From NCBI GenBank assembly GCA_020848615.1, contig JADLHW010000059.1, positions 1 through 64,000 on the forward strand: a stretch of DNA of 64,000 bases, given 5' to 3'. Under the pieces are notes generated by a model. The model saw nothing but the letters and a program-made list of their open reading frames with translations, did no database searches and was not told the origin of the DNA. Made by a program: the position numbers and the translations under genes. Positions 1 through 64,000 of the stretch are shown here, one piece after another (within the stretch, counting starts at the first letter, position 1; the number at the start of each line of letters is the position of its first letter). Source of the stretch: Thermoleophilia bacterium (GTDB taxonomy: Bacteria; Actinomycetota; Thermoleophilia; Miltoncostaeales; Miltoncostaeaceae).

Positions 1-65
1 GCCAGCCCCTCCGGCGCCTTCTCAGCGAGGGTCCGCAGTCCGGGCAGCGTCAGCGGGTGAGGCAT
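1..65 (-). CDS. N-terminal start of an unidentified protein (runs off the window)
   Basis: An ATG at 65 on the minus strand opens a frame that stays open to the window edge, starting MPHPLTLPGLRTLAEKAP. Only about 21 residues are visible, too few for a family call. Support for a real start is the box CACTAT exactly 6 nt upstream, matching the leaderless promoter seen before many genes here, and the G/C-rich third positions. There is no Shine-Dalgarno sequence. Confidence 0.45.
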   Translation of the reverse strand, partial: MPHPLTLPGLRTLAEKAPEGL

Positions 66-71
66 GAGTCG

Positions 72-77
72 ATAGTG
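72..77 (-). promoter_or_regulatory. -10 box of a leaderless promoter
   Basis: On the minus strand CACTAT is followed by 6 nt and then the ATG at 65. This is the geometry expected when transcription starts on the first base of the start codon. No convincing -35 box is visible. Confidence 0.4.
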
Positions 78-218
78 CCCGGAGCCGTCGAGGCCGCGCA
101 GACTCCGTCGCTCGCCGCGGACGTGGTTTTCTCAGGGCCTGCCGAGCGCCCGTCGGGGACAGGTCGGGGGCGTCCTGGGACGGCATCCCCGACACATGGA
201 AGAGCCCTGCAAATTCAG

Positions 219-292
219 AGCGGGAGACGGGACTCGAACCCGCGACCCTCAGCTTGGAAGGCTGACGCTCTAGCCAACTGAGCTACTCCCGC
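219..292 (-). tRNA. tRNA-Gly (anticodon TCC)
   Basis: The minus strand folds as a standard cloverleaf: acceptor GCGGGAG/CTCCCGC, D-loop AGTTGGCTAGA, anticodon loop CTTCCAA giving TCC, and T-loop GTTCGAGTC. The discriminator base is T and CCA is not encoded. A TAGGGT box at 304-309 could be its promoter. Confidence 0.95.
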
Positions 293-357
293 GTCAGGCC
301 CTGACCCTAGCAAGCCCTCCCCGGCGCCCGCAGCGGGGGCGCCGGGGAGGGGTGGGA

Positions 358-560
358 TCATCGGAGCGCGACGGAGGTGCGGGCCGAGAACCCCGTCCCC
401 GTGACCTTGACGACGGCCGTCCTCGGGCGGAAGGCGCCGTTCCGCAGGCGGACGGTGGTCGTCCCGGCGGGCAGGGCGATGGTCCTGCGGGCGAGCTGAT
501 GGGCCCTCGTGACCAAGCGCCGGCCGACACGGACCCGCCGGGTCTGGGTGACCGGGGCCC
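358..560 (-). pseudogene. Displaced C-terminal coding tail of the upstream lipoprotein (probable frameshift)
   Basis: This minus-strand frame ends with TGA at 358-360 and encodes about 60 residues ending TGTGFSARTSVALR. Third positions are almost all G or C, as in real genes of this window. No start codon or ribosome binding site is visible, and it continues directly from the lipoprotein at 572-1084 but in a different frame. The simplest reading is that a single-base indel near 555-580 split one gene. The ATGA at the lipoprotein stop opens the third frame, not this one, so translational coupling does not explain it. A sequencing error is equally possible. Confidence 0.5.
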
Positions 561-571
561 GACCCCCGCCC

Positions 572-1084
572 TCATCGCACCCGCAGCAGGCACGCCGCCC
601 ACGCCGGGTCCCCGCGTCCGGGGACCTCGGCGCGCAGCACGATGGGTCCGTCCGGGACCACCACGTTCCAGTCGACCCGTGGTTTGGGGTCGAGCTCGGT
701 GACGGTGGTGCCGTCACCCGTGGTGAGCGTGAGGGAGGTCACCTCACCGAACGGCAGCACGAAGGTGAGCTCGTCACCGGCGAAGGCGGGGATGTCCGGC
801 AGGGACGCACTGGGGCATTCCGGCCACACCGGGTCGCCGCAGGACGTCATGCCGTCCTCGCTCCAGCACCCGCCGTAGCCCACCATCTCGGTCTCGCCGG
901 TCTCGCCGATCACGCGCACCGGCGGCGGCCCCCCGGGTGCGGTGGTCGTCGCGGGGCCCGCGGTGGTCGCCTGCGTGGGCGTCACCTGCGCCGCGTCGTC
1001 CCCGCAGCCCGCGGCGCCCGCGAGCAGCAGCACGGCGGCGGCGGCGGCGACGCGGCTAGTACAGCGCGTTGACGGCCAGCGCAT
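572..1084 (-). CDS. Small secreted lipoprotein, unknown function
   Basis: A 170-residue protein beginning MRWPSTRCTSR, with a hydrophobic stretch of Ala, Val and Leu and then AGAAGC, a plausible but non-classical lipobox ahead of GDD. A Thr/Pro-rich linker follows, then a globular part with four further cysteines (GGCWSEDG, TSCGD, WPECP, AACLL). The ATG at 1084 is chosen because GGGGAGGGG lies just upstream; a start 39 nt further up has no such signal. It overlaps the end of the metalloprotease gene by 29 nt, which suggests co-transcription. The family is not recognised. The true protein may continue into the out-of-frame tail at 358-560. Confidence 0.7.
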   Translation of the reverse strand: MRWPSTRCTSRVAAAAAVLLLAGAAGCGDDAAQVTPTQATTAGPATTTAPGGPPPVRVIGETGETEMVGYGGCWSEDGMTSCGDPVWPECPSASLPDIPAFAGDELTFVLPFGEVTSLTLTTGDGTTVTELDPKPRVDWNVVVPDGPIVLRAEVPGRGDPAWAACLLRVR

Positions 1085-2060
1085 CGCCCCTCCCCAGGCG
1101 CCGGTAGATGGTGCTCCCGGCACGGACGAACGGGTACATCACGTTCCCCGTGTCCCGCACATGCTCAAGCCCCAGGGTGTGCCCGGTTTCGTGCACCAGG
1201 ACGCTCTGCAGGTCGATGCGGCGCCCCGGGCGGCCGCCGGCCGCGTACCCCCGCCGGTGGTTCTTGTCGACGCGGATGTCGCTCTCGGTGGAGCGGCGCC
1301 CCGTCGACCACGTGAACGTGCACGCGACGGCGCCCACGCAGGCCCCGCCGAGCTCGTTCGTCTCGCCGAACCCGATGGTGTTGATGCCGTTCTTGCCGAT
1401 CCCGCGGGTGGTGATCCCCCGGTACCGGAACGTCACCCGGGACGCGTCGCGCACGCCGCACCGGTTCCGGTTGCGCGCCCACGTGGCGCGGGCCGCCTTC
1501 GCCGCGGTGAGCACCCGCGACGCACCCGGGCGGCGCGGCACGGACCGGGCGTTCAGCCGCCACGGGATGGGCATCGACGTCCACCGCTGCCCGCTGCGGT
1601 TCTGCACGTTGCGGCAGCCGCCGCGCCCCGCCTGGGACGCGCCCACGGGGCTGCCCGGCGGCAGGGCATCCACCCGGTCGACCGACAGCTCCAGGTCGCC
1701 GGAGGCGTCGTAGTACTCCACGCCGCGGTACCTGCCGGACGCGTCGATCTCCGCGGTGGCGTACATCGTGCCGTCCGGGCGGGTGAGCTCCACCACCGTG
1801 CCGTCCGCCACGTCCCGCACGACGGCGTCCCCGCCGGCGGGGACGCCGAAGTCCTCCGGCACCCCGGCGACCGGTCCCCACTCCGGCAGCGCCGGCACGC
1901 CGGCCGGCAGCGGTTCGGTGGACGCCGCCGTCGGTGGCGCGGTGCCGGTGGATGCGCCGCCCCCACCGCCCCGCGAGCCGATCACGACGACCGCCACCAC
2001 CGCGGCCGCGGTGACGACGGCGGCCACGGCGATCGCGGCGCGCCTGGGGCGGGATGGCAT
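1056..2060 (-). CDS. Secreted or membrane-anchored matrixin-like zinc metalloprotease
   Basis: A 334-residue protein. The N-terminus MPSRPRRAA is followed by one long Ala/Val hydrophobic segment (about residues 8-28) and a Gly/Ser/Thr-rich linker, so it is exported and possibly anchored. The C-terminal region has HETGHTLGLEH, the HExxHxxGxxH zinc-binding motif of metzincins, followed by the Met of GNVMYP as the Met-turn. This fits the matrixin (M10-like) peptidase fold. Four or more cysteines precede the catalytic region. ATG at 2060 is preferred over one 24 nt upstream because it places the basic residues directly before the membrane segment. The substrate is unknown. It lies upstream of, and overlaps, a lipoprotein gene on the same strand. 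Confidence 0.85.
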   Translation of the reverse strand: MPSRPRRAAIAVAAVVTAAAVVAVVVIGSRGGGGGASTGTAPPTAASTEPLPAGVPALPEWGPVAGVPEDFGVPAGGDAVVRDVADGTVVELTRPDGTMYATAEIDASGRYRGVEYYDASGDLELSVDRVDALPPGSPVGASQAGRGGCRNVQNRSGQRWTSMPIPWRLNARSVPRRPGASRVLTAAKAARATWARNRNRCGVRDASRVTFRYRGITTRGIGKNGINTIGFGETNELGGACVGAVACTFTWSTGRRSTESDIRVDKNHRRGYAAGGRPGRRIDLQSVLVHETGHTLGLEHVRDTGNVMYPFVRAGSTIYRRLGRGDALAVNALY

Positions 2061-2169
2061 CGGGGAATCCACTCCGCGGGCCAACCTAACAGCGCCGCCC
2101 CGCCGCGCGCAGCGTCCCCGGGGATCCGCCGCCCGCGGGCGGTCGCGCCGGCCCGGCGTGCTCGGCCGG

Positions 2170-4980
2170 TCAGGACGCCCAGGCGGCCCGCGGGCCCCGC
2201 GCCAGGCGGGCCATCACCCGCGCGGCGGGCTCCCAGAACTGCGCGCCGGCGCACCGCTCCAGCTCCGCGATCGCGTCGCTCACGGGGCGCACCGTGCCGT
2301 AGTGCCGGGCCCGGATCATCACGTCCCACGCGTCGGCGACGGCGATGAGGCGCGCGCCCTCCGGGATCGCCTCGCCGGCGAGGCCGTCGGGGTACCCGCC
2401 GCCGTCCCAGTGCTCGTGGTGATGCCGGATCCACCGGCACTGCTCCGCCGTGAGCGCATCGGCGGTGATCTCCGCGCCGAGGGCCGCGTGCCGCTTCACC
2501 ACCTCGTACTCGGACGGCTCCAGACCGCCGGGCTTGAACAGCACCGCGTCGGGCACGCCGAGCTTGCCCACGTCGTGCAGCAGCGCCGCGTCCCGCAGCA
2601 CCGCCGCCCGCTCCGGGCTCCACCCGATCGCCAGGGCCAGGCGGCGGGACAGGCTCGCCACCCGCTCGGAATGCGCCTTGGTGGAGGCGTCCTTGGCGTC
2701 CACGGCCCGGGCGAGGGACCGCAGCGCCACCAGGGTCTGGGTGCGCTCCAGCCGGTTCGCGCGCTCTTCGATCGACAGGGAGTCGACGACCTCCGGGGAG
2801 TACAGGCACACCTGGTTGCGGCCGTTGGCCTTCGCCCAGTACAGGGCGCCGTCGGCCAGGCGGTACAGCTCACCGGCGTCACGGGCACGCGACAGGTCCG
2901 ACACGCCCGCCGACACGGTGATCCGCTCGCCCTGCCACAGCGGCGCCCCGCCGATGGCCGCCCGGGTGCGCTCGAGGGCCTGCATCGCGGTGAGGCCGTC
3001 GGTCTCCGGGAGGATCCACGCGAACTCCTCACCGCCCACGCGGGCCATCAGCTCGCTGGCGCGGGCGTTGCCCTCCAGCATGCGGGCGAGGGCCGCGAGC
3101 ACCGCGTCGCCGGCCTGGTGGCCGTGCAGGTCGTTCAGCCGCTTGAAGTGGTCGATGTCGATGAGCGCCAGGCTCAGCGGCCGCCCGTACCGCTGGGCGC
3201 GGGCCACCTCGGTGCGCAGTCGCTCGTGGAACGCCCGGTGGTTCGCCAGCCCGGTGAGGGGGTCCTCCAGCGCCTGCTCGCGCAGCTGCTCCCGCTGCTC
3301 GTGGGCGACGAGGGCCACCGACACCAGCTCCGCGAACCGCTCCAGGCGGGCCTCCGCGCCGGCGGGCACCGACCCGCCGGGCCGTCCCACCGCGACGGCC
3401 GCTCCCCACAGGGCCTCGTCCACGCGCACCGGCGCCGCGACGGCCGACACCATCGCCGAGTGGCCGCCGGGTGACTCCAGCGGCGCCGCGGCCCGTGAGG
3501 TGCGGCCGCTGTCGCGCAGCGCCGCCAGGGCCGTGCCGTCGGCGACCAGCACCCGGTCGTCGGGCCGCCACGGCAGTCGCGGGGAGGCGGCCACCACGGT
3601 GGCGTGCGCGTCGTCGTGGTCGAAGCGCAGCACCATGCCGCCGTCGACCTCCAGCAGGCGGGGGATCTCCTCGGCCACCATCCCCAGCACGGGGCCCGGC
3701 TCGGTCTGGTTCGCCACCGCCATCGCCACGCGCCGCAATGCCGCCTGCTCGGCGGCCTGCAGCTCCGAGCGCTCCGCCCGGTCGCTGGCCTCCCGCTCGG
3801 CGGCGAGGCGGGCCGTGGCGTCGCGCGACACCCAGATGAGCGCCGACAGCTCCCCGTCGTCGTCGTGGATCGGGCGGATGCTGGTGTCCAGCCACACGGA
3901 GCTGCCGTCGGGACGCACCACCCGGTAGGTGAGCGTCTCGATGAACGCCCGGCCCTCCCGCAGGCGCCGCAGGCCGGCCCGCAGGCGCTCCCGGTCGTCG
4001 GTGTGCACGTACTCGACGGGGCTGGTGCCCACCAGTTCGTCCGGGGCCCGGCCCAGCAGCGCCCGGCTCGCCTCGCTGACGGTCCGGAAGCCGCCGTCCA
4101 GGTCGTGCGCCGAGATCATGTCGCCGGCGTGGCGGGCGACGAAGCCCAGCTCCTCGGCCATCTTGCGGCTGCGTTCCTCCACGGCCCGGCGGGCGGTGAC
4201 GTCCCGGGCGGAGGACTGCGCCTCGATGAGCCGGCCGTCCTCGTCGCGCAGGGCGTGGGACACGGCCTCCACCCACAGCCACTGCCCGTCGCGGTGCCGG
4301 ATGCGGAACGTCGCGGTGGCGCTGTCCGCCCCGCGGCTCAGCCGGAGGTGCTCGCGCACCACGGTGTGCCAGTCGTCGGGGTGGACGAAGTCCTCCAGGC
4401 GCGCGCCGCTGATCTCGGCCAGGGCGTACCCCAGCACGCGCTCCACCGACGGCGACAGGTACAGGAACCGCAGGCTGCTGGACACCCGCACCACGATGTC
4501 GGTGGAGTTGTCGGCCAGCAGCTCATGGGTGCGGCGGGCCTCCTGCCAGGCCTCCTCGATCAGCAGCCGCTCGGTGACGTCCTCCACGGTCACCACCACG
4601 CCCAGCGTGCGGCCGGCGCCGTCACGGGCCGCGTCCCAGGTCACGCGGGCCACCAGGTTCGTGCCGTCGCTGCGCAACAGCGTGCACTCGCCCTCCACCG
4701 GTGGGGCGCCGGCCCACAGCGCGCGGATGTCGCCGAGCAGGGCGTCGGCGGCCTCCGGCGGCCACCACGGCGGCGGGAGGGCCGTGCCCTCCAGCACCCC
4801 GGGATCGAAGCCGGTGAGGTCACCCAGGCGGGCGTTCATCGCGGCCATCCGCCCCTCGGCGTCGTACACCGCGACGCCCTCGCCGACGGCCTGCAGCAGG
4901 GCGTCCGCGGTCCACCCGGAGGGAAACGGCGGGGGAGGGGAGGTGAGCCGCGCGCTGGGCGCGCCGGATGCGGGCGTCAC
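2170..4980 (-). CDS. PAS-PAS-PAS-GAF-GGDEF-HD-GYP signalling protein (c-di-GMP synthesis and breakdown)
   Basis: A 936-residue cytoplasmic protein without membrane segments. Three PAS-like domains lie at about 25-140, 150-265 and 280-395, and a GAF-like domain at about 410-560. A diguanylate cyclase domain follows with DPLTGLANHRAF near 573 and GGEEF at 649-653. A C-terminal HD-GYP phosphodiesterase domain has HDVGKLGVPD from 802 and HHEHWDGGGYP from 854. Both catalytic signatures are complete, so it could make and degrade cyclic di-GMP. The inhibitory RxxD site is replaced by RASE, so product inhibition through that site is doubtful. The start is GTG; the gene stands alone. Confidence 0.9.
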   Translation of the reverse strand: MTPASGAPSARLTSPPPPFPSGWTADALLQAVGEGVAVYDAEGRMAAMNARLGDLTGFDPGVLEGTALPPPWWPPEAADALLGDIRALWAGAPPVEGECTLLRSDGTNLVARVTWDAARDGAGRTLGVVVTVEDVTERLLIEEAWQEARRTHELLADNSTDIVVRVSSSLRFLYLSPSVERVLGYALAEISGARLEDFVHPDDWHTVVREHLRLSRGADSATATFRIRHRDGQWLWVEAVSHALRDEDGRLIEAQSSARDVTARRAVEERSRKMAEELGFVARHAGDMISAHDLDGGFRTVSEASRALLGRAPDELVGTSPVEYVHTDDRERLRAGLRRLREGRAFIETLTYRVVRPDGSSVWLDTSIRPIHDDDGELSALIWVSRDATARLAAEREASDRAERSELQAAEQAALRRVAMAVANQTEPGPVLGMVAEEIPRLLEVDGGMVLRFDHDDAHATVVAASPRLPWRPDDRVLVADGTALAALRDSGRTSRAAAPLESPGGHSAMVSAVAAPVRVDEALWGAAVAVGRPGGSVPAGAEARLERFAELVSVALVAHEQREQLREQALEDPLTGLANHRAFHERLRTEVARAQRYGRPLSLALIDIDHFKRLNDLHGHQAGDAVLAALARMLEGNARASELMARVGGEEFAWILPETDGLTAMQALERTRAAIGGAPLWQGERITVSAGVSDLSRARDAGELYRLADGALYWAKANGRNQVCLYSPEVVDSLSIEERANRLERTQTLVALRSLARAVDAKDASTKAHSERVASLSRRLALAIGWSPERAAVLRDAALLHDVGKLGVPDAVLFKPGGLEPSEYEVVKRHAALGAEITADALTAEQCRWIRHHHEHWDGGGYPDGLAGEAIPEGARLIAVADAWDVMIRARHYGTVRPVSDAIAELERCAGAQFWEPAARVMARLARGPRAAWAS

Positions 4981-5058
4981 GTCGATGGGCGCGATTGTTG
5001 CGCGTTTCGGCGCGGTTTCCGAACGCCGCGCGGAATGCCGCCTCGGCGGTTCTGGCGG

Positions 5059-6432
5059 TTACTGCGGGAGGGCGATCACCACGAGCTTCGGCTCGGTCAT
5101 GGACCGCACCGCGTACCGCGGCCCCTCCCGGGTGTTGCCGGAGTCCTTGACGCCGCCGTAGGGCTGCTGGTCGGCGCGGAAGGTGGGGGTCGCGTTGATC
5201 ACCACCCCCCCGAACTCCAGGCGCCGCGCCCAGGCGACGGCGTGGTCCACGCGGGCGGTGAAGATGCCGGCCTGCAGGCCGTACGGCGAGGCGTTCGCCA
5301 ACGCCACGGCCTCGTCCACGGTGTCGTACCCCGCCACCCCGACCACCGGCCCGAAGACCTCCTCGCAGCTCACCCGCATGCCGGGGGTGATGCCGTCCAG
5401 GACGGTGGGGTGGATGAGGCGGCCCTCCTCGGTGCCGCCGGTGAGGATCCGCGCGCCCGCGGCCTGCGCCTGGCGGATCCAGTCCATCACCCGGCGCTGG
5501 GCGGCCTCGGTGATCACGGGCCCCACCTGGGTGGCCTCGTCGGCGGGGTCGCCCACCACCAGCGCCTCCACCCGCGGCACCAGGGCCTCCAGGAACGCCG
5601 CGTGCACCGACCGGTGCGCGTACACGCGCTGCACGCTGATGCACGACTGCCCGGCGTGGGCGAACCCGGAGGCCGCGACCGCGGCGGCCGCCGCCTCCAC
5701 GTCCGCGTCCTCGGCGACGATCACCGGCGTGGCGTTCCCGAGCTCCAGCGCCACGTGCTTGCGGGGGGCCCGCTCCCGGATCCCCCAGCCCACCCCGGGC
5801 GAGCCGGTGAACGAGATCATCGCGACGTCCGGGTGGTCCACCAGGGCGTTGCCCACCACCGCGCCGGCGCCGATGACCACCTGCAGTGCGTCCTCGGGGA
5901 GGCCCGCCTCATGGAGGATCCCCGCGAGCGCGAGGCCCGACAGGGGGGTGGTCTCGGCGGGCTTCAGCACCACCGGGCAGCCCGCGGCGATCGCCGGGGC
6001 GACCTTGTGCGCCACCAGGTTCAGGGGGAAGTTGAACGGTGCGATCGCCCCGATCACCCCGATGGGCTCACGCACGACGTAGGCGAGCTTCCCCTCCCCG
6101 GCGGCGGTCCCGTGCATCGGGACCATCTCACCCGTCAGCGTCCGTGCCTCGATGGCCGAGTACAGGAGGGTGTCGTGGCACCGGGCGACCTCCCCCCGGG
6201 CCTGGGCGATGGGCTTGGCGGCCTCCTCGCAGATCGTGCGTGCGAGCCGCTCCGCCCGCTCGGTCACCAGCCGCGCGGCGCGCTCCAGGATCTCGGCGCG
6301 CTCGGCGGCGGGGGCCGGCGGCAGGCACGCCCGGGCGCGGTCCACCGCCCGGTCCGCGGCGTCGGCGCCGACCTCCTCCAGGGTGGCGATGACCTCGCCG
6401 GTGAAGGGATTGGTGACCTCGAGCGTCGGCAC
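5059..6432 (-). CDS. NAD(P)-dependent aldehyde dehydrogenase
   Basis: A 457-residue aldehyde dehydrogenase superfamily protein. It oxidises an aldehyde to an acid with NAD(P)+. Visible features are the cofactor region APFNFPLNLVAHKVAPAIAAG, the active-site Glu in LELGNATP, the nucleophilic Cys in AGQSCISVQR, and the late EEVFGPV motif. The length is slightly short of the usual 480-500 residues, and overall it resembles the lactaldehyde/non-phosphorylating glyceraldehyde-3-phosphate dehydrogenase branch, but the substrate cannot be told from sequence. It starts 10 nt after nfo on the same strand, so the two are likely co-transcribed. Confidence 0.9.
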   Translation of the reverse strand: MPTLEVTNPFTGEVIATLEEVGADAADRAVDRARACLPPAPAAERAEILERAARLVTERAERLARTICEEAAKPIAQARGEVARCHDTLLYSAIEARTLTGEMVPMHGTAAGEGKLAYVVREPIGVIGAIAPFNFPLNLVAHKVAPAIAAGCPVVLKPAETTPLSGLALAGILHEAGLPEDALQVVIGAGAVVGNALVDHPDVAMISFTGSPGVGWGIRERAPRKHVALELGNATPVIVAEDADVEAAAAAVAASGFAHAGQSCISVQRVYAHRSVHAAFLEALVPRVEALVVGDPADEATQVGPVITEAAQRRVMDWIRQAQAAGARILTGGTEEGRLIHPTVLDGITPGMRVSCEEVFGPVVGVAGYDTVDEAVALANASPYGLQAGIFTARVDHAVAWARRLEFGGVVINATPTFRADQQPYGGVKDSGNTREGPRYAVRSMTEPKLVVIALPQ

Positions 6433-6442
6433 GGCGCGGCTC

Positions 6443-7357
6443 CTACCCCTGGCCCCGGAGGGCCAGACCCTCTTCCCGGAACCGCCGGGCCCGGTCCATG
6501 TTCTCCGCGTCGGGGCCGTTGCCGTCGACGCCGGGCACCTCCAGCACCACCGGCAGGTCCTGCAGGGCGGGGCACCCCAGGATGCGGCGCATCCCGTCCT
6601 CGCCGATCAGCCCGTCGCCGAGGTTCTCGTGGCGGTCGCGGTTCGACCCGAAGGCCGTCATCGAGTCGTTGAGGTGCAGGCACCGCAGCCGCTCGACGCC
6701 CACCACCCGGTCGAACTCCTCCAGCACCCGGTCGATGCCGCCGTCCTCGTGCACCGGGTAGCCGCTGGCGAACAGGTGCTGGGTGTCGAGGCAGAACCCC
6801 AGGCGGGTGGGGTGGTCGACGGCGTCGGCGACGCGGCGCAGCTGCTCGAAGGTGCGGCCGATGGTGTCGCCCGCCCCGGCGGTGTTCTCCAGGTACACGC
6901 AGCAGCCGCCGGGCACGGCGTCCAGGGCGTGGGCGATGCCGGTCCCGATGCGGTCGATCGCCTCGGGTTCGGTGGATCCCTTGCTGCTGCCCACGTGCAG
7001 CACGACCCCCGCCAGCCCCAGCCGCTCACCCACCTCCAGGTGCTGCATCAGGCTCTCCACCGAGCTGCGGTGGATGTTCCGGGTCGCGGTGGCGGGCTTG
7101 CCGGGCGGCCCGGTGGGGACCTCCTTGTCGGGTGCCCCCAGGTTGATGAGGTACAGCCCGTGGCTCACCAGGGGCCCCATGCCGGCGGCCGCCGCCTTCT
7201 GCCGGAACAGCGCGACCTGCTCGTCGGTGTGGGTGATGGGCCGCCAGGTGCGCGGGTTGTGGGTGAACACCTGCAGGCTCTCGCAGCCGATCGCCAGGCC
7301 GCGGTCCACCGCGTTGCTGATGCCGCCGGACGAGGAGACGTGCGCGCCGAATCGCAT
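6443..7357 (-). CDS. nfo: Endonuclease IV (AP endonuclease)
   Basis: A 304-residue protein of the AP endonuclease 2 family, a TIM barrel with a three-zinc site that cleaves DNA 5' of abasic sites in base excision repair. The metal ligands are visible: VSHGLYLINL, VLHVGSS, LENTAG, FCLDTQHLFASG, LHLNDS, NRDRHENLG and LEVPG. The length matches the family. The ATG at 7357 has TAGGAT exactly 6 nt upstream and no Shine-Dalgarno, so its mRNA is probably leaderless. Aldehyde dehydrogenase follows closely on the same strand. Confidence 0.95.
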   Translation of the reverse strand: MRFGAHVSSSGGISNAVDRGLAIGCESLQVFTHNPRTWRPITHTDEQVALFRQKAAAAGMGPLVSHGLYLINLGAPDKEVPTGPPGKPATATRNIHRSSVESLMQHLEVGERLGLAGVVLHVGSSKGSTEPEAIDRIGTGIAHALDAVPGGCCVYLENTAGAGDTIGRTFEQLRRVADAVDHPTRLGFCLDTQHLFASGYPVHEDGGIDRVLEEFDRVVGVERLRCLHLNDSMTAFGSNRDRHENLGDGLIGEDGMRRILGCPALQDLPVVLEVPGVDGNGPDAENMDRARRFREEGLALRGQG

Positions 7358-7363
7358 GCGCCG

Positions 7364-7369
7364 ATCCTA
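7364..7369 (-). promoter_or_regulatory. -10 box of the leaderless nfo promoter
   Basis: TAGGAT on the minus strand, 6 nt before the nfo ATG. Its first bases are also the stop codon of the upstream gene (7367-7369), so nfo can be transcribed on its own. Confidence 0.55.
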
Positions 7370-8101
7370 CGCGTCGCCGGTGGCGGCGCCCGGCGGGTCG
7401 TCCGCCGGTGGCCCGGTGAACGGCGGCGCGTCCCACAGCCGCTCCAGGGCGTCCACGTCGACCGGCGGCGGCGGGCCCTCCTCGGCCTGCGCGGCGACCT
7501 CCGCCAGCACCGTGAGGGCCTCCGCTCGGGCGTGCTCCCACCACACCTCGTATCCGGGCGGCGGCGAGGCCGGGCGTGCGAGCCACCCCTCGATCGCCGC
7601 GACCCGCCGGTCGGGTTCCGGCCGGGCATCGCGGATGCAGGCGATCACCCCGCGGTGCCACAAGCGCGGCGGGAGCGCCATGAGGGCCAGCAGATGCGGG
7701 TCCACGACGTCCAGCTGGAAGTGCAGGAGGCGCATGAGCGGCTCCTGGGGCCTCAGGCCGCGGCCGGTCCAGAACGCGGTGCGCAGCTCCCGCAGGGCGA
7801 GGGCGGCCTCGTGCACGGTGAGCTGCTCGGCCGGCTGGGCGGCGGCGCCGGCGTGCAGCATCGTCCAGGCCGCCAGGGCGGGGATGGCGCCCAGGGCGTC
7901 GGCGCCGTGCCGGCGCAGGCCGGACACCGCCGCCCGGCTCTCGATCCACCGGTGGGGGCGCAGCGCACCGGCGAGGGTGCCCACCACGCCCGCCGCTCCG
8001 CCGCAGCCGTGCACGCCGATCGCCAGGCCGGCGCGGCCGTCGGCGGGGAACGCGCGGGCCACCAGGTCGGCGCCCGGGTAGTGGTCGTCCGGCGGGGGCA
8101 T
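7367..8101 (-). CDS. Hypothetical protein, 244 residues
   Basis: Begins MPPPDDHYPGADLVARAFP and ends GAATGDA. It is rich in Ala, Leu and Trp and looks mainly alpha-helical. No signal peptide or clear membrane segment is present and no catalytic motif was recognised. The middle part (RPQEPLMRLLHFQLDVVDPHLLALMALPPRLW) is the most conserved-looking stretch. The ATG at 8101 has a TACGCT box 9 nt upstream. It is divergent from gltX, 99 nt apart. No function is proposed. Confidence 0.75.
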   Translation of the reverse strand: MPPPDDHYPGADLVARAFPADGRAGLAIGVHGCGGAAGVVGTLAGALRPHRWIESRAAVSGLRRHGADALGAIPALAAWTMLHAGAAAQPAEQLTVHEAALALRELRTAFWTGRGLRPQEPLMRLLHFQLDVVDPHLLALMALPPRLWHRGVIACIRDARPEPDRRVAAIEGWLARPASPPPGYEVWWEHARAEALTVLAEVAAQAEEGPPPPVDVDALERLWDAPPFTGPPADDPPGAATGDA

Positions 8102-8188
8102 GGCGGGGCCAGCGTATGCCGGGCGGGGCCTGCGGCGCACGTCCTGGCGGCGTGCCCGGCGGGGCGGGGCGCGGCGTCGCCGCGTCGG

Positions 8189-8194
8189 TATCCT
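8189..8194 (+). promoter_or_regulatory. -10 box of the leaderless gltX promoter
   Basis: TATCCT followed by exactly 6 nt (TGCCGG) and the GTG start of gltX. This supports the GTG at 8201 despite the lack of a ribosome binding site. Confidence 0.6.
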
Positions 8195-8200
8195 TGCCGG

Positions 8201-9667
8201 GTGGCTCCTCCTCAGCGTCGTGACATCACCGGGCCCGCGCGCGTCCGGTTCGCACCCAGCCCCACCGGCAACCTCCATGTGGGCTCCGCGCGCACCGCCC
8301 TGTTCAACTGGCTCGTGGCCCGCCACACCGGCGGCACGTTCATCCTCCGGCTGGAGGACACCGACCGGGAGCGCTCCACGCCCGAGAGCGAGGCGCAGAT
8401 CCTGCGCGCGATGGCGTGGCTCGGCCTGGACTGGGACGAGGGCCCGTACCGGCAGAGCGAACGCGACGAGGTGTACCGCGCCGCCATCGAGCGGCTCAAG
8501 GCGTCCGGTGCCGTCTATGCCGCGTGGGAGTCGGAGGAGGAGCTGGAGGCACAGCGGGCCGCCGCCCGCGCCGACAAGCGCGCCCCCGTGGTGCGGGGCC
8601 GCCGCGACTGGAGCGAGGCGGACATCGCCCGGTTCCAGGCGGAGGGCCGCAGGCCCGCCTGGCGGTTCGCCGTGGAGCTCGACGGGCGCACGGTCATCGA
8701 CGACTACGTCCGCGGCGAGGTCGCGTTCGAGCACGGCGCCATCGAGGACTTCGTGGTGGCCCGGTCCGACGGCACGCCCACCTACAACCTGGCGGCCGCC
8801 GTCGACGACCTGGAGATGGGCATCACCCACGTGGTGCGCGGCGAGGACCACATCTCCAACACGCCCAAGCAGATGATGGTCATCCGCGCGCTGGACGGCA
8901 CCCCGCCGCAGTACGCGCACATCCCGCTCATCCTGGGACCCGACAAGAAACGCCTGTCCAAGCGCCACGGGGCGGCGTCGGTGGAGGACCTGCAGGAGGC
9001 CGGCTACATCCCTGCGGCGGTCATCAACGCCCTGGCCCTGCTGGGCTGGAGCTTCGACGACAAGACCACGATGTTCACCGTGCCGGAGCTCGTCGAGCGG
9101 TTCTCCGTCGCCCGCATCAGCAAGAGCCCGGCGGTGTTCGACCTCAAGAAGCTGCAGGTCATCAACGGCCGGTACCTGCGGATGATGGACGACGCCACGT
9201 TCACCGCCACCCTCATGGAGCACCTGGTGCGCACCGGCTATGTCACCACGCCGGAGCAGGAGGCCCTGGCCGCGCGGGTGGCGCCGTCGGTGAAGCGCAA
9301 GCTGTCCACCCTCGGGGAGTTCGACATCCTCGCGGGCTGGCTGTTCCGGCCCCTGGAGATGGACCCGGAGGCGTGGGCGCAGCTCACCGCCGACGTGCGG
9401 CGGTCGATCCAGGTGGTGGGGGCGGGCCTCGGGCGCCTGGAGCAGCTGGAGGACTGGACCGCCGAGGCCATCAAGGAGGTCCTCCAGGATCAGCTGCACG
9501 TCCTGGGGGAGGACGCCCGCGGGTTCCTGGAGCCGCAGCGCGTCGCGATCACCGGGCAGCGGGTGTCCACCGGCATCTACGAGAGCATGGTGCTGCTGGG
9601 CCGCGAGCAGACCCTCGCCCGCCTGCGGGACACGCTGGCCAAGCTCGCGGAGATCTGGGTGGCCTGA
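8201..9667 (+). CDS. gltX: Glutamyl-tRNA synthetase
   Basis: A 488-residue class I aminoacyl-tRNA synthetase that charges tRNA-Glu (and possibly tRNA-Gln, if the non-discriminating form). The HIGH-type signature is FAPSPTGNLHVGSART near the N-terminus and the KMSKS-type loop is KKRLSKRHG. The acceptor end-binding region with LEDTDRERS and the helical anticodon-binding C-terminal domain are present. Length is typical. GTG at 8201 is chosen because the first conserved residues follow shortly and a TATCCT box lies 6 nt upstream. The stop TGA shares one base with the ATG of the next gene. Confidence 0.96.
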   Translation: MAPPQRRDITGPARVRFAPSPTGNLHVGSARTALFNWLVARHTGGTFILRLEDTDRERSTPESEAQILRAMAWLGLDWDEGPYRQSERDEVYRAAIERLKASGAVYAAWESEEELEAQRAAARADKRAPVVRGRRDWSEADIARFQAEGRRPAWRFAVELDGRTVIDDYVRGEVAFEHGAIEDFVVARSDGTPTYNLAAAVDDLEMGITHVVRGEDHISNTPKQMMVIRALDGTPPQYAHIPLILGPDKKRLSKRHGAASVEDLQEAGYIPAAVINALALLGWSFDDKTTMFTVPELVERFSVARISKSPAVFDLKKLQVINGRYLRMMDDATFTATLMEHLVRTGYVTTPEQEALAARVAPSVKRKLSTLGEFDILAGWLFRPLEMDPEAWAQLTADVRRSIQVVGAGLGRLEQLEDWTAEAIKEVLQDQLHVLGEDARGFLEPQRVAITGQRVSTGIYESMVLLGREQTLARLRDTLAKLAEIWVA

Positions 9668-10134
9668 TGCGGCGGTTCCTGGACATGCCGGTCGCTCGCG
9701 CGCTCTCGCTGGGCGCCGCGGTCATGTTCGGCGTGTTCTTCATCGCCGCGGCGGTGGCCACCGGGTACTACGGGCGCGAGGGGGCGTCGGTGGTCGCCGG
9801 GGTCCTGTCGTACGTGTACCTCATGTTCGCGGTGGTGATCGTGGGCCACTGGTTCGTCACCCGGCCCCGGGGCGCGGAGCGGGCCGTGAAGGCCTACCTG
9901 GTGCACCACCCCACCATGGCGTCGTGGATCGGCGAGCCCCTGCGCGTGGAGGCGCCGCCCATGCCCGGCAGCGACGGGCCGGGCACGGCGTCGGTGACCC
10001 TGCAGGTGTCGGGGCCGGTGGGCAGCGGCACGGTGGAGATGAACCTCGCCCGGCTCGGCCGGGACTGGGAGGTGCTCGACGCGGTGCTCCTCACCGACGG
10101 CGAGCGCGTCCCCCTGGCGGCGCCCGGGCGGTAG
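9667..10134 (+). CDS. Small membrane protein with a cytochrome-oxidase-assembly (Coa1/Tim21)-like tail
   Basis: A 155-residue protein with two membrane segments (about 12-34 and 42-62: LSLGAAVMFGVFFIAAAVA and VLSYVYLMFAVVIVGHW). A soluble domain of about 90 residues follows with TASVTLQVSGPVGSGTVEMNLARLGRDWEVLDAVL, which resembles the Coa1-like domain pattern. That family match is a pattern impression, not a search result. The start ATG overlaps the gltX stop by one base, so the two are translationally coupled. Confidence 0.75.
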   Translation: MRRFLDMPVARALSLGAAVMFGVFFIAAAVATGYYGREGASVVAGVLSYVYLMFAVVIVGHWFVTRPRGAERAVKAYLVHHPTMASWIGEPLRVEAPPMPGSDGPGTASVTLQVSGPVGSGTVEMNLARLGRDWEVLDAVLLTDGERVPLAAPGR

Positions 10135-10311
10135 GCCCCCGGGCGGTCGGGGCGTCCGCTCACCCGGCGCCCGGCCGCGGGATGGATTCCCCGGGTCCTG
10201 CGGGTGGGATCGGCGCGCGGCTCAAGCCGCGGTGACGGGTGCCGAACCAACCGGGGTCCGGTCCTTCGGCCCGCCCCGCGGGGTCACCCCAGCCGAAACG
10301 GAACGCCCCTC

Positions 10312-11631
10312 ATGCAGGAACATCACCCAACCTCCGAGGCGGAGAGCGCGGTCGGCCGGGCGGTCGACGCCCTCGGCAGCCTCCCGGTGCTGTCGGGCAC
10401 CGTCCTGCGGGTCATCGGCCTCGCCGAGGACCCGGAGTCGTCCACCGGCGACCTGGTCGCGGCGATGGAGTCCGACGAGGCGTTCGCGGCGAACCTGCTG
10501 CGGTTCGCCAACAGCGCCCACAACGCCCGCCCCATCCGCGCGAGCACGGTGCGGCAGGCGGTGACCCTCATCGGCCGCACGGCGGTGAAGCGCCTGGCGC
10601 TGGAGGCCGCGACCTACCGGTTCCTGGAGCACGTCCCGGGCAACGGCCGCCCGTCGCGCGGGCACATGCACATCCACGCGGTCGCGGTGGGCAGCACCGC
10701 CGCCGTGATCGCCGAGCGTGCCGGGGTGGGCGTGGACGCGCCGCACCTGGGCGGCCTGCTGCACGACGTCGGCAAGCTGGTGATGCCCATGGCGTTCGGC
10801 GAGGCCGCCGTGGAGGACCTCGCGGGCCGTTGCGCCGGCGGGGCGGAGCGCGTGATCGCCGAACGGGAGCGGTTCGGCACCGACCATGCCCTCGCGGGCG
10901 GCGTGCTGGCGGCGCGCTGGGGCCTTCCCGCCGACGTGGCGGAGGCCGTGCGCCTGCACCACGGCAGCCCCGACGCCGCCGCCGCCCCCACCAGGGAGGC
11001 CGCCTGCGTGCAGCTCGCCAACGCCGTGGTGGAGCTCATCGACGGGAACGTCCCCGACACCGCGCTGCTGTCACGTGCCCTCACGCGCCTGGGCCTGGAG
11101 GCGGAGGACCTGGACCAGATCGCCGAGCAGGCCCTCGCCGGGCACGGCGTCGCCCAGGGCAGCGGCATCGGGGAGCGGGTCGCGCGGCTGGAGGAGCAGG
11201 CCCGCGTGGACGACCTCACCGGGGTCCTGAACCGCCGGGCGTTCCTGCAGCACCTGAGAGAGCGCCTCGCCGACGGCGGCGGCGGGGCCGTCCTGCTCGC
11301 CGACGTCGACGACTTCAAGCGGGTCAACGACACGCACGGCCACCGTGTGGGGGACCTCCTGCTGGTGGAGGTCGCCCGCGTGCTGGCCCGCTTCGGCACC
11401 GCCGGCCGCCTGGGCGGCGACGAGTTCGGCTGCTGGGTCGCGGGGTCCGTCGGCGACGTCGAGCGCGCATCGGCCGGGCTGCGCGAGGCCCTCCGGACGT
11501 CCCTGTCGGGCTCCGCCGCCCTCGAGGGGGTGTCGGTGTCGCTGGGTCTCGCCGCAGGCCGGCCGGACGTGGACGTCATCGAGCTGCTCGAGATGGCCGA
11601 CGGGCAGCTGTACCGCCGCAAGGACGGTTGA
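10312..11631 (+). CDS. HDOD-GGDEF two-domain signalling protein
   Basis: A 439-residue soluble protein. Residues 10-240 form an HDOD domain (LPVLSGTVLRVIGLAED, VRQAVTLIGRTAVKRLAL) that still contains LLHDVGKL around 150. Residues 297-439 form a diguanylate cyclase domain with DDLTGVLNRRAF and an intact GGDEF at 368-372. The inhibitory RxxD site is absent. HDOD domains usually act as signalling or scaffolding modules, so this probably links an unknown input to cyclic di-GMP synthesis. The ATG at 10312 is the first in frame that precedes the HDOD domain. It stands between gltX and tRNA-Pro. Confidence 0.88.
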   Translation: MQEHHPTSEAESAVGRAVDALGSLPVLSGTVLRVIGLAEDPESSTGDLVAAMESDEAFAANLLRFANSAHNARPIRASTVRQAVTLIGRTAVKRLALEAATYRFLEHVPGNGRPSRGHMHIHAVAVGSTAAVIAERAGVGVDAPHLGGLLHDVGKLVMPMAFGEAAVEDLAGRCAGGAERVIAERERFGTDHALAGGVLAARWGLPADVAEAVRLHHGSPDAAAAPTREAACVQLANAVVELIDGNVPDTALLSRALTRLGLEAEDLDQIAEQALAGHGVAQGSGIGERVARLEEQARVDDLTGVLNRRAFLQHLRERLADGGGGAVLLADVDDFKRVNDTHGHRVGDLLLVEVARVLARFGTAGRLGGDEFGCWVAGSVGDVERASAGLREALRTSLSGSAALEGVSVSLGLAAGRPDVDVIELLEMADGQLYRRKDG

Positions 11632-11674
11632 GGGGTCCGCCATCCGGACGTCCGCTACGGTTCCCCGGCAGGTT

Positions 11675-11748
11675 CGGGACGTGGCGCAGTCTGGTAGCGC
11701 ACCGGCTTTGGGTGCCGGGGGTCGGCGGTTCGAATCCGCCCGTCCCGA
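11675..11748 (+). tRNA. tRNA-Pro (anticodon TGG)
   Basis: A 74-nt cloverleaf: acceptor CGGGACG/CGTCCCG, anticodon stem CCGGC/GCCGG, loop TTTGGGT giving TGG, T-loop GTTCGAATC, and discriminator A. CCA is not encoded. A TACGGT box at 11656-11661 is a likely promoter element. Confidence 0.95.
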
Positions 11749-11888
11749 TCGCGATGGACATGGGTTCCGGCGTCTGGCGCGGAGGCCTCCGGGCGGCACG
11801 ACGGTCCCGGTTGATACCAAGTCGGGCTCTCCCCTGGGGCGAAGGACGGCGACGGGGGGTTCCGGCCGGTTGGCCCGGCGGAGGGGTG

Positions 11889-12095
11889 ATGGGCAGCCGA
11901 ACGACGTGTCAGGTGACCGCGACCCGCAGCGAGCGGTGGTGGGCCCTGGAGACCGAAGGGGCCCCGGGCGCCCCGTCCCAGGCGAGGCGCCTCGACCAGG
12001 CCGACGCGATGATCCGGGGGGCGCTCTCCATGGTCCTGGATGTGCCGGAGGACGGCTTGGACGTGCGGATCACGCCGTCCTGGACGGTGATCTGA
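11889..12095 (+). CDS. Small HicB-like/hypothetical protein, 68 residues
   Basis: Starts MGSRTTCQVTATRSERWWAL and ends DVRITPSWTVI. The order (a short beta strand with Trp residues, a helix QARRLDQADAMIRGAL, then DVPEDGLDVRITP) resembles the partial RNase-H-like fold of HicB-type antitoxins and its solitary actinobacterial relatives. No HicA-like toxin gene is next to it, so toxin-antitoxin function is not supported. GGAGGGGTG directly precedes the ATG. Confidence 0.65.
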   Translation: MGSRTTCQVTATRSERWWALETEGAPGAPSQARRLDQADAMIRGALSMVLDVPEDGLDVRITPSWTVI

Positions 12096-12153
12096 CCGAG
12101 GAGTCGACGCCGAGTGCACGCCCGAACGGCGCCGGGCGCGCGGGTCCGGGCCC

Positions 12154-12762
12154 TCAGCCGGGGGTGAGGAGCCCCCGCACCTCGCCGTCGCTGACCTGGT
12201 GGAAGTCGTCGTACCAGCGCGAGACGGCCACCATGTTGCGGGGGACCAGGGCGCACACCACCTCGTCGGCCTCCCCGCGGAGGGCGCGCAGTGTGTCGGC
12301 GGGCCCCACCGGGACGGCGACCACGACACGTCGGCAGCCGGCGCCCCGCACCGACCGGGCGGCGGCGACCATGGTGGCGCCCGTCGCGAGGCCGTCGTCC
12401 ACGAGCACCACGTCCCGGCCGGCCACCGGGTGGGGCGGGCGCCCGTCCCGCAGGCGCCGCTCCATGGCGGCGGCGTCCGCGGCGGCCCGCTCGGCGACCG
12501 CCTCGATGCCCGGCACCGCCTGCCGCAGGTACCGGGTGCCGTCGGCGGTCACGGCGCCCAGGGCGTACTCGGGCTGCTGGGGGTGCCCCACCTTGCGCAC
12601 CACCAGCACGTCCAGCCGCCCGCCGAGCGCGGCGGCCACCTCCGCGGCGACCGGGACGCCGCCGCGCGCCAGTCCCAGCACCAGCGGATCCGTGAGGGCG
12701 GTGCCGGCGAGCGCACGGGCCACGGCCCGTCCGGCGTCCGCGCGGTCCCGAAAGGCGGTCAC
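12154..12762 (-). CDS. Phosphoribosyltransferase domain protein
   Basis: A 202-residue protein of the type I phosphoribosyltransferase superfamily. The PRPP-binding loop is DVVLVDDGLATGATMVAAA, and upstream are VLGLARGGVPVAAEVA and VLVVRKVGHPQQPEYALGAV. This is the stand-alone actinobacterial group often fused to or found near hydrolases, whose substrate is not known. GTG at 12762 is selected because CACGGGAG lies at the right spacing. It is divergent from the histidine kinase gene, with starts 59 nt apart. Confidence 0.85.
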   Translation of the reverse strand: MTAFRDRADAGRAVARALAGTALTDPLVLGLARGGVPVAAEVAAALGGRLDVLVVRKVGHPQQPEYALGAVTADGTRYLRQAVPGIEAVAERAAADAAAMERRLRDGRPPHPVAGRDVVLVDDGLATGATMVAAARSVRGAGCRRVVVAVPVGPADTLRALRGEADEVVCALVPRNMVAVSRWYDDFHQVSDGEVRGLLTPG

Positions 12763-12821
12763 CGTGGTCTCCCGTGTCCCGCGGAGGGTGTACCGTGGCC
12801 GCAGTTCCCGGGGACCAGGCG

Positions 12822-14930
12822 ATGCCACAGCACTCCACGACACGGCGACGGACGGCGGCTCGCAGGGCGGCCACGCCATCCGCGCGCCTCAGGGACGCCC
12901 GCAGCGCCCTGGGCCTGGAGGGATGCATGCTGGTGCGCATCGCCGAGTCCGGGCCGCCGGAGATCCACACCGGCACGCGGCGCCGTCCCCCGGAGCCCAC
13001 CGCCGCCGCCGTGCGTGCCCTGGAATCGGTTGCCCGCGGCCGCCGCGGACTCGGGGTGTGGCGCGTGGGGTCCGCCCGGCACGAGGCCGTGATGGGCCTG
13101 TGGGGCGCCCACCGCCCCGCCGCGCACGGCACGGCGTTCGCGGCCCGGCTCACCCCCGCCTCCGAACCCGTCACCGAGCTGCTGGTGGGCGTGCACGCCG
13201 CCCCGGACCTGCCCGCCGAGACCCTCGCGCAGCGGCTCTCCGACCTGCGGGCCCGCAACACGGCCCCGCCGCCCGTGGTGCCGCCGCACGCCGACGCCCG
13301 CACCGGCGAGCTCCTGGAGACCGGCATCCGCCTCGCCGCGGAGCCATCCCTGGAGGAGATCCTCAAGACGCTCCTGGAGAGCGCCCGGCGCCTGCTGGAC
13401 TCCCCCTACGCGGCGCTGGGCGTGCTCGACCCGTCCGGCACCGGCATCGAGCGGTTCCTCACCGCCGGGCTCGACCCGTCCACCGCCCGGCAGGTGGGGG
13501 AGCCCCCCACCGGCCGCGGCGTTCTCGGTGTCCTGCTGAGCGACCGCCACACCCTCCGACTGGACCGCATCGCCGAGGACCCGCGGTCCTGCGGGTTCCC
13601 GCCCGGCCACCCCGTGATGACCTCGTTCCTCGGCGCCCCCATCATCCACCGCGGCCGCGTGTTCGGGAACGTGTACCTCGCCGACAAGGCCTCCGGGCCG
13701 TACACCGAGGAGGACGAACGGGTCCTGGAGATCCTCGCCGCGCAGGCCGCCGCCGCCATCTCCACGGCGCGGCGCCTGCAGGAGGAGCACCTGCGCGTCG
13801 TGGAGCTCGAGCAGCTGCAGGGCACCGTGCGGGAGCTCCAGGACGTGCTCGCCCGCGGGATGAGCGAGGAACGGAGCCTCGAGGAGCTCCTGCCCTCGGT
13901 GGTGGGCCACGCCCTCATGGTGCGCGGCGTCGAGTACGCGTGCATCGCGGTCGCCGAGGACGGCGAGCTGGTGGTGCGCGTCGCCGAGGGCCCGTCGCGT
14001 CGCGCCCTCGCGGTGGGTGACCGCACCGCCGAGGACCTGGAGGTGTTCGCGGCCGCCCTGCGCCGCGCCGCCCGCTGCCCCGTCGAGGTCGTCGCACTGC
14101 GCGTCGCCGGCGAGCTGGTGGGTGCCCTGGGCGCCGCCGGCGAGGAGGTCGCCGAGGACGGCGTGCGGGCGATGCTGTCGGCGGTGGGCAACCAGCTGGC
14201 CCTGGCGGTCGCCAACGGCCGGGCCATCGACGCCGAACGCGAACGCGCCCACGCCGCCGTCGCCCTGCAGCTCGCCCGCGCGAACGAGCGGGCCACCGCC
14301 GAGGGGTTCCGCCGGGCGATCCAGGCGCAGGAGGCCGAGCGGGCCCGCATCGCCCGCGAGCTCCACGACGAGGCCGGCCAGGTGCTCACCGCGGTGTCCC
14401 TGCATCTGCGGGTCCTGGAGGACGTGGACGTCGACCCCGCGCACCGGGAGCTGCTCACCGACCTGCGCAAGGAGGTGGTGGAGGCCGCGAACCACCTGCA
14501 CGACCTCATCACCGACCTGCGCCCCGCCGCCCTGCGCGAGCACGGCCTGGCGTCGGCGATCGCCCAGCAGGCCATGCGGACCTCCGGCGGCACCGGCATC
14601 CACGCCGACGTGAGCGTCGACGCCCTCCCGGACGGGCTGCCGGAGGAGACCGAGGTCGCGATCTTCCGGGTGGTGCAGGAGGCCCTCACCAACATCGCCC
14701 GCCACAGCGGGGCCGCCACGTTCAGCGTGACCGCCGCCACCGAGGGTGATCTGCTGCGCGTGGTGATCGAGGACGACGGCCGCGGCTTCGACCCGGAGGC
14801 CGTCACCAGCCGCCACGGCCTGTCCGGCATCAGCGAACGGGTGTCGCTGCTCGGCGGCCGTCTGCACGTCGATTCCTCCCCGGGACGCGGCGCCGCCGTG
14901 ATCGTCGAGCTGGACCTGTCCCGCCTGTGA
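12822..14930 (+). CDS. Soluble GAF-domain sensor histidine kinase (NarL/DesK-type)
   Basis: A 702-residue protein without membrane segments. A GAF domain lies at about 165-320 (LGVLDPSGTGIERFLTAGL and FGNVYLADKASGPYTEEDE), and a second GAF-like region at about 350-480. A HisKA_3 dimerisation domain follows with the phosphoacceptor His in RIARELHDEAGQVL near 515. The ATPase domain has VVQEALTNIARHSGA (N box), EDDGRGFDP near 650 and GLSGISERV. Its arrangement suggests it senses a cytoplasmic signal or small ligand. The ATG at 12822 follows GGGGACCAGGCG, and a TACCGT box at 12791-12796 would give a short leader. The response regulator at 15329 is the likely partner. Confidence 0.9.
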   Translation: MPQHSTTRRRTAARRAATPSARLRDARSALGLEGCMLVRIAESGPPEIHTGTRRRPPEPTAAAVRALESVARGRRGLGVWRVGSARHEAVMGLWGAHRPAAHGTAFAARLTPASEPVTELLVGVHAAPDLPAETLAQRLSDLRARNTAPPPVVPPHADARTGELLETGIRLAAEPSLEEILKTLLESARRLLDSPYAALGVLDPSGTGIERFLTAGLDPSTARQVGEPPTGRGVLGVLLSDRHTLRLDRIAEDPRSCGFPPGHPVMTSFLGAPIIHRGRVFGNVYLADKASGPYTEEDERVLEILAAQAAAAISTARRLQEEHLRVVELEQLQGTVRELQDVLARGMSEERSLEELLPSVVGHALMVRGVEYACIAVAEDGELVVRVAEGPSRRALAVGDRTAEDLEVFAAALRRAARCPVEVVALRVAGELVGALGAAGEEVAEDGVRAMLSAVGNQLALAVANGRAIDAERERAHAAVALQLARANERATAEGFRRAIQAQEAERARIARELHDEAGQVLTAVSLHLRVLEDVDVDPAHRELLTDLRKEVVEAANHLHDLITDLRPAALREHGLASAIAQQAMRTSGGTGIHADVSVDALPDGLPEETEVAIFRVVQEALTNIARHSGAATFSVTAATEGDLLRVVIEDDGRGFDPEAVTSRHGLSGISERVSLLGGRLHVDSSPGRGAAVIVELDLSRL

Positions 14931-15328
14931 AACGGTGGTGCCGAGCTGGCCCCCGCGCCGGCCCGGCACCGCTCACATAGTGCGGGTTTCCCGGCGGGGT
15001 CAGATCCGGAAACCCCCGGTTCCTGCTGGGGCGTGCACCGGATGTCCCTCACACCGTGAACCGCCTCACCCGGGCCGACCCGGATGCGGGACCGGCCGGC
15101 ACGGTGGGAACGTCACCGCACGGCCGTCCTCAACGCGGCCGTTCGCACCGCCCCGCCCGCCGAAGGTCCGCGGCCTGTCCGACGGGGGCTGCCGATGGAT
15201 TGCGGGCGGGGACGGTGCACGGGCGCCGCGACTCCGGGCGGTCCCGGGGGCAGGTGCCGGGTGAACCGGGGGCACCGATCCGTCCGGCCGCTCATGAACC
15301 GCGCGCCGCGGGAGGCGACCCTTCCGTC
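14931..15328. other. Non-coding gap between histidine kinase and response regulator
   Basis: No convincing reading frame is seen in these 398 bases. Just after the kinase stop, GGTGCCG (14937-14943) and CGGCACC (14964-14970) can pair, a possible terminator. Further on, GGGTTTCC (14984-14991) and GGAAACCC (15008-15015) form an inverted repeat with a 16-nt spacer, which could be an operator upstream of the regulator gene. Confidence 0.5.
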
Positions 15329-15958
15329 ATGGCGACGACGACGGCCGAGATCCGGGTGCTGGTGGTCGATCCCCGCGCCCTGGTGCGACGCGGCCTGCGG
15401 CTGGTGGTGAACCGCGAGCAGCGGATGGCCGTGGTCGCGGAGGCCGGGACCCTCGACGACGCGGTGGCCGCCGCGGACGCGCACCCCGACGTGGCGGTGC
15501 TGGACGGCGACCTGCTGGGCCGTTCCGGTGCCTCCGCGGTCGCCGCGATGCGGGCGGCGGTGCCCGGCGTGCGGCTGCTGGTCCTCACCGGCGGCGCGGC
15601 ATCCGAGCGGCAGGCGCTGCGCGCCGGCGCCGACGCGGTGCTGCCCAAGCGACGTGCGTCGGAGGACGTAACCGGGGCGATCCGCGCCCTGTCGGACGCC
15701 GAGACCCGCGCCGCGGAGCGGCCCCACCGCGTGCGGGGCGCCGTCGCGGCGGTCGCGGCCCTGGGCCCGGCCGACCGGGAGGTGCTGCGCCTGGTGGCGC
15801 TGGGCCACAGCACGGCGGCCATCGCCCGCCACCTGGGCTGCGCGGCCGCCGAGGTGGATCGCCGCCGCCGGGCGGTCACCGCGGCGGTGGGGGCGGCGTC
15901 CCGGGCGGATCTCGTACGCCTGGCCGGTGAGGCGGGGCTCACCGGCCAGGGGGCCTGA
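15329..15958 (+). CDS. NarL/LuxR-type response regulator with an atypical output domain
   Basis: A 209-residue protein. The receiver domain (about 8-125) begins IRVLVVDPRALVRRG, has the phosphorylatable Asp in VAVLDGDLL, the Thr of VLTGGAASE and the Lys of LPKRRAS. The acidic pair normally at the start is reduced to one Asp (VVDPRA), as in some NarL relatives. The C-terminal 55 residues have LGPADREVLRLVALGHSTAAIARHLG, a LuxR-type helix-turn-helix in which several usual residues differ. It follows the kinase gene on the same strand after a 398-nt gap and probably pairs with it. Confidence 0.8.
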   Translation: MATTTAEIRVLVVDPRALVRRGLRLVVNREQRMAVVAEAGTLDDAVAAADAHPDVAVLDGDLLGRSGASAVAAMRAAVPGVRLLVLTGGAASERQALRAGADAVLPKRRASEDVTGAIRALSDAETRAAERPHRVRGAVAAVAALGPADREVLRLVALGHSTAAIARHLGCAAAEVDRRRRAVTAAVGAASRADLVRLAGEAGLTGQGA

Positions 15959-15967
15959 GGCGCAGGG

Positions 15968-16013
15968 CCCGGCGGCGGCGATCGGGGTTCCCGTCCCGAT
16001 GGCCGCCGCCGGG
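15968..16013 (+). terminator. Long two-stage hairpin after the response regulator
   Basis: CCCGGCGGCGGC (15968-15979) pairs perfectly with 16002-16013, and inside it ATCGGG (15981-15986) pairs with CCCGAT (15995-16000) around an 8-nt loop. It starts 10 nt after the stop codon. There is no T-tract, as is usual for high-GC actinobacterial terminators. Confidence 0.7.
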
Positions 16014-16168
16014 GCGTGAGCGCCGGGTGCCCCTCCGGCCCTCTCGCACTTTCCCCGGGTGCCCTCCGGGGATGGAACGAGTGTGCTCCGGCGCGCGGCC
16101 CGTGTCATGGGTGCGGCGAGGGAATGCCCAGCGGGGGGAGGGGGTCGCCTCGGCCACTGCGGGAGGGG

Positions 16169-16174
16169 TAGGCT
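16169..16174 (+). promoter_or_regulatory. Likely -10 box of mscL
   Basis: TAGGCT 41 nt before the mscL ATG. Unlike the leaderless genes, mscL then has a leader with AAAGGGAAA about 10 nt before the start. Confidence 0.4.
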
Positions 16175-16215
16175 GGCGCATCATCACACCCCCGCCCGAA
16201 AGGGAAACGCACCTC

Positions 16216-16602
16216 ATGCTCGCCGACTTCAAGAAGTTCCTGCTGCAGGGCAACCTGCTGGAGCTGGCCGTCGCGTTCGTCATCGGCGCCGCGTTCGCCG
16301 CCGTGGTGACCGCCCTGGTCGACAACCTCATCATGCCGATCCTCGCCGCTTTCGGCGGGAAGCCGAACTTCAACGACCTCACGTTCAGCATCAACGACTC
16401 GGTGTTCAAGTACGGCGCGTTCATCACGGCCGTGATCACCTTCATCTTCATCGCCGCGGCGGTGTTCTTCTTCGTGGTGAGGCCCGTCACGAAGATCATG
16501 GAGCGCAACAAGACGGCCGAGGATGAGGGTCCGTCCCAGGAGGAGCTCCTGGGCGAGATCAAGGCCCTGCTCGAGCGGCAGAACCAGCTGCTCGCCAAGT
16601 AG
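16216..16602 (+). CDS. mscL: Large-conductance mechanosensitive channel
   Basis: A 128-residue MscL, which forms a pentameric inner-membrane pore that opens under turgor stress to release solutes. Typical features: N-terminal helix MLADFKKFLLQGN, pore-lining first membrane segment LELAVAFVIGAAFAAVVTALVDNLIMP, periplasmic loop with GKPNFNDLTFSI, second membrane segment AFITAVITFIFIAAAVFFFVV, and a C-terminal helix (EELLGEIKALLERQNQLL). Length is normal. The gene is flanked by strong hairpins, so it is a single-gene unit. Confidence 0.97.
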   Translation: MLADFKKFLLQGNLLELAVAFVIGAAFAAVVTALVDNLIMPILAAFGGKPNFNDLTFSINDSVFKYGAFITAVITFIFIAAAVFFFVVRPVTKIMERNKTAEDEGPSQEELLGEIKALLERQNQLLAK

Positions 16603-16621
16603 GACGCACGCCGGCCGCTGG

Positions 16622-16640
16622 CCGGGCGCCCCGCGCCCGG
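16622..16640. terminator. Bidirectional terminator between mscL and the convergent EAL-like gene
   Basis: CCGGGCGC (16622-16629), loop CCC, GCGCCCGG (16633-16640): a perfect 8-bp stem. It lies 20 nt after the mscL stop and directly abuts the stop of the opposing gene, so it can serve both. Confidence 0.7.
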
Positions 16641-17807
16641 TCAGCCGGCGGGCTGCTCCCTGGCGTCGCCCGGTGCACGGCCCAGCAGGCTCGCCGCGTC
16701 CCGGGTCGCCACGCCCTCCCCGTACAGGGGACCCTCCGCGTTGCGGCAGCCCAGCGCCCGCAGGCGCGCCGCCGCGCCCTCGTCCGCCACGCCTGACGCG
16801 AACGGCACCAGCCCCAGATGACGCGCCACCGACATCGCGGTCTGGATGACCGCCCAGTCCCCCGTGGCCACCAGGTCCGCGTCGATCACCACGCCGTCCA
16901 CCGGCAGGGTCCGCAGGGCCTCCAGGGCCGTGGACCCGCCGCCGAACCGCTCCAGCACGGTGCGCACCCCGGCGCGTCGCAGCGCGCCGAGCGCCTCACG
17001 GGCGGCCTCACCGCCGCCGGCGGCCTCCGCCTCCGGGATCCGCAGCCACAGGCGGCTGCGCGGCGCGCCCGCCCGGCGCACGACGGCCTCCACGAACGGC
17101 GGGAGCCCGCCGTCGGCGATCGCGCCGGGTGCGGACACCATCACGAACGGCTGCTCGCTGGCGTGACGGCCGGCGCTCCAGTCGGCGAGGGCACCCGCGG
17201 CACGGGCGATGAGGCGCTGCAGGGCGGGCCCGGTCACGGCGCCGCCGTCGGCGGGGATCGCCACGACGCCGGCGGTGCGGCCGCTGGCGAGGTCCACCAC
17301 CGGCAGGTAGGCGACGTTCAGGGTCTGGCTGCTCACGGGGGCGGCGGTCGAGCCGGAGCGGCGCAGGCGCCGGCCGGTGACCATGTCCTCGGCCTCCTCG
17401 ATGATCACCAGGAAGGCGGGGGTGTCGTCCCACGCCACGGCGGTGGTGCGCACCTCGATGCGGCGCGTGCCGCTCGCCACCCGGACCACGGCGGCGAGGC
17501 CGTCGGTGAGCGGCGGGTCGCCCTCCAGGGGCAGCACCCCGCCCGGCTCGCAGTCCGGCACCAGGGCGCAGGCGACGGGGTTCGCGGCCAGCACCCGGCG
17601 GTCCTCCGCGACCACGGCGATGCCGATGGGGAGGGCGTCGATCACCGACTGCAGGCGCTTCTCGCTGCGGTCCAGGGCGTCCCGGAGCGTGGTGATGCGC
17701 TCCTCGGTGGCGTCCAGCAGGCGCGCGATCTCGGCGGCTGGGCCGAAGGCAGGCTCGTGTTCGGAAGCGTCCATTGCGGGGGGATCGGTGGGTTCGTCCT
17801 CGGCCAT
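16641..17807 (-). CDS. PAS domain protein with a degenerate (inactive) EAL domain
   Basis: A 388-residue protein. A short coiled coil (about 25-55) leads into a PAS domain (about 55-140: VIDALPIGIAVVAEDRRVLAANPVACAL). The second half follows an EAL-domain pattern (VAYLPVVDLASGRTAGVVAIP), but the catalytic signature expected as E-A-L/V-x-R reads VAIPA. Later metal-binding positions are also not matched; VDGVVIDADLVATG stands where DxLKID is usual. It therefore cannot be expected to cleave cyclic di-GMP and may act as a c-di-GMP-responsive or purely protein-interacting module. Confidence 0.8.
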   Translation of the reverse strand: MAEDEPTDPPAMDASEHEPAFGPAAEIARLLDATEERITTLRDALDRSEKRLQSVIDALPIGIAVVAEDRRVLAANPVACALVPDCEPGGVLPLEGDPPLTDGLAAVVRVASGTRRIEVRTTAVAWDDTPAFLVIIEEAEDMVTGRRLRRSGSTAAPVSSQTLNVAYLPVVDLASGRTAGVVAIPADGGAVTGPALQRLIARAAGALADWSAGRHASEQPFVMVSAPGAIADGGLPPFVEAVVRRAGAPRSRLWLRIPEAEAAGGGEAAREALGALRRAGVRTVLERFGGGSTALEALRTLPVDGVVIDADLVATGDWAVIQTAMSVARHLGLVPFASGVADEGAAARLRALGCRNAEGPLYGEGVATRDAASLLGRAPGDAREQPAG

Positions 17808-17855
17808 GTGACCTCAGCGCCCCGGTGGGCGCACGTGAGAGCCTTTCGGCGTCTC

Positions 17856-18998
17856 ATGCGACGTCGAGCCCAAAGCTCCTCCTTTTTCACCGCCATCGCA
17901 ATCACCGCCGCGGGCCTGCCCGGGGTGGCGTGCGGCGCCGGGCAGCCCCCGCCGGGTCCCGCGCAGCTCGCGGGGCAGCGGGTGGTGTACCCGTTCGCCG
18001 GCACCTCCGTGCCCGCCTGGCTGCGAGACCGCATCCGCCGCGGCGAGGCGGGGGCCGTGCTGCTGTTCGCGGGCAACGGCACCGACGCCGCCGCGGTGCG
18101 GCGCCTCACCGACGCGCTGCAGGCGATCCCCCGGCCGGCGGCGTTCGACGCGCCGTTGCTGGTGATGACCGACCAGGAGGGCGGCCCCGTGCGGCGCCTC
18201 ACCGGCGCGCCCGCGGCGGGTGCCGGGCTGCTGGGGTCCCGGCCCGTGGCGGCGTCGCGGGCGGCGGGCGACGGGGCCGGCCGCCTGCTGTGCCGCGCCG
18301 GGGTGAATGTGGACCTGGCGCCGGTGGTGGACCTGGCCCGGCCCGGGTCGGTCATCGCCGCGCAGGGCCGCAGCTTCGGCCGTTCCCCCGCGGAGGTCGC
18401 GCGCCGGGCGGTGGCGTTCGCCCGCGGCATGGCGCCGTGGGGGGTGCTCGCCGCGCCCAAGCACTTCCCGGGGCTGGGCCCCGCCACCCGCACCACCGAT
18501 GACGTCGCGGTCACGATCGTCACCTCGCGGGCCGAGCTGCAGCGCGCCGACGAGCGGCCGTACCGGGCGCTGATCCGGCAGGGCGTGCCCCTGGTGATGG
18601 TCGGCACCGCCGGGTACCGGGCGTTCGGGGCGCGCCCCGCGGCCCTCAGCCCGCGGGTGGTGGAGGGCGAGCTGCGGGAGCGGCTCGGCTTCGACGGGGT
18701 GGTCGTGAGCGACGCCCTGGACACGCCCGCCCTGGCGGCCTCCGGTGACCACGGCACGGTCGCCGCGCTGGCCGCCGGCGCCGGAGTCGACCTGCTGCTC
18801 TACGCGGATCCCGCGGCCGCCCGCGCCGCGGCCGACGGCATCGCGGTGGGTCTGCGGGACGGCACGGTGTCGCGGGCTCGCGCCCGGGAGTCGCTGGAGC
18901 GGGTGCTCAGCCTGCGCCGGGGGCTGGCGGGTTCGGGACCGCCCCCGTCCGGTCCCCTCGGAGCGCGGCCGCGCGCGCCAGGTCGTCCGGCGTGTTGA
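17856..18998 (+). CDS. Secreted glycoside hydrolase family 3 protein (NagZ-like subgroup)
   Basis: A 380-residue protein with a signal-like N-terminus (MRRRAQSS, hydrophobic stretch, then GLPGVACGAG, a possible non-classical lipobox). The GH3 barrel is evident: MTDQEGGPVRRL, KHFPGLG and the nucleophile Asp in GVVVSDALDTPAL. Family members release terminal N-acetylglucosamine-type sugars. Here the loop that carries the Asp-His acid/base pair in classical NagZ reads GPATRTTDDVAV with no DSH, so it belongs to the KHFPGLG subgroup, whose substrate is uncertain. Its 3' end overlaps the convergent mobA gene by 92 nt. Confidence 0.85.
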   Translation: MRRRAQSSSFFTAIAITAAGLPGVACGAGQPPPGPAQLAGQRVVYPFAGTSVPAWLRDRIRRGEAGAVLLFAGNGTDAAAVRRLTDALQAIPRPAAFDAPLLVMTDQEGGPVRRLTGAPAAGAGLLGSRPVAASRAAGDGAGRLLCRAGVNVDLAPVVDLARPGSVIAAQGRSFGRSPAEVARRAVAFARGMAPWGVLAAPKHFPGLGPATRTTDDVAVTIVTSRAELQRADERPYRALIRQGVPLVMVGTAGYRAFGARPAALSPRVVEGELRERLGFDGVVVSDALDTPALAASGDHGTVAALAAGAGVDLLLYADPAAARAAADGIAVGLRDGTVSRARARESLERVLSLRRGLAGSGPPPSGPLGARPRAPGRPAC

Positions 18999-19521
18999 CG
19001 TTCATCAGCTCGTCCGCGGTCGCCGGGACCGCCACGGGGTCCAGGGTGCCGGCCAGGCGCATCATGCGCGGCACGCCGGCGGCCAGCAGCCCCTCCGCCA
19101 CCGTCAGCGTTCCCGCCACCGGATAACGGGCGCACAGCGGTTGTCGATGGCCATGCGGGTCCACGGCCATCGCCGCGCCGTCACCGGGGGCCGCCAGCAG
19201 GCGTGCCAGCACCGGCCCGGCGAGCGGCAGATCGCACGCCAGCACGAGCACCGACGGGGTGCGGGCCGCCGCCAGGCCGGTTGCGAGGCCCGTGATGGGG
19301 GCGTCCGGGCCGGGGCGGTCCAGCAGCACCTCGGCGGGCAGCCCCGGCAACGCGATGCCGGGCCGGGTGACCACCACCACGCGCTCGCAGTGGACGGCGA
19401 GGGCGGCGACCGCGATCTCCACCAGGGTCCGGCCGCCCAGCTCGGCGACGGCCTTGGGGCCCCCGAGCCGCCGCCCGCCGCCACCGGCGATGACGATGCC
19501 GCCAATGCCCCTCTCCCGCAT
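18907..19521 (-). CDS. mobA: Molybdenum cofactor guanylyltransferase
   Basis: A 204-residue nucleotidyltransferase of the MobA family, which attaches GMP to molybdopterin. The GTP-binding signature is IAGGGGRRLGGPKA at the N-terminus, followed by LDRPGPDAPITGLATGL and VLACDLPLAGP with the metal-binding Asp. Three in-frame ATGs exist (19536, 19527, 19521); 19521 is chosen because GGGAG lies 6 nt before it. It faces the GH3 gene and overlaps its end. With moeA (20168), the Mop protein (57640) and an XdhC-like protein (57849), it shows that the organism makes molybdoenzymes. Confidence 0.85.
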   Translation of the reverse strand: MRERGIGGIVIAGGGGRRLGGPKAVAELGGRTLVEIAVAALAVHCERVVVVTRPGIALPGLPAEVLLDRPGPDAPITGLATGLAAARTPSVLVLACDLPLAGPVLARLLAAPGDGAAMAVDPHGHRQPLCARYPVAGTLTVAEGLLAAGVPRMMRLAGTLDPVAVPATADELMNVNTPDDLARAAALRGDRTGAVPNPPAPGAG

Positions 19522-19615
19522 TCCCATCTCCCGCATTCTGTACTGCGGAAAAGGCGCGTGCCGGTTCCCGGCCCCAACGGATTCGCGCCGCACGGCCCCC
19601 GGGACAGAGTGACCC

Positions 19616-20143
19616 ATGGCGGCACCTGACGAATCCCACCCCACCGGCTCGGTCACCGGGGCCGGGCTCGCCCAGGTCCAGCGGCTGTGCGCCGACCTGG
19701 CGAGGAGCGAGGAGAACGAGCTCATGCGCAGCGGGTCGCTGCGCGAGGACCCGTGCAGGTCGCTGGCGGGCGCGGCGGAGTCCGCCGTGGCGATTGCGAT
19801 CGAGGCGGGCGCGACGCTGGACGACGTGCACCGCGCGGTGCTCTCCGAGGCCGGGATCCTGGCCCGCCGGCGCGCCGCCGGCCGGCTGGCCTGCGACGCC
19901 GCGACGCTGTCGTTCGTGGAGGACAACCTCATGGTGCGGTCCGAGGGCGAGATGCCCGTGGGGCACGTGAGCCGCCTCCGGCAGGTCCTCACCGCGGCAC
20001 GCCGGGAGTTCGACGACTCGGTGCGGCGGGCCCTGGTGGGCGGGATGTCCGCGGAGGAGATCATCGCGGTGGCGGCCGACGCCGGCATCGAGCTCGCCAC
20101 CCTGGACCTGGTGCTCGCCTTCTCCGTCGCGGGTGCGGCCTGA
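19616..20143 (+). CDS. Hypothetical protein, 175 residues
   Basis: Starts MAAPDESHPTGSVTGAGLAQVQRLCADLARSEENELMRSG and is mostly alpha-helical, with no signal peptide, membrane segment or recognised motif. Acidic and alanine-rich helices (EIIAVAADAGIELATLDLVLAFS) suggest a small regulatory or binding domain. The gene ends 24 nt before moeA on the same strand and may be co-transcribed with it. Confidence 0.7.
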   Translation: MAAPDESHPTGSVTGAGLAQVQRLCADLARSEENELMRSGSLREDPCRSLAGAAESAVAIAIEAGATLDDVHRAVLSEAGILARRRAAGRLACDAATLSFVEDNLMVRSEGEMPVGHVSRLRQVLTAARREFDDSVRRALVGGMSAEEIIAVAADAGIELATLDLVLAFSVAGAA

Positions 20144-20167
20144 CAGGCCCTCGGGCGGGATGACAGC

Positions 20168-21346
20168 ATGTCGGTCATTCCGGGCGAACGGGACATCACC
20201 TTCGAACGCGCGCTGGAGCTCGCCCGCGAGCACGCGGTGCGGCTCGGCAGCGAACCGGTCGAGCTGCGGCTCGCCGAGGGCCGGACCCTGGCCGAGGACG
20301 TCCACGTGCTGGCCGACCACCCGCCGTTCACGAACGCGGCGATGGACGGCTTCGCGGTGCGGGCCGGGGACACCCCCGGCCTCCTGCGGGTGGTGGGAGA
20401 GAGCGCCGCCGGGGAGCCGTGGACCGGGCGCCTGGCCGCCGGGCAGGCGCTGCGGATCTCCACGGGGGCGGCGGTGCCGGACGGCGCCGACGCGGTGGTG
20501 CGGCGGGAGGTCGCCGACGACGAGGGCCTGCAGGTGCAGGTGCCGGCGGCCCGCGCCGGGGAGTCGGTGCGCGGCCGCGGTGAGGACGCCCGGGCCGGGG
20601 ACCTGCTGCTGCGCTCCGGCGACCGGCTCGCGGCGCACCAGCTCGGGGCGATCGCGGGGGCCGGGCACCCGTTCGTCTCCTGCCTGCGGCGGCCGCGGGT
20701 GGCGGTGCTGGTGAGCGGCGGCGAGGTGGTGCCGGTGGGCGCCCCGCTGGCGCCCGGGCAGGTGTGGGACGTCAACGGCACCGCCATCCCGGCGCTGGTC
20801 GCCGCGGCGGGGGCGGAGGTGGTGCTGTGCACCTACGTCCCGGACGACCACGCCGCGACTCGCGACGCCCTGGCCGAGGCCCTCGGTGCCGCGGACGTCG
20901 TGCTGTCGACGGGCGGCGCGTCGGTGGGCGACCACGACCACCTGCGTCCCGCGCTCGCGGACCTGGGTGTGCGGGAGGTGTTCTGGGGCGTGGAGATCCG
21001 GCCGGGGCACCCGTTGTGGCTGGGCCGCGGGGAGGAGGCCGTGATGATGGCCCTGCCGGGGAACCCGGTGTCCGCGGTGGTGTGCTTCTCGGTGTTCGGC
21101 CGGGCGCTGCTGGGCTGCGCGGACCGGTGGGCGCCGGCGCCGCTGGCCGTGGCGTACCGCAGCCCGACGCCGCGCACGGACCTCATCCGCTGCGCGATGA
21201 CCGCCGACGGCCTGGTGCCGGCGGCGTTGCAGGCGTCGCACAACATCACCTCGCTCGCGGTGGCGACGCACATCGCGGCGGTGCCGGCCGGGGCCGGTGA
21301 GGTGGCGGCGGGGCGGTCCCTGCCGGCCGTCGCCCTCAGGGCATGA
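20168..21346 (+). CDS. moeA: Molybdopterin molybdenumtransferase
   Basis: A 392-residue MoeA, which inserts molybdate into adenylylated molybdopterin. Domain order is typical: N-terminal part with FTNAAMDGFAVRAGD, the substrate lid region RISTGAAVPDGADAVVRRE, the MoCF-like domain with VLVSGGEVV, VLSTGGASVGDHDHL and ALPGNPVSAVVCF, and a C-terminal beta domain. The start ATG follows GGGATGACAGC. It lies close to mobA on the opposite strand. Confidence 0.94.
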   Translation: MSVIPGERDITFERALELAREHAVRLGSEPVELRLAEGRTLAEDVHVLADHPPFTNAAMDGFAVRAGDTPGLLRVVGESAAGEPWTGRLAAGQALRISTGAAVPDGADAVVRREVADDEGLQVQVPAARAGESVRGRGEDARAGDLLLRSGDRLAAHQLGAIAGAGHPFVSCLRRPRVAVLVSGGEVVPVGAPLAPGQVWDVNGTAIPALVAAAGAEVVLCTYVPDDHAATRDALAEALGAADVVLSTGGASVGDHDHLRPALADLGVREVFWGVEIRPGHPLWLGRGEEAVMMALPGNPVSAVVCFSVFGRALLGCADRWAPAPLAVAYRSPTPRTDLIRCAMTADGLVPAALQASHNITSLAVATHIAAVPAGAGEVAAGRSLPAVALRA

Positions 21347-21397
21347 GCCCGCGGCCGCCCGGGCACCCGATGGTGCCGGGCGTGCCGCGGACGCGGG

Positions 21398-21586
21398 TCA
21401 TGCGGCGGAGTCCTCGGTGGACTCGGCGGCCTGCGCCTGGGGGGACTCGCCCTCGGCGCCGAGGCCGAGCGCGGAGCGCCAGTCCTTCGGGAGCTCCTTG
21501 TCCCAGGGGGTGAGCTTCTTGCCATGGTTCGGGATCGCCTGAGGGTTCGATCCGAACCAGCGGTTGGGGTACTTGGAATCGACCAT
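21398..21586 (-). CDS. Small conserved-looking protein, 62 residues
   Basis: Begins MVDSKYPNRWFGSNPQAI and continues PNHGKKLTPWDKELPKDWRS, then a low-complexity Ala/Glu/Ser tail. The N-terminal half is dense in Trp, Pro, Lys and Asn, unlike random high-GC frames, which argues that it is real. No function is recognised. TAGGCT lies 7 nt upstream of the ATG, consistent with leaderless expression. Confidence 0.65.
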   Translation of the reverse strand: MVDSKYPNRWFGSNPQAIPNHGKKLTPWDKELPKDWRSALGLGAEGESPQAQAAESTEDSAA

Positions 21587-21593
21587 GTGCGGG

Positions 21594-21599
21594 AGCCTA
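21594..21599 (-). promoter_or_regulatory. -10 box of a leaderless promoter
   Basis: TAGGCT on the minus strand, 7 nt before the ATG at 21586. Confidence 0.45.
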
Positions 21600-21642
21600 G
21601 CGAAGCACCGGGTCGATCTCGCTGCCCCGGCGCCCGTTTCCT

Positions 21643-22671
21643 TCAGGCCGTCGGGCCGGTGGTGAGGGTCACGCGTGCGCTGCGCGTCGCGCCCGTCTGG
21701 TCCGTCCACGTCACGGTCACCACGTCGCCGGGGCGGTGACGGCCGATGAGGCCCGCCAGGCCCGCGCCGGACGCCACGCGCGTGCCGTCCAGGGCGGTGA
21801 CGGTGTCGCCGGCCCGCAGGCCCGCCTCCGCGGCCGGGGACCCGGCCAGGACGCCCGCCAGGACGGCGCCGTCGCCACCCGACACGCCCGTCACGAGCCG
21901 TACCCCGAGGAAGGCGGTGGGGCCGATGTGCACCGTCGCCGAGTCCTTGCCGGAGCGCACCTGCCGCACCACGGCGAGCGCCCGGTTGATGGGGATCGCG
22001 AAGCCCCGCGCCACCGTGAACGACGCCGCGGCGGTCATCCCCACCACGCGTCCCGCCGCGTTGTACAGGGGGCCGCCGGACTCCCCGGGTGCCAGGGGCG
22101 TGGTGGTCTGGATGACGCCGGTGAGGCGCTCCATCTCCCCCAGGGCGCCCTCCACGTTGATCGACCGGTTCAGGCGGCTCACCACCCCGTGGCTCACCTC
22201 GGCCCGGCCTCCTGAGCCGTTGGCGTTGCCGACGGCGATGACGGGGTCGCCCACCCGCACCTTCGCGGAGTTCCCGAGGCGCGCCGTCCGGATGCTCACC
22301 CCGCGCTTGGTGATCCGCAGGACCGCGACGTCGCCGGTCACGTCGTACCCCAGCACCTCCGCCGACCACCTGCGGTTGGTGCGCACGTCCCGCACCCGGA
22401 TGCGGGTGGAGCCCTTCACCACGTGGTTGTTCGTGAGGATGACCCCGTCGGTGCCCACCACGATCCCGGTGCCCGCGGCGGCCCCGCCGCCGGACTCCGA
22501 GACCTCGATGTCCACGATCCCGCGTTCCAGCTGGGCCTGCGTGGGGGCACCGAGGCCGGCGGCCGGGGCCGCCGTGCACACGACGCCCACCGCGATCGCG
22601 GCGGCCCAGGCCTTCGGGCCACGCATCGCGCGGGGGGAGGGGGAGACGCTCACACCTGAAGCCTGCCGCAT
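21643..22671 (-). CDS. HtrA-like secreted serine protease with one PDZ domain
   Basis: A 342-residue S1C-type protease acting outside the membrane in protein quality control. The signal region is MRGPKAWAAAIAVGVVCTAA. The catalytic triad is complete: His in LTNNHVV, Asp in TGDVAVLRI and Ser in APGESGGPLYN. A C-terminal PDZ domain (about 250-335) contains FLGVRL and AGLRAGDTVTALDG. The start is uncertain: ATG 22671, GTG near 22650 and ATG 22626 are in frame, and none has a clear ribosome binding site; the last fits the signal peptide best. tRNA-Thr follows in the opposite direction. Confidence 0.88.
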   Translation of the reverse strand: MRQASGVSVSPSPRAMRGPKAWAAAIAVGVVCTAAPAAGLGAPTQAQLERGIVDIEVSESGGGAAAGTGIVVGTDGVILTNNHVVKGSTRIRVRDVRTNRRWSAEVLGYDVTGDVAVLRITKRGVSIRTARLGNSAKVRVGDPVIAVGNANGSGGRAEVSHGVVSRLNRSINVEGALGEMERLTGVIQTTTPLAPGESGGPLYNAAGRVVGMTAAASFTVARGFAIPINRALAVVRQVRSGKDSATVHIGPTAFLGVRLVTGVSGGDGAVLAGVLAGSPAAEAGLRAGDTVTALDGTRVASGAGLAGLIGRHRPGDVVTVTWTDQTGATRSARVTLTTGPTA

Positions 22672-22747
22672 CCGGCGCAGGTCGTCGCGTCGGGCGGGTC
22701 CGGCGGGTTCCTGCGCGCGGCGGCGCGTTGGTACCGTGGGGTCACCC

Positions 22748-22820
22748 GCCGGAGTAGCTCAGTTGGTAGAGCACCTGTCTTGTAAACAGGTGGTCAGGGG
22801 TTCGAGTCCCCTCTCCGGCT
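22748..22820 (+). tRNA. tRNA-Thr (anticodon TGT)
   Basis: A 73-nt cloverleaf: acceptor GCCGGAG/CTCCGGC, anticodon stem CCTGT/ACAGG around CTTGTAA giving TGT, T-loop GTTCGAGTC, discriminator T, CCA not encoded. A TACCGT box about 10 nt upstream is the likely promoter. Confidence 0.95.
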
Positions 22821-23291
22821 CTCACCGTCCATGCGGGTTTCGGGTCGGGTCATGGTCCCTCGATTCCGGAAGGTGGCTCACGTGGCGGCCGGTGGCCGGC
22901 CGTTCAGCCGGTGGTGACGCGCCTGGACCGTGGGGTTCCCGTGCCCTTCGTTGCCCTCGCCTGACCGGGCTGGTCGCTCCCTGCAACAGGGGCGGCAGCG
23001 GTACCGGCACCCTCGTCGCCGGGGGCGGTGGACCTCACGGCCGAGCACCTCCGCGCGGCCTGCGCGCGTCCTCGCGTCGTGCGGCGTGGGCTGGCATCGG
23101 CCAGGAGCACCGCGATCCGCTGGAACGACGGACCGACCAGGGCCCCGATGTCACGCATCTGCGGGCCTTCATCCCGCAGCTGCCGGGCTGCGCATCGCTT
23201 CTCGGTCCGGCCGGCGCCCGAGTGACCGTGGCGCCGCCCCGCCGTCACTAGGCTCACGAAGGACCCGAACCCGACCGACCCTGGGGGACCG
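22821..23291. other. Gap of 471 bases without a confident gene
   Basis: A short frame from a GTG at 23028 (MDLTAEHLRAACARPR...) looks protein-like at its start, but third-position bias and composition decay within about 25 residues. It may be a remnant of a lysozyme-like N-terminus, which cannot be established here. TAGGCT at 23249-23254 is a plausible promoter for the following gene. Confidence 0.4.
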
Positions 23292-23708
23292 ATGGCGAAC
23301 GACTTCGAGGTGGGCGTCGACGTGGCGGTGCCGCCCGCCGCCGCGTGGGAGCTGGCCGGTGATCCCGCCCGCATCGGCGAGTGGTTCACGCCCGTGGCCG
23401 ACCTCACGATGGACGGCGACGTGCGCCGCGTGACGATGCGGCACGGCGCGCGGCTGGTGGAGCGCATCACCGAGCGCGACGCCGCCGCACGCAGCTACTC
23501 CTACACCGTGGAGGAGGGCATCCCCGGCCTCGCCAGCCACCACGCCACCATCCGCGTGGAGGACGCCCCCGGCGGCTGCCGCGTGGTGTGGCGCCAGCAC
23601 GCCGCCCACCAGGACCCCGCGTACGACATCGAGGCGCGCCTGTCGGGCGTGATGGCGAAGGGCCTGGCGTCGCTGAAGGACCGGCTGGAGGGCGCCACGC
23701 CCGCCTGA
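23292..23708 (+). CDS. SRPBCC (polyketide cyclase/dehydrase-like) family protein
   Basis: A 138-residue protein with the START/Bet v1-like pattern: FEVGVDVAVPPAAAWELAGDPARIGEWF at the N-terminus, then alternating strands (RRVTMRHGARLVERITERD, YSYTVEEGIPGL, GGCRVVWRQH) and a C-terminal helix (GVMAKGLASLKDRLEG). Such proteins bind hydrophobic ligands in a central cavity; the ligand is not predictable. GGGGGACCG precedes the ATG. Confidence 0.85.
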   Translation: MANDFEVGVDVAVPPAAAWELAGDPARIGEWFTPVADLTMDGDVRRVTMRHGARLVERITERDAAARSYSYTVEEGIPGLASHHATIRVEDAPGGCRVVWRQHAAHQDPAYDIEARLSGVMAKGLASLKDRLEGATPA

Positions 23709-23754
23709 CATGCCGGCGGCGGGTGCGGAGCGGACCGCCGCACCCCCGGGCCGG

Positions 23755-24318
23755 TCAGAAGCCGTCCTCCAGGAACCGCGGCGCCGGCATGGGGTGGCCG
23801 GCCCGGTCGGCCGCGCGCAGGAACGCCAGGCCCACCACGATCCCGAGGGCGTCGCCCGCCAGGTCGAGCGCCGTGTCGGCCGCCGACGGCGCGTACGAGG
23901 TGCCGGCCACCAGGTCCACGAGGTACTCGAGGGCCTCCCACTCCAGCCCCACCGCCATGCCCAGGCCGGTGAGCAGCAGCATCCCCGGGAGGCGCAGCGG
24001 CGGCAGCATCGCGCCCAGCGCGATGGCGATGAGGGCCGCCACCAGCACGTGGAACGTCGTGTCCCACACGGCGACCCGTGCCGGCAGCCCCGCCGCCGAC
24101 CCCAGGGCCTGCGCTGCGAGCACCAGGGTCGTGGCCAGGTCCACCCCCGGCGTGGCGAACTCCCGCATGAGCAGCGACACGCCCACGGCCAGGGCGATCC
24201 CGAAGGCGGTCTGCAGGTGCCCGGCGGCGCCCACGCCGACCGCCAACACCGCCGTGCCGAACCGAAGGAGGCCGGCGGGCGCCAGGTGGACGCGGACCTG
24301 CGGGCGGCTCGTGGTCAT
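23755..24318 (-). CDS. Multi-pass membrane protein, DUF2238/YjdF-like
   Basis: A 187-residue protein with about five hydrophobic segments, including LLRFGTAVLAVGVGAAGHLQ, FGIALAVGVSLLM, TTFHVLVAALIAIALGAML and MLLLTGLGMAVGLEWEALEYLVD. The late motif ADTALDLAGDALGIVVG and the Glu/Asp placed in membrane helices match the DUF2238 pattern. Transport or enzymatic function is unknown. It is divergent from the MFS gene. Confidence 0.7.
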   Translation of the reverse strand: MTTSRPQVRVHLAPAGLLRFGTAVLAVGVGAAGHLQTAFGIALAVGVSLLMREFATPGVDLATTLVLAAQALGSAAGLPARVAVWDTTFHVLVAALIAIALGAMLPPLRLPGMLLLTGLGMAVGLEWEALEYLVDLVAGTSYAPSAADTALDLAGDALGIVVGLAFLRAADRAGHPMPAPRFLEDGF

Positions 24319-24451
24319 GTGGGGGCGGTCCTCCGGGGCGTGCACCCGTCCGGCGAGCGGAACGCACGGGTGCGCCGAGTGCCGAGTATCGGTCCTTCCA
24401 CCCGCGGGGCGCCACACCTCCCCGGGCCGGGCAGCCCGCACCCCCCGCCGG

Positions 24452-24457
24452 TACCGT
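24452..24457 (+). promoter_or_regulatory. -10 box in front of the MFS gene
   Basis: TACCGT followed by exactly 6 nt and ATT at 24464. If this promoter is leaderless like its counterparts, translation would start at the rare codon ATT. Confidence 0.4.
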
Positions 24458-24463
24458 TGGGCG

Positions 24464-25633
24464 ATTCCCGCCACCCGGCCCGACACCTCACCCGTCCGCG
24501 ACGCGGCGGTCCTGCTGCTGTACGGCTGCCTGGCGATGTACGGGTTCCTGCTCTACGGGTTCGGCCCGGCGCTGGACGCGCTGCGGGAGGAACTCGATGT
24601 GAGCCGTGCGGCGATCGGCACGGCCGGGTCGGCAATGGCGGCCGGCGGGATCGCGGCGTCGCTGGTGGCCCGCCGCACCCTCGCCGTGGCGGGAGCCGCG
24701 AACGCCCTGCGCGCATGCCTGGCGCTCATGGTGGTGGGGGCGGGGGTGCTGATCATCGCGTCGCACGCGGTGCTGGCGGCCGTCGCGGGGGCGTGCATCG
24801 GCGCGGGCGGCGGGCTGCTGCTGGTCACGGTGCCGGTGCTGGTGGAGCGCCGTCAGCCGCTCGCCCGCGCCGCGGTGCTGGCGGAGGCCAACGCCGCGGC
24901 GGCCACCGCGGGTGTCGCGGCGCCCCTGGCCGTGGGCGGCGCCACCCTCGCGGGGCTGGGGTGGGAGACCGGGATCGCGGTGGGGATCCCCGCCGCCCTC
25001 GTGCTGGCCCTGCTGGTGGGGCGCACCGGCCTGGGGCGGGGGACGACCGGTGAGGAACCGCACCATGCGTCGGCGGGCGGCCTGCCCGCCACGTACTTCC
25101 GGTGGGTCGCGACCCTCGTGACCGTGGTGGGCATCGAGTTCTGCATCGTGTTCTGGGCGCCCGACTACCTGCAGGAGCAGACGGGGATGCGGCAGGGCAC
25201 CGCCGGCGCGTCGCTGGGGGTATTCGTGGCCGGCATGGCGCTGGGGCGCATCACCGGCGGGCGGCTGGCCGTCCACCGCAGGCCCGAGCAGTTGCTGGCC
25301 GGCGGCCTGAGCCTGGCGCTCTGCGGCCTGGCGCTGTTCTGGGCGGCGGTCGCCCCGGCGGTGAGCGTCGCCGGGCTGTTCGTGACGGGCTGCGGCATCT
25401 CGGTGCTGTACCCCATGGCCCTGTCCCTTGCCATGCGGGCCGCCCCCGCGAACCCGCAGGGGGCGAGCGTGGTGGCGTCGGTGGGGGCGGGCACCTCCAT
25501 CCTCGTGGCACCGTTCGCGCTGGCGGCGGCGGGGGACGCCATCGGCATCCGGCCCGCGTTCACCCTGGTGTTCGCGCTGGCCGTGGCCGGCCTGCTGCTC
25601 ACGCTCACCGCGCCGCACGGCGCGGAGGCCTGA
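24464..25633 (+). CDS. Major facilitator superfamily transporter
   Basis: A protein of about 389 residues with 11-12 membrane segments, starting DAAVLLLYGCLAMYGFLLYGFGPALDALREELDVSRAAIG, a typical MFS first helix followed by a regulator-like loop. The mid-protein loop is hydrophilic (VGRTGLGRGTTGEEPHHAS) between helices 6 and 7, and MALGRITGGRLAVHRRP matches the second MFS loop. Substrate unknown. No ATG, GTG or TTG lies before the first membrane helix. The start is drawn at ATT 24464 because of the promoter geometry; the first ATG is at 24536 and would cut helix 1. Confidence 0.8.
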   Translation: MPATRPDTSPVRDAAVLLLYGCLAMYGFLLYGFGPALDALREELDVSRAAIGTAGSAMAAGGIAASLVARRTLAVAGAANALRACLALMVVGAGVLIIASHAVLAAVAGACIGAGGGLLLVTVPVLVERRQPLARAAVLAEANAAAATAGVAAPLAVGGATLAGLGWETGIAVGIPAALVLALLVGRTGLGRGTTGEEPHHASAGGLPATYFRWVATLVTVVGIEFCIVFWAPDYLQEQTGMRQGTAGASLGVFVAGMALGRITGGRLAVHRRPEQLLAGGLSLALCGLALFWAAVAPAVSVAGLFVTGCGISVLYPMALSLAMRAAPANPQGASVVASVGAGTSILVAPFALAAAGDAIGIRPAFTLVFALAVAGLLLTLTAPHGAEA

Positions 25634-25637
25634 CCGC

Positions 25638-26195
25638 TCAGGCCGCGGCGGGCTCCCGGCGGCGGGACGCCACCAGCAGCAGGGCGACCAGCGCGAACGC
25701 GGAGGCGGAGAGCAGGGGGATGGTGATGTAGCCGAACTCATCGATCCACCGGAACGAGCACGGCACCGTGGACTGCACCAGGCAGCCCTGGCTCTCGGCG
25801 TCCGGGTTGACCTCCACGTACACGTGGTACACGGCCACCAGCAGCCCGATCACCGGCAGCGGGATCGCGTACCAGAACGCCCGACGGTCCTTCAGGATCG
25901 CCCCCACCAGCAGCACCACCACCAGCGGGTACATGAAGATCCGCTGGAACCAGCACAGCCGGCACGGGATGAAGTCGGCGCCCTCGCTGAACCACAGGCT
26001 CCCCACGGTGGCCACCGCGGCGACGCCCCAGGCGATCCACAGCCCCCAGGCCTGCAGCAGCGCGCGCGGCTCGGCGAGCGCGCGGCGGGCCGACGGGCTC
26101 ACCAGCCACGCCACGATGCACGCCGCCAGCACGGCCGCCCCGATCTGCGCGAGCACGCCGAGCGACGCGAGGAGGGCGATGAGGAAGTCCTTCAT
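25638..26195 (-). CDS. DsbB/BdbC-like disulfide bond formation membrane protein
   Basis: A 185-residue, four-helix membrane protein. The quinone-linked cysteine pair is in [17 protein letters not shown] and a second pair in the next loop ([10 protein letters not shown]). This is the DsbB-family pattern; such proteins reoxidise a thioredoxin-like partner outside the membrane. No thioredoxin-like partner gene is adjacent. GGAGCC lies upstream of the ATG. It ends 4 nt after the convergent MFS stop. Confidence 0.9.
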
Positions 26196-26451
26196 CCCGG
26201 CGGGCTCCTGGGACGCGGGCGGACGGGGGCGCGCCGGACGGTACGAGAACTCGCGCGGGCACGCAATCGTCCCGGTCCACGGCGGTTTCGGCCGTCTTCA
26301 CACTTTGTTTGCGGTCGGCGGCCGCACGCAGCGGGGGATTCGGTAAGTATCCGAGGCGGACGGGGGCCGGAATGCGAGATGATGCCCCCGCCTTCGTGCG
26401 GCGCCCCCTGGGAAGGAACCCGGACCCGAATTCCTACCCCGGAAGCGACCT

Positions 26452-28086
26452 ATGACTCCCGAACTCCTCCGCCCCCGCCGGCTGCTCGCCGCGTCGGCGC
26501 TCGCGCTCGCGGCGGCCTCGGCGCCCGCCGCGGCCCAGACCGTGGGGTACACCCTCACCCCGCCCTACGCAGAGGGCGCGAACGGCAACAACGGCTGGTA
26601 CCGCGTCCCGGTGACCGCCACGTACACGTGCGCACCGCCCCCGGGCTACACCGTGGTGTGCCCCGGGCCCGACACGTTCTCGCACCAGGCCGGCACCAGC
26701 GCCAACCCCGCGCCACCGCCCGCGCGGATCCCGACGCCCGGCGGCATCGTCAGGCCCGTGACCTTCACGTGGGCCCCGATCCTGCCGTTGCCGGACATTC
26801 TGCCGCCTCCGATCGTGGTGAACACGACGCTCCAGTCCACCCCGGGGGTGAACCTCAAGGTCGACACGCTGGGACCGGGCACGCCCACGGTCACGGCGCC
26901 CACCGCGAGGACCTACGACGCGGGCAGCGTCGTGAAGGCCGCCTACTCGTGTTACTGGGGGGCGGAGACCTCCGGCCAGTGGCCCGGCACGCCCTGCGTG
27001 GGGACGGTCGCCGTGGGCGCGAACATCAACACCGGCACCGCCGACACCCCGGCCACGTACGGCGCGAAGTCGTTCACGGTCACGGCGAAGGACCTGGCCG
27101 GCAACACCAGCCTCGCCACCGTGAACTACACCGTCGACGAGCTGCCGGGCCCCCCGGCGCTGAGCACCCCGGCCGCGGGCGCCACCGTCGACGCCCGGCC
27201 CACGTTCACCTGGACGCCCCCCACGGATGACGGCAGCGGCCTGAAGGCCTACCGGCTCACCGTGACGCCCTCCAGCGGCGCGCCGGTCACATTCGAGGTG
27301 ACCAGCCCGTCGAACCCCGTGGTGTTCACCCCGCTCGACGACCTGCCCGCGGGGGCCGCGAAGTGGGCGGTCACGTTCGTGGACAAGCGGGACCGCACGG
27401 CCGCCACGGGCCAGCGCAACATCACGCTGGTCCTCAACACGCCCGGGGCGCCCAAGCTCGTGAACTCCGTGGCGCGCACCTCCGACCCGCGCCCCGCGTT
27501 CTCATGGACGCCCGCCGAGCCGGGCGGCACCTTCCAGTGGGAGATCGCCTCGGCCGGCGCCGCGGTGCAGGGCCCCACCATCACCCCCGCCACCACGATG
27601 ACCGCCGCAACGCTGTCGCCCGGCAGCTACACGTTCCGGGTGCGTCAGATCAGCGGCCTGGGCCGCAACGGGGCCTGGAGCGCCGTCGCGCCGTTCGTGG
27701 TGGACGCCATCCCGGTGACCACGACGCCGACCACCCCCACGCCCACGCCGACCCCGCCGGCGCCCACGACCACCCGCCGCACGCCACCGGTCCAGAACCC
27801 GCGCCGCATGAAGCCCCGGGCCGGGGCCGGGCTCAAGGCGGCGCCCACCCTGCGCTGGGTGCGCCAGCCGAAGGCCACCCTCTACAACGTGCAGGTGTTC
27901 CGCGTGTACGGCACCAAGTACATCAAGGTGCTCACGGCGTTCCCGCGCGGCAACACGCTGAAGCTGTCCAGGAAGAAGATCCTGAAGGGCCGCCGCTACG
28001 TGTGGCGCGTGTGGCCGTACATCGGCGGCACCCGCCGGTACACCCCCAAGCCGCTGGGCGTGAGCTGGTTCGCCGTCAGGAAGTGA
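26452..28086 (+). CDS. Secreted Fn3/Ig-like repeat protein
   Basis: A 544-residue exported protein. The signal peptide is MTPELLRPRRLLAASALALA followed by ASAPAAAQ, a good cleavage site. The mature part has repeated beta-sandwich domains of about 85-95 residues with FTWTPPTDDGSGLKAYRLTV, FSWTPAEPGGTFQWEI and a final one with APTLRWVRQPKATLYNVQV. A Thr/Pro-rich spacer (about 420-450) separates the last domain. It is probably cell-surface or extracellular, with a binding or structural role; no catalytic residues were seen. It stands alone. Confidence 0.8.
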   Translation: MTPELLRPRRLLAASALALAAASAPAAAQTVGYTLTPPYAEGANGNNGWYRVPVTATYTCAPPPGYTVVCPGPDTFSHQAGTSANPAPPPARIPTPGGIVRPVTFTWAPILPLPDILPPPIVVNTTLQSTPGVNLKVDTLGPGTPTVTAPTARTYDAGSVVKAAYSCYWGAETSGQWPGTPCVGTVAVGANINTGTADTPATYGAKSFTVTAKDLAGNTSLATVNYTVDELPGPPALSTPAAGATVDARPTFTWTPPTDDGSGLKAYRLTVTPSSGAPVTFEVTSPSNPVVFTPLDDLPAGAAKWAVTFVDKRDRTAATGQRNITLVLNTPGAPKLVNSVARTSDPRPAFSWTPAEPGGTFQWEIASAGAAVQGPTITPATTMTAATLSPGSYTFRVRQISGLGRNGAWSAVAPFVVDAIPVTTTPTTPTPTPTPPAPTTTRRTPPVQNPRRMKPRAGAGLKAAPTLRWVRQPKATLYNVQVFRVYGTKYIKVLTAFPRGNTLKLSRKKILKGRRYVWRVWPYIGGTRRYTPKPLGVSWFAVRK

Positions 28087-28139
28087 CGCGGATCCCCCGG
28101 GGGGTGCAGCGGCGGTTGCCGGCTGCCGATACACCCCCC

Positions 28140-28304
28140 ATGCAGATCTCCGCCCCCGGAACCACCGATGCGCTCGGGCAGGCCCAGCTGATGATGCTGC
28201 GCAAGTCCATGGACATGGCCGTCCGGAACAACGCGCAGCTGCTCGCCTCGATGCCCGCGGCACCCGCCGCCGGCCGGGGCGGCTCGGTCGACGTCTACGC
28301 CTAG
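28140..28304 (+). CDS. YjfB-like putative motility protein, 54 residues
   Basis: MQISAPGTTDALGQAQLMML continues RKSMDMAVRNNAQLLASMP. The pattern (short N-terminus, helix with Gln and LRKSMDMA, then a second helix) matches the YjfB family of very small proteins often linked to flagellar gene sets. Function is unknown and no flagellar gene is in the window. The stop codon forms part of the ribosome binding site of the next small gene. Confidence 0.6.
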   Translation: MQISAPGTTDALGQAQLMMLRKSMDMAVRNNAQLLASMPAAPAAGRGGSVDVYA

Positions 28305-28311
28305 GAGCACG

Positions 28312-28437
28312 ATGCTCGCGTTCGTCCTCGCCGCCGCCGCGGTCGGCGTCCCCTGCACCGCCGCGCTCATCCACGCCGCCCACGGCAACCGCCAGGAACG
28401 CCGGCGCCTCGAGCACTCCCGGGTGCGCGGGAGCTAA
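28312..28437 (+). CDS. Tiny single-pass membrane protein, 41 residues
   Basis: MLAFVLAAAAVGVPCTAALI is one membrane segment, followed by the charged tail HAAHGNRQERRRLEHSRV. GGAGCACG directly before the ATG overlaps the stop of the upstream 54-residue gene, so the pair is probably co-translated. Its stop overlaps the stop of the convergent pncA by three bases. Confidence 0.55.
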   Translation: MLAFVLAAAAVGVPCTAALIHAAHGNRQERRRLEHSRVRGS

Positions 28438-29024
28438 CCCCCCGCGATGGCGGCGGAGTCCATCAGGCGGGCTCCCGCCTCCTGCATCCGCCGCAGCGCC
28501 CGCGCCGAGTCGCCGGGCGAGACCTCCACGCCGCGTACGGCGTCGGTGACCACGGTCACCGCGAACCCCGCGGCCAGGGCGTCGAGCACCGAGTTCAGCA
28601 CGCAGTAGTCGGTCGCCAGCCCGGCGACGTACAGGTGCGTGACGCCGCGGGCCCGCAGGGCGGTCGCCAGGCCCGTGTGCTGGAACGCCGAGTACCCCTG
28701 GCTGTTGGGGTCCAGGCCCTTGTCCACCACCACGTCCACCAGCTCGGCATCCAGGGCGGGGTGCAGCTGCGCGCCGGGGGTGTCCTGCACGCAGTGCACC
28801 GGCCACACGGCCGGCGGGTCGGCGCCGTCCCACAGCTCCGCGTCCACCCGGGCGCCCGCGAACGAGCCGTGGTCGGGCGGGTGCCAGTCGCGGGTCGCCA
28901 CCACCAGCCCCACGCGGCGGGCCAGCGCGTTCACGGGGTGGGCGATGCGGTCGCCGTCGGCAACGGCGAGTGCCCCGCCGGGGCAGAAGTCCACCTGGAA
29001 GTCGACGATCAGGAGCGCGTCCAC
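28434..29024 (-). CDS. pncA: Nicotinamidase (isochorismatase family)
   Basis: A 196-residue enzyme that hydrolyses nicotinamide to nicotinic acid in NAD salvage. The catalytic triad is visible: Asp in VDFQVDFCPGG, Lys in VDKGLDPNSQGYS and Cys in LATDYCVLNSVLDA. Metal ligands appear as TRDWHPPDH. The GTG at 29024 starts directly at the first conserved strand. It lies 10 nt downstream of a LysR-type regulator gene on the same strand, which suggests an operon. Confidence 0.93.
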   Translation of the reverse strand: MDALLIVDFQVDFCPGGALAVADGDRIAHPVNALARRVGLVVATRDWHPPDHGSFAGARVDAELWDGADPPAVWPVHCVQDTPGAQLHPALDAELVDVVVDKGLDPNSQGYSAFQHTGLATALRARGVTHLYVAGLATDYCVLNSVLDALAAGFAVTVVTDAVRGVEVSPGDSARALRRMQEAGARLMDSAAIAGG

Positions 29025-29034
29025 GCGCCCATCT

Positions 29035-29955
29035 TCACGCGACGGGCACCGCCAGGCGAGCGCACACGGTCCGGGCGGCGGCGATGACGGCCTCGGCGGC
29101 CGGGGTGAGCCGGCGCTTGCGCTGCCACACCAGCCCGATCTCCCGGGGCGGCACCAGGCCGTGCAGGTCGATGCCCGCCACGCGCGGGTCCAGGGGATCG
29201 AACGCCAGCCGCGGCAGCAGGCACATCCCCTCGCCCGCCGCCACGAGGCCGTGCATGATCCCGTTCCCGTCGGCCCTGCGGACGATCCGCAGCGGAAGCC
29301 CGGCGGCCGCCATCCGGTCCTCCATCTGCACCTGGCCACGGCAGCCGCGGTACCCCACCATCGGCATGGCGGCCAGCGACGACAGCGTCGCGGGCTCGTC
29401 TGCGGCGGGGTGGCCGGCCGGCACCACCAGCAGGTGCTCGTCGCGCATGAGGCACGTCGTCTCGGTGCGCGGGTCCTCGTACGGCAGGAGCGTGAACGCC
29501 AGGTCGAGGAGGCCGCTGGCCGCGCCCTCCTCCAGCGGATCGCAGTTCACCTCCTCCACGATGTCCAGCTCCACCTCGGGGTGGGTGGCGGCCAGTTCGC
29601 CCAGGAGGGCCGGCACGATGCGCTCCCCGACGCTCTGGAACACGCCGACGCGTACGATCCGCACCCGGTTGAGCCCGTCGAGCTCGGCGCCGAGGGCGTC
29701 GAGCCGCGAGGCGAGGGCCTTCGCGTGGCGCAGCACCACGCGGCCCGGCTCGGTGAGGCGGACGCTGCGGGACCCGCCGCCGCGCTCCAGCAGGCGCTGC
29801 CCGAGCTGCTTCTCCAGGTACGCCAGCTGCTGGCTCACCGCGCTCTGGGTGTAGCCCAGCTCCGCCGCGGCCGCCCCGAAGCCGCGGTGCCGGGCGACCG
29901 CCTCGAACGCTTTGAGATGGCGCAGCTCCACGCCCAGCAAGCCATTCGACTTCAT
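29035..29955 (-). CDS. LysR-type transcriptional regulator (upstream of pncA)
   Basis: A 306-residue protein. The N-terminal winged helix (about 9-70) has LRHLKAFEAVARHRGFGAAAAELGYTQSAVSQQLAYLEKQLG, and the C-terminal part is a periplasmic-binding-like effector domain (VRIVRVGVFQSVGERIVPALL...). The ATG at 29955 has TATCGT exactly 6 nt upstream, so the mRNA is likely leaderless. It may control pncA, 10 nt downstream; that is inferred from position. Confidence 0.9.
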   Translation of the reverse strand: MKSNGLLGVELRHLKAFEAVARHRGFGAAAAELGYTQSAVSQQLAYLEKQLGQRLLERGGGSRSVRLTEPGRVVLRHAKALASRLDALGAELDGLNRVRIVRVGVFQSVGERIVPALLGELAATHPEVELDIVEEVNCDPLEEGAASGLLDLAFTLLPYEDPRTETTCLMRDEHLLVVPAGHPAADEPATLSSLAAMPMVGYRGCRGQVQMEDRMAAAGLPLRIVRRADGNGIMHGLVAAGEGMCLLPRLAFDPLDPRVAGIDLHGLVPPREIGLVWQRKRRLTPAAEAVIAAARTVCARLAVPVA

Positions 29956-29961
29956 GATGGG

Positions 29962-29967
29962 ACGATA
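29962..29967 (-). promoter_or_regulatory. -10 box of the leaderless LysR promoter
   Basis: TATCGT on the minus strand, exactly 6 nt before the ATG at 29955. Confidence 0.55.
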
Positions 29968-30095
29968 ACCGAGCGGGTGTTGCTCGCACACCCGGTGCGC
30001 GGCGAGTGTGGGCGCATGCAGACGAACCCGAACCTCCACCGCGACCTCGGTCGCATCGTCCACGCCGAGCGTCTCGACAGGGCCGCGGCGCGGCG

Positions 30096-31010
30096 TCACG
30101 CGTCGCCGGTGAGCTCCCGCAGCAGCGCCTCGGCGAGCGGGTGGATCTCCCGGTTGCTGGGCATCGCCAGGCCCCACTCCACCTCCGGCAGCCCGCCGGA
30201 CACCCGCACCTCGGCGAGCCGCCCCGAGGCCAGGTCGTCGGCGGCGCTGAGCGCCGGCACCGCCGCCACGCCCAGCCCGGCGGCCACGCCGCGCTTCACC
30301 GCCTCCAGGCCCGTCACCACCACGCGGCCGGCGGGGGACACCCCGGCGTGCCGCAGCAGGCCCTCCAGCTGCGCCCGGTCGGCGCGCCCGGCCTCCCGCA
30401 CCACCAGGGTCTCGCCGGAGAGCCGTTCCAGCCGGACGGGTCGCCGTCCCGCCAGGGGGTGACCCGGCGGGGCGATGAGCATGAGCCGGTCCCGCCCGAC
30501 CGGCCGGAACGACACGTCCTGGGGGACGGCGGTGCGGGCCGCCGCGACGCACGCCACCTCGCCGGCGCGCAGCGCGGCGATCGCCCCCGCCGGGTCGGCC
30601 ACGCGAAGTGTCACGTCCAGGCGGGGCAGGCGGGCCCGCAGCCGGGCGAGGGCCGGCGGCAGCGCATAGGTCACCAGCGCCTCCCCGCCGGCCACCGCCA
30701 GGTGCCGCCGCTCCGCGGAGGCCGCCCCCGTGGCGGCGCGGCGCGCCTCGTCGGCCACGGCCAGCAGCCGCCGGGCGTGCGGCGCGAACGCCTCGCCGGC
30801 GGGGGTGAGGCGCGTGCCCGTGCGGGCGCGGGCGAGCAGCTGCGCGCCCAGGCTCCGCTCGAGCCCCGCGACGAGGCTGCTCACCGTGGGCTGCGTCACA
30901 CCCAGGGACTCCGCGGCGCGGGTGAAGCCGCCCCGCTCGGCGACGGCCAGGAACGCGCGCAGCCGCCCGCCGTCGGCGAGCCAGTCCACGGTGAACGTCG
31001 ATGGATCCAC
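30096..31010 (-). CDS. LysR-type transcriptional regulator (divergent from a methyltransferase)
   Basis: A 304-residue LysR-family protein with helix-turn-helix LRAFLAVAERGGFTRAAESLGVTQPTVSSLVAGLERSLG and the effector-binding domain after about residue 95. GTG start at 31010. It is divergent from the methyltransferase gene at 31059, and a palindrome lies in the 48-nt space between them, the usual arrangement for a LysR regulator and its target. Confidence 0.9.
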   Translation of the reverse strand: MDPSTFTVDWLADGGRLRAFLAVAERGGFTRAAESLGVTQPTVSSLVAGLERSLGAQLLARARTGTRLTPAGEAFAPHARRLLAVADEARRAATGAASAERRHLAVAGGEALVTYALPPALARLRARLPRLDVTLRVADPAGAIAALRAGEVACVAAARTAVPQDVSFRPVGRDRLMLIAPPGHPLAGRRPVRLERLSGETLVVREAGRADRAQLEGLLRHAGVSPAGRVVVTGLEAVKRGVAAGLGVAAVPALSAADDLASGRLAEVRVSGGLPEVEWGLAMPSNREIHPLAEALLRELTGDA

Positions 31011-31012
31011 GG

Positions 31013-31028
31013 TGACAACAGCTTGTCA
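31013..31028. promoter_or_regulatory. Palindromic operator candidate between LysR and methyltransferase genes
   Basis: TGACAA (31013-31018), spacer CAGC, TTGTCA (31023-31028): perfect 6-bp arms located just before the LysR start codon and 31 nt before the methyltransferase start. Confidence 0.55.
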
Positions 31029-31058
31029 GCGATCAAACGCCGGTGCGACCCTGGATCC

Positions 31059-31856
31059 ATGAGCGCCCCTCCCGACGTCTACACGCACGGCCACCACGAG
31101 TCCGTGCTGCGCAGCCACCGGTGGCGGACGGCCGCGAACTCCTGCGCGTACCTGATGCCGCACCTGCGCCCCGGCATGGACCTGCTGGACGTGGGCTGCG
31201 GCCCGGCCACCATCACCGCGGACCTGGCGTCCGCCGTCGCCCCCGGCCGCGTGCTGGGCCTGGACCGCGACGCCGGCATCATCGCCGCCGCGCGGGCCGA
31301 CCACCCGGGCCTGGATCTGGCGACGGGGGATGTCTACGCCCTGGACCCGGGGGACGCCGCCTTCGACGTGGTCCACGCCCACCAGGTGCTGCAGCACCTC
31401 ACCGACCCGGTGCGCGCGTTGCGCGAGATGCGCCGCGTGCTGCGGCCCGGCGGCCTGCTGGCCGTGCGGGACGGTGACTACGCGTCGTTCGCCTGGGCGC
31501 CCCGCGACCCGCGGCTCGATCGCTGGATGGCCCTGTATCACCAGCTCACCCGCGTCAACGGCGCGGAGGCCGATGCCGGCCGGTTCCTGGGCGCCTGGGT
31601 GCGCGCGGCGGGGTTCGCGGACATCGCGGTGTCCAGCAGCACCTGGACGTTCGCCGCGCAGGACGACCGCGCCTGGTGGGGTGATTCGTGGGCGACCCGG
31701 GCCACGCGCTCCGCGTTCGCCGATCAGGCGGTGGAGGCGGGCCTGGCCACCCGGGACGACCTCGCGGAGGTCGCCGCCGGGTGGCGGGACTGGGCGGCGC
31801 ACCCGGACGGCGTGCTCATCCTGGTGCACGGGGAGGTGCTGGCCCGCCGGCCGTGA
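31059..31856 (+). CDS. SAM-dependent methyltransferase (UbiE/class I)
   Basis: A 265-residue protein with the class I methyltransferase signature LLDVGCGPATITADLA (SAM-binding loop), the acidic residue GLDRDAG that binds the ribose, VVHAHQVLQHLTDPVRALREMRRVLRPGG (motif II-III region). It resembles the MerR/UbiE-like methyltransferases with a C-terminal substrate cap. Substrate unknown. It is divergent from the LysR gene. Confidence 0.9.
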   Translation: MSAPPDVYTHGHHESVLRSHRWRTAANSCAYLMPHLRPGMDLLDVGCGPATITADLASAVAPGRVLGLDRDAGIIAAARADHPGLDLATGDVYALDPGDAAFDVVHAHQVLQHLTDPVRALREMRRVLRPGGLLAVRDGDYASFAWAPRDPRLDRWMALYHQLTRVNGAEADAGRFLGAWVRAAGFADIAVSSSTWTFAAQDDRAWWGDSWATRATRSAFADQAVEAGLATRDDLAEVAAGWRDWAAHPDGVLILVHGEVLARRP

Positions 31857-31874
31857 GCCGGCGGGCCGGCGGGG

Positions 31875-32840
31875 TCACGCCACCGGCTCCTCGGCGAGCA
31901 CCACCTCGACCTCGCGGGTCTCGGTGCCGCGCAGGACGGTGAGCGTGAGCCGGCCGTCGGCCGGCGCGGCGTCGATCGCCCGTGCGAGGTCGGCCATCTC
32001 GGTGACCGGCGCGCCGCCGGCCTGGGTGATGAGGTCCCCGTCGCCGAGGCCCGCGGCGGCCGCGGGGCTGCCGTCGTCGACGGCGCGCACCAGGACGCCC
32101 TCCGCCTCGGGCAGGCCCACGGCCCGCCGCAGCCGCTGCGCCACGTGGCCGGGGGCCAGGGCGACGCCCAGGGTGCGGGGCCGCGCGACCGTGCCGCCGG
32201 CCACCGCGGCGGCCCGCTGCGCCACGTCGGCGCCGGTTGCGACCGCGAGGGTGAGGCCCCAGCCGGGCCGCATGACGTTGATGCCCAGCAGGCCGCCGTC
32301 GGGGTCCAGCAGGGGGCCGCCGGCGGCGCCGCGGGTGAGCGGGGCGCTGTGCTCGATGCCCATCGGGCCGGTGCGGCCGCCCGGGCCCTCCAGGATGCGG
32401 GGCTCGGACGCCACGAACCCAGGGGTCACGCGCAGGCCGCGGCCGCCGGGGTTGCCCAGGGCGAGCACGAGGTCGCCGAGGCGCGGGTCGGCGGCGGCCG
32501 GCGGGATGGGGGTGACGCCGGTGGTGTCCAGGCGCAGGACGACCAGCCCCGTGCGGGGGTCGGTGCCGGCGGACTCCGCGTCCACGGTGCGGCCGTCGCC
32601 GAAGACGGCCACCGGGTTGCGGTCCCCTCGCCAGGGGGGCTGGGGGCCGCGGTGCCGGAACGGGGCGCCGCGGTGGGGGTGGTGGTGGTGGGGGCCGCCG
32701 CGCGGGTGGTGGTGCGGGGCCGCGAGGGCGAGGCCGTCGGCCACGACCACGCCGGAGCCGCGGCCCCAGCGCCCCAGGCCGAAGACGGCCGGGCCGCCCG
32801 ACCGCGCGGCGCTCCTGATGTGTTCGCTCGTGTCGGTCAC
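31875..32840 (-). CDS. Trypsin-like/PDZ pseudoprotease with a His-rich loop
   Basis: A 321-residue protein with the HtrA layout, a trypsin-like domain (about 20-225) and a PDZ domain (about 230-315: LGVALAPGHVAQRL, AAGLGDGDLITQAGG). All three catalytic positions appear lost. The region that should hold LTNNHVV is replaced by a loop with about 10 histidines (about 43-63, PHHHPRGG and PHHHHPHRG). The Asp position reads RTGLVVLRL instead of TDLAVL, and the Ser loop reads RGAAGGPL instead of GNSGGP. No signal peptide is seen, so it may be cytoplasmic. A binding role, perhaps metal-linked, is inferred. GTG 32840 follows GGAGAACGCGTC. It is divergent from an HxlR regulator. Confidence 0.85.
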   Translation of the reverse strand: MTDTSEHIRSAARSGGPAVFGLGRWGRGSGVVVADGLALAAPHHHPRGGPHHHHPHRGAPFRHRGPQPPWRGDRNPVAVFGDGRTVDAESAGTDPRTGLVVLRLDTTGVTPIPPAAADPRLGDLVLALGNPGGRGLRVTPGFVASEPRILEGPGGRTGPMGIEHSAPLTRGAAGGPLLDPDGGLLGINVMRPGWGLTLAVATGADVAQRAAAVAGGTVARPRTLGVALAPGHVAQRLRRAVGLPEAEGVLVRAVDDGSPAAAAGLGDGDLITQAGGAPVTEMADLARAIDAAPADGRLTLTVLRGTETREVEVVLAEEPVA

Positions 32841-32853
32841 GACGCGTTCTCCA

Positions 32854-32880
32854 TTGTCACTAGCAATTAGCAAGTGACAA
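32854..32880. promoter_or_regulatory. Operator-like palindrome between the pseudoprotease and HxlR genes
   Basis: TTGTCACT (32854-32861) and AGTGACAA (32873-32880) are perfect 8-bp arms around an AT-rich 11-nt centre. The low-GC centre stands out in this genome. It lies 14 nt upstream of the pseudoprotease start and 21 nt before the HxlR promoter box. Confidence 0.65.
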
Positions 32881-32900
32881 CAGGGTAGCAGCCGCTCTGC

Positions 32901-32906
32901 CACGAT
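32901..32906 (+). promoter_or_regulatory. -10 box of the leaderless HxlR promoter
   Basis: CACGAT followed by exactly 6 nt and the ATG at 32913. Confidence 0.45.
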
Positions 32907-32912
32907 GCACGC

Positions 32913-33344
32913 ATGAGCACCGACGCCGCCGACGGCCCCGACCGGAACCTCTCCGCCGCCCTGGAGGAGGTGGGCGACCGGTGGACGCTGCTCATCGTCA
33001 ACGCCCTGCTGGACGGACCCGGGCGGTTCGGGGACCTGCAGGCCGCGCTGGGCGGCATCGCCCCGAACGTGCTCACCCAGCGCCTGCGCCACCTGCAGGC
33101 GGCGGGCCTGGTGTCCGCAGAGCCGTACAGCCGGCGGCCGCCGCGGATGGTGTACGAGCTCACCGGCCCCGGGCGCGAGCTGGCCGGGCCGCTGCGGCTG
33201 CTGGCCGACTGGGGCGCGCGGCGGGCGGGCGGCGCCCCGGGGGTGCGGCACGACGTGTGCGGCACGGCCCTGGAGGCGCGCTGGTGGTGTCCCACCTGCG
33301 AGGTGGTCGTGGACGATCCGGGCGAGGAACTGCACCGCCTCTGA
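32913..33344 (+). CDS. HxlR-family winged-helix regulator with Cys-rich C-terminus
   Basis: A 143-residue protein. The HxlR domain (about 12-100) is clear: [51 protein letters not shown]. An extension of about 35 residues has three cysteines ([19 protein letters not shown]), resembling a zinc ribbon or redox site. It probably binds the palindrome between it and the divergent pseudoprotease gene and controls both. Confidence 0.88.
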
Positions 33345-33474
33345 CCGGCGGGCGGCCCCGACGCTCAAGTCCCGCGCGCCGCCGCCGAGGTGGCGGTCGA
33401 ACGGAGTGCCCACCCTCCCCCCGGGCGGCAGGGCTCCGGAACCCCCCGCATCGTCCGCCCCGAGGGAGGTTTCC

Positions 33475-34818
33475 GTGTCGCCGTCCACCATCTCGCGCCC
33501 GCCCGCGGCCCACGCCGCGCCCGCGTCCGCACACGGCGATCCGGGGGCCGCGGCACCGGAGCCGCCGGTCGACCGCATCGGGATGCTGCGCATCGACGCC
33601 GACACGTTCGCCGTGATGCGGGAGGCCGGTCCCGTGCTGCGGGAATGCGTCGACGAGATGGTCGAGCGGTTCTACGCCCGCGTGGGCGACACGCCGTCGC
33701 TGGTGGAGATCGTGTCGCGGAACTCCAGCATCGAGCGCCTGTCGGGGACCCTGCGGCAGTACATCCTGGACTTCCTCACCACCGACCTGGGCCCGGAGCA
33801 CGTGGCCGCCAGGAACCGCATCTCGGCGATCCACGACCGCATCAACCTGCCCGTCGAGGTCTACATCTTCCAGTTCCAGGCGATCCGGGAGGTCTGGACG
33901 CAGACGGTCCTCCTCGCCACCCGCGGGTTCCGGCCGCGGCTCAGGCGCCCCGCCCACGAGTACATCGCGGCGTTCGACAAGATGCTCACCTTCGACGCGG
34001 GCCTGGTGACCCAGGTGTTCATGCACGCCCGGCAGGAGCGGGTGGAGCGGGCGCTGCAGGACGTGCGCGAGCAGCAGGACGCCACCGGGCGCGTCGCCCG
34101 CGAGCTGAACGACCTGGCCGGGCAGCTCGCGGCCGCCGCACAGCAGTCCTCCGCCGCGATCCAGGAGATGAGCGCCACCGCCGAGCAGGTCGCCGGTGAG
34201 GTGGGGCAGGCGTCCCAGCAGACCAGCGCGGCGAACGGCCGCGTGCAGGAGGGCCTGTCGGCCGTCGAGGACGCCGACGCGGCGGTGTCGCACGTGCGGG
34301 ACGCGTCCCGGGAGGTGGCGGGCGCGGCCGGTGACCTGGACGAGGCCTCCGGCCGGATCGCCCGGATCGCGGGGATCCTCGAGCAGACCGCCAAGCAGAT
34401 CAACCTGCTCGCCCTGAACGCGGCGATCGAGGCGGCCCGCGCGGGCGAGGCCGGCCGCGGCTTCGCGGTGGTCGCCGACCAGGTGCGGGTCCTCGCCGAG
34501 GCGACCTCACAGCACCTGGTGGAGGCCGAGGCCGCGGTGCGGGCGATGCAGGGGTCGGTGGCCCAGGTGCGGTCGGCGGGCGAGAGCGCCGCCGCGCAGG
34601 TCGAGGCCCTGGAGGACGCCACGGGTACGGTGCGCGGGCGGTTCACGGTGATCGCGGAGGCGTTCGGCACCAGCGACCGGGCCCTCACGACCATCGCCGC
34701 CGCCTCCCAGCAGGTGGCGGCGGGCGCCGGGGAGACCGGCCGCGCGTCATCGGAGGTCGCGAAGCTCGCGGAGGATGTGAAGGCCGTCGCCGACGGCCTG
34801 TCCTTCCAGGGTCAGTAG
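33475..34818 (+). CDS. Globin-coupled soluble chemoreceptor (HemAT-like)
   Basis: A 447-residue protein with no membrane segment. The N-terminal part (about 40-200) is a protoglobin sensor domain; [29 protein letters not shown] carries the likely haem-ligating His near 120. The C-terminal part (about 205-447) is a methyl-accepting chemotaxis signalling domain with the conserved hairpin [20 protein letters not shown] and [16 protein letters not shown]. It probably senses oxygen or another gas ligand. GTG at 33475 is chosen for the strong GAGGGAGG upstream. No CheA, CheW or methyltransferase gene is in the window. Confidence 0.9.
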
Positions 34819-34976
34819 GGGCTGTCGGGGTCCGGGCCGCCCGGCCCGGGCCCGCCCCGCTCGTCCGGCGCGGGCATCATCCCCGTGCCGAACCACACGC
34901 CGGCCAGGAGGATGCCGGCGACCACGAGGCCGAGCAGGATGACCAGCCCCGCGATGATGAGCCCGACGGTGATCAC
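34812..34976 (-). CDS. Small single-pass membrane protein, 54 residues
   Basis: Translates as [20 protein letters not shown], followed by [21 protein letters not shown] and a Gly/Pro/Asp tail ending PDSPY. One membrane helix spans about residues 3-30. The GTG start has TAGAGT exactly 6 nt upstream, so a leaderless mRNA is likely. Its end overlaps the convergent chemoreceptor stop and its start is divergent from mutS2. Function unknown. Confidence 0.6.
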
Positions 34977-34982
34977 GCCGCG

Positions 34983-34988
34983 ACTCTA
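34983..34988 (-). promoter_or_regulatory. -10 box of a leaderless promoter
   Basis: TAGAGT on the minus strand, exactly 6 nt before the GTG at 34976. A TACCAT box on the plus strand at 35005-35010 serves mutS2, 8 nt before its ATG. Confidence 0.5.
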
Positions 34989-35018
34989 GCGGGTCGGGCT
35001 CATCTACCATCCGGGCCG

Positions 35019-37430
35019 ATGGACCGCCGCAGCCAGGACCTGCTGGAGCTCCCCGCCGTGCGCCTGCGGCTGGCCGGACAGGCCTCGTTCGCGGGTGGCC
35101 GCCTGCTGGCGGAGGCCTTGGAGCCCGCCACCGACCCGCACGAGGTGGCGGCGTTGCGCGCCGAGACCGAGGAGGCGTGGCGGCTGGAGGAGACCACGGT
35201 CTCCGGGCCCGGCGGCGCCCAGGACGTCCGTGGGGCCGTGGAGGCCGCCGCGCGCGGCGCCGCCCTGCCGGTGGAGGACCTGGAGCGGATCCTTCTGACC
35301 ATCGGCGTGGCCCTGGAGGTGCGCACCGGCGTGGGGTCCCGGGAGGACCTGGCGCCGTCCCTGGCGGAGCGGCTGGCGGTGGGTGTGGAGCCCGTGTCAC
35401 TGCAGCGCGTCGCGTCGGCGCTGGAGCGCGCCCTGGACCGGCGCGGCGGGTTGCTGGACACCGCCACCCCGGAGCTGTCGGACCTGCGCCGCCGGGTGTC
35501 CGCCACCCGCCGTGAGGCCGCGGACACGCTGCGCCGTCTGGCGTCCCGGCTCACCAAGCACCTGCAGGAGAGCTTCACCACCGAGCGCTCGGGCCGGCCG
35601 GTGCTGGCCGTGAAGGCCACCTCGCGCAGCGCGGTGCCGGGCATCGTGCACGACAGCTCCGGATCCGGGCAGACGATCTTCGTGGAGCCCTTCGAGGTGG
35701 TGGAGGCGAACAACCGCCGCCGTGAGGTGGAGGCGATGGAGGCCGCCGAGGTGCAGCGCATCCTCGCGGAGCTGTCGCGGCTGGTGGGGGAGGCCGAGGG
35801 ACGGCTGACGGCGGCCGTCGACGCCCTCGCCCACCACGACCTCGCCCTCGCCCGTGCGCGCCTGTCGCGGCAGTGGCGCGGGTGCGTGGTGGAGGAGTCC
35901 GCGCATGTGGAGCTGCTCGCGGCCCGCCATCCGCTGCTGGACCCGGGCACGGCGGTGCCCATCGACGTGCCCCTGGCCGGGGTGCGGGCACTGGTGGTGA
36001 GCGGCCCGAACACCGGCGGCAAGACCGTCGCGCTGAAGACCCTCGGCCTGTTCGCGATGCTCGCCCAGTGCGGGCTGCGGGTGCCGGCCCGGAGCGCCCG
36101 GCTGCCGGTGTTCTCCCAGGTGCTGGCCGATATCGGCGACGACCAGTCGATCGCGCAGAGCCTGTCGACGTTCAGCGCCCACGTGCGGCGGCTGGTGGGG
36201 ATGCTGGAGGCCGCCGCCCCCGGGACGCTGGTGCTGCTGGACGAGGTGGCGGGCGGCACGGACCCGGAGGAGGGCGGGCCCCTCGCGCAGGCCGTCATCC
36301 GGGGCCTGGTGCGGCGCGGCGCGATGGTGCTGGCCACCACCCACCTGGGGGCCCTGAAGGAGTGGGCGGCGTCCACGGAGGGCGCGCGGAACGCCGCGGT
36401 GGCGATGGACCCGGAGACGCTGCGGCCCCGGTACGCGATCCACATCGGCGAACCGGGGGCCTCGCACGCCCTGGACATCGCGACGGGCCTGGGCCTGGAC
36501 CCGGAGGTGATCGCCGAGGCGCGGGCCGCGATGACGCCGGAGCGCCGCCGCGCCGACGACCTGGTGCGTGCCGCGCAGGAGGCGCGGGCCGCCGCCGGCC
36601 GGGAGCTGGAGGCCGCACGCGCCGAACGGGAACGCGCCGAGCGGGCCCGGCAGGAGGCCGAGGCGCGCCTGGGGGACCTGGAGTTCCGGCTGCAGAAGGC
36701 CCGCGCGGACGCGGAGCGGCAGCGGGAGGAGGCCCGCGCGAAGGCGCAGGCCGAGCTCACGGCCGCCAGCCGGGAGTTGCGGGAGCTGCGCCGGCAGATC
36801 AGCGCCGCCCGCCGCGCCGAGGGCCAGCGGTCACGGGCACCCGAAGGCGACCGGGAGACCGCCCGGGCCGGCGACCGGGACCGCCGCCTGGGTGCGGCGT
36901 CCGACGCCGAGCGCCGGGCGCGTGCCGCCCTCGCCGCCTCCGCCCCGGAGGTCGGCGGTGACGTCGCGGTCGGCGACCCGGTGCGGGATCCGTCCATGGG
37001 CTTCCGCGGGGTGGTCGTGGCCATCGAGGGCGGCCACGCGGAGGTGCAGGGCGAGCGGATGCGCGTGCGCGTGCCCCTGGAGCGCCTGGTGCGTGACGGC
37101 CGTGGCCGGCCGGCGGCGACGCCCCGGCCGGTGGCCGAGCGGCGGCCCGAGGTGCGGGCCGTGCCGGCGGAGGTGGACGTGCGCGGCGAACGCGCCGAGG
37201 CCGCGCGGGCGATGGTGCGGGAGGCGGTGGACGCCGCGGCGATGGTGGGCCGCGGGCGGATCCGGGTGATCCACGGGCACGGCACCGGTGCCCTGCGGGC
37301 GGCGGTGCGGCAGGAGCTGGAGCGCCATCCCCTGGTGGAGCGCGCGGAGCCGGCGCCGCAGAACGAGGGCGGTGACGGCGCGACCTACGCGGTCATCGAC
37401 GCCGAGGCGGACGCGGCGCCCGCCGTGTGA
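35019..37430 (+). CDS. mutS2: MutS2 family ATPase with Smr nuclease domain
   Basis: An 803-residue MutS2. The MutS core lacks the mismatch-recognition domain. The ATPase has Walker A GPNTGGKTVALKTL near 330, the ST motif DIGDDQSIAQSLSTFSAH, Walker B LVLLDEVAGGTDPEEG and LATTHLGALKEWA. A long coiled coil (about 510-630) leads to a KOW-like beta domain and the C-terminal Smr domain with VDVRGERAEAA and IHGHGTGALR. Known roles of the family are suppression of homologous recombination and splitting of collided ribosomes. Its stop is 3 nt from the convergent stop of the reductase gene. Confidence 0.95.
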   Translation: MDRRSQDLLELPAVRLRLAGQASFAGGRLLAEALEPATDPHEVAALRAETEEAWRLEETTVSGPGGAQDVRGAVEAAARGAALPVEDLERILLTIGVALEVRTGVGSREDLAPSLAERLAVGVEPVSLQRVASALERALDRRGGLLDTATPELSDLRRRVSATRREAADTLRRLASRLTKHLQESFTTERSGRPVLAVKATSRSAVPGIVHDSSGSGQTIFVEPFEVVEANNRRREVEAMEAAEVQRILAELSRLVGEAEGRLTAAVDALAHHDLALARARLSRQWRGCVVEESAHVELLAARHPLLDPGTAVPIDVPLAGVRALVVSGPNTGGKTVALKTLGLFAMLAQCGLRVPARSARLPVFSQVLADIGDDQSIAQSLSTFSAHVRRLVGMLEAAAPGTLVLLDEVAGGTDPEEGGPLAQAVIRGLVRRGAMVLATTHLGALKEWAASTEGARNAAVAMDPETLRPRYAIHIGEPGASHALDIATGLGLDPEVIAEARAAMTPERRRADDLVRAAQEARAAAGRELEAARAERERAERARQEAEARLGDLEFRLQKARADAERQREEARAKAQAELTAASRELRELRRQISAARRAEGQRSRAPEGDRETARAGDRDRRLGAASDAERRARAALAASAPEVGGDVAVGDPVRDPSMGFRGVVVAIEGGHAEVQGERMRVRVPLERLVRDGRGRPAATPRPVAERRPEVRAVPAEVDVRGERAEAARAMVREAVDAAAMVGRGRIRVIHGHGTGALRAAVRQELERHPLVERAEPAPQNEGGDGATYAVIDAEADAAPAV

Positions 37431-37433
37431 GCG

Positions 37434-37979
37434 TCAGGCCCGGGGGCCCGCCACGTCGTACCAGGCGCACACGAACGCCCGGTTCCGGTCGACGCGGGTG
37501 AGGCGCAGGTCGATGGGGGCCGGCAGGAGCGGCCGTCCCGCTCCGAGGGTGACGGGCGCGATGGACACGCGGATCTCATCCAGCAGCCCGGCGCGCGCCA
37601 GGTCGACCGCCAGCTGCCCGCCGCCCACCACCCACAGGTCCCGGCCGCCCGCGGCCTCGGTCATCCGCGCGTGCACCTCGGCGATGTCGCCGGAGGCGAA
37701 GCGGATGTCGGCGCCCTGCACGGGATCGGCGTCGCGGTGGGTCATCACCCATGTCGGCACGGCGTAGTACCAGGGCTCCCCGCTGCTGGCCATGTGCGCG
37801 CGCACCCAGTCGTAGGTGGTGCGGCCCATCACCAGGGCCCCCACCTCCCGCATGAACGCCTCGGGGCTCAGGGCGCCCTGAGGATCGTGGTCCTGGGTGA
37901 GCAGCCAGTCCATGCCGTCGTCCGGGTCGGCGAGGAACCCGTCGAGGGTGGTGGCGGTGAAGTAGACGGTGCGGCTCAT
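37434..37979 (-). CDS. Dihydrofolate reductase-like/RibD C-terminal domain protein
   Basis: A 181-residue protein of the RibD_C/YyaP-YwjB type: SRTVYFTATTLDGFLADPDDGMDWL, ALVMGRTTYDWV, DLWVVGGGQLAVDLARAGLLDEIRVSIAPVTLGAGRPLL. The GGG motif and the last strand match NADPH-binding reductases of this superfamily. It is a stand-alone copy without a deaminase domain, so its substrate is unknown. GAGGAG precedes the ATG. Confidence 0.88.
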   Translation of the reverse strand: MSRTVYFTATTLDGFLADPDDGMDWLLTQDHDPQGALSPEAFMREVGALVMGRTTYDWVRAHMASSGEPWYYAVPTWVMTHRDADPVQGADIRFASGDIAEVHARMTEAAGGRDLWVVGGGQLAVDLARAGLLDEIRVSIAPVTLGAGRPLLPAPIDLRLTRVDRNRAFVCAWYDVAGPRA

Positions 37980-38112
37980 GCGGCTCCTCGAGCGGCGGCG
38001 GACCGGCGATCCGGAGGGTACGAGCGGTGAAGCGCCACGCACCCCGATCCGCGTTCAACTCGGGACGTGGCCTGCCGATTCTGCCTGCAGGTTCCCCCGC
38101 GAGGAAGTGCGC

Positions 38113-40251
38113 ATGCCGCCGGACAGCACGCAGGCACCGTTCCGCGTCGCGATCGCCAACGTCCTCGCCGCGCTGCCGGAGGCCGACGGCGACGGCGTCT
38201 GGCGACTCGACGACCTGGGCATCGAGGTGGTGATCGACCCGGTCCTCCGGGAGACCGCCGGGAACCCGCTGGCGCCCCGCATCGCCGACGCGTGCCGGCG
38301 CGCGGGGTGGGACGGGTGCGACCTCTACATCCACCAGATCCCCGAGTACCGGGCGCTCCCGGTGGACGTGTTCTCCACGCCGCGGCGGCGACTGCTGCTC
38401 ACCGGCGACTGGAACCTCGGCGCGGTGACGGCCCGCCTCCTGCGCCCCTGGTTCCCCGCGATCGCCTGCGATCATGCGGGCGTCGAGGCCATGCGCGGCC
38501 TCGGCTACCAAACGGTCATCCCGCAACTCGTGTGGGGCTGGGACCCGGTCACCTGGCCCCTCGCCGCGCCGCGGTCCCGCCGTGACATCGACGTGCTGTT
38601 CGTCGGGAACCGGAACCCCGCGATCCACGCGGAGCGGGAGCGACGCCTCGCCATGCTGGCACGCTCCGCGCCGGGACGCGACGTCCGGATCGTGACCGAC
38701 GTCCACGGGTCCCGGAACCACGAGCTCCACACCAGGGCGAAGCTCGTCTTCAACTACTCGGTCCGCGGCGAGGCGAACATGCGCAGCTTCGAGGCCGCGG
38801 CGGCGGGGGCGTGCGTCCTGAACGAGCGGGGGAACCCGACGCTGCCGCGGGTCTTCGAGCCGGGTCGCGACTACGCGGAGTACGACGAGGGGGATCTCGC
38901 CGAGGTCATCTCGGAACTGCTCGGCGACGACCGGCGCCGCGTCACGATCGCGGAGCACGGGCAACGTGTGGTGGCGCGGCACACGTACGCCGATCACTGG
39001 CGGGCGCTGCTCGGGCACCTGGCACGGGAGGTCCCCGGATGGGATGCGCCGCCGGAGCCCGACGAGCGCACCGCGCTCGAGGTGCTGGCGGAGCAGTGGC
39101 GGCTGGCGTCCGCGGCGGTGTACCGGCGGCACATCCGGAGCCTCACGACCCGCCACCCGTCGGCCAGGTATCGGGGCCGCGCCGACCTGCTCGTCCTGCG
39201 CGAGACCGTGGAGGCGGGCGATGGCGCCGCCGCGGAGGCGCCGCGCCTCGTGGACGCGGGCGCGACGCTCGGGGCGCTGGACGATCCCGCCGTGGCGCTC
39301 TGCCTGGCCTGGACCGAGTTCGGGACCGCGGAGTCCGTCGCACGGCCGTCGACGCTCGCCGGTCTCCACTCGGGCCGCTTCGACGAGTTCCGGACCGCGC
39401 TGGAGCGGATCGCGCTCACCCCGGGACCGGAGCACGGGCTGCGCCACGAGCTGTCCACCTGGGCGGAGCGTCAGCTGCGGCTCGTGCGGGCGACGGGCGC
39501 AATCGGGAGGGACGACCCCCGCCGCATCGCGGCATCTCTCGCGGACGACGGCGGCCACCACTCGATGGTGACCCTGCGTGCCCGGGCGCACCTGGCCGCC
39601 GGGGAGATCGATGCGGGAATCGCCGATCTCGTCTGGTGCCTGCGCGACCTGCCGACGGACGTGGAGAGCGCGGTGCTGCTCGGGGAGGCCCTGCGGGCAG
39701 CCGGTCGCCACGAGGAGGCGGTCGCGGTGATCGACGATCTGCGAATGGTCGTCACGCCGGACAACCGGTTCGGTGCCGAGACGCGCGACGCGCTTCACCG
39801 CGCCCGGGCCGCGCTCGCCGCACCGCCCGGCGACCATGCGATCTGCTGGGTGGAGCCGTACGACGCGCATGCCATCGCCGCCATCGTGCGTGCACGGGTC
39901 GCCGGCGGGATCCCGGAGCCGGAGATCCAGTGCGTGGCGGCATCACCCCAGGCCGCGGGCGACCTCCTGGGGGCGTTCTCGTCGGCGCTTGAGGATCTCG
40001 GCGTGGGCGGTGACGACATCGGGGACATCTCGATCGTCGCTCCCGCCGCCGCCCGCTGGGACCGCTGGCGGGACGTCGCGTCCTGCGGGCGCGTGCTGGC
40101 GAGGCGGGGCTCGTTCGAGCATCTGCTGGCCGAGGCGCTCGCTCGGCCCGTGCTCATCCTCGAGGAGCCGCCGGCCGGTGACCTGCTCGGCCCGCCGGGG
40201 CGGGGGCGCGCCACGAGCGGCGCCGCGACGACCGTGGTGGCGGCACGCTGA
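38113..40251 (+). CDS. CgeB-like glycosyltransferase with a helical repeat C-terminus
   Basis: A 712-residue protein. The N-terminal half (about 1-320) has a CgeB/GT-B-like layout: RRLLLTGDWNLGAVTARLL, IDVLFVGNRNPAIHAERERRLAML, and the sugar-nucleotide region RAKLVFNYSVRGEANMRSFEAAAAGACVLNE with the conserved Glu, followed by YDEGDLAEVISELL. The second half is alpha-helical and TPR-like (AEGEIDAGIADLVWCLRDLP-type repeats, EALRAAGRHEEAVAVIDDL). Such proteins glycosylate surface or spore structures; the acceptor is unknown. GAGGAAG lies before the ATG. Codon choice is slightly less biased than that of its neighbours. Confidence 0.8.
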   Translation: MPPDSTQAPFRVAIANVLAALPEADGDGVWRLDDLGIEVVIDPVLRETAGNPLAPRIADACRRAGWDGCDLYIHQIPEYRALPVDVFSTPRRRLLLTGDWNLGAVTARLLRPWFPAIACDHAGVEAMRGLGYQTVIPQLVWGWDPVTWPLAAPRSRRDIDVLFVGNRNPAIHAERERRLAMLARSAPGRDVRIVTDVHGSRNHELHTRAKLVFNYSVRGEANMRSFEAAAAGACVLNERGNPTLPRVFEPGRDYAEYDEGDLAEVISELLGDDRRRVTIAEHGQRVVARHTYADHWRALLGHLAREVPGWDAPPEPDERTALEVLAEQWRLASAAVYRRHIRSLTTRHPSARYRGRADLLVLRETVEAGDGAAAEAPRLVDAGATLGALDDPAVALCLAWTEFGTAESVARPSTLAGLHSGRFDEFRTALERIALTPGPEHGLRHELSTWAERQLRLVRATGAIGRDDPRRIAASLADDGGHHSMVTLRARAHLAAGEIDAGIADLVWCLRDLPTDVESAVLLGEALRAAGRHEEAVAVIDDLRMVVTPDNRFGAETRDALHRARAALAAPPGDHAICWVEPYDAHAIAAIVRARVAGGIPEPEIQCVAASPQAAGDLLGAFSSALEDLGVGGDDIGDISIVAPAAARWDRWRDVASCGRVLARRGSFEHLLAEALARPVLILEEPPAGDLLGPPGRGRATSGAATTVVAAR

Positions 40252-40324
40252 CGGCGGGAATGCCGCGCACGGCCCCACGGGAGGCGGAGCCGCACGGCGG
40301 GCGGCGGTGGTGGTTGAGGGGAAA

Positions 40325-40363
40325 CGGCCCCGAGGGGCCGGAACTGCGGCGCCCGGCCGGGCG
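40325..40363. terminator. Hairpin pair between convergent genes
   Basis: CGGCCCC/GGGGCCG (40325-40340) and the perfect palindrome CGCCCGGCCGGGCG (40350-40363) lie together just before the stop of the opposing gene at 40364. They probably end transcription from both sides. Confidence 0.5.
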
Positions 40364-40723
40364 TCAGGACTGGGGAAGCTCCCCGATGTTGCGGAGGACC
40401 CCGACGTCGGGGGCCATGGTGCGGAACGCGTCGTCCTTCTGGAGGACGCCGACGGTGTACACCGGCGCATCCTGCATGCGGGAGAGCATGGAGGCGGCGT
40501 CACGGCTGCGCGGGACCGCCTTGTAGCAGGCGACCAGGATCGCGTCCGGGCTGGTCTCCTTGGCACGCTCCAGCGGCTTGGGCCACAGGGGGTCCATGAG
40601 GTCGACCTCCCATCCGGCGGCGGTCAATTCCTCCACGGCCTTGTCGGTACCGGGGAAGCGGACCTTGCCCTCCTTGGAGAGGACCTCGTCGGTGGGGACT
40701 GAGAGAAAGAGGAGTTTCGGCAT
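40364..40723 (-). CDS. Hypothetical protein, 119 residues
   Basis: MPKLLFLSVPTDEVLSKEGK, then VEELTAAGWEVDLMDPLW and SPDAILVACYKAVPRSRDAAS: an alternating strand-helix order that looks like a small flavodoxin- or response-regulator-like fold, but no family is recognised. The ATG at 40723 has TAGGGT 7 nt upstream. It is divergent from the nitroreductase gene; a shared function is possible but unproven. Confidence 0.7.
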   Translation of the reverse strand: MPKLLFLSVPTDEVLSKEGKVRFPGTDKAVEELTAAGWEVDLMDPLWPKPLERAKETSPDAILVACYKAVPRSRDAASMLSRMQDAPVYTVGVLQKDDAFRTMAPDVGVLRNIGELPQS

Positions 40724-40730
40724 GCGCCGA

Positions 40731-40736
40731 ACCCTA
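40731..40736 (-). promoter_or_regulatory. -10 box of a leaderless promoter
   Basis: TAGGGT on the minus strand, 7 nt before the ATG at 40723. Confidence 0.45.
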
Positions 40737-40897
40737 CCTGCTGCGGCCTGGAACAGGCGGGGTTCCGCCGCGGGGGGAGTTCGAACCATCCGCTACGAAC
40801 GCCGGTGTTCCGTATAGAGTCACGCCAGACTCGCGCCGCGGCGGGACCCCGCGGTCGCTCGAGGACGAGACCAACCAGAAACGGACCAGGGGGACGC

Positions 40898-41911
40898 GTG
40901 TCGATCAGCGCTTCTGACATCCCGTCAGTGCCGACCCTCAAGGCAATCGGGGACCGTCGGACCATCCGCTACTTCGATCCTGAGCGGAAGGTCGAGGACT
41001 GGAAGATCCAGACCATCCTGCAGGCCGGGCGCCTCGCCTCCTGCCAGGGGAACATCAACGCCACCGAGGCCATCGTCGTCACCCGCGACACCTGCGATCT
41101 GTGGGATGAGATCGAGGAGTGCGTCTCGGGCTTCAACGTCCAGATCATCAACCAGAGCTCCCACCTGGTGTTCTGGCTCACGAACCTGAACGCGTGGTAC
41201 GGCCGCGCCAACGACGGTCTTTCGACCCTCGCTCTTTCCGGCGCCCTCACGAAGTACCACGGCTGGAACTACGAGTTCACGATGACGCAGACCGTGCCGC
41301 GTCTCATGAGCTTCCCCACCGAGCGCACCGAGACCCTGCTGCGGTTCGAGTCGGGCCAGGCCGTCGGCCAGGCCACCCTCGCCGCGAGCGCCCTCGACGT
41401 CGGCTCGATCCTCATCGCCTTCGGCCGTAAGCCGGGCGGCATCGAGAAGGCGTTCGGCCTCCCGCCGAACATGAAGTTCACCTGGGGCCACGCCCTCGGC
41501 TACGCGCTCGAGGACAAGAAGGCCGGTGGGCAGCGTGTCCGCCTGAAGTTCGAGAAGCTGTTCCACAAGGACGCGTACGGCACCCCGTACATGCCGGACC
41601 CCGCCGTCGACGCGGCCCTCAAGGACGTCGGCATGATCCAGGAGCAGGCGCCGCTGCCGGGCCGCTTCGAGGAGATCGACGCGCTGGCCACCAAGTTCTC
41701 CCGTGACCCGGGCGTGGTGTCGTGGCCGGAGCGTGAGATCAAGCGTCTCATCGCCGACGACGACTGGGACTTCGGCCCCAACATCAAGGCGCGCGCGGAG
41801 CAGGTCCTGCGCGAGGGCTCCCTCCCGGACTACCCCGAGGAGATGAAGGAGACCTTCCGCAAGCTCATGGAGGAGCGCGGCCTGGACGTCAAGAAGTACC
41901 TGGGCGAGTGA
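40898..41911 (+). CDS. Nitroreductase-like flavoprotein
   Basis: A 337-residue protein. The N-terminal motif TLKAIGDRRTIRYFDPERKVEDWKIQTILQAGRLASCQGN fits the FMN-binding start of nitroreductases, and QAVGQATLAASALDVGSILIAFGRKPGGIEKAFGLP fits the second half of the fold. An insertion rich in Trp, Tyr and Asn (LNAWYGRANDGLS to YHGWNYEF) and a C-terminal extension of about 80 residues make it larger than typical members. It probably reduces an organic substrate with NAD(P)H or a deazaflavin. GTG at 40898 follows CAGGGGGA. The codon choice (many CGT, AAG, CTC) hints at high expression. Confidence 0.8.
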   Translation: MSISASDIPSVPTLKAIGDRRTIRYFDPERKVEDWKIQTILQAGRLASCQGNINATEAIVVTRDTCDLWDEIEECVSGFNVQIINQSSHLVFWLTNLNAWYGRANDGLSTLALSGALTKYHGWNYEFTMTQTVPRLMSFPTERTETLLRFESGQAVGQATLAASALDVGSILIAFGRKPGGIEKAFGLPPNMKFTWGHALGYALEDKKAGGQRVRLKFEKLFHKDAYGTPYMPDPAVDAALKDVGMIQEQAPLPGRFEEIDALATKFSRDPGVVSWPEREIKRLIADDDWDFGPNIKARAEQVLREGSLPDYPEEMKETFRKLMEERGLDVKKYLGE

Positions 41912-41923
41912 TCGTCCGCCCGT

Positions 41924-41954
41924 CGCGCGGGACCGGTTCGCCCGGTCCCGCGCG
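41924..41954 (+). terminator. Strong hairpin after the nitroreductase gene
   Basis: A perfect 13-bp stem (41924-41936 with 41942-41954, centred on GGGACCGG) closes a 5-nt loop, 13 nt after the stop codon. There is no T-tract. Any translation of the following lipoprotein from the GTG at 41908 would have to run through it. Confidence 0.75.
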
Positions 41955-42001
41955 TCGGCGCACCGCGGCCCGCGTCGCGGCGCTGGCCTGCGCGCCGGGC
42001 G

Positions 42002-42307
42002 ATGCTGCTGGTGCTCCCCGGTTGCTCGTTCTCGACCGGCGGCGACACGCTCGGCAGCGACAAGCTCGAGCGTGAGATCGCGAAGGGCATCAAGGAACAG
42101 CTGAACGTCGACGCGACCGTCACGTGCCCTGACGACGTCAAGCTGACGGCCGGCGACGTGTTCGAGTGCGAGGCGTCGGCCAATGGCAGCACCGCCACGG
42201 TCACCGTCACCCAGAAGGACGACAAGGGCAATGTGGACTGGAGGCTCAACGCCGGGACGTCCACCACCCCGACCGGCACGACCGGCACGACCGGCACGAC
42301 CCCGTAG
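42002..42307 (+). CDS. DUF4333 lipoprotein
   Basis: A 101-residue frame from ATG 42002: MLLVLPGCSFSTGG, with LPGC as a plausible lipobox, then KLEREIAKGIKEQLNVDATVTCPDDVKLTAGDVFECEA, a DUF4333 domain with its two cysteines, and a repeated Gly-Thr tail. Only 7 residues precede the lipobox Cys, too short for a signal peptide. In another frame the bases just upstream read RRRTAARVAALACAPG, an ideal n- and h-region, so a one-base frameshift near 41995-42001 may have split the gene (in that frame GTG at 41908 overlaps the nitroreductase stop). Confidence 0.65.
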   Translation: MLLVLPGCSFSTGGDTLGSDKLEREIAKGIKEQLNVDATVTCPDDVKLTAGDVFECEASANGSTATVTVTQKDDKGNVDWRLNAGTSTTPTGTTGTTGTTP

Positions 42308-42372
42308 GTTCCGCCGCCGCCCGCACGCCAGGGCGCGATGTCGGCGACCGCGCACGACCCGCCTCGCCTCGG

Positions 42373-42732
42373 ATGCAGATCTTCCACATCACCACCGCGG
42401 CCGACGCCGACCGGCTGATGGCCCACGGGGAGCTCTCCCCGCCGTCCCTGGAGTCCGAGGGGTTCGTGCACTGCTCCACCGCCGCGCAGGTCGTTGCGAC
42501 CACCGAGCGCTGGTTCCCCCCGGATGCCGAGCTGGTGCTGCTGGAGCTCGACCCCGGGCGTCTGGGCGCCGAGGTGCGGTGGCCCGAGGTGTACCCCGGT
42601 CAGCGATTCCCCCACGTCCACGGCCCCCTGCGGGCGGAGGCCGTCGTCGCGCGCATCCCCTGGGGCCCGGGCGACCGGGCCGCGTGGGGTGACGGGCCCG
42701 ACTCGGCCGGTCGCGCCGGCGAGGAACGCTGA
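42373..42732 (+). CDS. DUF952 family protein
   Basis: A 119-residue protein: MQIFHITTAADADRLMAHGE, LESEGFVHCSTAAQVVATTERWF, LVLLELDPGRLGAEVRWPEVYPGQRFPHVHGPL. The HI-T start, FVHCS and FPHxHGPL motifs are those of DUF952, a fold related to ADP-ribosyltransferase-like proteins of unknown activity. It lies directly upstream of tRNA-Arg. Confidence 0.88.
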   Translation: MQIFHITTAADADRLMAHGELSPPSLESEGFVHCSTAAQVVATTERWFPPDAELVLLELDPGRLGAEVRWPEVYPGQRFPHVHGPLRAEAVVARIPWGPGDRAAWGDGPDSAGRAGEER

Positions 42733-42780
42733 CCGCCCCCCGGCGGCCGTCCCCGGGGTGGGATACCGTCGGGGGAACAT

Positions 42781-42854
42781 GCGCTCGTAGCTCAGCTGGA
42801 TAGAGCAGCGGACTTCTAATCCGCCGGTCGGAGGTTCGAATCCTCCCGGGCGCG
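42781..42854 (+). tRNA. tRNA-Arg (anticodon TCT), integration site of the island
   Basis: A 74-nt cloverleaf: acceptor GCGCTCG/CGGGCGC with a T-G pair, anticodon stem GCGGA/TCCGC around CTTCTAA giving TCT, T-loop GTTCGAATC. The gene is complete. Its 3' part, from the anticodon loop on (42818), is repeated at 48005, marking it as the attachment site. Confidence 0.95.
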
Positions 42855-42993
42855 CTTCCTGAGAACGCCGAATTCAAGCGGATGTCGCTGTTCAGCGACG
42901 CTTCGCGAGTCGCCCGAATTGCCCGGGTGGCAACTGGGGTGGCAACATCGCGTTCGTGGCCGCTCCGCTGCTCAGCACCTCCGTCCCGGGCAT
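42818..42993 (+). repeat. Left long direct repeat (attL region plus integrase start)
   Basis: These 176 bases recur at 48005-48168 with scattered substitutions. The first 25 bases, inside the tRNA-Arg anticodon arm to T-arm, are identical in both copies; one mismatch follows, then 14 identical bases. The rest covers the space to the integrase and its first 12-13 codons. The left copy has a 12-base insertion near 42935 containing a second GGTGGCAAC. Confidence 0.9.
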
Positions 42994-44056
42994 CTACCGC
43001 CGCGGCAGCCGGTACGTGGTGGTGTTCCGCGACCCCACGGGCCGGCAGCGCAAACGGGCCGCCGCGACCATGGCCGAGGCCCGCTCGCTGAAGGCCCAGC
43101 TCAACGCCGACGTCATCCGCGGCGAGTACCGCGAGCAGTCGCGGATGCGGTTCGAGGAGTACGCCAAGGAGTAGTGCCGCACCTACACCGGCCGCACCAA
43201 TCGCGGCATCCGTCCGACCACCCTGGCCGAGTACCAGCGCTGCCTGGACCGGTACGTGATGCCAACCCTCGGCAAGCAGCGCCTCACGGCGATCGAGCCG
43301 CGGGACATCAAGCGCCTGGCCGCCGGGCTCTCCAACGAGCGCCTGTCGGCGTCCACCGTGCGCAACGCGATCGCGCCGGTGCGGGCGCTGTTCGCCACCG
43401 AGGTGGAGGAGGGGCTGGTGCGCTCCAACCCGTGCTCCGGCCTGCGCCTCGCGAGGGGCCCGGCGGACCCGGAGAACCGGGCGCGGGCGCTCACGCCGGA
43501 CGAACTGCGGCGGTTGCTGTCGGAAGCTTCCGAGGAGTGGCGTCTGCTGCTGAGCTTCCTCGCCCAGACCGGGCTGCGGATCGGTGAGCTGGTCGTGCTC
43601 CGTTGGGGTGACCTGGATCTGGAGACCCGGCGCCTACGCGTGCGGCGGCGCCTCTACCGCGGCACGATCGACACCCCGAAGAGCCGGTTCGGCGCGCGCG
43701 ACGTACCGCTGTCCACCGACTTGGCGGCGCGCCTGGCGAAGCACCGCGAGGCCGCGTACTTCCAGACCGACGCCGATCTGGTGTTCCCGACGCGGACGGG
43801 CACTCCGATGGACGCCACAAACGTCCTCAACCGGGCGGTGAAGCCAGCGGCCCGTCGTGCGGGCGTTCCGTGGGCTGGGCTCCACACCCTCCGTCACACG
43901 TGTGCGTCGATGCTCTTCCGCTCTGGGTGGAACGCGAAGCAGGTCCAGATGGTCCTGGGTCACCACTCGCCGGCGTTCACCCTCGCGACCTACGTCCACC
44001 TGATCCCGGATGACCTTCCGGAGCCCGTCTTCCCGGCGGAAGTACTTCCGGAGTGA
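42956..44056 (+). pseudogene. Tyrosine recombinase (integrase) interrupted by one amber codon
   Basis: One reading frame from GTG 42956 to TGA 44056 with a single TAG at 43172-43174. The N-terminal part (VPGIYRRGSRYVVVFRDPTGRQRKRAA) is the arm-binding domain. The core-binding domain follows the stop (TLAEYQRCLDRYVMPTLGKQRL). The catalytic domain has Arg in TGLRIGELVVL, His-x-x-Arg in LHTLRHTCASM, LGHHSPAF and the nucleophile Tyr in ATYVHL. The stop falls where related integrases usually have Trp in an EW..TY.GR motif, so a TGG-to-TAG change is likely. An ATG at 43259 could still yield a protein lacking the arm domain. Confidence 0.85.
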
Positions 44057-44107
44057 CTCCGGAGACCTGATCGGAGTGACTCCGAACCGTTGGCCAGAGT
44101 GACTCCG
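44037..44107. repeat. Cluster of short palindromes at the end of the integrase gene
   Basis: A perfect 14-bp palindrome CGGAAGTACTTCCG (44037-44050) is followed by three copies of CGGAGTGACTCCG or close variants at 44049-44061, 44072-44084 and 44095-44107, spaced 23 bases apart. The first overlaps the integrase stop. Spacing of about two helical turns suggests binding by one protein on one DNA face. Confidence 0.75.
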
Positions 44108-44140
44108 GGTGCCCGTTGCGGGCGATCGGGCGCGGTGGGG

Positions 44141-44146
44141 TACCCT
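44141..44146 (+). promoter_or_regulatory. -10 box of the nucleotidyltransferase remnant
   Basis: TACCCT 7 nt before the ATG at 44154, just downstream of the palindrome cluster. Confidence 0.5.
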
Positions 44147-44153
44147 CTTCCGC

Positions 44154-44390
44154 ATGAGCACGGCTGCCGTCATCCCGGATGTCGCCCGCCACGTCGCGAA
44201 GGTGTTGGCCCAGGCGGCGGGCTCGCCGTCACGCGTCGTCCTTCTCGGTTCACACGCTCGGGGGGCCGCTCACCCCGAACTCGGGCCTGGATCTCCTCGT
44301 CATCAGCCAGGCCGAGGTACTGAGCCGAGGCGCTTGATGGCAATCCAGGCGCTCCGCGAGGGCATGCTCCTGCATGAGCGCATTGTCTGA
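44154..44390 (+). pseudogene. Decayed MNT-type nucleotidyltransferase
   Basis: The frame starts MSTAAVIPDVARHVAKVLA and reaches VVLLGSHARG, the nucleotidyltransferase signature. The expected continuation, NSGLDLLVISQAEVL, is found in the next frame, and the first frame then resumes with ALREGMLLHERIV, a typical family C-terminus. Thus at least one indel lies near 44263 (within a run of Gs) and another change follows before 44340. The first catalytic Asp (SD in the family) reads SG. Intact relatives are antitoxins (MntA with HepT); no HepT gene is present. Confidence 0.7.
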
Positions 44391-44426
44391 GCGGCTCGTG
44401 GGTCACCGGATCCAAGAGGCGCCCAG

Positions 44427-46169
44427 GTGACAATGGACCGGATGCTGTTCGGTGGGGTTGAGCTAGGCGGCTACCGGAGCTTCGGTTCGGGCGGAGGTCG
44501 GTTCGGCCCGCTGGGGCCTGTGTCCGTTGTCGTCGGTCCCAATAATTCTGGGAAGTCCAACGTCCTGCGCTTCTTGATGAACCACGTCAAGGGCGTGGCG
44601 GAAGCGGCGGCGGCATCGGCGCAGCGCTACTCCATGGAAGGCGAGAAGCACTTGGGAACGGCGGACACGCCGATTCGTGTCGGCTTCGCGATCGTCCCAG
44701 GCACCCCTTCGTACGAACGAGCCCTCACACGGGCCGGAGACCAGTGGGGGGAGACGCTACTCACCCTTCTCGGGCATTCATCCATCTCCGTAGACGGGTG
44801 CGCGTGGGCCCGATTTGAAGCGCAGGGAGATCACTGGATCGTTCCTGAGGCGGTGTTGCGAGAACTCCTCCCAGCGATGGAAGCCCATACTTGGGGGCAC
44901 CTTGCGGGGCACTTGGTCAATGCATCGCAGATGTCTCCCGCGCAGGCGATCGAGACCATCTTGCGTCTGTTCGTTCCTCGAGTAGACGAGATCCCGCAGA
45001 TCGAGATGATCCCCGCGATTAGGAAGGTTGGTGCTCCCGGAACATCGGGCACAGGCCTCGATGGCGCTGGAATCATCCAACGGTTAGCCGAGCTCCAAGA
45101 ACCACTCCACGGGGTTGATCCGAACTTCCTCCGGAGGGACGCAGTGATTCGCTTCCTCCGTGATGTCCTCGACAAGCCTGACGCAACACTTCGCGTCCCG
45201 CATGATCGCGGGGCGGTTCTCGTGCGTGTCGATGATCACGAGCTTCCGCTTGAGGATCTTGGAACCGGCATCCACGAGGTCGTGATTCTGGCGGTTGCAG
45301 CGACGGCAATGGAGTCGACGCTCATGCTCATCGAGGAGCCCGAGCTTCACCTCCACCCAGTCCTCCAGCGGAAACTGCTTCGTTACCTCTCTGAGGAAAC
45401 GACCAACCAGTACGTCGTGACCAGTCATTCGGCGCATATGATCGACGCACCGCAGACTACGGTCATACGTGTATGGCATGACGGGGTGGAATGCCACTCA
45501 GAGGCCGTCAGCGGTGAACGTTCGGTCGTGGCGGCTTGCCGAGATCTTGGGTATCGACCGTCCGACCTGGTCCAAGCCAACGCGGTTGTATGGGTTGAGG
45601 GTCCGTCAGATCGGATCTATGTCAATCACTGGCTCCGCTCCGTCGCACCCCACCTGGTGGAAGGCGTTCACTACTCGGTGATGTTCTATGGGGGCAGGCT
45701 GCTTGCTCACCTTTCCGGCGAGCCGGCAGATCGCGTCGCTGATGAGCTGGTTGCGGTCAGACGACTGAACCAATTCAGTGCTGTCGTGGTCGACAGTGAT
45801 CGTAGGGTAAAGGGCGCGCGGCTCAACGAGACGAAGCGGCGCATCATTCGAGAGTTCGAGCAGCACGAAGGTCTAGTCTGGGTCACAAAGGGCCGCGAGA
45901 TCGAGAACTATGTGCCAGTGGATGTGCTGGGGCGAGCAATTGCGGCGGTGCATCCAGGGGCCGAGTTGAGATGGAACGGCGACCCGCTCGACTTGGCCTT
46001 GGCTGTCCGTACAAGACGGGGACGCGATGTACGTGTGGACAAGGTGGCGGTTGCGAGGGAGGTGGCCCGTATCCCCGCTGACACCAAGCCTTTGGATTTG
46101 GCGAAGGCGATCGCCCAGCTGGTCGCCTTCATAGACGCAGCGAACCGCGGAGGGGCGCTCGGGGCCTAG
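44427..46169 (+). CDS. OLD-family ATP-dependent nuclease (AAA ATPase plus TOPRIM)
   Basis: A 580-residue protein. The N-terminal ABC-type ATPase has Walker A GPNNSGKSNVLRF at 37-49, the signature LEDLGTGIHEVVILA near 277 and Walker B LMLIEEPELHLHP near 299, then VVTSHSAHMIDA. The C-terminal TOPRIM domain has Glu in VWVEGPSDRIYV near 388 and DxD in VVVDSDRR near 452. Proteins of this family cut DNA or RNA and act in phage defence, alone or with a helicase (Gabija) or reverse transcriptase partner; no such partner is adjacent. Base composition is clearly lower in GC than the surrounding core genes, and codons ending in A/T are common, so it was acquired. Start GTG 44427 or ATG 44433. Confidence 0.9.
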   Translation: MTMDRMLFGGVELGGYRSFGSGGGRFGPLGPVSVVVGPNNSGKSNVLRFLMNHVKGVAEAAAASAQRYSMEGEKHLGTADTPIRVGFAIVPGTPSYERALTRAGDQWGETLLTLLGHSSISVDGCAWARFEAQGDHWIVPEAVLRELLPAMEAHTWGHLAGHLVNASQMSPAQAIETILRLFVPRVDEIPQIEMIPAIRKVGAPGTSGTGLDGAGIIQRLAELQEPLHGVDPNFLRRDAVIRFLRDVLDKPDATLRVPHDRGAVLVRVDDHELPLEDLGTGIHEVVILAVAATAMESTLMLIEEPELHLHPVLQRKLLRYLSEETTNQYVVTSHSAHMIDAPQTTVIRVWHDGVECHSEAVSGERSVVAACRDLGYRPSDLVQANAVVWVEGPSDRIYVNHWLRSVAPHLVEGVHYSVMFYGGRLLAHLSGEPADRVADELVAVRRLNQFSAVVVDSDRRVKGARLNETKRRIIREFEQHEGLVWVTKGREIENYVPVDVLGRAIAAVHPGAELRWNGDPLDLALAVRTRRGRDVRVDKVAVAREVARIPADTKPLDLAKAIAQLVAFIDAANRGGALGA

Positions 46170-46303
46170 CAGCTTCTCCGGCCCGGGAGCCCTATGCCTG
46201 AGGGCGCACAGGGCTCCGGTGGGCGGACGGCCTGGTACCGCAGCAGCCAGTCGATGGTCTGTCCTCCGGATTCCGTACTACGAGGACCGGACTCCGGCGC
46301 ATC

Positions 46304-46894
46304 TTGAGAGTTCCCGCGAGGGACGCCATGATCTCCGCGGTGGACAACCCCGACGGGCACCGCGACCAGGACATCTACATCAAGGCGTTGAGGACGTCGG
46401 GGAGCGCGGACCTCGTCGAGTTCGGCTACTACGTCTCCCGGGTGAAGAAGGCGCCGCTCGCGGTCCCCGACCCGGCCTTCCGGGACGGGCGCCCACTCCT
46501 CGCCACCTCGCAATGGCCGATCATGGTTCGCAGCTCGCTGGGCGAGGACGTGCCCGACGCGGGCTTCATGGTCTCCTACGCCTACCGCGAGGAGAAGGGC
46601 AGCGATGTCAACGTGGCCTCCCACCTTCTGCTCGACGTGGCGTCCGGGGAGATCGACGCGGCCATCGTGATCTCCAACGACAGTGATCTGCGGTTCCCGC
46701 TGCAGCAGGCCAGGCTGAGGGTGCCGGTCGGAACCGTGAACCCGAGCCGCGCATACCTCGCCGGAGCACTGCGGGGCACCGCCCGGGATGGCGTCGGCGG
46801 CCATTGGTGGCGACAACTCGCGGCGGCGGACTTCCGGGCGCACCAGTTGCCCGACCCCGCTGGGGATGGCTACCACCGGCCCAATGAGTGGTAA
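46304..46894 (+). CDS. NYN-domain nuclease, N-terminally truncated
   Basis: A 196-residue frame with the NYN (PIN-like RNase) pattern: [49 protein letters not shown] and [15 protein letters not shown]. The last two hold conserved acidic residues. The expected N-terminal strand with the first catalytic Asp (a D-G-x-N-type motif) is absent; the frame opens with TTG and MRVPARD, out of family register. It therefore looks cut off at its 5' end by the junction near 46300, and is probably inactive. GC is higher than in the OLD gene before it, which also suggests a different origin. Confidence 0.7.
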
Positions 46895-46940
46895 TGACCT
46901 TCTCTCCGGAGCCGATAGACCGTATGCTGCACCCATACCA

Positions 46941-46970
46941 CCCGGCCCCTTGTGGGCCGGGTTTTCTGTT
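46941..46970 (+). terminator. Intrinsic terminator
   Basis: CCCGGCCC (46941-46948), 5-nt loop, GGGCCGGG (46954-46961), then TTTTCTGTTT. This is the only classical stem plus T-tract terminator clearly seen in the window. It lies 47 nt after the NYN stop and just after a TATGCT box at 46923-46928. Confidence 0.85.
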
Positions 46971-47149
46971 TCGGGTTCGGCCCGCCAGGCCGGTATCAGG
47001 CTGCAGCCAGGGGCACGCCCCGCAGACGGCCTCATGACCAGCACCCGGGCGAGGAGGCGTGGACGCCGCGCCCAGCCGTCATCGCCGAGCTCCGGGCGCG
47101 ACTCGCGGCGCTCCGCGACAACGATCCGGACATGTCGGATCTCGGGTGA
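46952..47149 (+). CDS. Small frame, possible antitoxin-like remnant
   Basis: Only the last part looks protein-like (RPAVIAELRARLAALRDNDP, then DMSDLG). The one in-frame start, GTG 46952, lies inside the terminator stem, so the true start is probably lost or in another frame. It overlaps the next gene by GTGA, the layout of a translationally coupled pair. Family not recognised. Confidence 0.35.
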   Translation: MGRVFCFGFGPPGRYQAAARGTPRRRPHDQHPGEEAWTPRPAVIAELRARLAALRDNDPDMSDLG

Positions 47150-47403
47150 TCGAGGTTGCGCTTGAACCCGGAGAAGCGGTGCTTCGGGTGGTCTTCACAC
47201 ACGGCCGCTACCCGGGGAGAACACTCGGCGTCCGGTTCAACGCGGACCTCCGGAACTTCCCGCCGCTCCCGGGCACGGAGGGTATGGCTGCCCGCGAAGA
47301 CCAGTGGCTGTGGCTGCTCCCGCACGACTTCGTGGAGGCCTTCTGGACCCACCGGTCCCGGCGGACGGCGGGTGGCATCACCTGGTTCGAGAGGGAGTCC
47401 TAA
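47146..47403 (+). CDS. Hypothetical protein, 85 residues
   Basis: Starts MIEVALEPGEAVLRVVFTHG with the GTG overlapping the previous stop (GTGA). It continues RNFPPLPGTEGMAAREDQWLWLLPHDFVEAFW and ends TAGGITWFERES. It is beta-rich and Trp-rich with no recognised domain. The coupling and size suggest the second gene of a toxin-antitoxin-like or defence pair; that is only a guess from layout. Confidence 0.5.
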   Translation: MIEVALEPGEAVLRVVFTHGRYPGRTLGVRFNADLRNFPPLPGTEGMAAREDQWLWLLPHDFVEAFWTHRSRRTAGGITWFERES

Positions 47404-47503
47404 CGGCCTGCGAGGGGACCCCGCCTCGAATCCCTCGCAGGCAAGCGGGATTCTTCCATCCCGCGCACGGCTCCAGCCAGGGGCTTCGTCGCTCCTGCCC
47501 GCG

Positions 47504-47761
47504 CTACCGAGCGGGACGTCCTGGCCCGACCAGATCGAGGGCGGACCGAACGACCTCCGGCTCCAGAAGCCCGTCGAGGACGACGCCTCTGGAGACGTTG
47601 AGCAGCTCGATCGAGATGAGCCGCCCCTCAGAATCGAAGTCGAGCGCGCGGTCACGGTCCAGCCGGACGAGCTTCGCCGATGCGCCGTCAACGGCTCTCG
47701 GGAAGTCGATCGCCAGGGCGTCGACGGACGGGTCATACTCCACGCGGATCGGGCGAGCCAC
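47504..47761 (-). CDS. DUF2283 family protein
   Basis: An 85-residue protein: PIRVEYDPSVDALAIDFPRA, LVRLDRDRALDFDSEGRLISIELLNVSRGVV. This matches DUF2283, short proteins starting with a YDxxxDALYI-like strand and a later DxxGxLxGIEIL motif. They are often found in accessory or toxin-antitoxin settings, with unknown function. GTG at 47761 starts the domain directly. It is the last gene before the right repeat. Confidence 0.7.
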   Translation of the reverse strand: MARPIRVEYDPSVDALAIDFPRAVDGASAKLVRLDRDRALDFDSEGRLISIELLNVSRGVVLDGLLEPEVVRSALDLVGPGRPAR

Positions 47762-48004
47762 ACGAGCAGCCAACCAGCGCGCGGGTTCCCCGTCCAGTGC
47801 CGCACCCGAGGTGGGGCAGAGGCCGAACGATCGGCCCCTCCATCTCGCCGCCGCCCACCCACCCCCGGAAGGGGCCCAGGGTGGCAACACGACCCACCGA
47901 GACGTACCGAGATGATCGGCGGTCGTCGCTCGCCAAAGAGTGGCGATTAGCAGGTCAAAGTTCAGACGAACCCAGACCACGCGAGATCGCCCGAGGCATC
48001 TCGC

Positions 48005-48168
48005 AATCCGCCGGTCGGAGGTTCGAATCATCCCGGGCGCGCTTTCCTAGATCGCCGAATCCAAGGGGATGTCGCTGTTCGGCGACGCTTCGCGAGCCGC
48101 CCGAATTGCCCGGGTGGCAACATCGCGTTCGTGGCCGCTCCGCTGCTCAGCACCTGCGTCCCGGGCAT
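48005..48168 (+). repeat. Right long direct repeat (attR region plus integrase remnant)
   Basis: 164 bases matching 42818-42993. It begins with the tRNA-Arg 3' half, carries one mismatch in the T-arm, and ends after about a dozen codons of a second integrase (APLLSTCVPGI) starting GTGGCC near 48131. After 48168 the similarity stops abruptly and no integrase body follows. This is a truncated gene, and it implies a former second element inserted at the same site. Confidence 0.9.
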
Positions 48169-48254
48169 TCCCTGGCTTCCTGCCCACGGACCGGGGCCGC
48201 CGCCCAACCAGGTTGCGACCCCACCGCGTGGGTCAGGAGCGCGAGGGGGCGGGT

Positions 48255-48602
48255 TCATGGCTCGAGGACCCTCGGCGCCGACTCTGCGGGCGCTGCGTTG
48301 AGCGCGCCGTCCTGTGTGAAGACGCAGCCGACGTCGGTGAGGCAGATCTGGGCGCCGACCACCCGCTGCTGCACGAGGATGATGGTGAGGAGCGCGATGC
48401 CGGCGAGGATGCAGACGGTGCGGAGACCCCACCACGGGTGGGTGTGGTGGTACCACCACGACATCGCCTTGTTCCGGGCCTCACGGCGATCACGGCGCTT
48501 CTTCTCGCGGAGGTCGACACCGCCGAAGAACTCATAGATGGGGTCCGTCAAGCCGTTCTTGATGGGCTCGTCATAGTTCGCCGGCTTCCGGATCAGCCCC
48601 AT
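48255..48602 (-). CDS. Membrane protein, 115 residues, unknown
   Basis: Begins MGLIRKPANYDEPIKNGLTD, has a basic stretch (DLREKKRRDRREARNKAM), one or two membrane segments (TVCILAGIALLTIILVQQRV) and a short outer part with two cysteines (ICLTDVGCVF). ATG 48602 lies close behind GGATACCC. It sits just inside the accessory DNA to the right of the repeat. No family recognised. Confidence 0.65.
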   Translation of the reverse strand: MGLIRKPANYDEPIKNGLTDPIYEFFGGVDLREKKRRDRREARNKAMSWWYHHTHPWWGLRTVCILAGIALLTIILVQQRVVGAQICLTDVGCVFTQDGALNAAPAESAPRVLEP

Positions 48603-48782
48603 GTCATGGGTATCCTGGGGTCGATTAGGAACGGGCGTGCGTTCATACGCAACCCATTCGGCCGGCGCTGCAGCGATCCCTGCATGCCACATCCCCTCAG
48701 GGGTCTCTCGGGAAAGACTCGTTGGGTCTTCCCGGCCAACTGGCGCTCACGGGTCCGGTTGCTGTCCCGCGAGCCGTTCCAA

Positions 48783-48799
48783 ATTCCAGAAGATGGAAT
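48783..48799. promoter_or_regulatory. Operator candidate of the HTH/nucleotidyltransferase pair
   Basis: ATTCCA (48783-48788) and TGGAAT (48794-48799) flank a 5-nt spacer. It covers the position expected for the -35 element of the promoter at 48807, so binding would block transcription, as in autoregulated toxin-antitoxin operons. Confidence 0.55.
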
Positions 48800-48806
48800 A
48801 GAGTGC

Positions 48807-48812
48807 TAACGT
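48807..48812 (+). promoter_or_regulatory. -10 box of the leaderless HTH gene promoter
   Basis: TAACGT followed by exactly 6 nt and the GTG at 48819. Confidence 0.55.
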
Positions 48813-48818
48813 CGCGGT

Positions 48819-49334
48819 GTGTTGAAGAACCAAGACATCGTCGTGCTCTGCAAGCTGGCCGGTCGCGAGGAGCCCTGGACGATCGCGGCGGTCGGTGGGG
48901 AACTCGGCTTGGCGCCCTCGGCCGTGCACCGTTCTTTGCAGCGCAGCGGAGAGTCGGCGCTCTGGGACGGTCAGGCCCGGCGCGTGAACGCCAGCGCCCT
49001 CCAGGAGCTGCTCGTGCACGGGATCCGCTACCTCGTTCCGCCGCGCATGCTCGGACCGGCGAGAGGCGTTGCGACCGCGTGGGCAGCTGAGCCCCTGAGA
49101 CGGGCCCTATCCAGCGAAGCCGGTGAACCGGTCGTCTGGGCGCACGCGGAGGGGACGATGCGCGGGACGGCGATGGAGCCGATCCACCCGTGCGTCCCGG
49201 ATGCCGCGCTCCGCGATGAGGTCCTCCATGCCCGCCTAGCGCTTATCGATGCCCTCCGGGCGGGCGGGCCACGCGTGCGCCGCGAAGCGGCTGAGGCGCT
49301 CGCTCAGACCCTCAGCGCGCCCGCCGCGGCGTGA
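48819..49334 (+). CDS. HTH protein, probable antitoxin-like regulator
   Basis: A 171-residue protein. An N-terminal helix-turn-helix (about 5-65: VVLCKLAGREEPWTIAAVGGELGLAPSAVHRSLQRSG) is followed by a region with LLVHGIRYLVPPRMLGPARGVATAW. This is the two-part layout of regulators paired with AbiEii-like nucleotidyltransferases. The C-terminus overlaps the next gene by GTGA, indicating coupled translation. Confidence 0.75.
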   Translation: MLKNQDIVVLCKLAGREEPWTIAAVGGELGLAPSAVHRSLQRSGESALWDGQARRVNASALQELLVHGIRYLVPPRMLGPARGVATAWAAEPLRRALSSEAGEPVVWAHAEGTMRGTAMEPIHPCVPDAALRDEVLHARLALIDALRAGGPRVRREAAEALAQTLSAPAAA

Positions 49335-49582
49335 GCGCTGAGCTCGACCTGGCGGCGGAGCTGCTCGGGGAGCTCGTCGATGAGGTGGTGTTCCTTGGCG
49401 GGGCGACGATCGGCGTCTGGATCACCGACCCGGCCGCGCCGCCGGTGCGGGTCACGAAGGACGTCGATGCGATCGTCGAAGCGACCTACGCCCAGCTCGA
49501 GGAGGCAGACGTGCGGGCCTGTCTTGCGTTCGGGGCGCGTGTCGTGGCTGGCGGGTACGTCGAGCTGACGCCCGCTGCGTAA
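49331..49582 (+). CDS. AbiEii-like nucleotidyltransferase, truncated
   Basis: An 83-residue frame with VVFLGGATIGVWITDPAAPPVRVTKDVDAIVE, the nucleotidyltransferase core of AbiEii-like toxins (GGAT...TKDVD). Full-length relatives run to about 170-200 residues, with a third catalytic acidic residue further on. Here the frame stops shortly after ATYAQLEEADVRACL, so the enzyme is incomplete and probably inactive. Confidence 0.65.
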   Translation: MSAELDLAAELLGELVDEVVFLGGATIGVWITDPAAPPVRVTKDVDAIVEATYAQLEEADVRACLAFGARVVAGGYVELTPAA

Positions 49583-50016
49583 GGGTCAAGCTCGACGAGA
49601 ACCTTGGGCGCTCAGCCCAGGCGCTGCTCGTGGAGGCTGGCGCGGACGTCGCGACGGTCCTTGATCAGCGGACGCGGGGCGCCACCGACGCCGAGTCGTT
49701 CCGGGTCTGCGCAGCGGAACGCCGCACACTGGTGACCCTGGACGTGGACTTCGCCGATCCGTTCCGGTTCGATCCGGCGGCAACGGCAGGGGTGGCGGTG
49801 CCACCGCCCGGAAGGCGCGCGGTCCACGAAGGCCTGCGGGCATGCTCGGACCGCTTGGTACAGCAGCTTCAGCGGTCCGACATCCAAGGCCGGCTCTGGG
49901 TCGTGGACCCGGACCGCGTCAGACAACACGAGCCGGGAGCGGCGGACTCGCCGTACGTGCTCATGAGGTGTTGGTCCTCACCTCAGGGCTTCAGCACGAA
50001 GGGCGTCCGTGCCTGA
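49579..50016 (+). pseudogene. DUF5615 PIN-like protein without a start codon
   Basis: The frame VRVKLDENLGRSAQALLVEAG, then VLVTLDVDFAD-like TLVTLDVDFADPFRFDP, matches DUF5615 (PIN-like nuclease, usually paired with a DUF433 antitoxin). Its acidic residues (DEN, TLDVDFAD) are intact. The codon in the usual start position is GTA (49579-49581), and the next possible start, GTG 49630, lies after the first catalytic Asp. The truncation of the gene just before it ends at the same place, so one deletion may explain both losses. Confidence 0.6.
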
Positions 50017-51308
50017 GGGAACCCGGCGTTCACGTTGGCGGTGTACGAACCGGCGGGCCCGTCTATCGTGACGGTGATGTAGCCAACGCCGACGACGTCG
50101 CGGATGACGAAGAAGTTGTCGCGGATGGCCGCCATCTTCCCGCCGATCCGGGCGCGCGTGTAGCCGTCGGCGACGAGGCCGGTGACGAACACGTTGGCGT
50201 TGCGGAACGGACCGCGGTAGGCGGGACGCCAATCCAGTATGAGTGGCGCGTCGTCCCGTGGCAGAAGCATGCCGGTGGAGGACAGGGACCCCCGGCGCGA
50301 GACCCGCGCGATCGCGATCCGGTCCTTCTCGCGTGACCTGGGGACCAGCCAGAAGCGACGACCGTCCGGGGACGTGCCGGCGAACCGCGCCCGGTCGAGC
50401 AGGAGGTCGTTCCACGAACGGCTCCGTTCGAGCGCACGCCGCGTGCGGGCGGGGAGCGTGTCCTTCGGGGTGGCGGCCCGTGTGAAGATGCCGAGCTCGA
50501 GGATGCGGCCACGGCCGTGCTTCCACGTGGGCTCGGGCGTGACACCGAGGCCGAGCTTGATGGTGCCCTGGGGGCCGTCGGTCACGATCGGCCGGCTCAG
50601 GTCGTCGGTCTGGATCAGGAAGACGCCGTTGACCGGCCGCACGGTGGTCGTCCCGATGGTGACGTCCCGGTAGCCGGGAGGAATGAGCCCGGCGACCAGG
50701 CCGCCCCTGGACCGGGGATTGAGGAAGACGGTCATGTCACGCTGCCCGGCCGGGATCTCGCTGGCGATGATGAAGCGTCGCCCCTCGCTGAGCTCCTGGC
50801 AGTTCCAGCCGCCGATCAGGCGGGTGCCGCGCCGGGTGTCACCCGTGCGCAGATCGATGAGGCACAACAGGTCATGCGTGCGGATCACGCCGGGCTGTCC
50901 CGCACGCATGAGCGCCACGTAGAACCTGCGGCCGCCGGTCACGCGGGCGAGCCGGACCGAGGCCAGATCCAGGCCAGAGCCGTCGGGGTCCATCCGGTCC
51001 AGCACGGGTGCGGGCAGCCGGTCGGCGGCGGTCTGCGGTGTGCCGAAGATGGGTAGGACCGCGCCGCCTGCGGGAGACGGCGCGTCGTCACCGCCGCGCG
51101 GAAGGGCCCCGAACAGCAGGACTCCGATCGCCGCGATGCCTCCCGCGGTGAGCGCCCCACCGATGACCCGGGAACGGACGCGGGGGGTACGGGGTGCGGG
51201 CGATCCGCCGCCGCGCGCGGCGAACCGCGCCCGCACCTTCCGGCGCTGCTCCGGCGTGGGTTCGGGTGTGGCAGCGAAGATCCGGCGGGCGAGCTCGTCG
51301 ACGCTCAT
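49983..51308 (-). CDS. Membrane-anchored protein coupled to an ECF sigma factor
   Basis: A 441-residue protein. The cytoplasmic N-terminus (MSVDELARRIFAATPEPTPEQRRKVRARFAARGG) precedes one membrane segment (about 48-68, VIGGALTAGGIAAIGVLLFG) and a large external beta-rich domain ending TPFVLKP. Position and layout suggest a sigma-factor regulator or sensor, but the short N-terminal part is not a classical zinc-finger anti-sigma domain. Its ATG overlaps the sigma gene stop by 4 nt. Confidence 0.75.
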   Translation of the reverse strand: MSVDELARRIFAATPEPTPEQRRKVRARFAARGGGSPAPRTPRVRSRVIGGALTAGGIAAIGVLLFGALPRGGDDAPSPAGGAVLPIFGTPQTAADRLPAPVLDRMDPDGSGLDLASVRLARVTGGRRFYVALMRAGQPGVIRTHDLLCLIDLRTGDTRRGTRLIGGWNCQELSEGRRFIIASEIPAGQRDMTVFLNPRSRGGLVAGLIPPGYRDVTIGTTTVRPVNGVFLIQTDDLSRPIVTDGPQGTIKLGLGVTPEPTWKHGRGRILELGIFTRAATPKDTLPARTRRALERSRSWNDLLLDRARFAGTSPDGRRFWLVPRSREKDRIAIARVSRRGSLSSTGMLLPRDDAPLILDWRPAYRGPFRNANVFVTGLVADGYTRARIGGKMAAIRDNFFVIRDVVGVGYITVTIDGPAGSYTANVNAGFPQARTPFVLKP

Positions 51309-51895
51309 GTCTCGGTTCCCCCTGTGAGTTCCACGGGCGATGGCTGACCGGCCTCGGCGAGACGCGCCTGGAGCTTCGTCCTGGCCCGGCTCAACCGCGA
51401 CTTCACGGTCCCGATGGGAATGCCGAGCGCCAGGGCGATCTCCTGGTGCCCCAGCTCACCCCACGCGGTGAGCAGGAACACGTCGCGTTCGTCAGCGCGC
51501 AGGGAATCCAACGCGGCGTTCAGACGGGCGCCCGCCGCCTGGGCATCGACACGCGCGTTGATCTCCGCCGTCCGGTCCGGGGCGGTCTCCGGGCTGAGGC
51601 GACGGACCATCGCGAGCATGCGCCGCCGTCCGCGCCGGTGGTTGCGGAGCACGTTCAGGGCGATCCCCAACAGCCACCCTCGGGTGTCGCCCCGCAGACC
51701 GTCGAAGTCGGCTCGCCTCCGGTAGGCGATCAGGAACACCTCGGCCGTCAGGTCGTCCGCGTCGCCGGCACCCACGCGCACCACGATGAACCGGTGGATC
51801 AGTCCCAGGTGCCGTTCGAACACCTCCGCAAAGGCCTCATCACCGTGAATCGCGGGGTGGGGTGCGTGAACGGCACGGGCCGGGAGAAGATTCAT
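51305..51895 (-). CDS. ECF-type RNA polymerase sigma factor
   Basis: A 196-residue sigma-70 family protein. Region 2 is FAEVFERHLGLIHRFIVVRVGAGDADDLTAEVFLIAYRRRADFDG with the RGWLLGIALNVLRNHRR stretch. Region 4 is ALDSLRADERDVFLLTAWGELGHQEIALALGIPIGTVKSRLSRARTKLQ. It directs polymerase to a specific stress promoter set. The overlapping downstream membrane protein probably controls it. Confidence 0.92.
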   Translation of the reverse strand: MNLLPARAVHAPHPAIHGDEAFAEVFERHLGLIHRFIVVRVGAGDADDLTAEVFLIAYRRRADFDGLRGDTRGWLLGIALNVLRNHRRGRRRMLAMVRRLSPETAPDRTAEINARVDAQAAGARLNAALDSLRADERDVFLLTAWGELGHQEIALALGIPIGTVKSRLSRARTKLQARLAEAGQPSPVELTGGTET

Positions 51896-51964
51896 CGCTG
51901 GTCATTGTCCGCCCGCGGGCAAGCGGTTCCCCCTGGGGAGGGCCCGTGGCGGCGGCGCCGGGCG

Positions 51965-52309
51965 TCACCGCCCGGCCAGGCGCCCGAGCAGGTCCTCCGC
52001 GGCCCGCTTGACCTCGGCATGGCCGTCGCGTTCGGCGGTGATGAGCGCGTGGACCAGCGCCGACTGATGCACCCGCTGGAAGTCACCGACCGGGAACCCG
52101 TACCGCTCCCTGGCGTCGTACTGCTCGTCGTCGTCGACGCCCAGATGCCAGGCCGAGTACTCCTCCCAGGAGTTCGCCTCCAGGAAGGCGTCCTGCGCCT
52201 CCGGTGACGGCCGGGCCGCGGCCCAGTCGCCGGCGAGCACGACCTGCCCGCTCGCGATGAGGCGCCGGGCCAGGCGGATGGCGATGTCGTTCTCACCGAA
52301 GTCGGGCAA
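51965..52309 (-). CDS. Conserved hypothetical protein, 114 residues
   Basis: Begins MPDFGENDIAIRLARRLIASGQVVLAGDWAAARPSPEAQDAF and contains WEEYSAWHLGVDDDEQYDARERYGFPVGDFQRVHQSAL. This block is a recognisable stand-alone actinobacterial family with no assigned function. The start is TTG, preceded by TGAGGA; no ATG or GTG in this frame precedes the conserved part. Confidence 0.75.
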   Translation of the reverse strand: MPDFGENDIAIRLARRLIASGQVVLAGDWAAARPSPEAQDAFLEANSWEEYSAWHLGVDDDEQYDARERYGFPVGDFQRVHQSALVHALITAERDGHAEVKRAAEDLLGRLAGR

Positions 52310-52398
52310 CGGGTCCTCACGATCCGGGTGGGCTGCGCGCGACGGCGCGCACGGAACGCCCGGACCCTAACGCCATGGCGGGATCGCGGGCCTCGCCG

Positions 52399-52707
52399 TC
52401 ACCCCCCGGGGGCGTGCCGGGGACGGAGCGCGCGACACGCCCCGTGGAGGCGACCGGCGATGGGCCGCGACGGCGGAGCCCCGGGGCCGCTCCCGCCGCG
52501 CGGGCGAGCGGCCGTCTGGATGCGCCACGCGGTGACGCCGGCGACCGCCGCGATCACCGAGGCGGAGAAGAGGACCGCCGCGGTGGACGCCGCGTCGGTG
52601 CCCGCGGCGATGCCGTGCACCACGCCGCCGGCGAACACCGCGTGGGTGAGGAAGTGCAGGCGGCGCCGGTTCCGTGCGCCGATGCGGTTGCGCCACCGGA
52701 AGCTCAG
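52399..52707 (-). CDS. Partial ferric-reductase-like membrane protein
   Basis: About 102 residues: LSFRWRNRIGARNRRRLHFL, THAVFAGGVVHGIAAGTDA, STAAVLFSASVIAAVAGVTAWRI. This resembles the last two helices of ferric-reductase-like membrane domains (RxxRRLHxL...VHGxxxGTDA with the haem His). The N-terminal helices are missing. The only possible start at the 5' end is CTG 52707, overlapping the stop of the small gene upstream; GTG 52638 would lose the first helix. It may be a decayed gene. Confidence 0.45.
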   Translation of the reverse strand: MSFRWRNRIGARNRRRLHFLTHAVFAGGVVHGIAAGTDAASTAAVLFSASVIAAVAGVTAWRIQTAARPRGGSGPGAPPSRPIAGRLHGACRALRPRHAPGG

Positions 52708-52871
52708 GTCGTCGTGGCGTCCGATGCGGACCGCACGTCGACGGCGATCGCGGCGCCCGTCGCGACCGTCGCCGCCACCGCCAGGGCGGTGACCGCGGTA
52801 CGGACCCGCCTGGGGTCACGTCCGCTCCGCCGTCCGCCGGTGGGATCCGGAGGTGATGTGTTCGATGACAT
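52704..52871 (-). CDS. Small single-pass membrane protein, 55 residues
   Basis: MSSNTSPPDPTGGRRSGRDP, RRVRTAVTALAVAATVATGA, then AIAVDVRSASDATTT. One membrane segment or uncleaved signal anchor. It is followed immediately by the ferric-reductase-like fragment and could be the separated front part of such a system. No strong ribosome binding site. Confidence 0.5.
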   Translation of the reverse strand: MSSNTSPPDPTGGRRSGRDPRRVRTAVTALAVAATVATGAAIAVDVRSASDATTT

Positions 52872-53017
52872 GACCCGGACCGAGGACCGCCGCCTCGGAC
52901 GGACCTGAACGCCAACCGAGCGTTTGCGAAGCACGCCGGACGGGGGATTCCGAAACGACGGAACGGGCGGCGTCCGGCGGGACGCCACCCGTTCAGGAAG
53001 GACCTCGGCGGCGCGCG

Positions 53018-53314
53018 TCACGCCGCGTGCAGGCGCGCCCAGTCCTCGATGTGCCGCAGGCCCCGCTGGGGCAGGGTGAGGGACTGCCGGCGATGACGCG
53101 GCCCCGGCCGCGCCGGGGGCGCCATGCGCTCCGGGGGCGGTACCAGGCGCAACGCCCGCGTGCCGCGGGTGCGCGTCGCGGCGAGGGGACGCATGGTGCC
53201 CGGCACGGCGAGGCCGGCGGTCATCGCCCGCGCGGGCCGCGGGCCGTCGCCGGTCCATGCGAGCCGGTCCGTGATCTGGATGGTGCACTCGGGCGGGGTG
53301 AGCAGCATGGGCAT
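53018..53314 (-). CDS. Hypothetical protein, 98 residues
   Basis: Starts MPMLLTPPECTIQITDRLAW and ends RGLRHIEDWARLHAA. It is basic and Pro/Arg-rich with no recognised domain. The ATG at 53314 is preceded by AGGAGG, the best Shine-Dalgarno sequence in the region, which argues that it is translated. An invariant-looking start (CTIQITDRLAWTGDG) may be its conserved part. Confidence 0.55.
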   Translation of the reverse strand: MPMLLTPPECTIQITDRLAWTGDGPRPARAMTAGLAVPGTMRPLAATRTRGTRALRLVPPPERMAPPARPGPRHRRQSLTLPQRGLRHIEDWARLHAA

Positions 53315-53448
53315 GTCGGCGTCCTCCTGGGGACGGGCGACGCGGGGTGTGCGGCGCCGGATCTGGGAGCGGGTCGGGAGGTGACCCGTCCTCGTTGCGA
53401 CACAGCCTGGCGGCACCACCTGAGGGCCACCTGCACCCTTCCTGGGAA

Positions 53449-54921
53449 TCAGCCGTGAGTCGCGGGCAACGGCGCGGGGACCGGCCCGGCGTGCGGCGGG
53501 GGCACCGCCAGCGGCAGCACGACGGTGAACGCGGCACCCCGCCGCGGGGCCGACTCCACCCGCGCCAGACCGTCGTGCGCCGCGGCGACCGCCGCGACGA
53601 TCGACAGCCCCAGGCCGCTGCCGCCACTGGCCCGCGCCCGCGAGGGATCGGCCCGGTAGAAGCGGTCGAACACGCGGGCGGCGTCCTCGGCGGACAGGCC
53701 TGGGCCCTCGTCGCGCACCTCCAGGCAGGCGCCGCCGTCGCGGCGCGTGACGCTCACGTGGACGGGCGTCCCGGCCGGCGTGTGGGCCCGGACGTTGGCG
53801 AGCAGGTTCGCGGTGACCTGCCGCAGCGCGGCGTCGTCGCCGGCCACCACCACCTCGGGATCGGTGCGCAGGTCGATGGGCCGGTCCGGCTCCACCACCC
53901 GGGCGTCGCGCACCAGGTCGCCCACCAGCGCCCCCAGGTCCACGGGCTCGCGCACCGGGGCGCGGCCCTGGTCGAGACGCGCGAGCATCAGCAGGTCGTC
54001 GACCAGGCCGCCCATGCGGGTGGCCTCCGCCTCGATGCGCGCCATGGAGGTGCGCGCCAGCTCCGGGTCGCGGGCGGCGCCGCGGCGGAACAGCTCCGCG
54101 TACCCGCGCACGGAGGTGAGCGGCGTCTGCAGCTCGTGGGAGGCGTCCGCGACGAACCGCCGCAGGCGCTCCTCGGATGCCCGCTGGTCGGCGAAGGCCC
54201 CCTCGATGCGGTCCAGCATGCGGTTGATGCCGCCCGCGAGGCGCCCCACCTCGGTGCGGGGATCCTCATCGGTGACGCGCCGTGACAGGTCGCCGCCGGC
54301 GACGATGCTCCCGGTGGTCTGCTGGATCCGGGCGAGGGGCCGCAACCCCACGCGCACCATCCAGCCGCCCAGCAGGCCGATGCCCGCGAGCACCACCGCG
54401 CCCACCGCCAGCTCGATCTCCACGAGGTGCCGCATGGTGGCGTTCACGTCGCCGAGGGGCATCGCCACCACCAGCACCGCTCCCGCCGGCACCGACCCCG
54501 TGGCGTCCCGTGACCGGCCGACGCCCGCCGCCGGCGCCGACAGGATGCGGTACTCGCCGGGCGAGCCGGACAGGTCCGCGCTGGAGCGGCCCGCCGGCAC
54601 GGTCGCCGGCAGGACCAGCGCATCCCCGTCGCTGCGCACCTCCACGGCCTGCAGCACGGTGCCGTCGGCGGTGCGCAGCTGCGCGACGGCGCCGTCGGGC
54701 AGCCCGGGCGTGATGCGGCCGGTCTCCCCGGTGGGCGCATCACCGGTCAGCTGGTCCAGCGCGTGGCCCTGCATACGCGCCAGGTCCCGGTCGACCCGGT
54801 CGACCAGCGTGCCGCGCAGGGCCCGGTTGACCCCCCAGCCCGCCACCGCCAGGCCCGCCACGAGCATGACCAGGGTCACCGCAAGCAGGCGGACGCGCAG
54901 CGATGCGGGGTGGAGCCTCAC
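53449..54921 (-). CDS. Membrane sensor histidine kinase (OmpR-pair type)
   Basis: A 490-residue kinase. Membrane segment 1 is at about 8-30 and segment 2 at about 170-195, with an outer sensor domain between. A HAMP domain follows (RPLARIQQTTGSIVAGGDLSRRV), then HisKA with FVADASHELQTPLTSVRGY, and HATPase motifs NLLANVRAHTP, VRDEGPGLS, FDRFYRADPSRARASGGSGLGLSIV. GTG 54921 overlaps the stop of the response regulator (GTGA), so the two are coupled. Confidence 0.94.
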   Translation of the reverse strand: MRLHPASLRVRLLAVTLVMLVAGLAVAGWGVNRALRGTLVDRVDRDLARMQGHALDQLTGDAPTGETGRITPGLPDGAVAQLRTADGTVLQAVEVRSDGDALVLPATVPAGRSSADLSGSPGEYRILSAPAAGVGRSRDATGSVPAGAVLVVAMPLGDVNATMRHLVEIELAVGAVVLAGIGLLGGWMVRVGLRPLARIQQTTGSIVAGGDLSRRVTDEDPRTEVGRLAGGINRMLDRIEGAFADQRASEERLRRFVADASHELQTPLTSVRGYAELFRRGAARDPELARTSMARIEAEATRMGGLVDDLLMLARLDQGRAPVREPVDLGALVGDLVRDARVVEPDRPIDLRTDPEVVVAGDDAALRQVTANLLANVRAHTPAGTPVHVSVTRRDGGACLEVRDEGPGLSAEDAARVFDRFYRADPSRARASGGSGLGLSIVAAVAAAHDGLARVESAPRRGAAFTVVLPLAVPPPHAGPVPAPLPATHG

Positions 54922-55628
54922 CTGCGGCGCACCGAGTAGCCGAAGCCGCGGACCGTCTGGATGAGTGGCTCGGCGTCGTGGTCGACCTTCTTGCGCAGGT
55001 AGCTGATGTAGGTCTCGACGATGCCGGCGTCGCCGCCGAAGTCGTAGTCCCACACGTGGTCGAGGATCTGCGGCTTGCTGAGCACCCGGCCGGCGTTGGC
55101 CATGAGGTACCGCAGCAGGCTGAACTCCGTGGGCGTCATCTCGATGAGCCGGCCCGCCCGGCGCACCTCCATGCGCTCCGGGTCGAGCTCCAGATCCTCC
55201 ACCACCAGGCGCCCGTCGTCGGCCGACCCGCGGGTCCGCCGTAGCACCGCCCGCACCCGGGCGATGAGCTCCTCCAGGCTGAACGGCTTGGTGACGTAGT
55301 CGTCGCCGCCGATCGTGAGGCCCCGCACGCGGTCCCGGGTCTCCCTGCGGGCCGTGAGGAACACCACGGGCACGCCGCCGCCGGTGACGGCCGTGAGCCG
55401 CCGGTGGACCTCGAACCCGTCGAAGTCCGGGAGCATCACGTCCAGCAGCACCAGGTCGGGGCGGAACTCGCCGGCCGCCTCCACGGCCGCGCGGCCCGTC
55501 GCCGCCGTGCGCGTCGCGAAGCCCTCATAACCCAGGGCGGTGGACAGCAACAGGGTGATGCTCTCCTCGTCGTCCACGATGAGGACCCTGCCCTCGCCGG
55601 CCGCTCCCGCCGTGCCCTGCTCGCCCAT
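54918..55628 (-). CDS. OmpR-family response regulator
   Basis: A 236-residue regulator. The receiver domain (about 14-130) has VLIVDDEES, the phosphorylated Asp in LVLLDVMLPDFDG, FLTAR and VTKPFSLEEL. The C-terminal winged helix (about 145-236) has LIEMTPTEFSLLRYLMANAGRVLSKPQILDHVWDYDFGGDAGIVETYISYLRKKVD. Its partner is the overlapping kinase gene. TAAGC repeats about 200 nt upstream may be a binding site. Confidence 0.95.
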   Translation of the reverse strand: MGEQGTAGAAGEGRVLIVDDEESITLLLSTALGYEGFATRTAATGRAAVEAAGEFRPDLVLLDVMLPDFDGFEVHRRLTAVTGGGVPVVFLTARRETRDRVRGLTIGGDDYVTKPFSLEELIARVRAVLRRTRGSADDGRLVVEDLELDPERMEVRRAGRLIEMTPTEFSLLRYLMANAGRVLSKPQILDHVWDYDFGGDAGIVETYISYLRKKVDHDAEPLIQTVRGFGYSVRRR

Positions 55629-55830
55629 CTGCGGCTCCGTGTGGTCGCCACCGCCCTCAGCGGAGGGTAATGGGGCAACCTGGGAGAAGGCTGTGAGATC
55701 CCTGGGGACCCTCCCGAGACCGGGGCCGGCGGTGCCGCGCCGGCCCCCGTCCGTCCGGCGGGACCAGCCGAGGTCGACTGCAGCGGGTCCGAGGTCGGAG
55801 AAGGTGTGCGCTCAGCATCCGCCCGCGGTC

Positions 55831-55846
55831 TAAGCGCCCCGTAAGC
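55831..55846. promoter_or_regulatory. Direct repeat, candidate OmpR-type binding site
   Basis: TAAGC at 55831-55835 and again at 55842-55846, 11 bases apart, in the gap upstream of the response regulator. OmpR-family dimers bind such direct repeats. These A/T-containing words stand out in the GC-rich context. Confidence 0.35.
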
Positions 55847-55919
55847 ACCGGCATGGAGGACACCGCGAGTACCCTGGGAACCCGCTGTGCGATCCCGGCC
55901 GGTCCGCGGGGCCGGCGTC

Positions 55920-57440
55920 TCAGGGCGCGCCCGGCGCGCCGTCCTTGAGGTACTCCAGCAGGGCCCGGTCGGTGAGCAGCTCCACCGGGGCGTGGTCGTC
56001 GGTGAGGACGGTGCCGCCGGGCGCGACCTCGGCGAGGTCGCCGGCCAGTCGCTCGGCGGGCGCGGCCAGCGCGCCGCCCTGGGCGCGCAGCACCGCCCGC
56101 GCCGCGGCCGCGCCGGTGGGGGAGGAGAAGGCCAGCACCACCGAGTTGAACCGCGCGACCCGTGAGGTCATCACCGTGGGGAACTCGCTGCGCATCGTGG
56201 CGGCGATGCGGTCCACCATCTCCCGCTGGTCCGGCGGGGTGCCCACGTTCACGGCCACCACGCCCCCGGGGCGCAGGTGGTCGCGGACGAGCCGGAAGAA
56301 CTCCCGCGTGGCGAGGTGGAACGGGATGTACGGCTGGGCGTACGCGTCGATGGCGACGATGTCGTACGACGGCCGGGAGCCCTCCAGCCAGAAGCGGGCG
56401 TCGGCGGTGTACACGCGCAACCGCGGGTTGGACATGTCCAGGTACCGGCGGGCCGCCCGGGTGACCAGCGGGTCGATCTCCACGCCGTCCACGCTGACCC
56501 CCGGCCACAGGGCGCCGTACAGGCGGGCGATGGTGCCGCCCGCGTTGCCCAGCACCAGCAGCCGGCCGGACGCCCCGCCCGCCAGCGGCGGCAGCGTCGC
56601 GAACGCGTCCCAGTAGTTGTCGGTGAGCACCCCGTGCGCGGGGGTGCGGGAATGCACCGCCCACCCCTCGTTGAGCTGCAGCACCCGCGCGCCGTCGGGC
56701 TTCTGCAGCACCTGGACGTACTGGTACGAGGACTCGCCCTCGAACACCACCGTCTCGCCGTCGGGTGCGGCCTTGATCTGCCCGGGCGGCAGGAGCACCA
56801 GGCCCACCGCCACGGCCGGGACCACGAGGGGGAGGCGCCGCAGCGCCGGTGCGGCGGCGAGCGCCAGCACCGCGGCGACCCCGAGGATCGTGCGGCGCGT
56901 GCCGACGGCGGGGATGAGCACGAGCACCGGCAGGAACGTCCCGGCGATGGACCCGATGGTCGACAGGGCGTAGAGGCGCCCCGCGACGGCCCCCGCCGTG
57001 CCCACGTCGGCCACCGCCAGGCGGACCGCCCATGGCGTCACCGCGCCCAGCGCCGTCACCGGGACGATGAACATCGCCAGCGCGCCGAAGAAGCTCGCCA
57101 CGAACGCCCCGGCCGACACGTCCGCGAAGGCGTGCGCGGAGCTGGAGAACAATGGGCGGGCGGCGAACGGGATCACCGCCAGCGCGCATGCGGCCACCAG
57201 CACCACGCTCGCGAGGGCCCGCGTGGTGGGGTGCCGGTCGGCCATCCTCCCGCCGGCCCAGTACCCCAGCGACAGCGACAGCAGGATGAGCCCGATCACG
57301 TTGGCCCACACCAGGTCCGACGTGCCGAAGTACGGGGCCAGCAGCCGGGCGCCGGTCATCTCGGTGGCCAGCGACGAGGCACCGCACACCAGCACGAGCA
57401 CCGACAGCCACAGCCTCGTGCGTCGCGGGTCGGCGCTCAC
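55920..57440 (-). CDS. Membrane-fused spermidine-synthase-like protein
   Basis: A 506-residue protein. The N-terminal half (about 10-220) has six to seven membrane helices with VLVCGASSLATEMTGARLLAPYFG, the usual start of this family. The C-terminal half has a class I methyltransferase-like fold: LLVLGNAGGTIARLYG, VDGVEIDPLVTRAARRYL and YDIVAIDAYAQPYIPFHLATREFF. Such fused proteins are annotated as spermidine synthase-like, but polyamine synthesis is unproven for this subgroup. GTG 57440 has TAGGAT exactly 6 nt upstream. Confidence 0.85.
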   Translation of the reverse strand: MSADPRRTRLWLSVLVLVCGASSLATEMTGARLLAPYFGTSDLVWANVIGLILLSLSLGYWAGGRMADRHPTTRALASVVLVAACALAVIPFAARPLFSSSAHAFADVSAGAFVASFFGALAMFIVPVTALGAVTPWAVRLAVADVGTAGAVAGRLYALSTIGSIAGTFLPVLVLIPAVGTRRTILGVAAVLALAAAPALRRLPLVVPAVAVGLVLLPPGQIKAAPDGETVVFEGESSYQYVQVLQKPDGARVLQLNEGWAVHSRTPAHGVLTDNYWDAFATLPPLAGGASGRLLVLGNAGGTIARLYGALWPGVSVDGVEIDPLVTRAARRYLDMSNPRLRVYTADARFWLEGSRPSYDIVAIDAYAQPYIPFHLATREFFRLVRDHLRPGGVVAVNVGTPPDQREMVDRIAATMRSEFPTVMTSRVARFNSVVLAFSSPTGAAAARAVLRAQGGALAAPAERLAGDLAEVAPGGTVLTDDHAPVELLTDRALLEYLKDGAPGAP

Positions 57441-57446
57441 CGCGCC

Positions 57447-57452
57447 ATCCTA
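57447..57452 (-). promoter_or_regulatory. -10 box of a leaderless promoter
   Basis: TAGGAT on the minus strand, exactly 6 nt before the GTG at 57440. Confidence 0.55.
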
Positions 57453-57639
57453 CGCGCCGGGCCCGGGGCACCCCCCCGGGTGAGCGGCGACGCGCGAGCA
57501 CCTCGCACCGCCGCGCCCGTGCGCCGGCCGGCGGGCCGGACGGCTCGTGGACCCGGATCGGCGCAACGCCCGGCTCCCGGCGCGCGGCTACGCTCTGCGT
57601 ACGGCCGCCTCCCGCGGCCACCCATCTCAGGAGGCCACG

Positions 57640-57843
57640 ATGGCGCTCAGCGCGCGCAACCAGCTGCCCGGAACCGTCACCGCGATCCACATGGGCGAGG
57701 TGATGGCGGAGGTCGAGGTCGCCGTGGGCGACCACCAGGTGGTGTCCGTGATCACGCGCCGCAGCGTCGAGGCGCTCGGACTCGGCGTCGGCGACAAGGT
57801 CACGGTGGTCATCAAGTCCACCGAGGTCATGCTCGCCACCTGA
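57640..57843 (+). CDS. Molybdopterin/molybdate-binding protein (Mop, TOBE domain)
   Basis: A 67-residue single-domain protein: LSARNQLPGTVTAIHMGEVMAEVEV, VVSVITRRSVEALGLGVGDKVTVVIKSTEVML. This is the complete Mop/TOBE pattern; such proteins bind molybdate or tungstate in oligomers for storage or homeostasis. AGGAGG lies 5 nt before the ATG and a TACGCT box at 57589-57594 gives the promoter. The convergent XdhC-like gene fits a molybdoenzyme link. Confidence 0.92.
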   Translation: MALSARNQLPGTVTAIHMGEVMAEVEVAVGDHQVVSVITRRSVEALGLGVGDKVTVVIKSTEVMLAT

Positions 57844-57848
57844 GGCGG

Positions 57849-58874
57849 TCAGCCCGGCGCGGCCACCACCGGCCGCGCCGCCGCGGCCCGGAACGTCGCC
57901 ACGATCTCCGCGCCGATCGCAACCGCCACCTCCTGGGGCGTCCTCGCTCCGATCGCCATCCCGATGGGCGCGTGCACGCGGGCCAACCGCTCCTCGGAGA
58001 TGCCCTCCTCCAACAGGAGCCGCCGGCGGCGGTCGGTGGTGCGCCGGCTGCCCATCGCGCCGATGTACCCGGCGTCGGTGTCCAGCGCCACGCGGATCGC
58101 GGGCACGTCGTACTTGGCGTCGTGGGTGAGCACGCAGATCACGGTGCGGCGGTCCACCGGCGCCCGCTCCAGGAACCGGTGCGGCCACTCGGCGACCAGC
58201 TCGTCGGCATCCGGGAACCGGTCGGCCGTGAGGAACGCCCGGCGGGCGTCGACCACGGTGACCCGGTAGCCCAGGAACCGCCCCATCCGCGCGACCGCGG
58301 CCGCGTGGTCGATGGCCCCGAACACGTACATCGCGGCGCGCGGCACCAGGGAGTGGACGAGGACGGTGTCGTCCCCGACCTCGGCGACGCCGCTGGCGCC
58401 GCACGCGAGCAGGACGCGGGCCGCCGTGGTGAGCGGGTCCGCCGGAACGGCGCTCCAGCCCACAACGCGCGGCGGGGTGCCCAGCGACGGCCCGGCGACG
58501 ACCGTGGCGTACGCCACGGGACGGTCCGCCTCGACGGCCGCCGACAATGCGAGCACCGCGTCCGCGTCGAGCGGCTCGATGAAGATGTCCACCTGCCCGC
58601 CGCACGGCAGGCCCACCGCCACCGCGTCCTCGTCGGCGATCCCGTACGGCATGAGGCACGGCGGGGCGCCGTCCAGCACCCGGCGCGCGTGCTCGAGGAC
58701 GTCGGGTTCCACGCAGCCGCCGGTCACCGACCCCAGGATCCGGCCGTCGTCGAGGAGGACCATCGCGGACCCCGCCTGGCGCGGCGCGGACCGGTAGACG
58801 TGGGCGACGACGGCGATCGCGCCGCGGTGACCGGCTTCGACCGCGGAGGCGAGGGCGGGCAGCAGGTCGCGCAC
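57849..58874 (-). CDS. XdhC/CoxI-family molybdoenzyme maturation protein
   Basis: A 341-residue protein. The N-terminal XdhC_CoxI domain has VVAHVYRSAPRQAGSAMVLLDDGRILGSVTGGCVEP, and the C-terminal Rossmann-like domain has MYVFGAIDHAAAVARMGRFLGYRVTVVDAR, VICVLTHDAKYDVPAI, AGYIGAMGSRRTTDRR and HAPIGMAIGARTPQEVAVAIGAEIVA. Family members help load or sulfurate the molybdenum cofactor of xanthine-dehydrogenase-type enzymes. No such enzyme is in the window. The GTG start lies 1 nt from the stop of the PadR-like gene upstream. Confidence 0.92.
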   Translation of the reverse strand: MRDLLPALASAVEAGHRGAIAVVAHVYRSAPRQAGSAMVLLDDGRILGSVTGGCVEPDVLEHARRVLDGAPPCLMPYGIADEDAVAVGLPCGGQVDIFIEPLDADAVLALSAAVEADRPVAYATVVAGPSLGTPPRVVGWSAVPADPLTTAARVLLACGASGVAEVGDDTVLVHSLVPRAAMYVFGAIDHAAAVARMGRFLGYRVTVVDARRAFLTADRFPDADELVAEWPHRFLERAPVDRRTVICVLTHDAKYDVPAIRVALDTDAGYIGAMGSRRTTDRRRRLLLEEGISEERLARVHAPIGMAIGARTPQEVAVAIGAEIVATFRAAAARPVVAAPG

Positions 58875-58875
58875 G

Positions 58876-59424
58876 TCAGCGCCGGGGCGCGGAGGTGGCC
58901 TCGGCGATGAACCGCATCGCCGCCAGGCAGGTCTCGAGGCGCCAGCTCATGAGCATCCGCTCGAACCCGGAGGCGCGTTCAAGCCGCTCCCGGAAGCGCA
59001 CCGCCATGGGTTCCAGCACGGCCCGCTGCGCCTCGAGGAGGTCACCTGGATCCCCGCCGGCGCGATCGACGAACAGCAGCTTGAGCAGCAGCTCCGAGCG
59101 CAGGTCCCGGACGTGCTCCGCGGGGCCCGCGAGCCACGCGGTGACGGCGGCCCGTCCGCCGTCCGTCGCGGCCAGCAGGCGCCGCTCGGGACGCATCTCC
59201 ACCCGGGACACCCCGGTCTCGACGATCCACCCCGCCTCGGTGAGGGCGTGCAGCGCCCGGTAGACCCGCGCCCGTGAACACGACCACACCCTGCCCACCT
59301 CACCGTCGGGCGCCATCGCCCGGACGACGGTCCAGCCGTGCGCCCCGCCCTCGGCGACCAGCGCGAGGGCGGCCCAGTCGGCGAGGGCGAGCTGCCGGTG
59401 CGGATCGCCTGCCATCGCGACCAC
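58876..59424 (-). CDS. PadR-like winged-helix regulator
   Basis: A 182-residue protein: LADWAALALVAEGGAHGWTVVRAMAPDGEVGRVWSCSRARVYRALHALTEAGWIVE is the winged helix, followed by a helical C-terminal domain (about 95-180) typical of PadR proteins for dimerisation. GTG 59424 or ATG 59415 may be the start. Directly upstream of the XdhC-like gene, so it may control or be co-expressed with it. Confidence 0.8.
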   Translation of the reverse strand: MVAMAGDPHRQLALADWAALALVAEGGAHGWTVVRAMAPDGEVGRVWSCSRARVYRALHALTEAGWIVETGVSRVEMRPERRLLAATDGGRAAVTAWLAGPAEHVRDLRSELLLKLLFVDRAGGDPGDLLEAQRAVLEPMAVRFRERLERASGFERMLMSWRLETCLAAMRFIAEATSAPRR

Positions 59425-59466
59425 GTTACCGCCATCGGCTCCGGCTTCCGCAGCGGCCGGGGCGCG

Positions 59467-59778
59467 TCATGCGTCCCGCAGCGCCCGGCGCCCCAGCGCG
59501 GTGGGCGACCACGGCGCGTACGGACCGTCCTGGGTCACCAGCCCGTGGTCCCGCATGCGGCGCAACGCCCGGTACGCCTGGTCCACCGACAGCCCGCCGG
59601 ACAGGTGCGAGGTCCGCGACGGACGGCGGAGCTCCGGGCCGGGATTGCGGCGCAGCGCCGTCACGAGCTCCCCGGTGCCCATGGAGCCGTGCTCCGCGAG
59701 CTCCAGGAGCATCCGGCGTTCCCGTGCCGACAGGGTGCCCTGCGGCGCGCGGTGCCGGGTGCCGGTGGAAGTGCCCAT
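59467..59778 (-). CDS. Small winged-helix regulator linked to the monooxygenase
   Basis: A 103-residue protein: LSARERRMLLELAEHGSMGTGELVTALRRNPG, SHLSGGLSVDQAYRALRRMRDHGLVTQDG, WSPTALGRRALRDA. This is a compact winged helix. ATG 59778 is preferred over one 42 nt upstream because GAGGGGC directly precedes it. It follows the monooxygenase gene on the same strand, and both have an AGTCC-N5-GGACT palindrome before them, so it is the likely repressor of both. Confidence 0.75.
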   Translation of the reverse strand: MGTSTGTRHRAPQGTLSARERRMLLELAEHGSMGTGELVTALRRNPGPELRRPSRTSHLSGGLSVDQAYRALRRMRDHGLVTQDGPYAPWSPTALGRRALRDA

Positions 59779-59810
59779 GCCCCTCGTCCCGTCCGAACAG
59801 CGGTGGGGGG

Positions 59811-59825
59811 AGTCCAACACGGACT
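59811..59825. promoter_or_regulatory. Palindrome before the winged-helix gene
   Basis: AGTCC (59811-59815), 5-nt spacer, GGACT (59821-59825), 33 nt before the start. The same arms and spacer length occur before the monooxygenase gene at 61118-61138. Confidence 0.6.
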
Positions 59826-59842
59826 AATCGCATATGCAACAC

Positions 59843-61090
59843 CTATGCGACGCTGGCCTCGGGCAGCGTCCCGTCCGGCTCCCGGGTCCACAGCCATTCG
59901 TAGGAGCTGAAGTCGGCGCGCCCCGCGGCGAGGTCCGCGTCGCGGCGCCGCTGGTCCGGCCCGTCGGGCAGGTGGAACAGCCGCCCGTTCTCCCGGGATG
60001 CGGCCTGCACGCGGGCGGCGCGCGGCCGCCGGATCGCCGCGTACCGCGCGAGGGCCGCCGGGACGTCGGCCGCCGTGGCACCCGTCAGGACGTCCGCCAG
60101 GACCGCCGCGTCCTCGATGGCCTGCACGGCGCCCTGCGCCTGGAAGGGCAGCATGGGGTGGCATGCGTCGCCCAGCAGGCACACCCGCCCGCGCGCCCAC
60201 TCGGGCAGCGGCGTGCGGTCGTGCAGGCCGTACGCGGTGACCTCGGGGGCGGCGTCCATGAGCCGGTGGATCCGGGGGTCCCACCCTGCGAACCGCTCGT
60301 GGAGGACGGCGCGGTCCACCGGCGACGACCAGAAGCCCCGGTCCTCGGGTGTGCCCGCGGTGGTGACGCCCATGTAGACCCCGCCGCCGCCGCGGATGGG
60401 GTGGGTGATGACGTGTCCCGCCGGCCCGATCCAGATGTTCTGCGCCGGCCGGGCGAGCAGCCGCATGAGCCCGCGGTCCGCGGCGAGATCCGGCATGTCG
60501 ATGATGTGGCGGTTCGTGACCCGGCCGCTGAACGTGGGCGCCTGCGGGCCGAACAGGGACTCCCGCACCGCGGACCGGACCCCGTCGGCGCCCACCACCA
60601 CGTCGGCCTCGTACTCGACCCCGTCGGCGGTCATCACCGCCGCGGCGTCCGGGCCGGTGCGGGTGACGTGCGTGACGTGCGATCCCAGGACGAGCTGCAC
60701 CGGGATGCCGCCGCCGGGGCCGGTCGCGGCCCGCACCAGGGCGGCGTGCAGGTCGGCGCGGTGGCAGCACCAGTACGACGCGCCGACGCGCGCGATCACC
60801 TGGGCGCCCAGGGGCACCTCGCCCAGCACGGTGCCGTCGTCCCAGCGGCGCCGCACGGCCGCCTCCGCCGGGACGCAGCTGTCGCGCATGTGGTCCAGGG
60901 CGCCCCAGCGGTCCAGCAGCCTCGCGGCGTTCGCCGCCATCTGGATGCCGGCGCCCACCACGCCGAGCGCGTCGGCCTGCTCCACCACGAACACCTCGTG
61001 CCCGGCCCGGCGGAGCGCGATGGCGGCCGACAACCCGCCCATCCCGGCGCCGGCGACGAGGCAGGTGAGGCGGGCGGCGCGTGCGGGCAT
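59843..61090 (-). CDS. FAD-dependent monooxygenase (salicylate hydroxylase-like)
   Basis: A 415-residue group A flavoprotein monooxygenase. The FAD-binding signature is LVAGAGMGGLSAAIALRRAGHEVFVVEQ, the DG motif VVGADGVRSAVRESL and the GD motif CLLGDACHPMLPFQAQGAVQAIEDAAVLA. Such enzymes hydroxylate aromatic or heteroaromatic rings with NAD(P)H and oxygen, e.g. salicylate or 6-hydroxynicotinate. ATG 61090 follows CCAGGAGC. A 21-bp palindrome lies 28 nt upstream. An inverted repeat TCGCATA/TATGCGA (59828-59850) spans the stop codon. Confidence 0.9.
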   Translation of the reverse strand: MPARAARLTCLVAGAGMGGLSAAIALRRAGHEVFVVEQADALGVVGAGIQMAANAARLLDRWGALDHMRDSCVPAEAAVRRRWDDGTVLGEVPLGAQVIARVGASYWCCHRADLHAALVRAATGPGGGIPVQLVLGSHVTHVTRTGPDAAAVMTADGVEYEADVVVGADGVRSAVRESLFGPQAPTFSGRVTNRHIIDMPDLAADRGLMRLLARPAQNIWIGPAGHVITHPIRGGGGVYMGVTTAGTPEDRGFWSSPVDRAVLHERFAGWDPRIHRLMDAAPEVTAYGLHDRTPLPEWARGRVCLLGDACHPMLPFQAQGAVQAIEDAAVLADVLTGATAADVPAALARYAAIRRPRAARVQAASRENGRLFHLPDGPDQRRRDADLAAGRADFSSYEWLWTREPDGTLPEASVA

Positions 61091-61117
61091 GGGTGCTCCT
61101 GGTCCGGTGGGCGGGCA

Positions 61118-61138
61118 TATAGTCCATGTCGGACTATA
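61118..61138. promoter_or_regulatory. Palindromic operator before the monooxygenase gene
   Basis: TATAGTCC (61118-61125), spacer ATGTC, GGACTATA (61131-61138): perfect 8-bp arms. It contains TATAGT and lies 28 nt before the ATG, so it overlaps the expected promoter. Confidence 0.75.
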
Positions 61139-61245
61139 GGGTCGGGAAACCACCGGCCGCACGCGGGTTTTCGGAGTTCGGGACGTCGCGTGTAGTCTCG
61201 GCCCGGCCGGCGGACGGTCGCCGGCGGACGTTTCCAGGTGGTCGG

Positions 61246-63762
61246 ATGCCCTCAGAGGAGAGCTGGCGGGCGATCGTCGAGGCCTCCCCGGACGCGGTCG
61301 TCTGCACGGACGTCCGGGGGCGCATCCAGACGTTCAACCCCGCGGCGGAGCGATTGTTCGGATACCGGGCGGACGAGGTCGTCGGCCGGGACGTCGCCAT
61401 CCTCATGACCGCCACCGACGCCGCCGCGCATCCCGGCCACATCGCGCGGGTGCGCGAGGGCGGCGCGCCGGCGGTGCTGGGCGTCGCCGGCCGTGAGGTC
61501 ACCGGGCGTCATCGCGACGGCCGGGAGCTGCCCCTGCGGCTGTCCCTGGGCGCGCCCGCCCAGGGCGGGGGATTCGTGGGCGTGCTGCGGGACGCGGCCC
61601 TCGAGGTGTCCGCCCGGGAGGCGCTGCGCGCCAGGGACGCCGAGTACGCGGCCGTGGTGGGGGCGATCACCGAGGGGATCGTCGTGCAGCGGGCCGACGG
61701 GACCATCGTGACCTCCAACCCCGCGGCCCGCCGGATCCTGGGCCTCACCGAGGATGACGTCGGCGGGCGCACGGGCCACGACCCCTGCTGGCGCGCCGTG
61801 CGGGAGGACGGCACCGGGCTCCCCCGGGAGGAGCACCCGGCGATGCTGGCCCTGCGCACGGGGACCCCCGTGGAGGGCGTGGTGATGGGCACGGACCGGG
61901 GCGACGGCGTGCGCACCTGGATCGAGGTGAGCGCGTACCCCATCCCGCTCGCGGGGACCGACGCCCCCGGCGTGGTGAGCGTGCTCCGCGACGTCACGCG
62001 GGAACGTGAGAAGCGGCGCCGCCTGGAGGAACGGGAGCGCTCGCTGCGCCTCCTCGCCGAGAACTCCACCGACGTGGTGCTGCGCACGCTGCCGGACTCG
62101 CGCATCGCCTACGCGTCCCCGGCGGCCGCCCGGCTGCTGGCGCTCGACCCGGAGGGCTTGGTGGGACGGCGCCTGGAGGAGGTGCTGCATCCCGACGACG
62201 CGGCGATGCTGCCGGAGTGGCGCGCGCGCGTGGACGCCGCCCCCGGGGTGACCACCGTGGACCTCCGGGTGCGGCGCGGCGACGGGGACTGGGAGTGGTG
62301 CGAGGCCACGGTCCGGGCGGTGCGCGGCCCCGAGGGAACCGTCGTGGAACGGCAATCGGCGTTTCGCTCCATCGCCCGCCGCAGGCGCATGACGGCCGCG
62401 CTCGCCGAGAGCCTGGGCCGCTACCGGGCGCTCATCGACCACCTGCCCGGCGGCGCCGTGCTGATGTACGACCACGACCTCACGGTGCTGCTGGCCGAGG
62501 GCCCCTCGATCGGTGCGCTCACCTACGGGGACGACGGCGAGGGACGGTACCTCCCGGGACTGCTGCCGGAGCGCGACCGGGACCGTGCCGCGGCGGCGTG
62601 CAACCGGGTGCTGCGGGGGGAGACCCTGCACTGGCGGGAGGACCTGCTGGGCCGTGTCTTCGACGCCACCATGACCCCGGTGTGGGCCGCCGGGAGGATC
62701 GCGGAGGGCATGGTGCTGGCCTTCGACGTCACCGAGCGGGCCCACCTGGAGGCCGAGCGCGCCGCGCTGCACGAGATCGCCCAGGCCGTCGCAAGCGACG
62801 CCTCGCCGGAGGTGGTGCTGGACCTCGTCGCGAGCCGCATCGCGGCCCTGTTCGACGCGGTGATCGCATCGGTGATGCGCCTGGAGCCCGACGGCGAGAT
62901 GGTCGTCCTCGCCTCGTCGCCGCAGGAGCACCGGGCGGTCGGGCCGGGGGCGCGGTTCCCGCTCCTCGACGCGATGTCGATCGGGCAGGCGGTGCGCACC
63001 GGCCGCCCGGCGGCCGTCACCGAGTGGCCGGAGGGACCCGACCCGATGCTCGAGACGCTGCGGCGCCACGGCGCCGTCGGCGCCGCCGCCGCCCCGGTGA
63101 TCATCCGCGGCCGGCTGTGGGGCGGCCTCGGGTTCGTGGGCTCCGACCCCGCGCGCCTGGACGAGGCGACCGCGGGAGGGCTGGGCCGCTTCGCGGACCT
63201 CGTGGCCACCACCATCGCGAACGCCGAGGAACGGCAGCGCCTGGAGCTGCGCGCCGCGACCGACGTGCTCACGGGCCTGGCGAACCGCGCGACGTTCGAC
63301 CAGCGGCTCCACGACGAGCTGGCGCGCGCCGCGGCGGGGGGAACGCCGCTGTCGCTGGTGCTGTTCGACGCCGACCACTTCAAGCGGGTGAACGACACGC
63401 ACGGCCACCTCGCCGGCGACCGCGTGCTCGTGGCGATCGCCGATGTGCTGCGCGGCGCCGCCCGGGCCGGCGACCTGATGGCCCGGATCGGCGGCGAGGA
63501 GTTCGGGTGGCTCATGCCGGGAGTGGACGGCGAGGACGCCCGGCATGCCGCCGAACGCGTGCGGGTCGCCCTCGGCGCGGTGGACCACGGCGCCGCGGGC
63601 AGGGTGACGGTGAGCGCCGGCGTCGCCCAGGCACTCGGGGACGGCGACGCGGTGGCCGGCCTGCTGCGCCGCGCCGACGAGGCGCTGTACGCGGCCAAGC
63701 GCGCCGGCCGCGACCGCGTCATCACCTGGGAGCGGGCCGGGCGGGAGGCCGCGGCGGGCTGA
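61246..63762 (+). CDS. PAS-GAF-GGDEF diguanylate cyclase
   Basis: An 838-residue soluble protein. PAS domains lie at about 5-115 (SWRAIVEASPDAVVCTDVRGRIQTFNPAAERLFGY), 130-250, 265-375 and a PAS-like part at 390-500; a GAF domain at about 510-660; and the diguanylate cyclase domain at 670-830 with GGEEF at 749-753. The RxxD inhibitory site (RAGD, 740-743) is intact, unlike in the other active GGDEF proteins of this window, so this enzyme should be product-inhibited. ATG 61246 follows CCAGGTGG. A TAGTCT box near 61192 may be its promoter. Confidence 0.93.
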   Translation: MPSEESWRAIVEASPDAVVCTDVRGRIQTFNPAAERLFGYRADEVVGRDVAILMTATDAAAHPGHIARVREGGAPAVLGVAGREVTGRHRDGRELPLRLSLGAPAQGGGFVGVLRDAALEVSAREALRARDAEYAAVVGAITEGIVVQRADGTIVTSNPAARRILGLTEDDVGGRTGHDPCWRAVREDGTGLPREEHPAMLALRTGTPVEGVVMGTDRGDGVRTWIEVSAYPIPLAGTDAPGVVSVLRDVTREREKRRRLEERERSLRLLAENSTDVVLRTLPDSRIAYASPAAARLLALDPEGLVGRRLEEVLHPDDAAMLPEWRARVDAAPGVTTVDLRVRRGDGDWEWCEATVRAVRGPEGTVVERQSAFRSIARRRRMTAALAESLGRYRALIDHLPGGAVLMYDHDLTVLLAEGPSIGALTYGDDGEGRYLPGLLPERDRDRAAAACNRVLRGETLHWREDLLGRVFDATMTPVWAAGRIAEGMVLAFDVTERAHLEAERAALHEIAQAVASDASPEVVLDLVASRIAALFDAVIASVMRLEPDGEMVVLASSPQEHRAVGPGARFPLLDAMSIGQAVRTGRPAAVTEWPEGPDPMLETLRRHGAVGAAAAPVIIRGRLWGGLGFVGSDPARLDEATAGGLGRFADLVATTIANAEERQRLELRAATDVLTGLANRATFDQRLHDELARAAAGGTPLSLVLFDADHFKRVNDTHGHLAGDRVLVAIADVLRGAARAGDLMARIGGEEFGWLMPGVDGEDARHAAERVRVALGAVDHGAAGRVTVSAGVAQALGDGDAVAGLLRRADEALYAAKRAGRDRVITWERAGREAAAG

Positions 63763-63833
63763 GACCCGGTGCGTGTTCGGGCACCGGGCGCGGCGGGAAC
63801 CGTCCCCCGGGAAACCCTGACGCGGAGGACGCG

Positions 63834-64000
63834 ATGCCCACGGTGAACGCCGGCTCCGACGGACGCACCCCCGTCGAGCTGTACTACGAGGACCACGGTG
63901 ACGGCCGGCCGGTGGTGCTCATCCACGGGTGGCCGCTCTCGAACCGATCATGGGAGGCGCAGACCGGCGTGCTGGTGGACGCCGGGTACCGCGTGGTGGC
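63834..64000 (+). CDS. Alpha/beta hydrolase, N-terminal part (runs off the window)
   Basis: MPTVNAGSDGRTPVELYYED, then HGDGRPVVLIHGWPLSNRSWEAQ and VDAGYRVV. This is the typical N-terminus of alpha/beta hydrolases of the non-haem chloroperoxidase/esterase type, with the oxyanion-hole HGWP motif. The catalytic Ser lies beyond the window. GGAGGACGCG precedes the ATG. Confidence 0.88.
   Translation, partial: MPTVNAGSDGRTPVELYYEDHGDGRPVVLIHGWPLSNRSWEAQTGVLVDAGYRVV

Follow-up and report, generated by a model that had tools for sequence, protein, structure and literature searches.

A probable orphaned, catalytically inactive member of an HxlR-linked cytosolic HtrA family in a Thermoleophilia bacterium

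Bacterial HtrA proteins typically carry an export signal or a membrane anchor. A 2008 survey counted 42 inactive serine-protease homologues across prokaryotes in general; within the open-licence literature, bacterial pseudo-HtrA proteins lead to MamO and are known in detail essentially from it. In the magnetosome pair MamE/MamO, redundancy let one HtrA of the pair lose catalysis, and three taxa have evolved magnetosome HtrA pseudoproteases independently of one another, in each case following redundancy (PMC4794232). On the regulatory side, HypR, YodB, CatR and HxlR, which are MarR/DUF24 thiol or aldehyde sensors, sense their signals through an N-terminal cysteine (PMC6943732, PMC7835342). A search of the open-licence literature returned no paper with a relevant link between HxlR and HtrA.

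The gene described here lies in a 64,000-nucleotide stretch of DNA, called the window below, and its product is, by its profile scores, an HtrA homologue that belongs to no named subfamily. In particular, the NCBIfam HtrA models match it far under their curated cut-offs (115.7 versus 416.2 bits for the Do family), which places it outside the named subfamilies. Pfam finds two domains and no others, Trypsin_2 at residues 28-187 (E 3e-17) and PDZ at about residues 223-314 (E 4e-13), and the top PDB fold matches are Deg1, DegQ, DegS and HhoA (Foldseek, E about 1e-21). A structure predicted as a single chain by AlphaFold2, with a 57-sequence family alignment as input, has a mean pLDDT of 88.8. An earlier note on this DNA had proposed a trypsin fold with a PDZ domain and no signal peptide; both proposals are borne out, as neither a signal peptide nor a transmembrane segment was found in the N-terminus (maximum 19-residue hydropathy of 0.69 in the first 60 residues). 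The PDZ contains a carboxylate-loop-like RTLGVAL, and its L224 and G225 are invariant in the 57 aligned sequences. E163 and H164 (EHTAPL) and parts of an RRAVGL segment ahead of the PDZ (R238-L243) do not vary among the members, whether active or dead, hinting at a common non-catalytic site. The coordinates of the locus are collected in Table 1.

Table 1. Features of the pseudo-HtrA locus, in window coordinates.
Feature	Position	Strand	Basis
Pseudo-HtrA gene, 321 aa, GTG start at 32840	31875..32840	-	ORF, Pfam, fold, dN/dS
Ala173 codon, catalytic Ser position	32322..32324	-	alignment
Gly98 codon, catalytic Asp position	32547..32549	-	alignment
His/Pro/Gly-rich insertion, residues 43-75, beginning with His43	32616..32714	-	alignment, AlphaFold2
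Putative HxlR operator palindrome TTGTCACTAGCAATTAGCAAGTGACAA	32854..32880	.	conservation, single genomic copy
HxlR-family regulator, 143 aa, divergent from pseudo-HtrA	32913..33344	+	Pfam HxlR PF01638, E 2e-23

Compared with DegP, DegS, DegQ and HhoA (TIGR02037 and relatives), the window protein shares the order of a Trypsin_2 domain and a C-terminal PDZ, but it differs in its lack of a signal peptide, its broken triad, its link to HxlR and its sub-cut-off NCBIfam scores. The likeness to MamO is that an HtrA fold that has lost catalysis occurs next to an active HtrA, and its scaffold bears histidines. However, MamO is located in the membrane and periplasm and, in Alphaproteobacteria, ends in a C-terminal TauE domain, whereas the window protein is soluble and has no such domain; MamO keeps His and Asp and has a predicted Thr nucleophile, whereas the window protein reads H-G-A at these positions; and the metal site of MamO is a structured di-His site (H148/H263), whereas the histidine-rich loop of the window protein is disordered in the model. 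Apparent control by HxlR and a lost partner further set the window protein apart.

The active-site positions were assigned by alignment to 64 relatives and to the active partners described below. Asp is replaced by Gly98 (RTGLVV) and Ser by Ala173 (GAAGGP), while His43, the first residue of an HHH run, stands ungapped opposite the catalytic His (GLALAAPHHH versus GRVLTNAHNL); the window protein thereby has neither a full His-Asp-Ser triad nor the GNSGG/GSSGG motif. The earlier note had claimed that all three residues were lost, which is correct for Asp and Ser but not for His. The protein of the sister species (G001; 73-74% identity) reads H-G-S, so that the Asp-to-Gly change is common to both species and the Ser-to-Ala change is not fixed even inside the genus. 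Close homologues that keep the triad, which the note had regarded as evidence against its reading, exist in part: relatives at 45-51% identity have it intact, whereas the homologue at 73-74% has His and Ser and no Asp. With both Asp and Ser replaced, the window protein should be inactive as a serine protease and, to judge by these residues, is an HtrA homologue by descent and not an HtrA protease.

A profile built from six close relatives, the window protein among them, was searched in two genome sets, one from the class (399 genomes) and one from the phylum (397 genomes). The scores fall into two groups with a clear gap, family members at 176 bits or more and other HtrA proteins at 164 bits or less; the window protein scores 449 bits, with its own sequence in the seed, and is 45-51% identical to most members outside the seed. 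Members occur in 5 of the 42 genomes of the window's own taxonomic family. GC and gene content suggest that the group belongs to the Actinomycetota and is probably Thermoleophilia-like. Across 65 loci sampled phylum-wide, the window included, a divergent HxlR gene accompanies the HtrA gene in 62, and one of the three exceptions (L069) starts near a contig edge. These proteins apparently form an undescribed, phylum-wide family of HxlR-linked HtrA homologues. A wider scan of contigs for relatives returned distant alphaproteobacterial HtrAs only, and the phage and plasmid collections returned DegS only.

The regulator has the HxlR winged-helix domain of the thiol and aldehyde sensors, and its PDB relatives are YtcD, YybR, YodB and HxlR, but it has no N-terminal sensing cysteine. 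Its only cysteines, at positions 116, 126 and 129, are confined to the C-terminal tail, where they form the arrangement H113-x2-C116-x9-C126-x2-C129; this tail is kept in the HxlR proteins of 58 of 60 relatives. The HxlR proteins at L041 (G017) and L042 (G008), which belong to a single genus, have lost the otherwise near-invariant H-C-C-C tail, although the operator is retained at both loci. In G001, the HxlR gene (L038:10340-10675) has an internal deletion and a frameshift between LDEVG and LLEGPARFGDL, which may be a draft-assembly error.

Between the divergent genes, the palindrome has perfect 8-nt arms that were matched in 3 of 300 shuffles, and 62 of the 65 intergenic regions contain the palindrome, whose consensus is roughly TAGTnACTTGCAAnTTGCAAGTnACTA (p <= 0.005 against shuffles). 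The window and G001 copies differ at 2 of 27 bases. Based on its conservation and position, the palindrome is taken to be the probable HxlR binding site. It occurs once in the window genome at up to 2 mismatches, and an operator serving a larger regulon was rejected, with no other targets seen. A -10-like TACCCT lies immediately upstream of the palindrome on the HtrA strand, and a TAnnnT is found directly before it on that strand in 25 of 62 regions, compared to about 15% in shuffles. A sigma-70 promoter match within the palindrome was set aside because its implied start falls at or below the Shine-Dalgarno-like GGAG; the upstream TACCCT fits better. Overall, the divergent HxlR gene with three cysteines and the strong palindrome, both pointed out in the earlier note, are confirmed, and the arrangement in 62 of 65 loci with a single genomic operator supports its proposal that the two genes form a unit.

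Across the family, the triad is His-Asp-Ser in 48 of 64 scorable members and degenerate in the other 16, with the patterns H-G-A, H-G-S, H-D-A, P-G-A, R-G-A, R-G-S, R-G-G, R-D-G and H-G-G. All 16 degenerate members belong to the window's class, compared to 0 of 30 members elsewhere in the phylum. A maximum-likelihood tree made without the triad columns requires at least 5 changes at His, 4 at Asp and 7 at Ser; its deeper branches, on which the order of the losses depends, are weakly supported, so that these figures are lower bounds. The window and G001 proteins form a fully supported pair (100/100) on a long branch (1.2). The tree indicates that catalytic loss is derived and recurrent, on several branches of the class.

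In most members of the class, an HtrA gene with an intact triad follows next on the same strand, frequently overlapping, and all 33 scorable partners are H-D-S. Triad loss beside an intact HtrA repeats the MamE/MamO case in a different setting (PMC4794232). The two genomes of the window's genus, G000 and G001, both drafts, have no partner beside the gene, and the partner ortholog was not found elsewhere in either of them (best matches of 104 and 126 bits, compared to 346-584 bits for true partners); a partner hidden elsewhere in the genome was rejected on these scores.

Taken together, the gene probably encodes a catalytically dead orphan from a family of cytosolic HtrA proteins under HxlR control, working by binding through its PDZ and trypsin fold. 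In several lineages of the class, the first gene of the HtrA pair has lost catalytic residues. In the window's genus, it has lost Asp, and Ser as well in the window species, it has gained a histidine-rich loop, predicted to be disordered, right behind the former catalytic His, and its active partner is missing, which leaves the pseudo-HtrA on its own. HxlR would repress both the pseudo-HtrA gene and its own gene by covering their shared promoter region and would release it upon a signal, conceivably sensed through the conserved His/Cys3 tail. Release would raise the level of a soluble, non-cutting HtrA-fold protein, probably an oligomer, whose intact PDZ groove (RTLGVAL) and trypsin-fold platform may hold on to peptides or to damaged proteins. 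Fold and precedent suggest that it would thereby serve as a holdase, an adaptor or a scaffold. The loop over the former active site might, more speculatively, add transition-metal binding.

The earlier note suggested a metal- or redox-responsive unit. In such a unit, the histidines of the loop would bind metal, to store, buffer or sense it, and HxlR would respond to a metal or an oxidant. The loop itself is real: 9 of the 33 residues at positions 43-75 are His, compared to about 2.6% His in the coding-like ORFs of the window, and residues 44-64 have a pLDDT below 50, predicting disorder. Transition metals are possible ligands, MamO offers a precedent as a pseudo-HtrA that binds metal via surface histidines (PMC4794232), and the HxlR tail resembles a zinc site. 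G001 has a similar but reshuffled histidine stretch whose spacing is partly conserved (PHHHxPHxxxPFxHRGP). However, the loop is low-complexity, fast-changing sequence (dN of 0.41 between the two species) that could have originated by slippage in CAC/CCC-rich DNA. Moreover, it is absent from all family members seen outside the genus, and these relatives, full-triad proteases included, have the same HxlR and operator; HxlR thus did not evolve for the loop, which cannot explain the unit and is a late addition to an arrangement already conserved. A metal- or redox-responsive unit is accordingly regarded as doubtful.

It is less likely still that the dead HtrA is a regulatory subunit, tuning an active HtrA within mixed oligomers. 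The intact-triad HtrA that follows the gene in 13 of the 16 degenerate loci, often overlapping it, would suit such a role, as would the non-catalytic activation of MamE by MamO (PMC4794232), but phylogeny confounds the losses with the presence of the partner, and the partner is missing from the window's genus. Further, the other HtrA proteins of the genome carry signal sequences, membrane segments or additional domains, so that no cytosolic partner is evident among them.

The comparison with G001 argues for a functional protein and against a decaying pseudogene. The pseudo-HtrA gene has a dN/dS of 0.30 (PDZ 0.26, rest of the trypsin domain 0.35, histidine loop 0.32 from few sites), as low as that of the neighbouring methyltransferase gene (0.28), with HxlR at 0.12, indicating that selection still holds its sequence. 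Together with the missing nucleophile and Asp and the retained fold and PDZ, this supports the non-proteolytic role proposed in the earlier note. Decay could account for the long branch, the triad and partner losses and the damaged HxlR copy in the G001 draft, but the open frame and synteny are retained in two species and their operators are near-identical, making it very improbable. Least credible is a protease acting by a residual or rearranged mechanism, since the retained His43 and the Ser of G001 are offset by the absence of both a nucleophile at the Ser position and an Asp from the window protein.

The reading of the gene as an orphaned, non-catalytic binder can be extended, with considerable doubt, to an undescribed stress module that is dedicated to HxlR and HtrA and common across the phylum, in which a soluble HtrA was repeatedly made into a non-catalytic binder; within the window's genus it might have become a stand-alone, metal-loaded chaperone or scaffold with its histidine loop, under a single-operator regulator whose C-terminal zinc/cysteine tail would be the sensor. 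Within the family, one and the same regulated gene has repeatedly lost catalytic residues, while the partner next to it has always stayed intact. The family therefore offers a natural series from protease to binding protein, with active members, members with one, two or three residues lost, and members with the partner lost, and it points to an undescribed HxlR regulon that would consist of one operator and cytosolic HtrAs.

A second HtrA-like protein is encoded at 21643-22671 on the minus strand of the window, with a signal-peptide-like N-terminus and an apparently intact triad (NNHVV, TGDVAV, GESGGP); as an apparently exported protein, it contrasts with the soluble, dead HtrA. On the other side, the HxlR gene is adjoined by a gene for a protein with Protoglobin and MCP signalling domains, a globin-coupled sensor (33406-34818, plus strand), which is also present in G001 (L038:10694-12229). 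Further along the window, between positions 40001 and 52000, the GC content drops from about 76% to 65.5%. As judged by eye, this region contains a tyrosine-integrase-like ORF (43256-44056) and an ORF for an OLD-like ATPase/TOPRIM protein (44427-46169), suggesting a mobile island.

Follow-up and report, generated by a model that had tools for sequence, protein, structure and literature searches.

Matching palindromes in front of a flavin monooxygenase gene and its small winged-helix neighbour suggest a locally encoded regulatory switch

Results

Two matching palindromes were found ahead of neighbouring genes in a 64,000-nt stretch of DNA from a Thermoleophilia bacterium (the window), one in front of a predicted flavin monooxygenase gene (M site) and one in front of the gene for a 103-residue winged-helix protein (W site). 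They probably form an operator pair for a single self-regulating repressor that is encoded locally; operator function and repression are what we infer from the sequence and placement of the two sites. The arms, the spacer and a 13-base core are identical in the two gaps, which belong to the same strand and lie 1.3 kb apart.

Organization of the locus

The features of the locus are the following.

57849-58874, minus strand: molybdenum hydroxylase maturation factor of the XdhC type (PF13478, 9.2e-42; PF02625, 8.3e-21)
58876-59415, minus strand: PadR-family regulator, second candidate repressor (ATG 59415 or GTG 59424)
59467-59778, minus strand: 103-aa single-domain winged-helix protein, candidate repressor (ATG 59778)
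59811-59825: W site, AGTCCAACACGGACT, palindrome AGTCC-N5-GGACT with 5-bp arms, located after the monooxygenase stop and ahead of the winged-helix start
59828-59850: second perfect dyad TCGCATA-N9-TATGCGA, overlapping the stop codon of the monooxygenase gene, 2 nt away from the W site
59843-61090, minus strand: predicted group A FAD monooxygenase, 415 aa (ATG 61090, TAG 59843-59845)
61118-61138: M site, TATAGTCCATGTCGGACTATA, perfect 8-bp-arm palindrome TATAGTCC-N5-GGACTATA ahead of the monooxygenase
61246-63762, plus strand: PAS/GAF/GGDEF protein (from domain matches), divergent

On the minus strand the gene order in the window is monooxygenase, winged-helix, PadR-family and xdhC-type. The monooxygenase gene is separated by 64 nt from the winged-helix gene and by 155 nt from the divergent GGDEF gene; the former gap contains the W site and the latter the M site. 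Because the winged-helix and PadR-family genes are 51 nt apart, the PadR-family gene probably shares the transcript that follows the W site. The xdhC-type gene starts 1 nt after the PadR-family stop and is probably co-transcribed with that gene, and the transcript starting at the W site probably comprises the winged-helix, padR and xdhC genes.

A preliminary description of the window had noted AGTCC-N5-GGACT and its extended form ahead of same-strand neighbours, and both were found in those places; the length of 103 residues that it gave (59778 to 59467) was also correct. Its distances to the genes, 33 and 28 nt, were each one too large: 32 nt (59779-59810) lie between the W site and the winged-helix ATG, and 27 nt (61091-61117) between the M site and the monooxygenase ATG.

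On the minus strand the sites read TAGTCCGTGTTGGACT and TAGTCCGACATGGACT and have the core TAGTCCG-N3-TGGACT in common; the outer TATA arms are absent from the W site. The arm centres are 10 bp, or one helical turn, apart, which would suit a symmetric dimer. The left arm of the M site contains TATAGT on the minus strand. This is a possible -10 hexamer, so that a protein bound to the M site would cover the promoter. A consensus scan of 59400-61300 returned no promoter, and the promoter positions were read by eye.

The repeats could also be RNA hairpins that control translation or termination rather than DNA operators. In favour of this explanation, a hairpin of 8 pairs was predicted for the M-site strand (z -2.23), and 3 of 200 shuffles matched it in stability. 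The matching hairpin was, however, absent from the predicted minimum of the W-site strand, which folded no better than its shuffles (z 0.27). In addition, no terminator-like site was found at the locus, and the shared bases outside the arms would be superfluous for a hairpin. As only the M site forms a hairpin better than most shuffles, the RNA explanation is highly improbable.

Occurrence of the palindrome in the genome

The 15-bp pattern AGTCC-N5-GGACT has three exact matches in the window. In the whole genome (3.64 Mb, 96.5% complete) it occurs at 10 places, compared to 4 for a reversed control, and most of the 10 are spanned by open frames. The pairing was evaluated on the 48 gaps of the window, with starts set by hand for the five genes of the locus and trimmed starts elsewhere. 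A palindrome that is equally informative and shared by neighbouring gaps appeared in 0 of 1000 dinucleotide shuffles. The real gaps held two further shared pairs, weaker and GC-rich, giving a total of 3, whereas the shuffles averaged 1.48. As evidence against chance, the pairing is strong, while the 15-bp pattern taken by itself counts for little.

The core TAGTCCG-N3-TGGACT has exact matches only at the M and W sites in the entire genome, and the extended 8-bp-arm palindrome has a single genomic location, its own genome being the only one of 399 from the class to contain it; these figures and the shuffle result are flattered, because the motif was defined after the sites had been seen. The scan for further sites that the preliminary description had called for thus ended at the two known ones as far as the exact core is concerned. 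With up to two mismatches the core gave 61 matches, all of which were classified. The M and W sites account for three of these 61 rows, the M site matching on the plus strand as well, with two mismatches, and they received the lowest coding scores of the set by a heuristic of our own design. By the same heuristic, the remaining matches lie in or near open frames of coding-like composition. A genome-wide regulon was rejected, as none of the other core matches scored lower for coding than the M and W sites. The next-lowest score belonged to window position 21409. This is the third exact match of the 15-bp pattern in the window (21409-21423), and a plausible reading frame of 62 codons (21398-21586, minus strand) encloses it.

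An earlier count with uncorrected starts gave 170 same-arm pairs within 3 kb, of which one other pair had both members intergenic. The M and W sites themselves were missed as an intergenic pair in that count, because the longest reading frames cover both.

These counts bear on two further explanations. The pair may be a coincidence without a regulatory role, as the 10 genomic places of the 15-bp pattern, mostly spanned by open frames, and the choice of the motif after the fact would allow; the shuffles and the restriction of the exact core to these two gaps argue against it, and we regard a coincidence as very unlikely. Alternatively, an unlinked regulator could bind both sites, since binding by a local protein is something we infer. 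As the exact core is found nowhere else in the 96.5% complete genome, such a regulator would have to serve this locus alone, which makes this explanation unlikely.

Comparison with a genus mate

The probable target of the M site was derived from a genus mate (G001, one genome, 84% complete). The GGDEF ortholog of G001 has 62% identity, and the hydrolase gene that follows it is, by eye, the same in both genomes. Upstream of the GGDEF gene, the monooxygenase cluster is replaced in G001 by a methyltransferase-like gene, named by eye (7655-8677, minus strand, in L073, G001:C55). Relatives of the monooxygenase, winged-helix, PadR-family and xdhC-type genes were absent at E 1e-3 from the 15-kb stretch of G001 that was compared, and the whole genome of G001 yielded no monooxygenase at 1e-40, no PadR at 1e-8 and no XdhC at 1e-20. 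The replacement beside a conserved GGDEF-hydrolase pair suggests that genes have been exchanged here.

In front of the GGDEF gene, the two genomes have the block GTTCGGGAC...TGTAGTCTC in common; its second part, TGTAGTCTC, follows after 4 nt in G001 and after 6 nt in the window. The palindrome is absent upstream of the GGDEF gene of G001. As G001 retains the GGDEF gene and has neither the cluster nor the palindrome, the palindrome most likely arrived as part of the monooxygenase cluster and acts for the monooxygenase; on this one genome comparison, the monooxygenase is the probable target of the M site. The M site was also considered as part of the GGDEF promoter, which is disfavoured since G001 shares the upstream block of the GGDEF gene and not the palindrome. 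Since the GGDEF gene has a conserved upstream block of its own, the M site probably does not act on it.

The monooxygenase

The monooxygenase contains an FAD-binding 3 domain (PF01494, 5.5e-24), and its translation includes GAGMGG, GADG and GDACHP, which we take to be the GxGxxG, DG and GD motifs of group A flavin monooxygenases. By this domain and these motifs, its sequence places it among the group A flavin monooxygenases. The best NCBIfam match was NF006021, 3-hydroxybenzoate 6-monooxygenase, at 2e-80, with 270.7 bits against a cut-off of 459, so the protein does not qualify as a member of this equivalog; it fell under the cut-off in each of the best 25 of 111 matched NCBIfam families. The closest solved relatives were 8gsm (8e-76, deposited as 4-hydroxybenzoate decarboxylase) and 8x38 (1.9e-69, decarboxylative vanillate 1-hydroxylase), followed by 8r2t (FAD-binding protein), 8rqh (tropone 2-monooxygenase) and 8uiq (6-hydroxynicotinate 3-monooxygenase). 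Judged by the depositors' names, the substrates of the closest relatives are of the hydroxybenzoate or vanillate type, and a phenolic or heteroaromatic acid may be the substrate of this enzyme.

Relatives of the monooxygenase at E ≤ 1e-40 were found in 3 of 149 related genomes and at 1e-60 in 4 of 396 genomes of the phylum, own genome included in both; the genome collection gave eight loci. The pattern AGTCC-N3..8-GGACT was present at 0 of the 14 loci of monooxygenase relatives examined, L025 being covered by the longer stretch L077. One relative with 50% identity (L014) has a different upstream repeat.

The candidate repressors

Two small DNA-binding proteins are probably encoded behind the W site, and each of them was considered as the binder of both palindromes. 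The product of the PadR-family gene (query 58879-59412, initiator at ATG 59415 omitted) matched PF03551 at 3.2e-7 with 30.7 bits, above the curated cut-off of 27, and aligned with the solved PadR regulators 8ioi, AphA (1yg2) and 5x11. The PadR family senses aromatic acids, and its operator has the form ATGT-N8-ACAT, which the arms of the M and W sites do not resemble. The structure model of the protein has two long C-terminal helices, 122-146 and 149-174, at low confidence (mean pLDDT 51.0). According to the available part of PMC6457526, PadR-1 proteins dimerize through a C-terminal helical domain and hold the ligand between domains, and Y20 and Y42 are signature tyrosines in the winged helix-turn-helix (wHTH) of Bacillus subtilis PadR. 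In the alignment with 5x11 the equivalent of Y42 is kept, and that of Y20 is a tryptophan.

For the 103-residue protein, no family was found at E ≤ 0.001. The best Pfam match had an E-value of 0.068, and only TrmB, IclR and HTH_20 appeared at 0.07-0.1; PF03551 was absent among the Pfam matches at E ≤ 1, no MarR domain was found in Pfam by sequence, and no solved relative was found at E ≤ 1. A single-sequence structure model of moderate confidence (mean pLDDT 63.8) showed helices at 18-30, 36-44, 65-77 and 94-102 with short strands between them, which is the winged-helix order. The top structural neighbour of this model was 4yif_F, with a Z-score of 9.2 and an rmsd of 4.6 over 73 residues. Most of the best neighbours were DNA-binding domains of the MarR type, matched over the DNA-binding part only, whereas the MarR dimer interface is formed by the helices that flank this part. 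Foldseek gave no match at E ≤ 0.001 (best E 0.09).

The 103-residue protein had matches at E ≤ 0.001 in 3 of 101 relatives and 6 of 396 phylum genomes, own genome included in both. One of the five matches outside the own genome was rejected as the end of an ATPase-like protein, a name read from its sequence. The other four look like chance matches: they are partial and gapped, one contains stops, and another is in a different frame with a weak score. No ortholog with the same neighbourhood was found among the relatives and phylum genomes, and plasmids and viral contigs gave no match.

The two versions of the operator-pair explanation differ in the binder. In one, the PadR-family protein represses both sites in answer to a phenolic or other aromatic acid, and the 103-residue protein has a different role. 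This version has a nearly even chance of being correct: the family assignment, the solved relatives, the two C-terminal helices resembling PadR-1 and the short distance to the winged-helix gene are consistent with it, while the replaced tyrosine, the unlike operator arms and the position one gene further from the W site speak against it. In the other version, the 103-residue protein itself represses both sites as a small dimer. Its gene is the first one after the W site, its model has the canonical winged-helix order with MarR-like matches, and the available part of PMC6457526 describes PadR-2 proteins of about 100 residues that dimerize through helices around the wHTH and bind operators in this form. 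However, the model ends in one short helix (94-102), while the PadR-2 protein LftR dimerizes via helices on both sides of the wHTH, one of which spans residues 80-104 (same source, in part). The missing flanking helices in the MarR matches, the lack of a family match and the moderate confidence of the model also weaken this version, which is quite possible and falls somewhat short of an even chance. The PadR-family protein is slightly favoured because of its longer build, compared to the short last helix of the 103-residue protein. A two-protein switch, in which the 103-residue protein, seemingly without a dimerization part, would partner or modulate the PadR-family protein on the palindromes, appears doubtful.

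Discussion

In the proposed switch, the M site would overlap the likely monooxygenase promoter and the W site would lie at the start of a second transcript with the winged-helix, PadR-family and xdhC genes. Without ligand, a repressor dimer may occupy both sites, blocking the monooxygenase and limiting its own transcript. An aromatic acid or another substrate, the presumed ligand, would free the repressor, and enzyme and regulator would rise together. The binder would be one of the two small DNA-binding proteins of the second transcript. Several observations speak against the proposal: the palindrome is missing from the 14 loci of monooxygenase relatives, the 103-residue protein gave no ortholog in a like neighbourhood, the consensus scan returned no promoter, the W site has no outer TATA arms, the arms are unlike the PadR operator, and the two structure models are weak. 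The preliminary description had proposed an autoregulated repressor controlling the enzyme and had assigned this role to the 103-residue protein. The locally shared two-site operator, placed for repression, is retained from this proposal. The 103-residue protein is one of two candidates, slightly behind the product of the PadR-family gene, which that description had left unweighed, and an aromatic compound is a possible signal. The word autoregulated fits either regulator, since the W-site transcript probably carries both genes.

The locus presumably resembles those of autoregulated aromatic-acid repressors such as PadR of B. subtilis and VanR of Corynebacterium, with a small winged-helix regulator near an enzyme of the aromatic-acid type, inverted repeats ahead of both and a PadR-family gene. 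Unlike in these systems, the arms differ from ATGT-N8-ACAT, one signature tyrosine is replaced, another small winged-helix gene intervenes and the enzyme belongs to the flavin monooxygenases rather than the decarboxylases. Self-regulated repressors with an operator at their own gene and at an enzyme gene have long been known in principle. By analogy, the module would work like the textbook local aromatic-acid repressors of the PadR, VanR and MarR types, and it would be ordinary, with no new principle shown.

With the aromatic-acid repressors of the MarR family, such as BpsR with 6-hydroxynicotinic acid (PMC6837509, available part) and CouR and NadR, whose structures were among the neighbours listed for the model, the locus shares a palindrome over a likely promoter and a 103-residue model that is nearest to their DNA-binding domain. 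It differs in that the 103 residues align to the DNA-binding part only and give no sequence match. The PadR-2 proteins LftR and LmrR are similar in having about 100 residues and a single winged-helix domain, and self-regulation has been proposed for LftR, whereas the 103-residue protein has no PF03551 match and a modelled final helix of 9 residues compared to 25 (PMC6457526, available part). When the arm letters were compared with the literature, this operator was not recognized among the matches listed. If the proposed switch is correct, the locus would hold a compact local switch for an uncharacterized aromatic-type monooxygenase, one whose operator sequence is unfamiliar, and possibly a ligand sensor.

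Additional features of the locus

The XdhC-type protein was considered as a pointer to a linked molybdenum hydroxylase. This was rejected, as the two MoCoBD_2 matches in the genome are both on other contigs. A small gene for a TOBE-domain protein of the molybdate-binding type (57640-57843, plus strand) and the xdhC-type gene are arranged tail to tail. The 62-codon frame at 21398-21586 begins MVDSKYPNRWFGSNPQ... and sits between larger gene models. The second dyad has a single exact copy in the genome and three other places with two mismatches; it may be a further operator or a hairpin at the end of an mRNA. The search with its pattern also brought up three near copies of GCGCATACGGC-CGGATACGCGA (G000:C118:8161-8392 and G000:C30:2-24), two of which are 209 bases apart.
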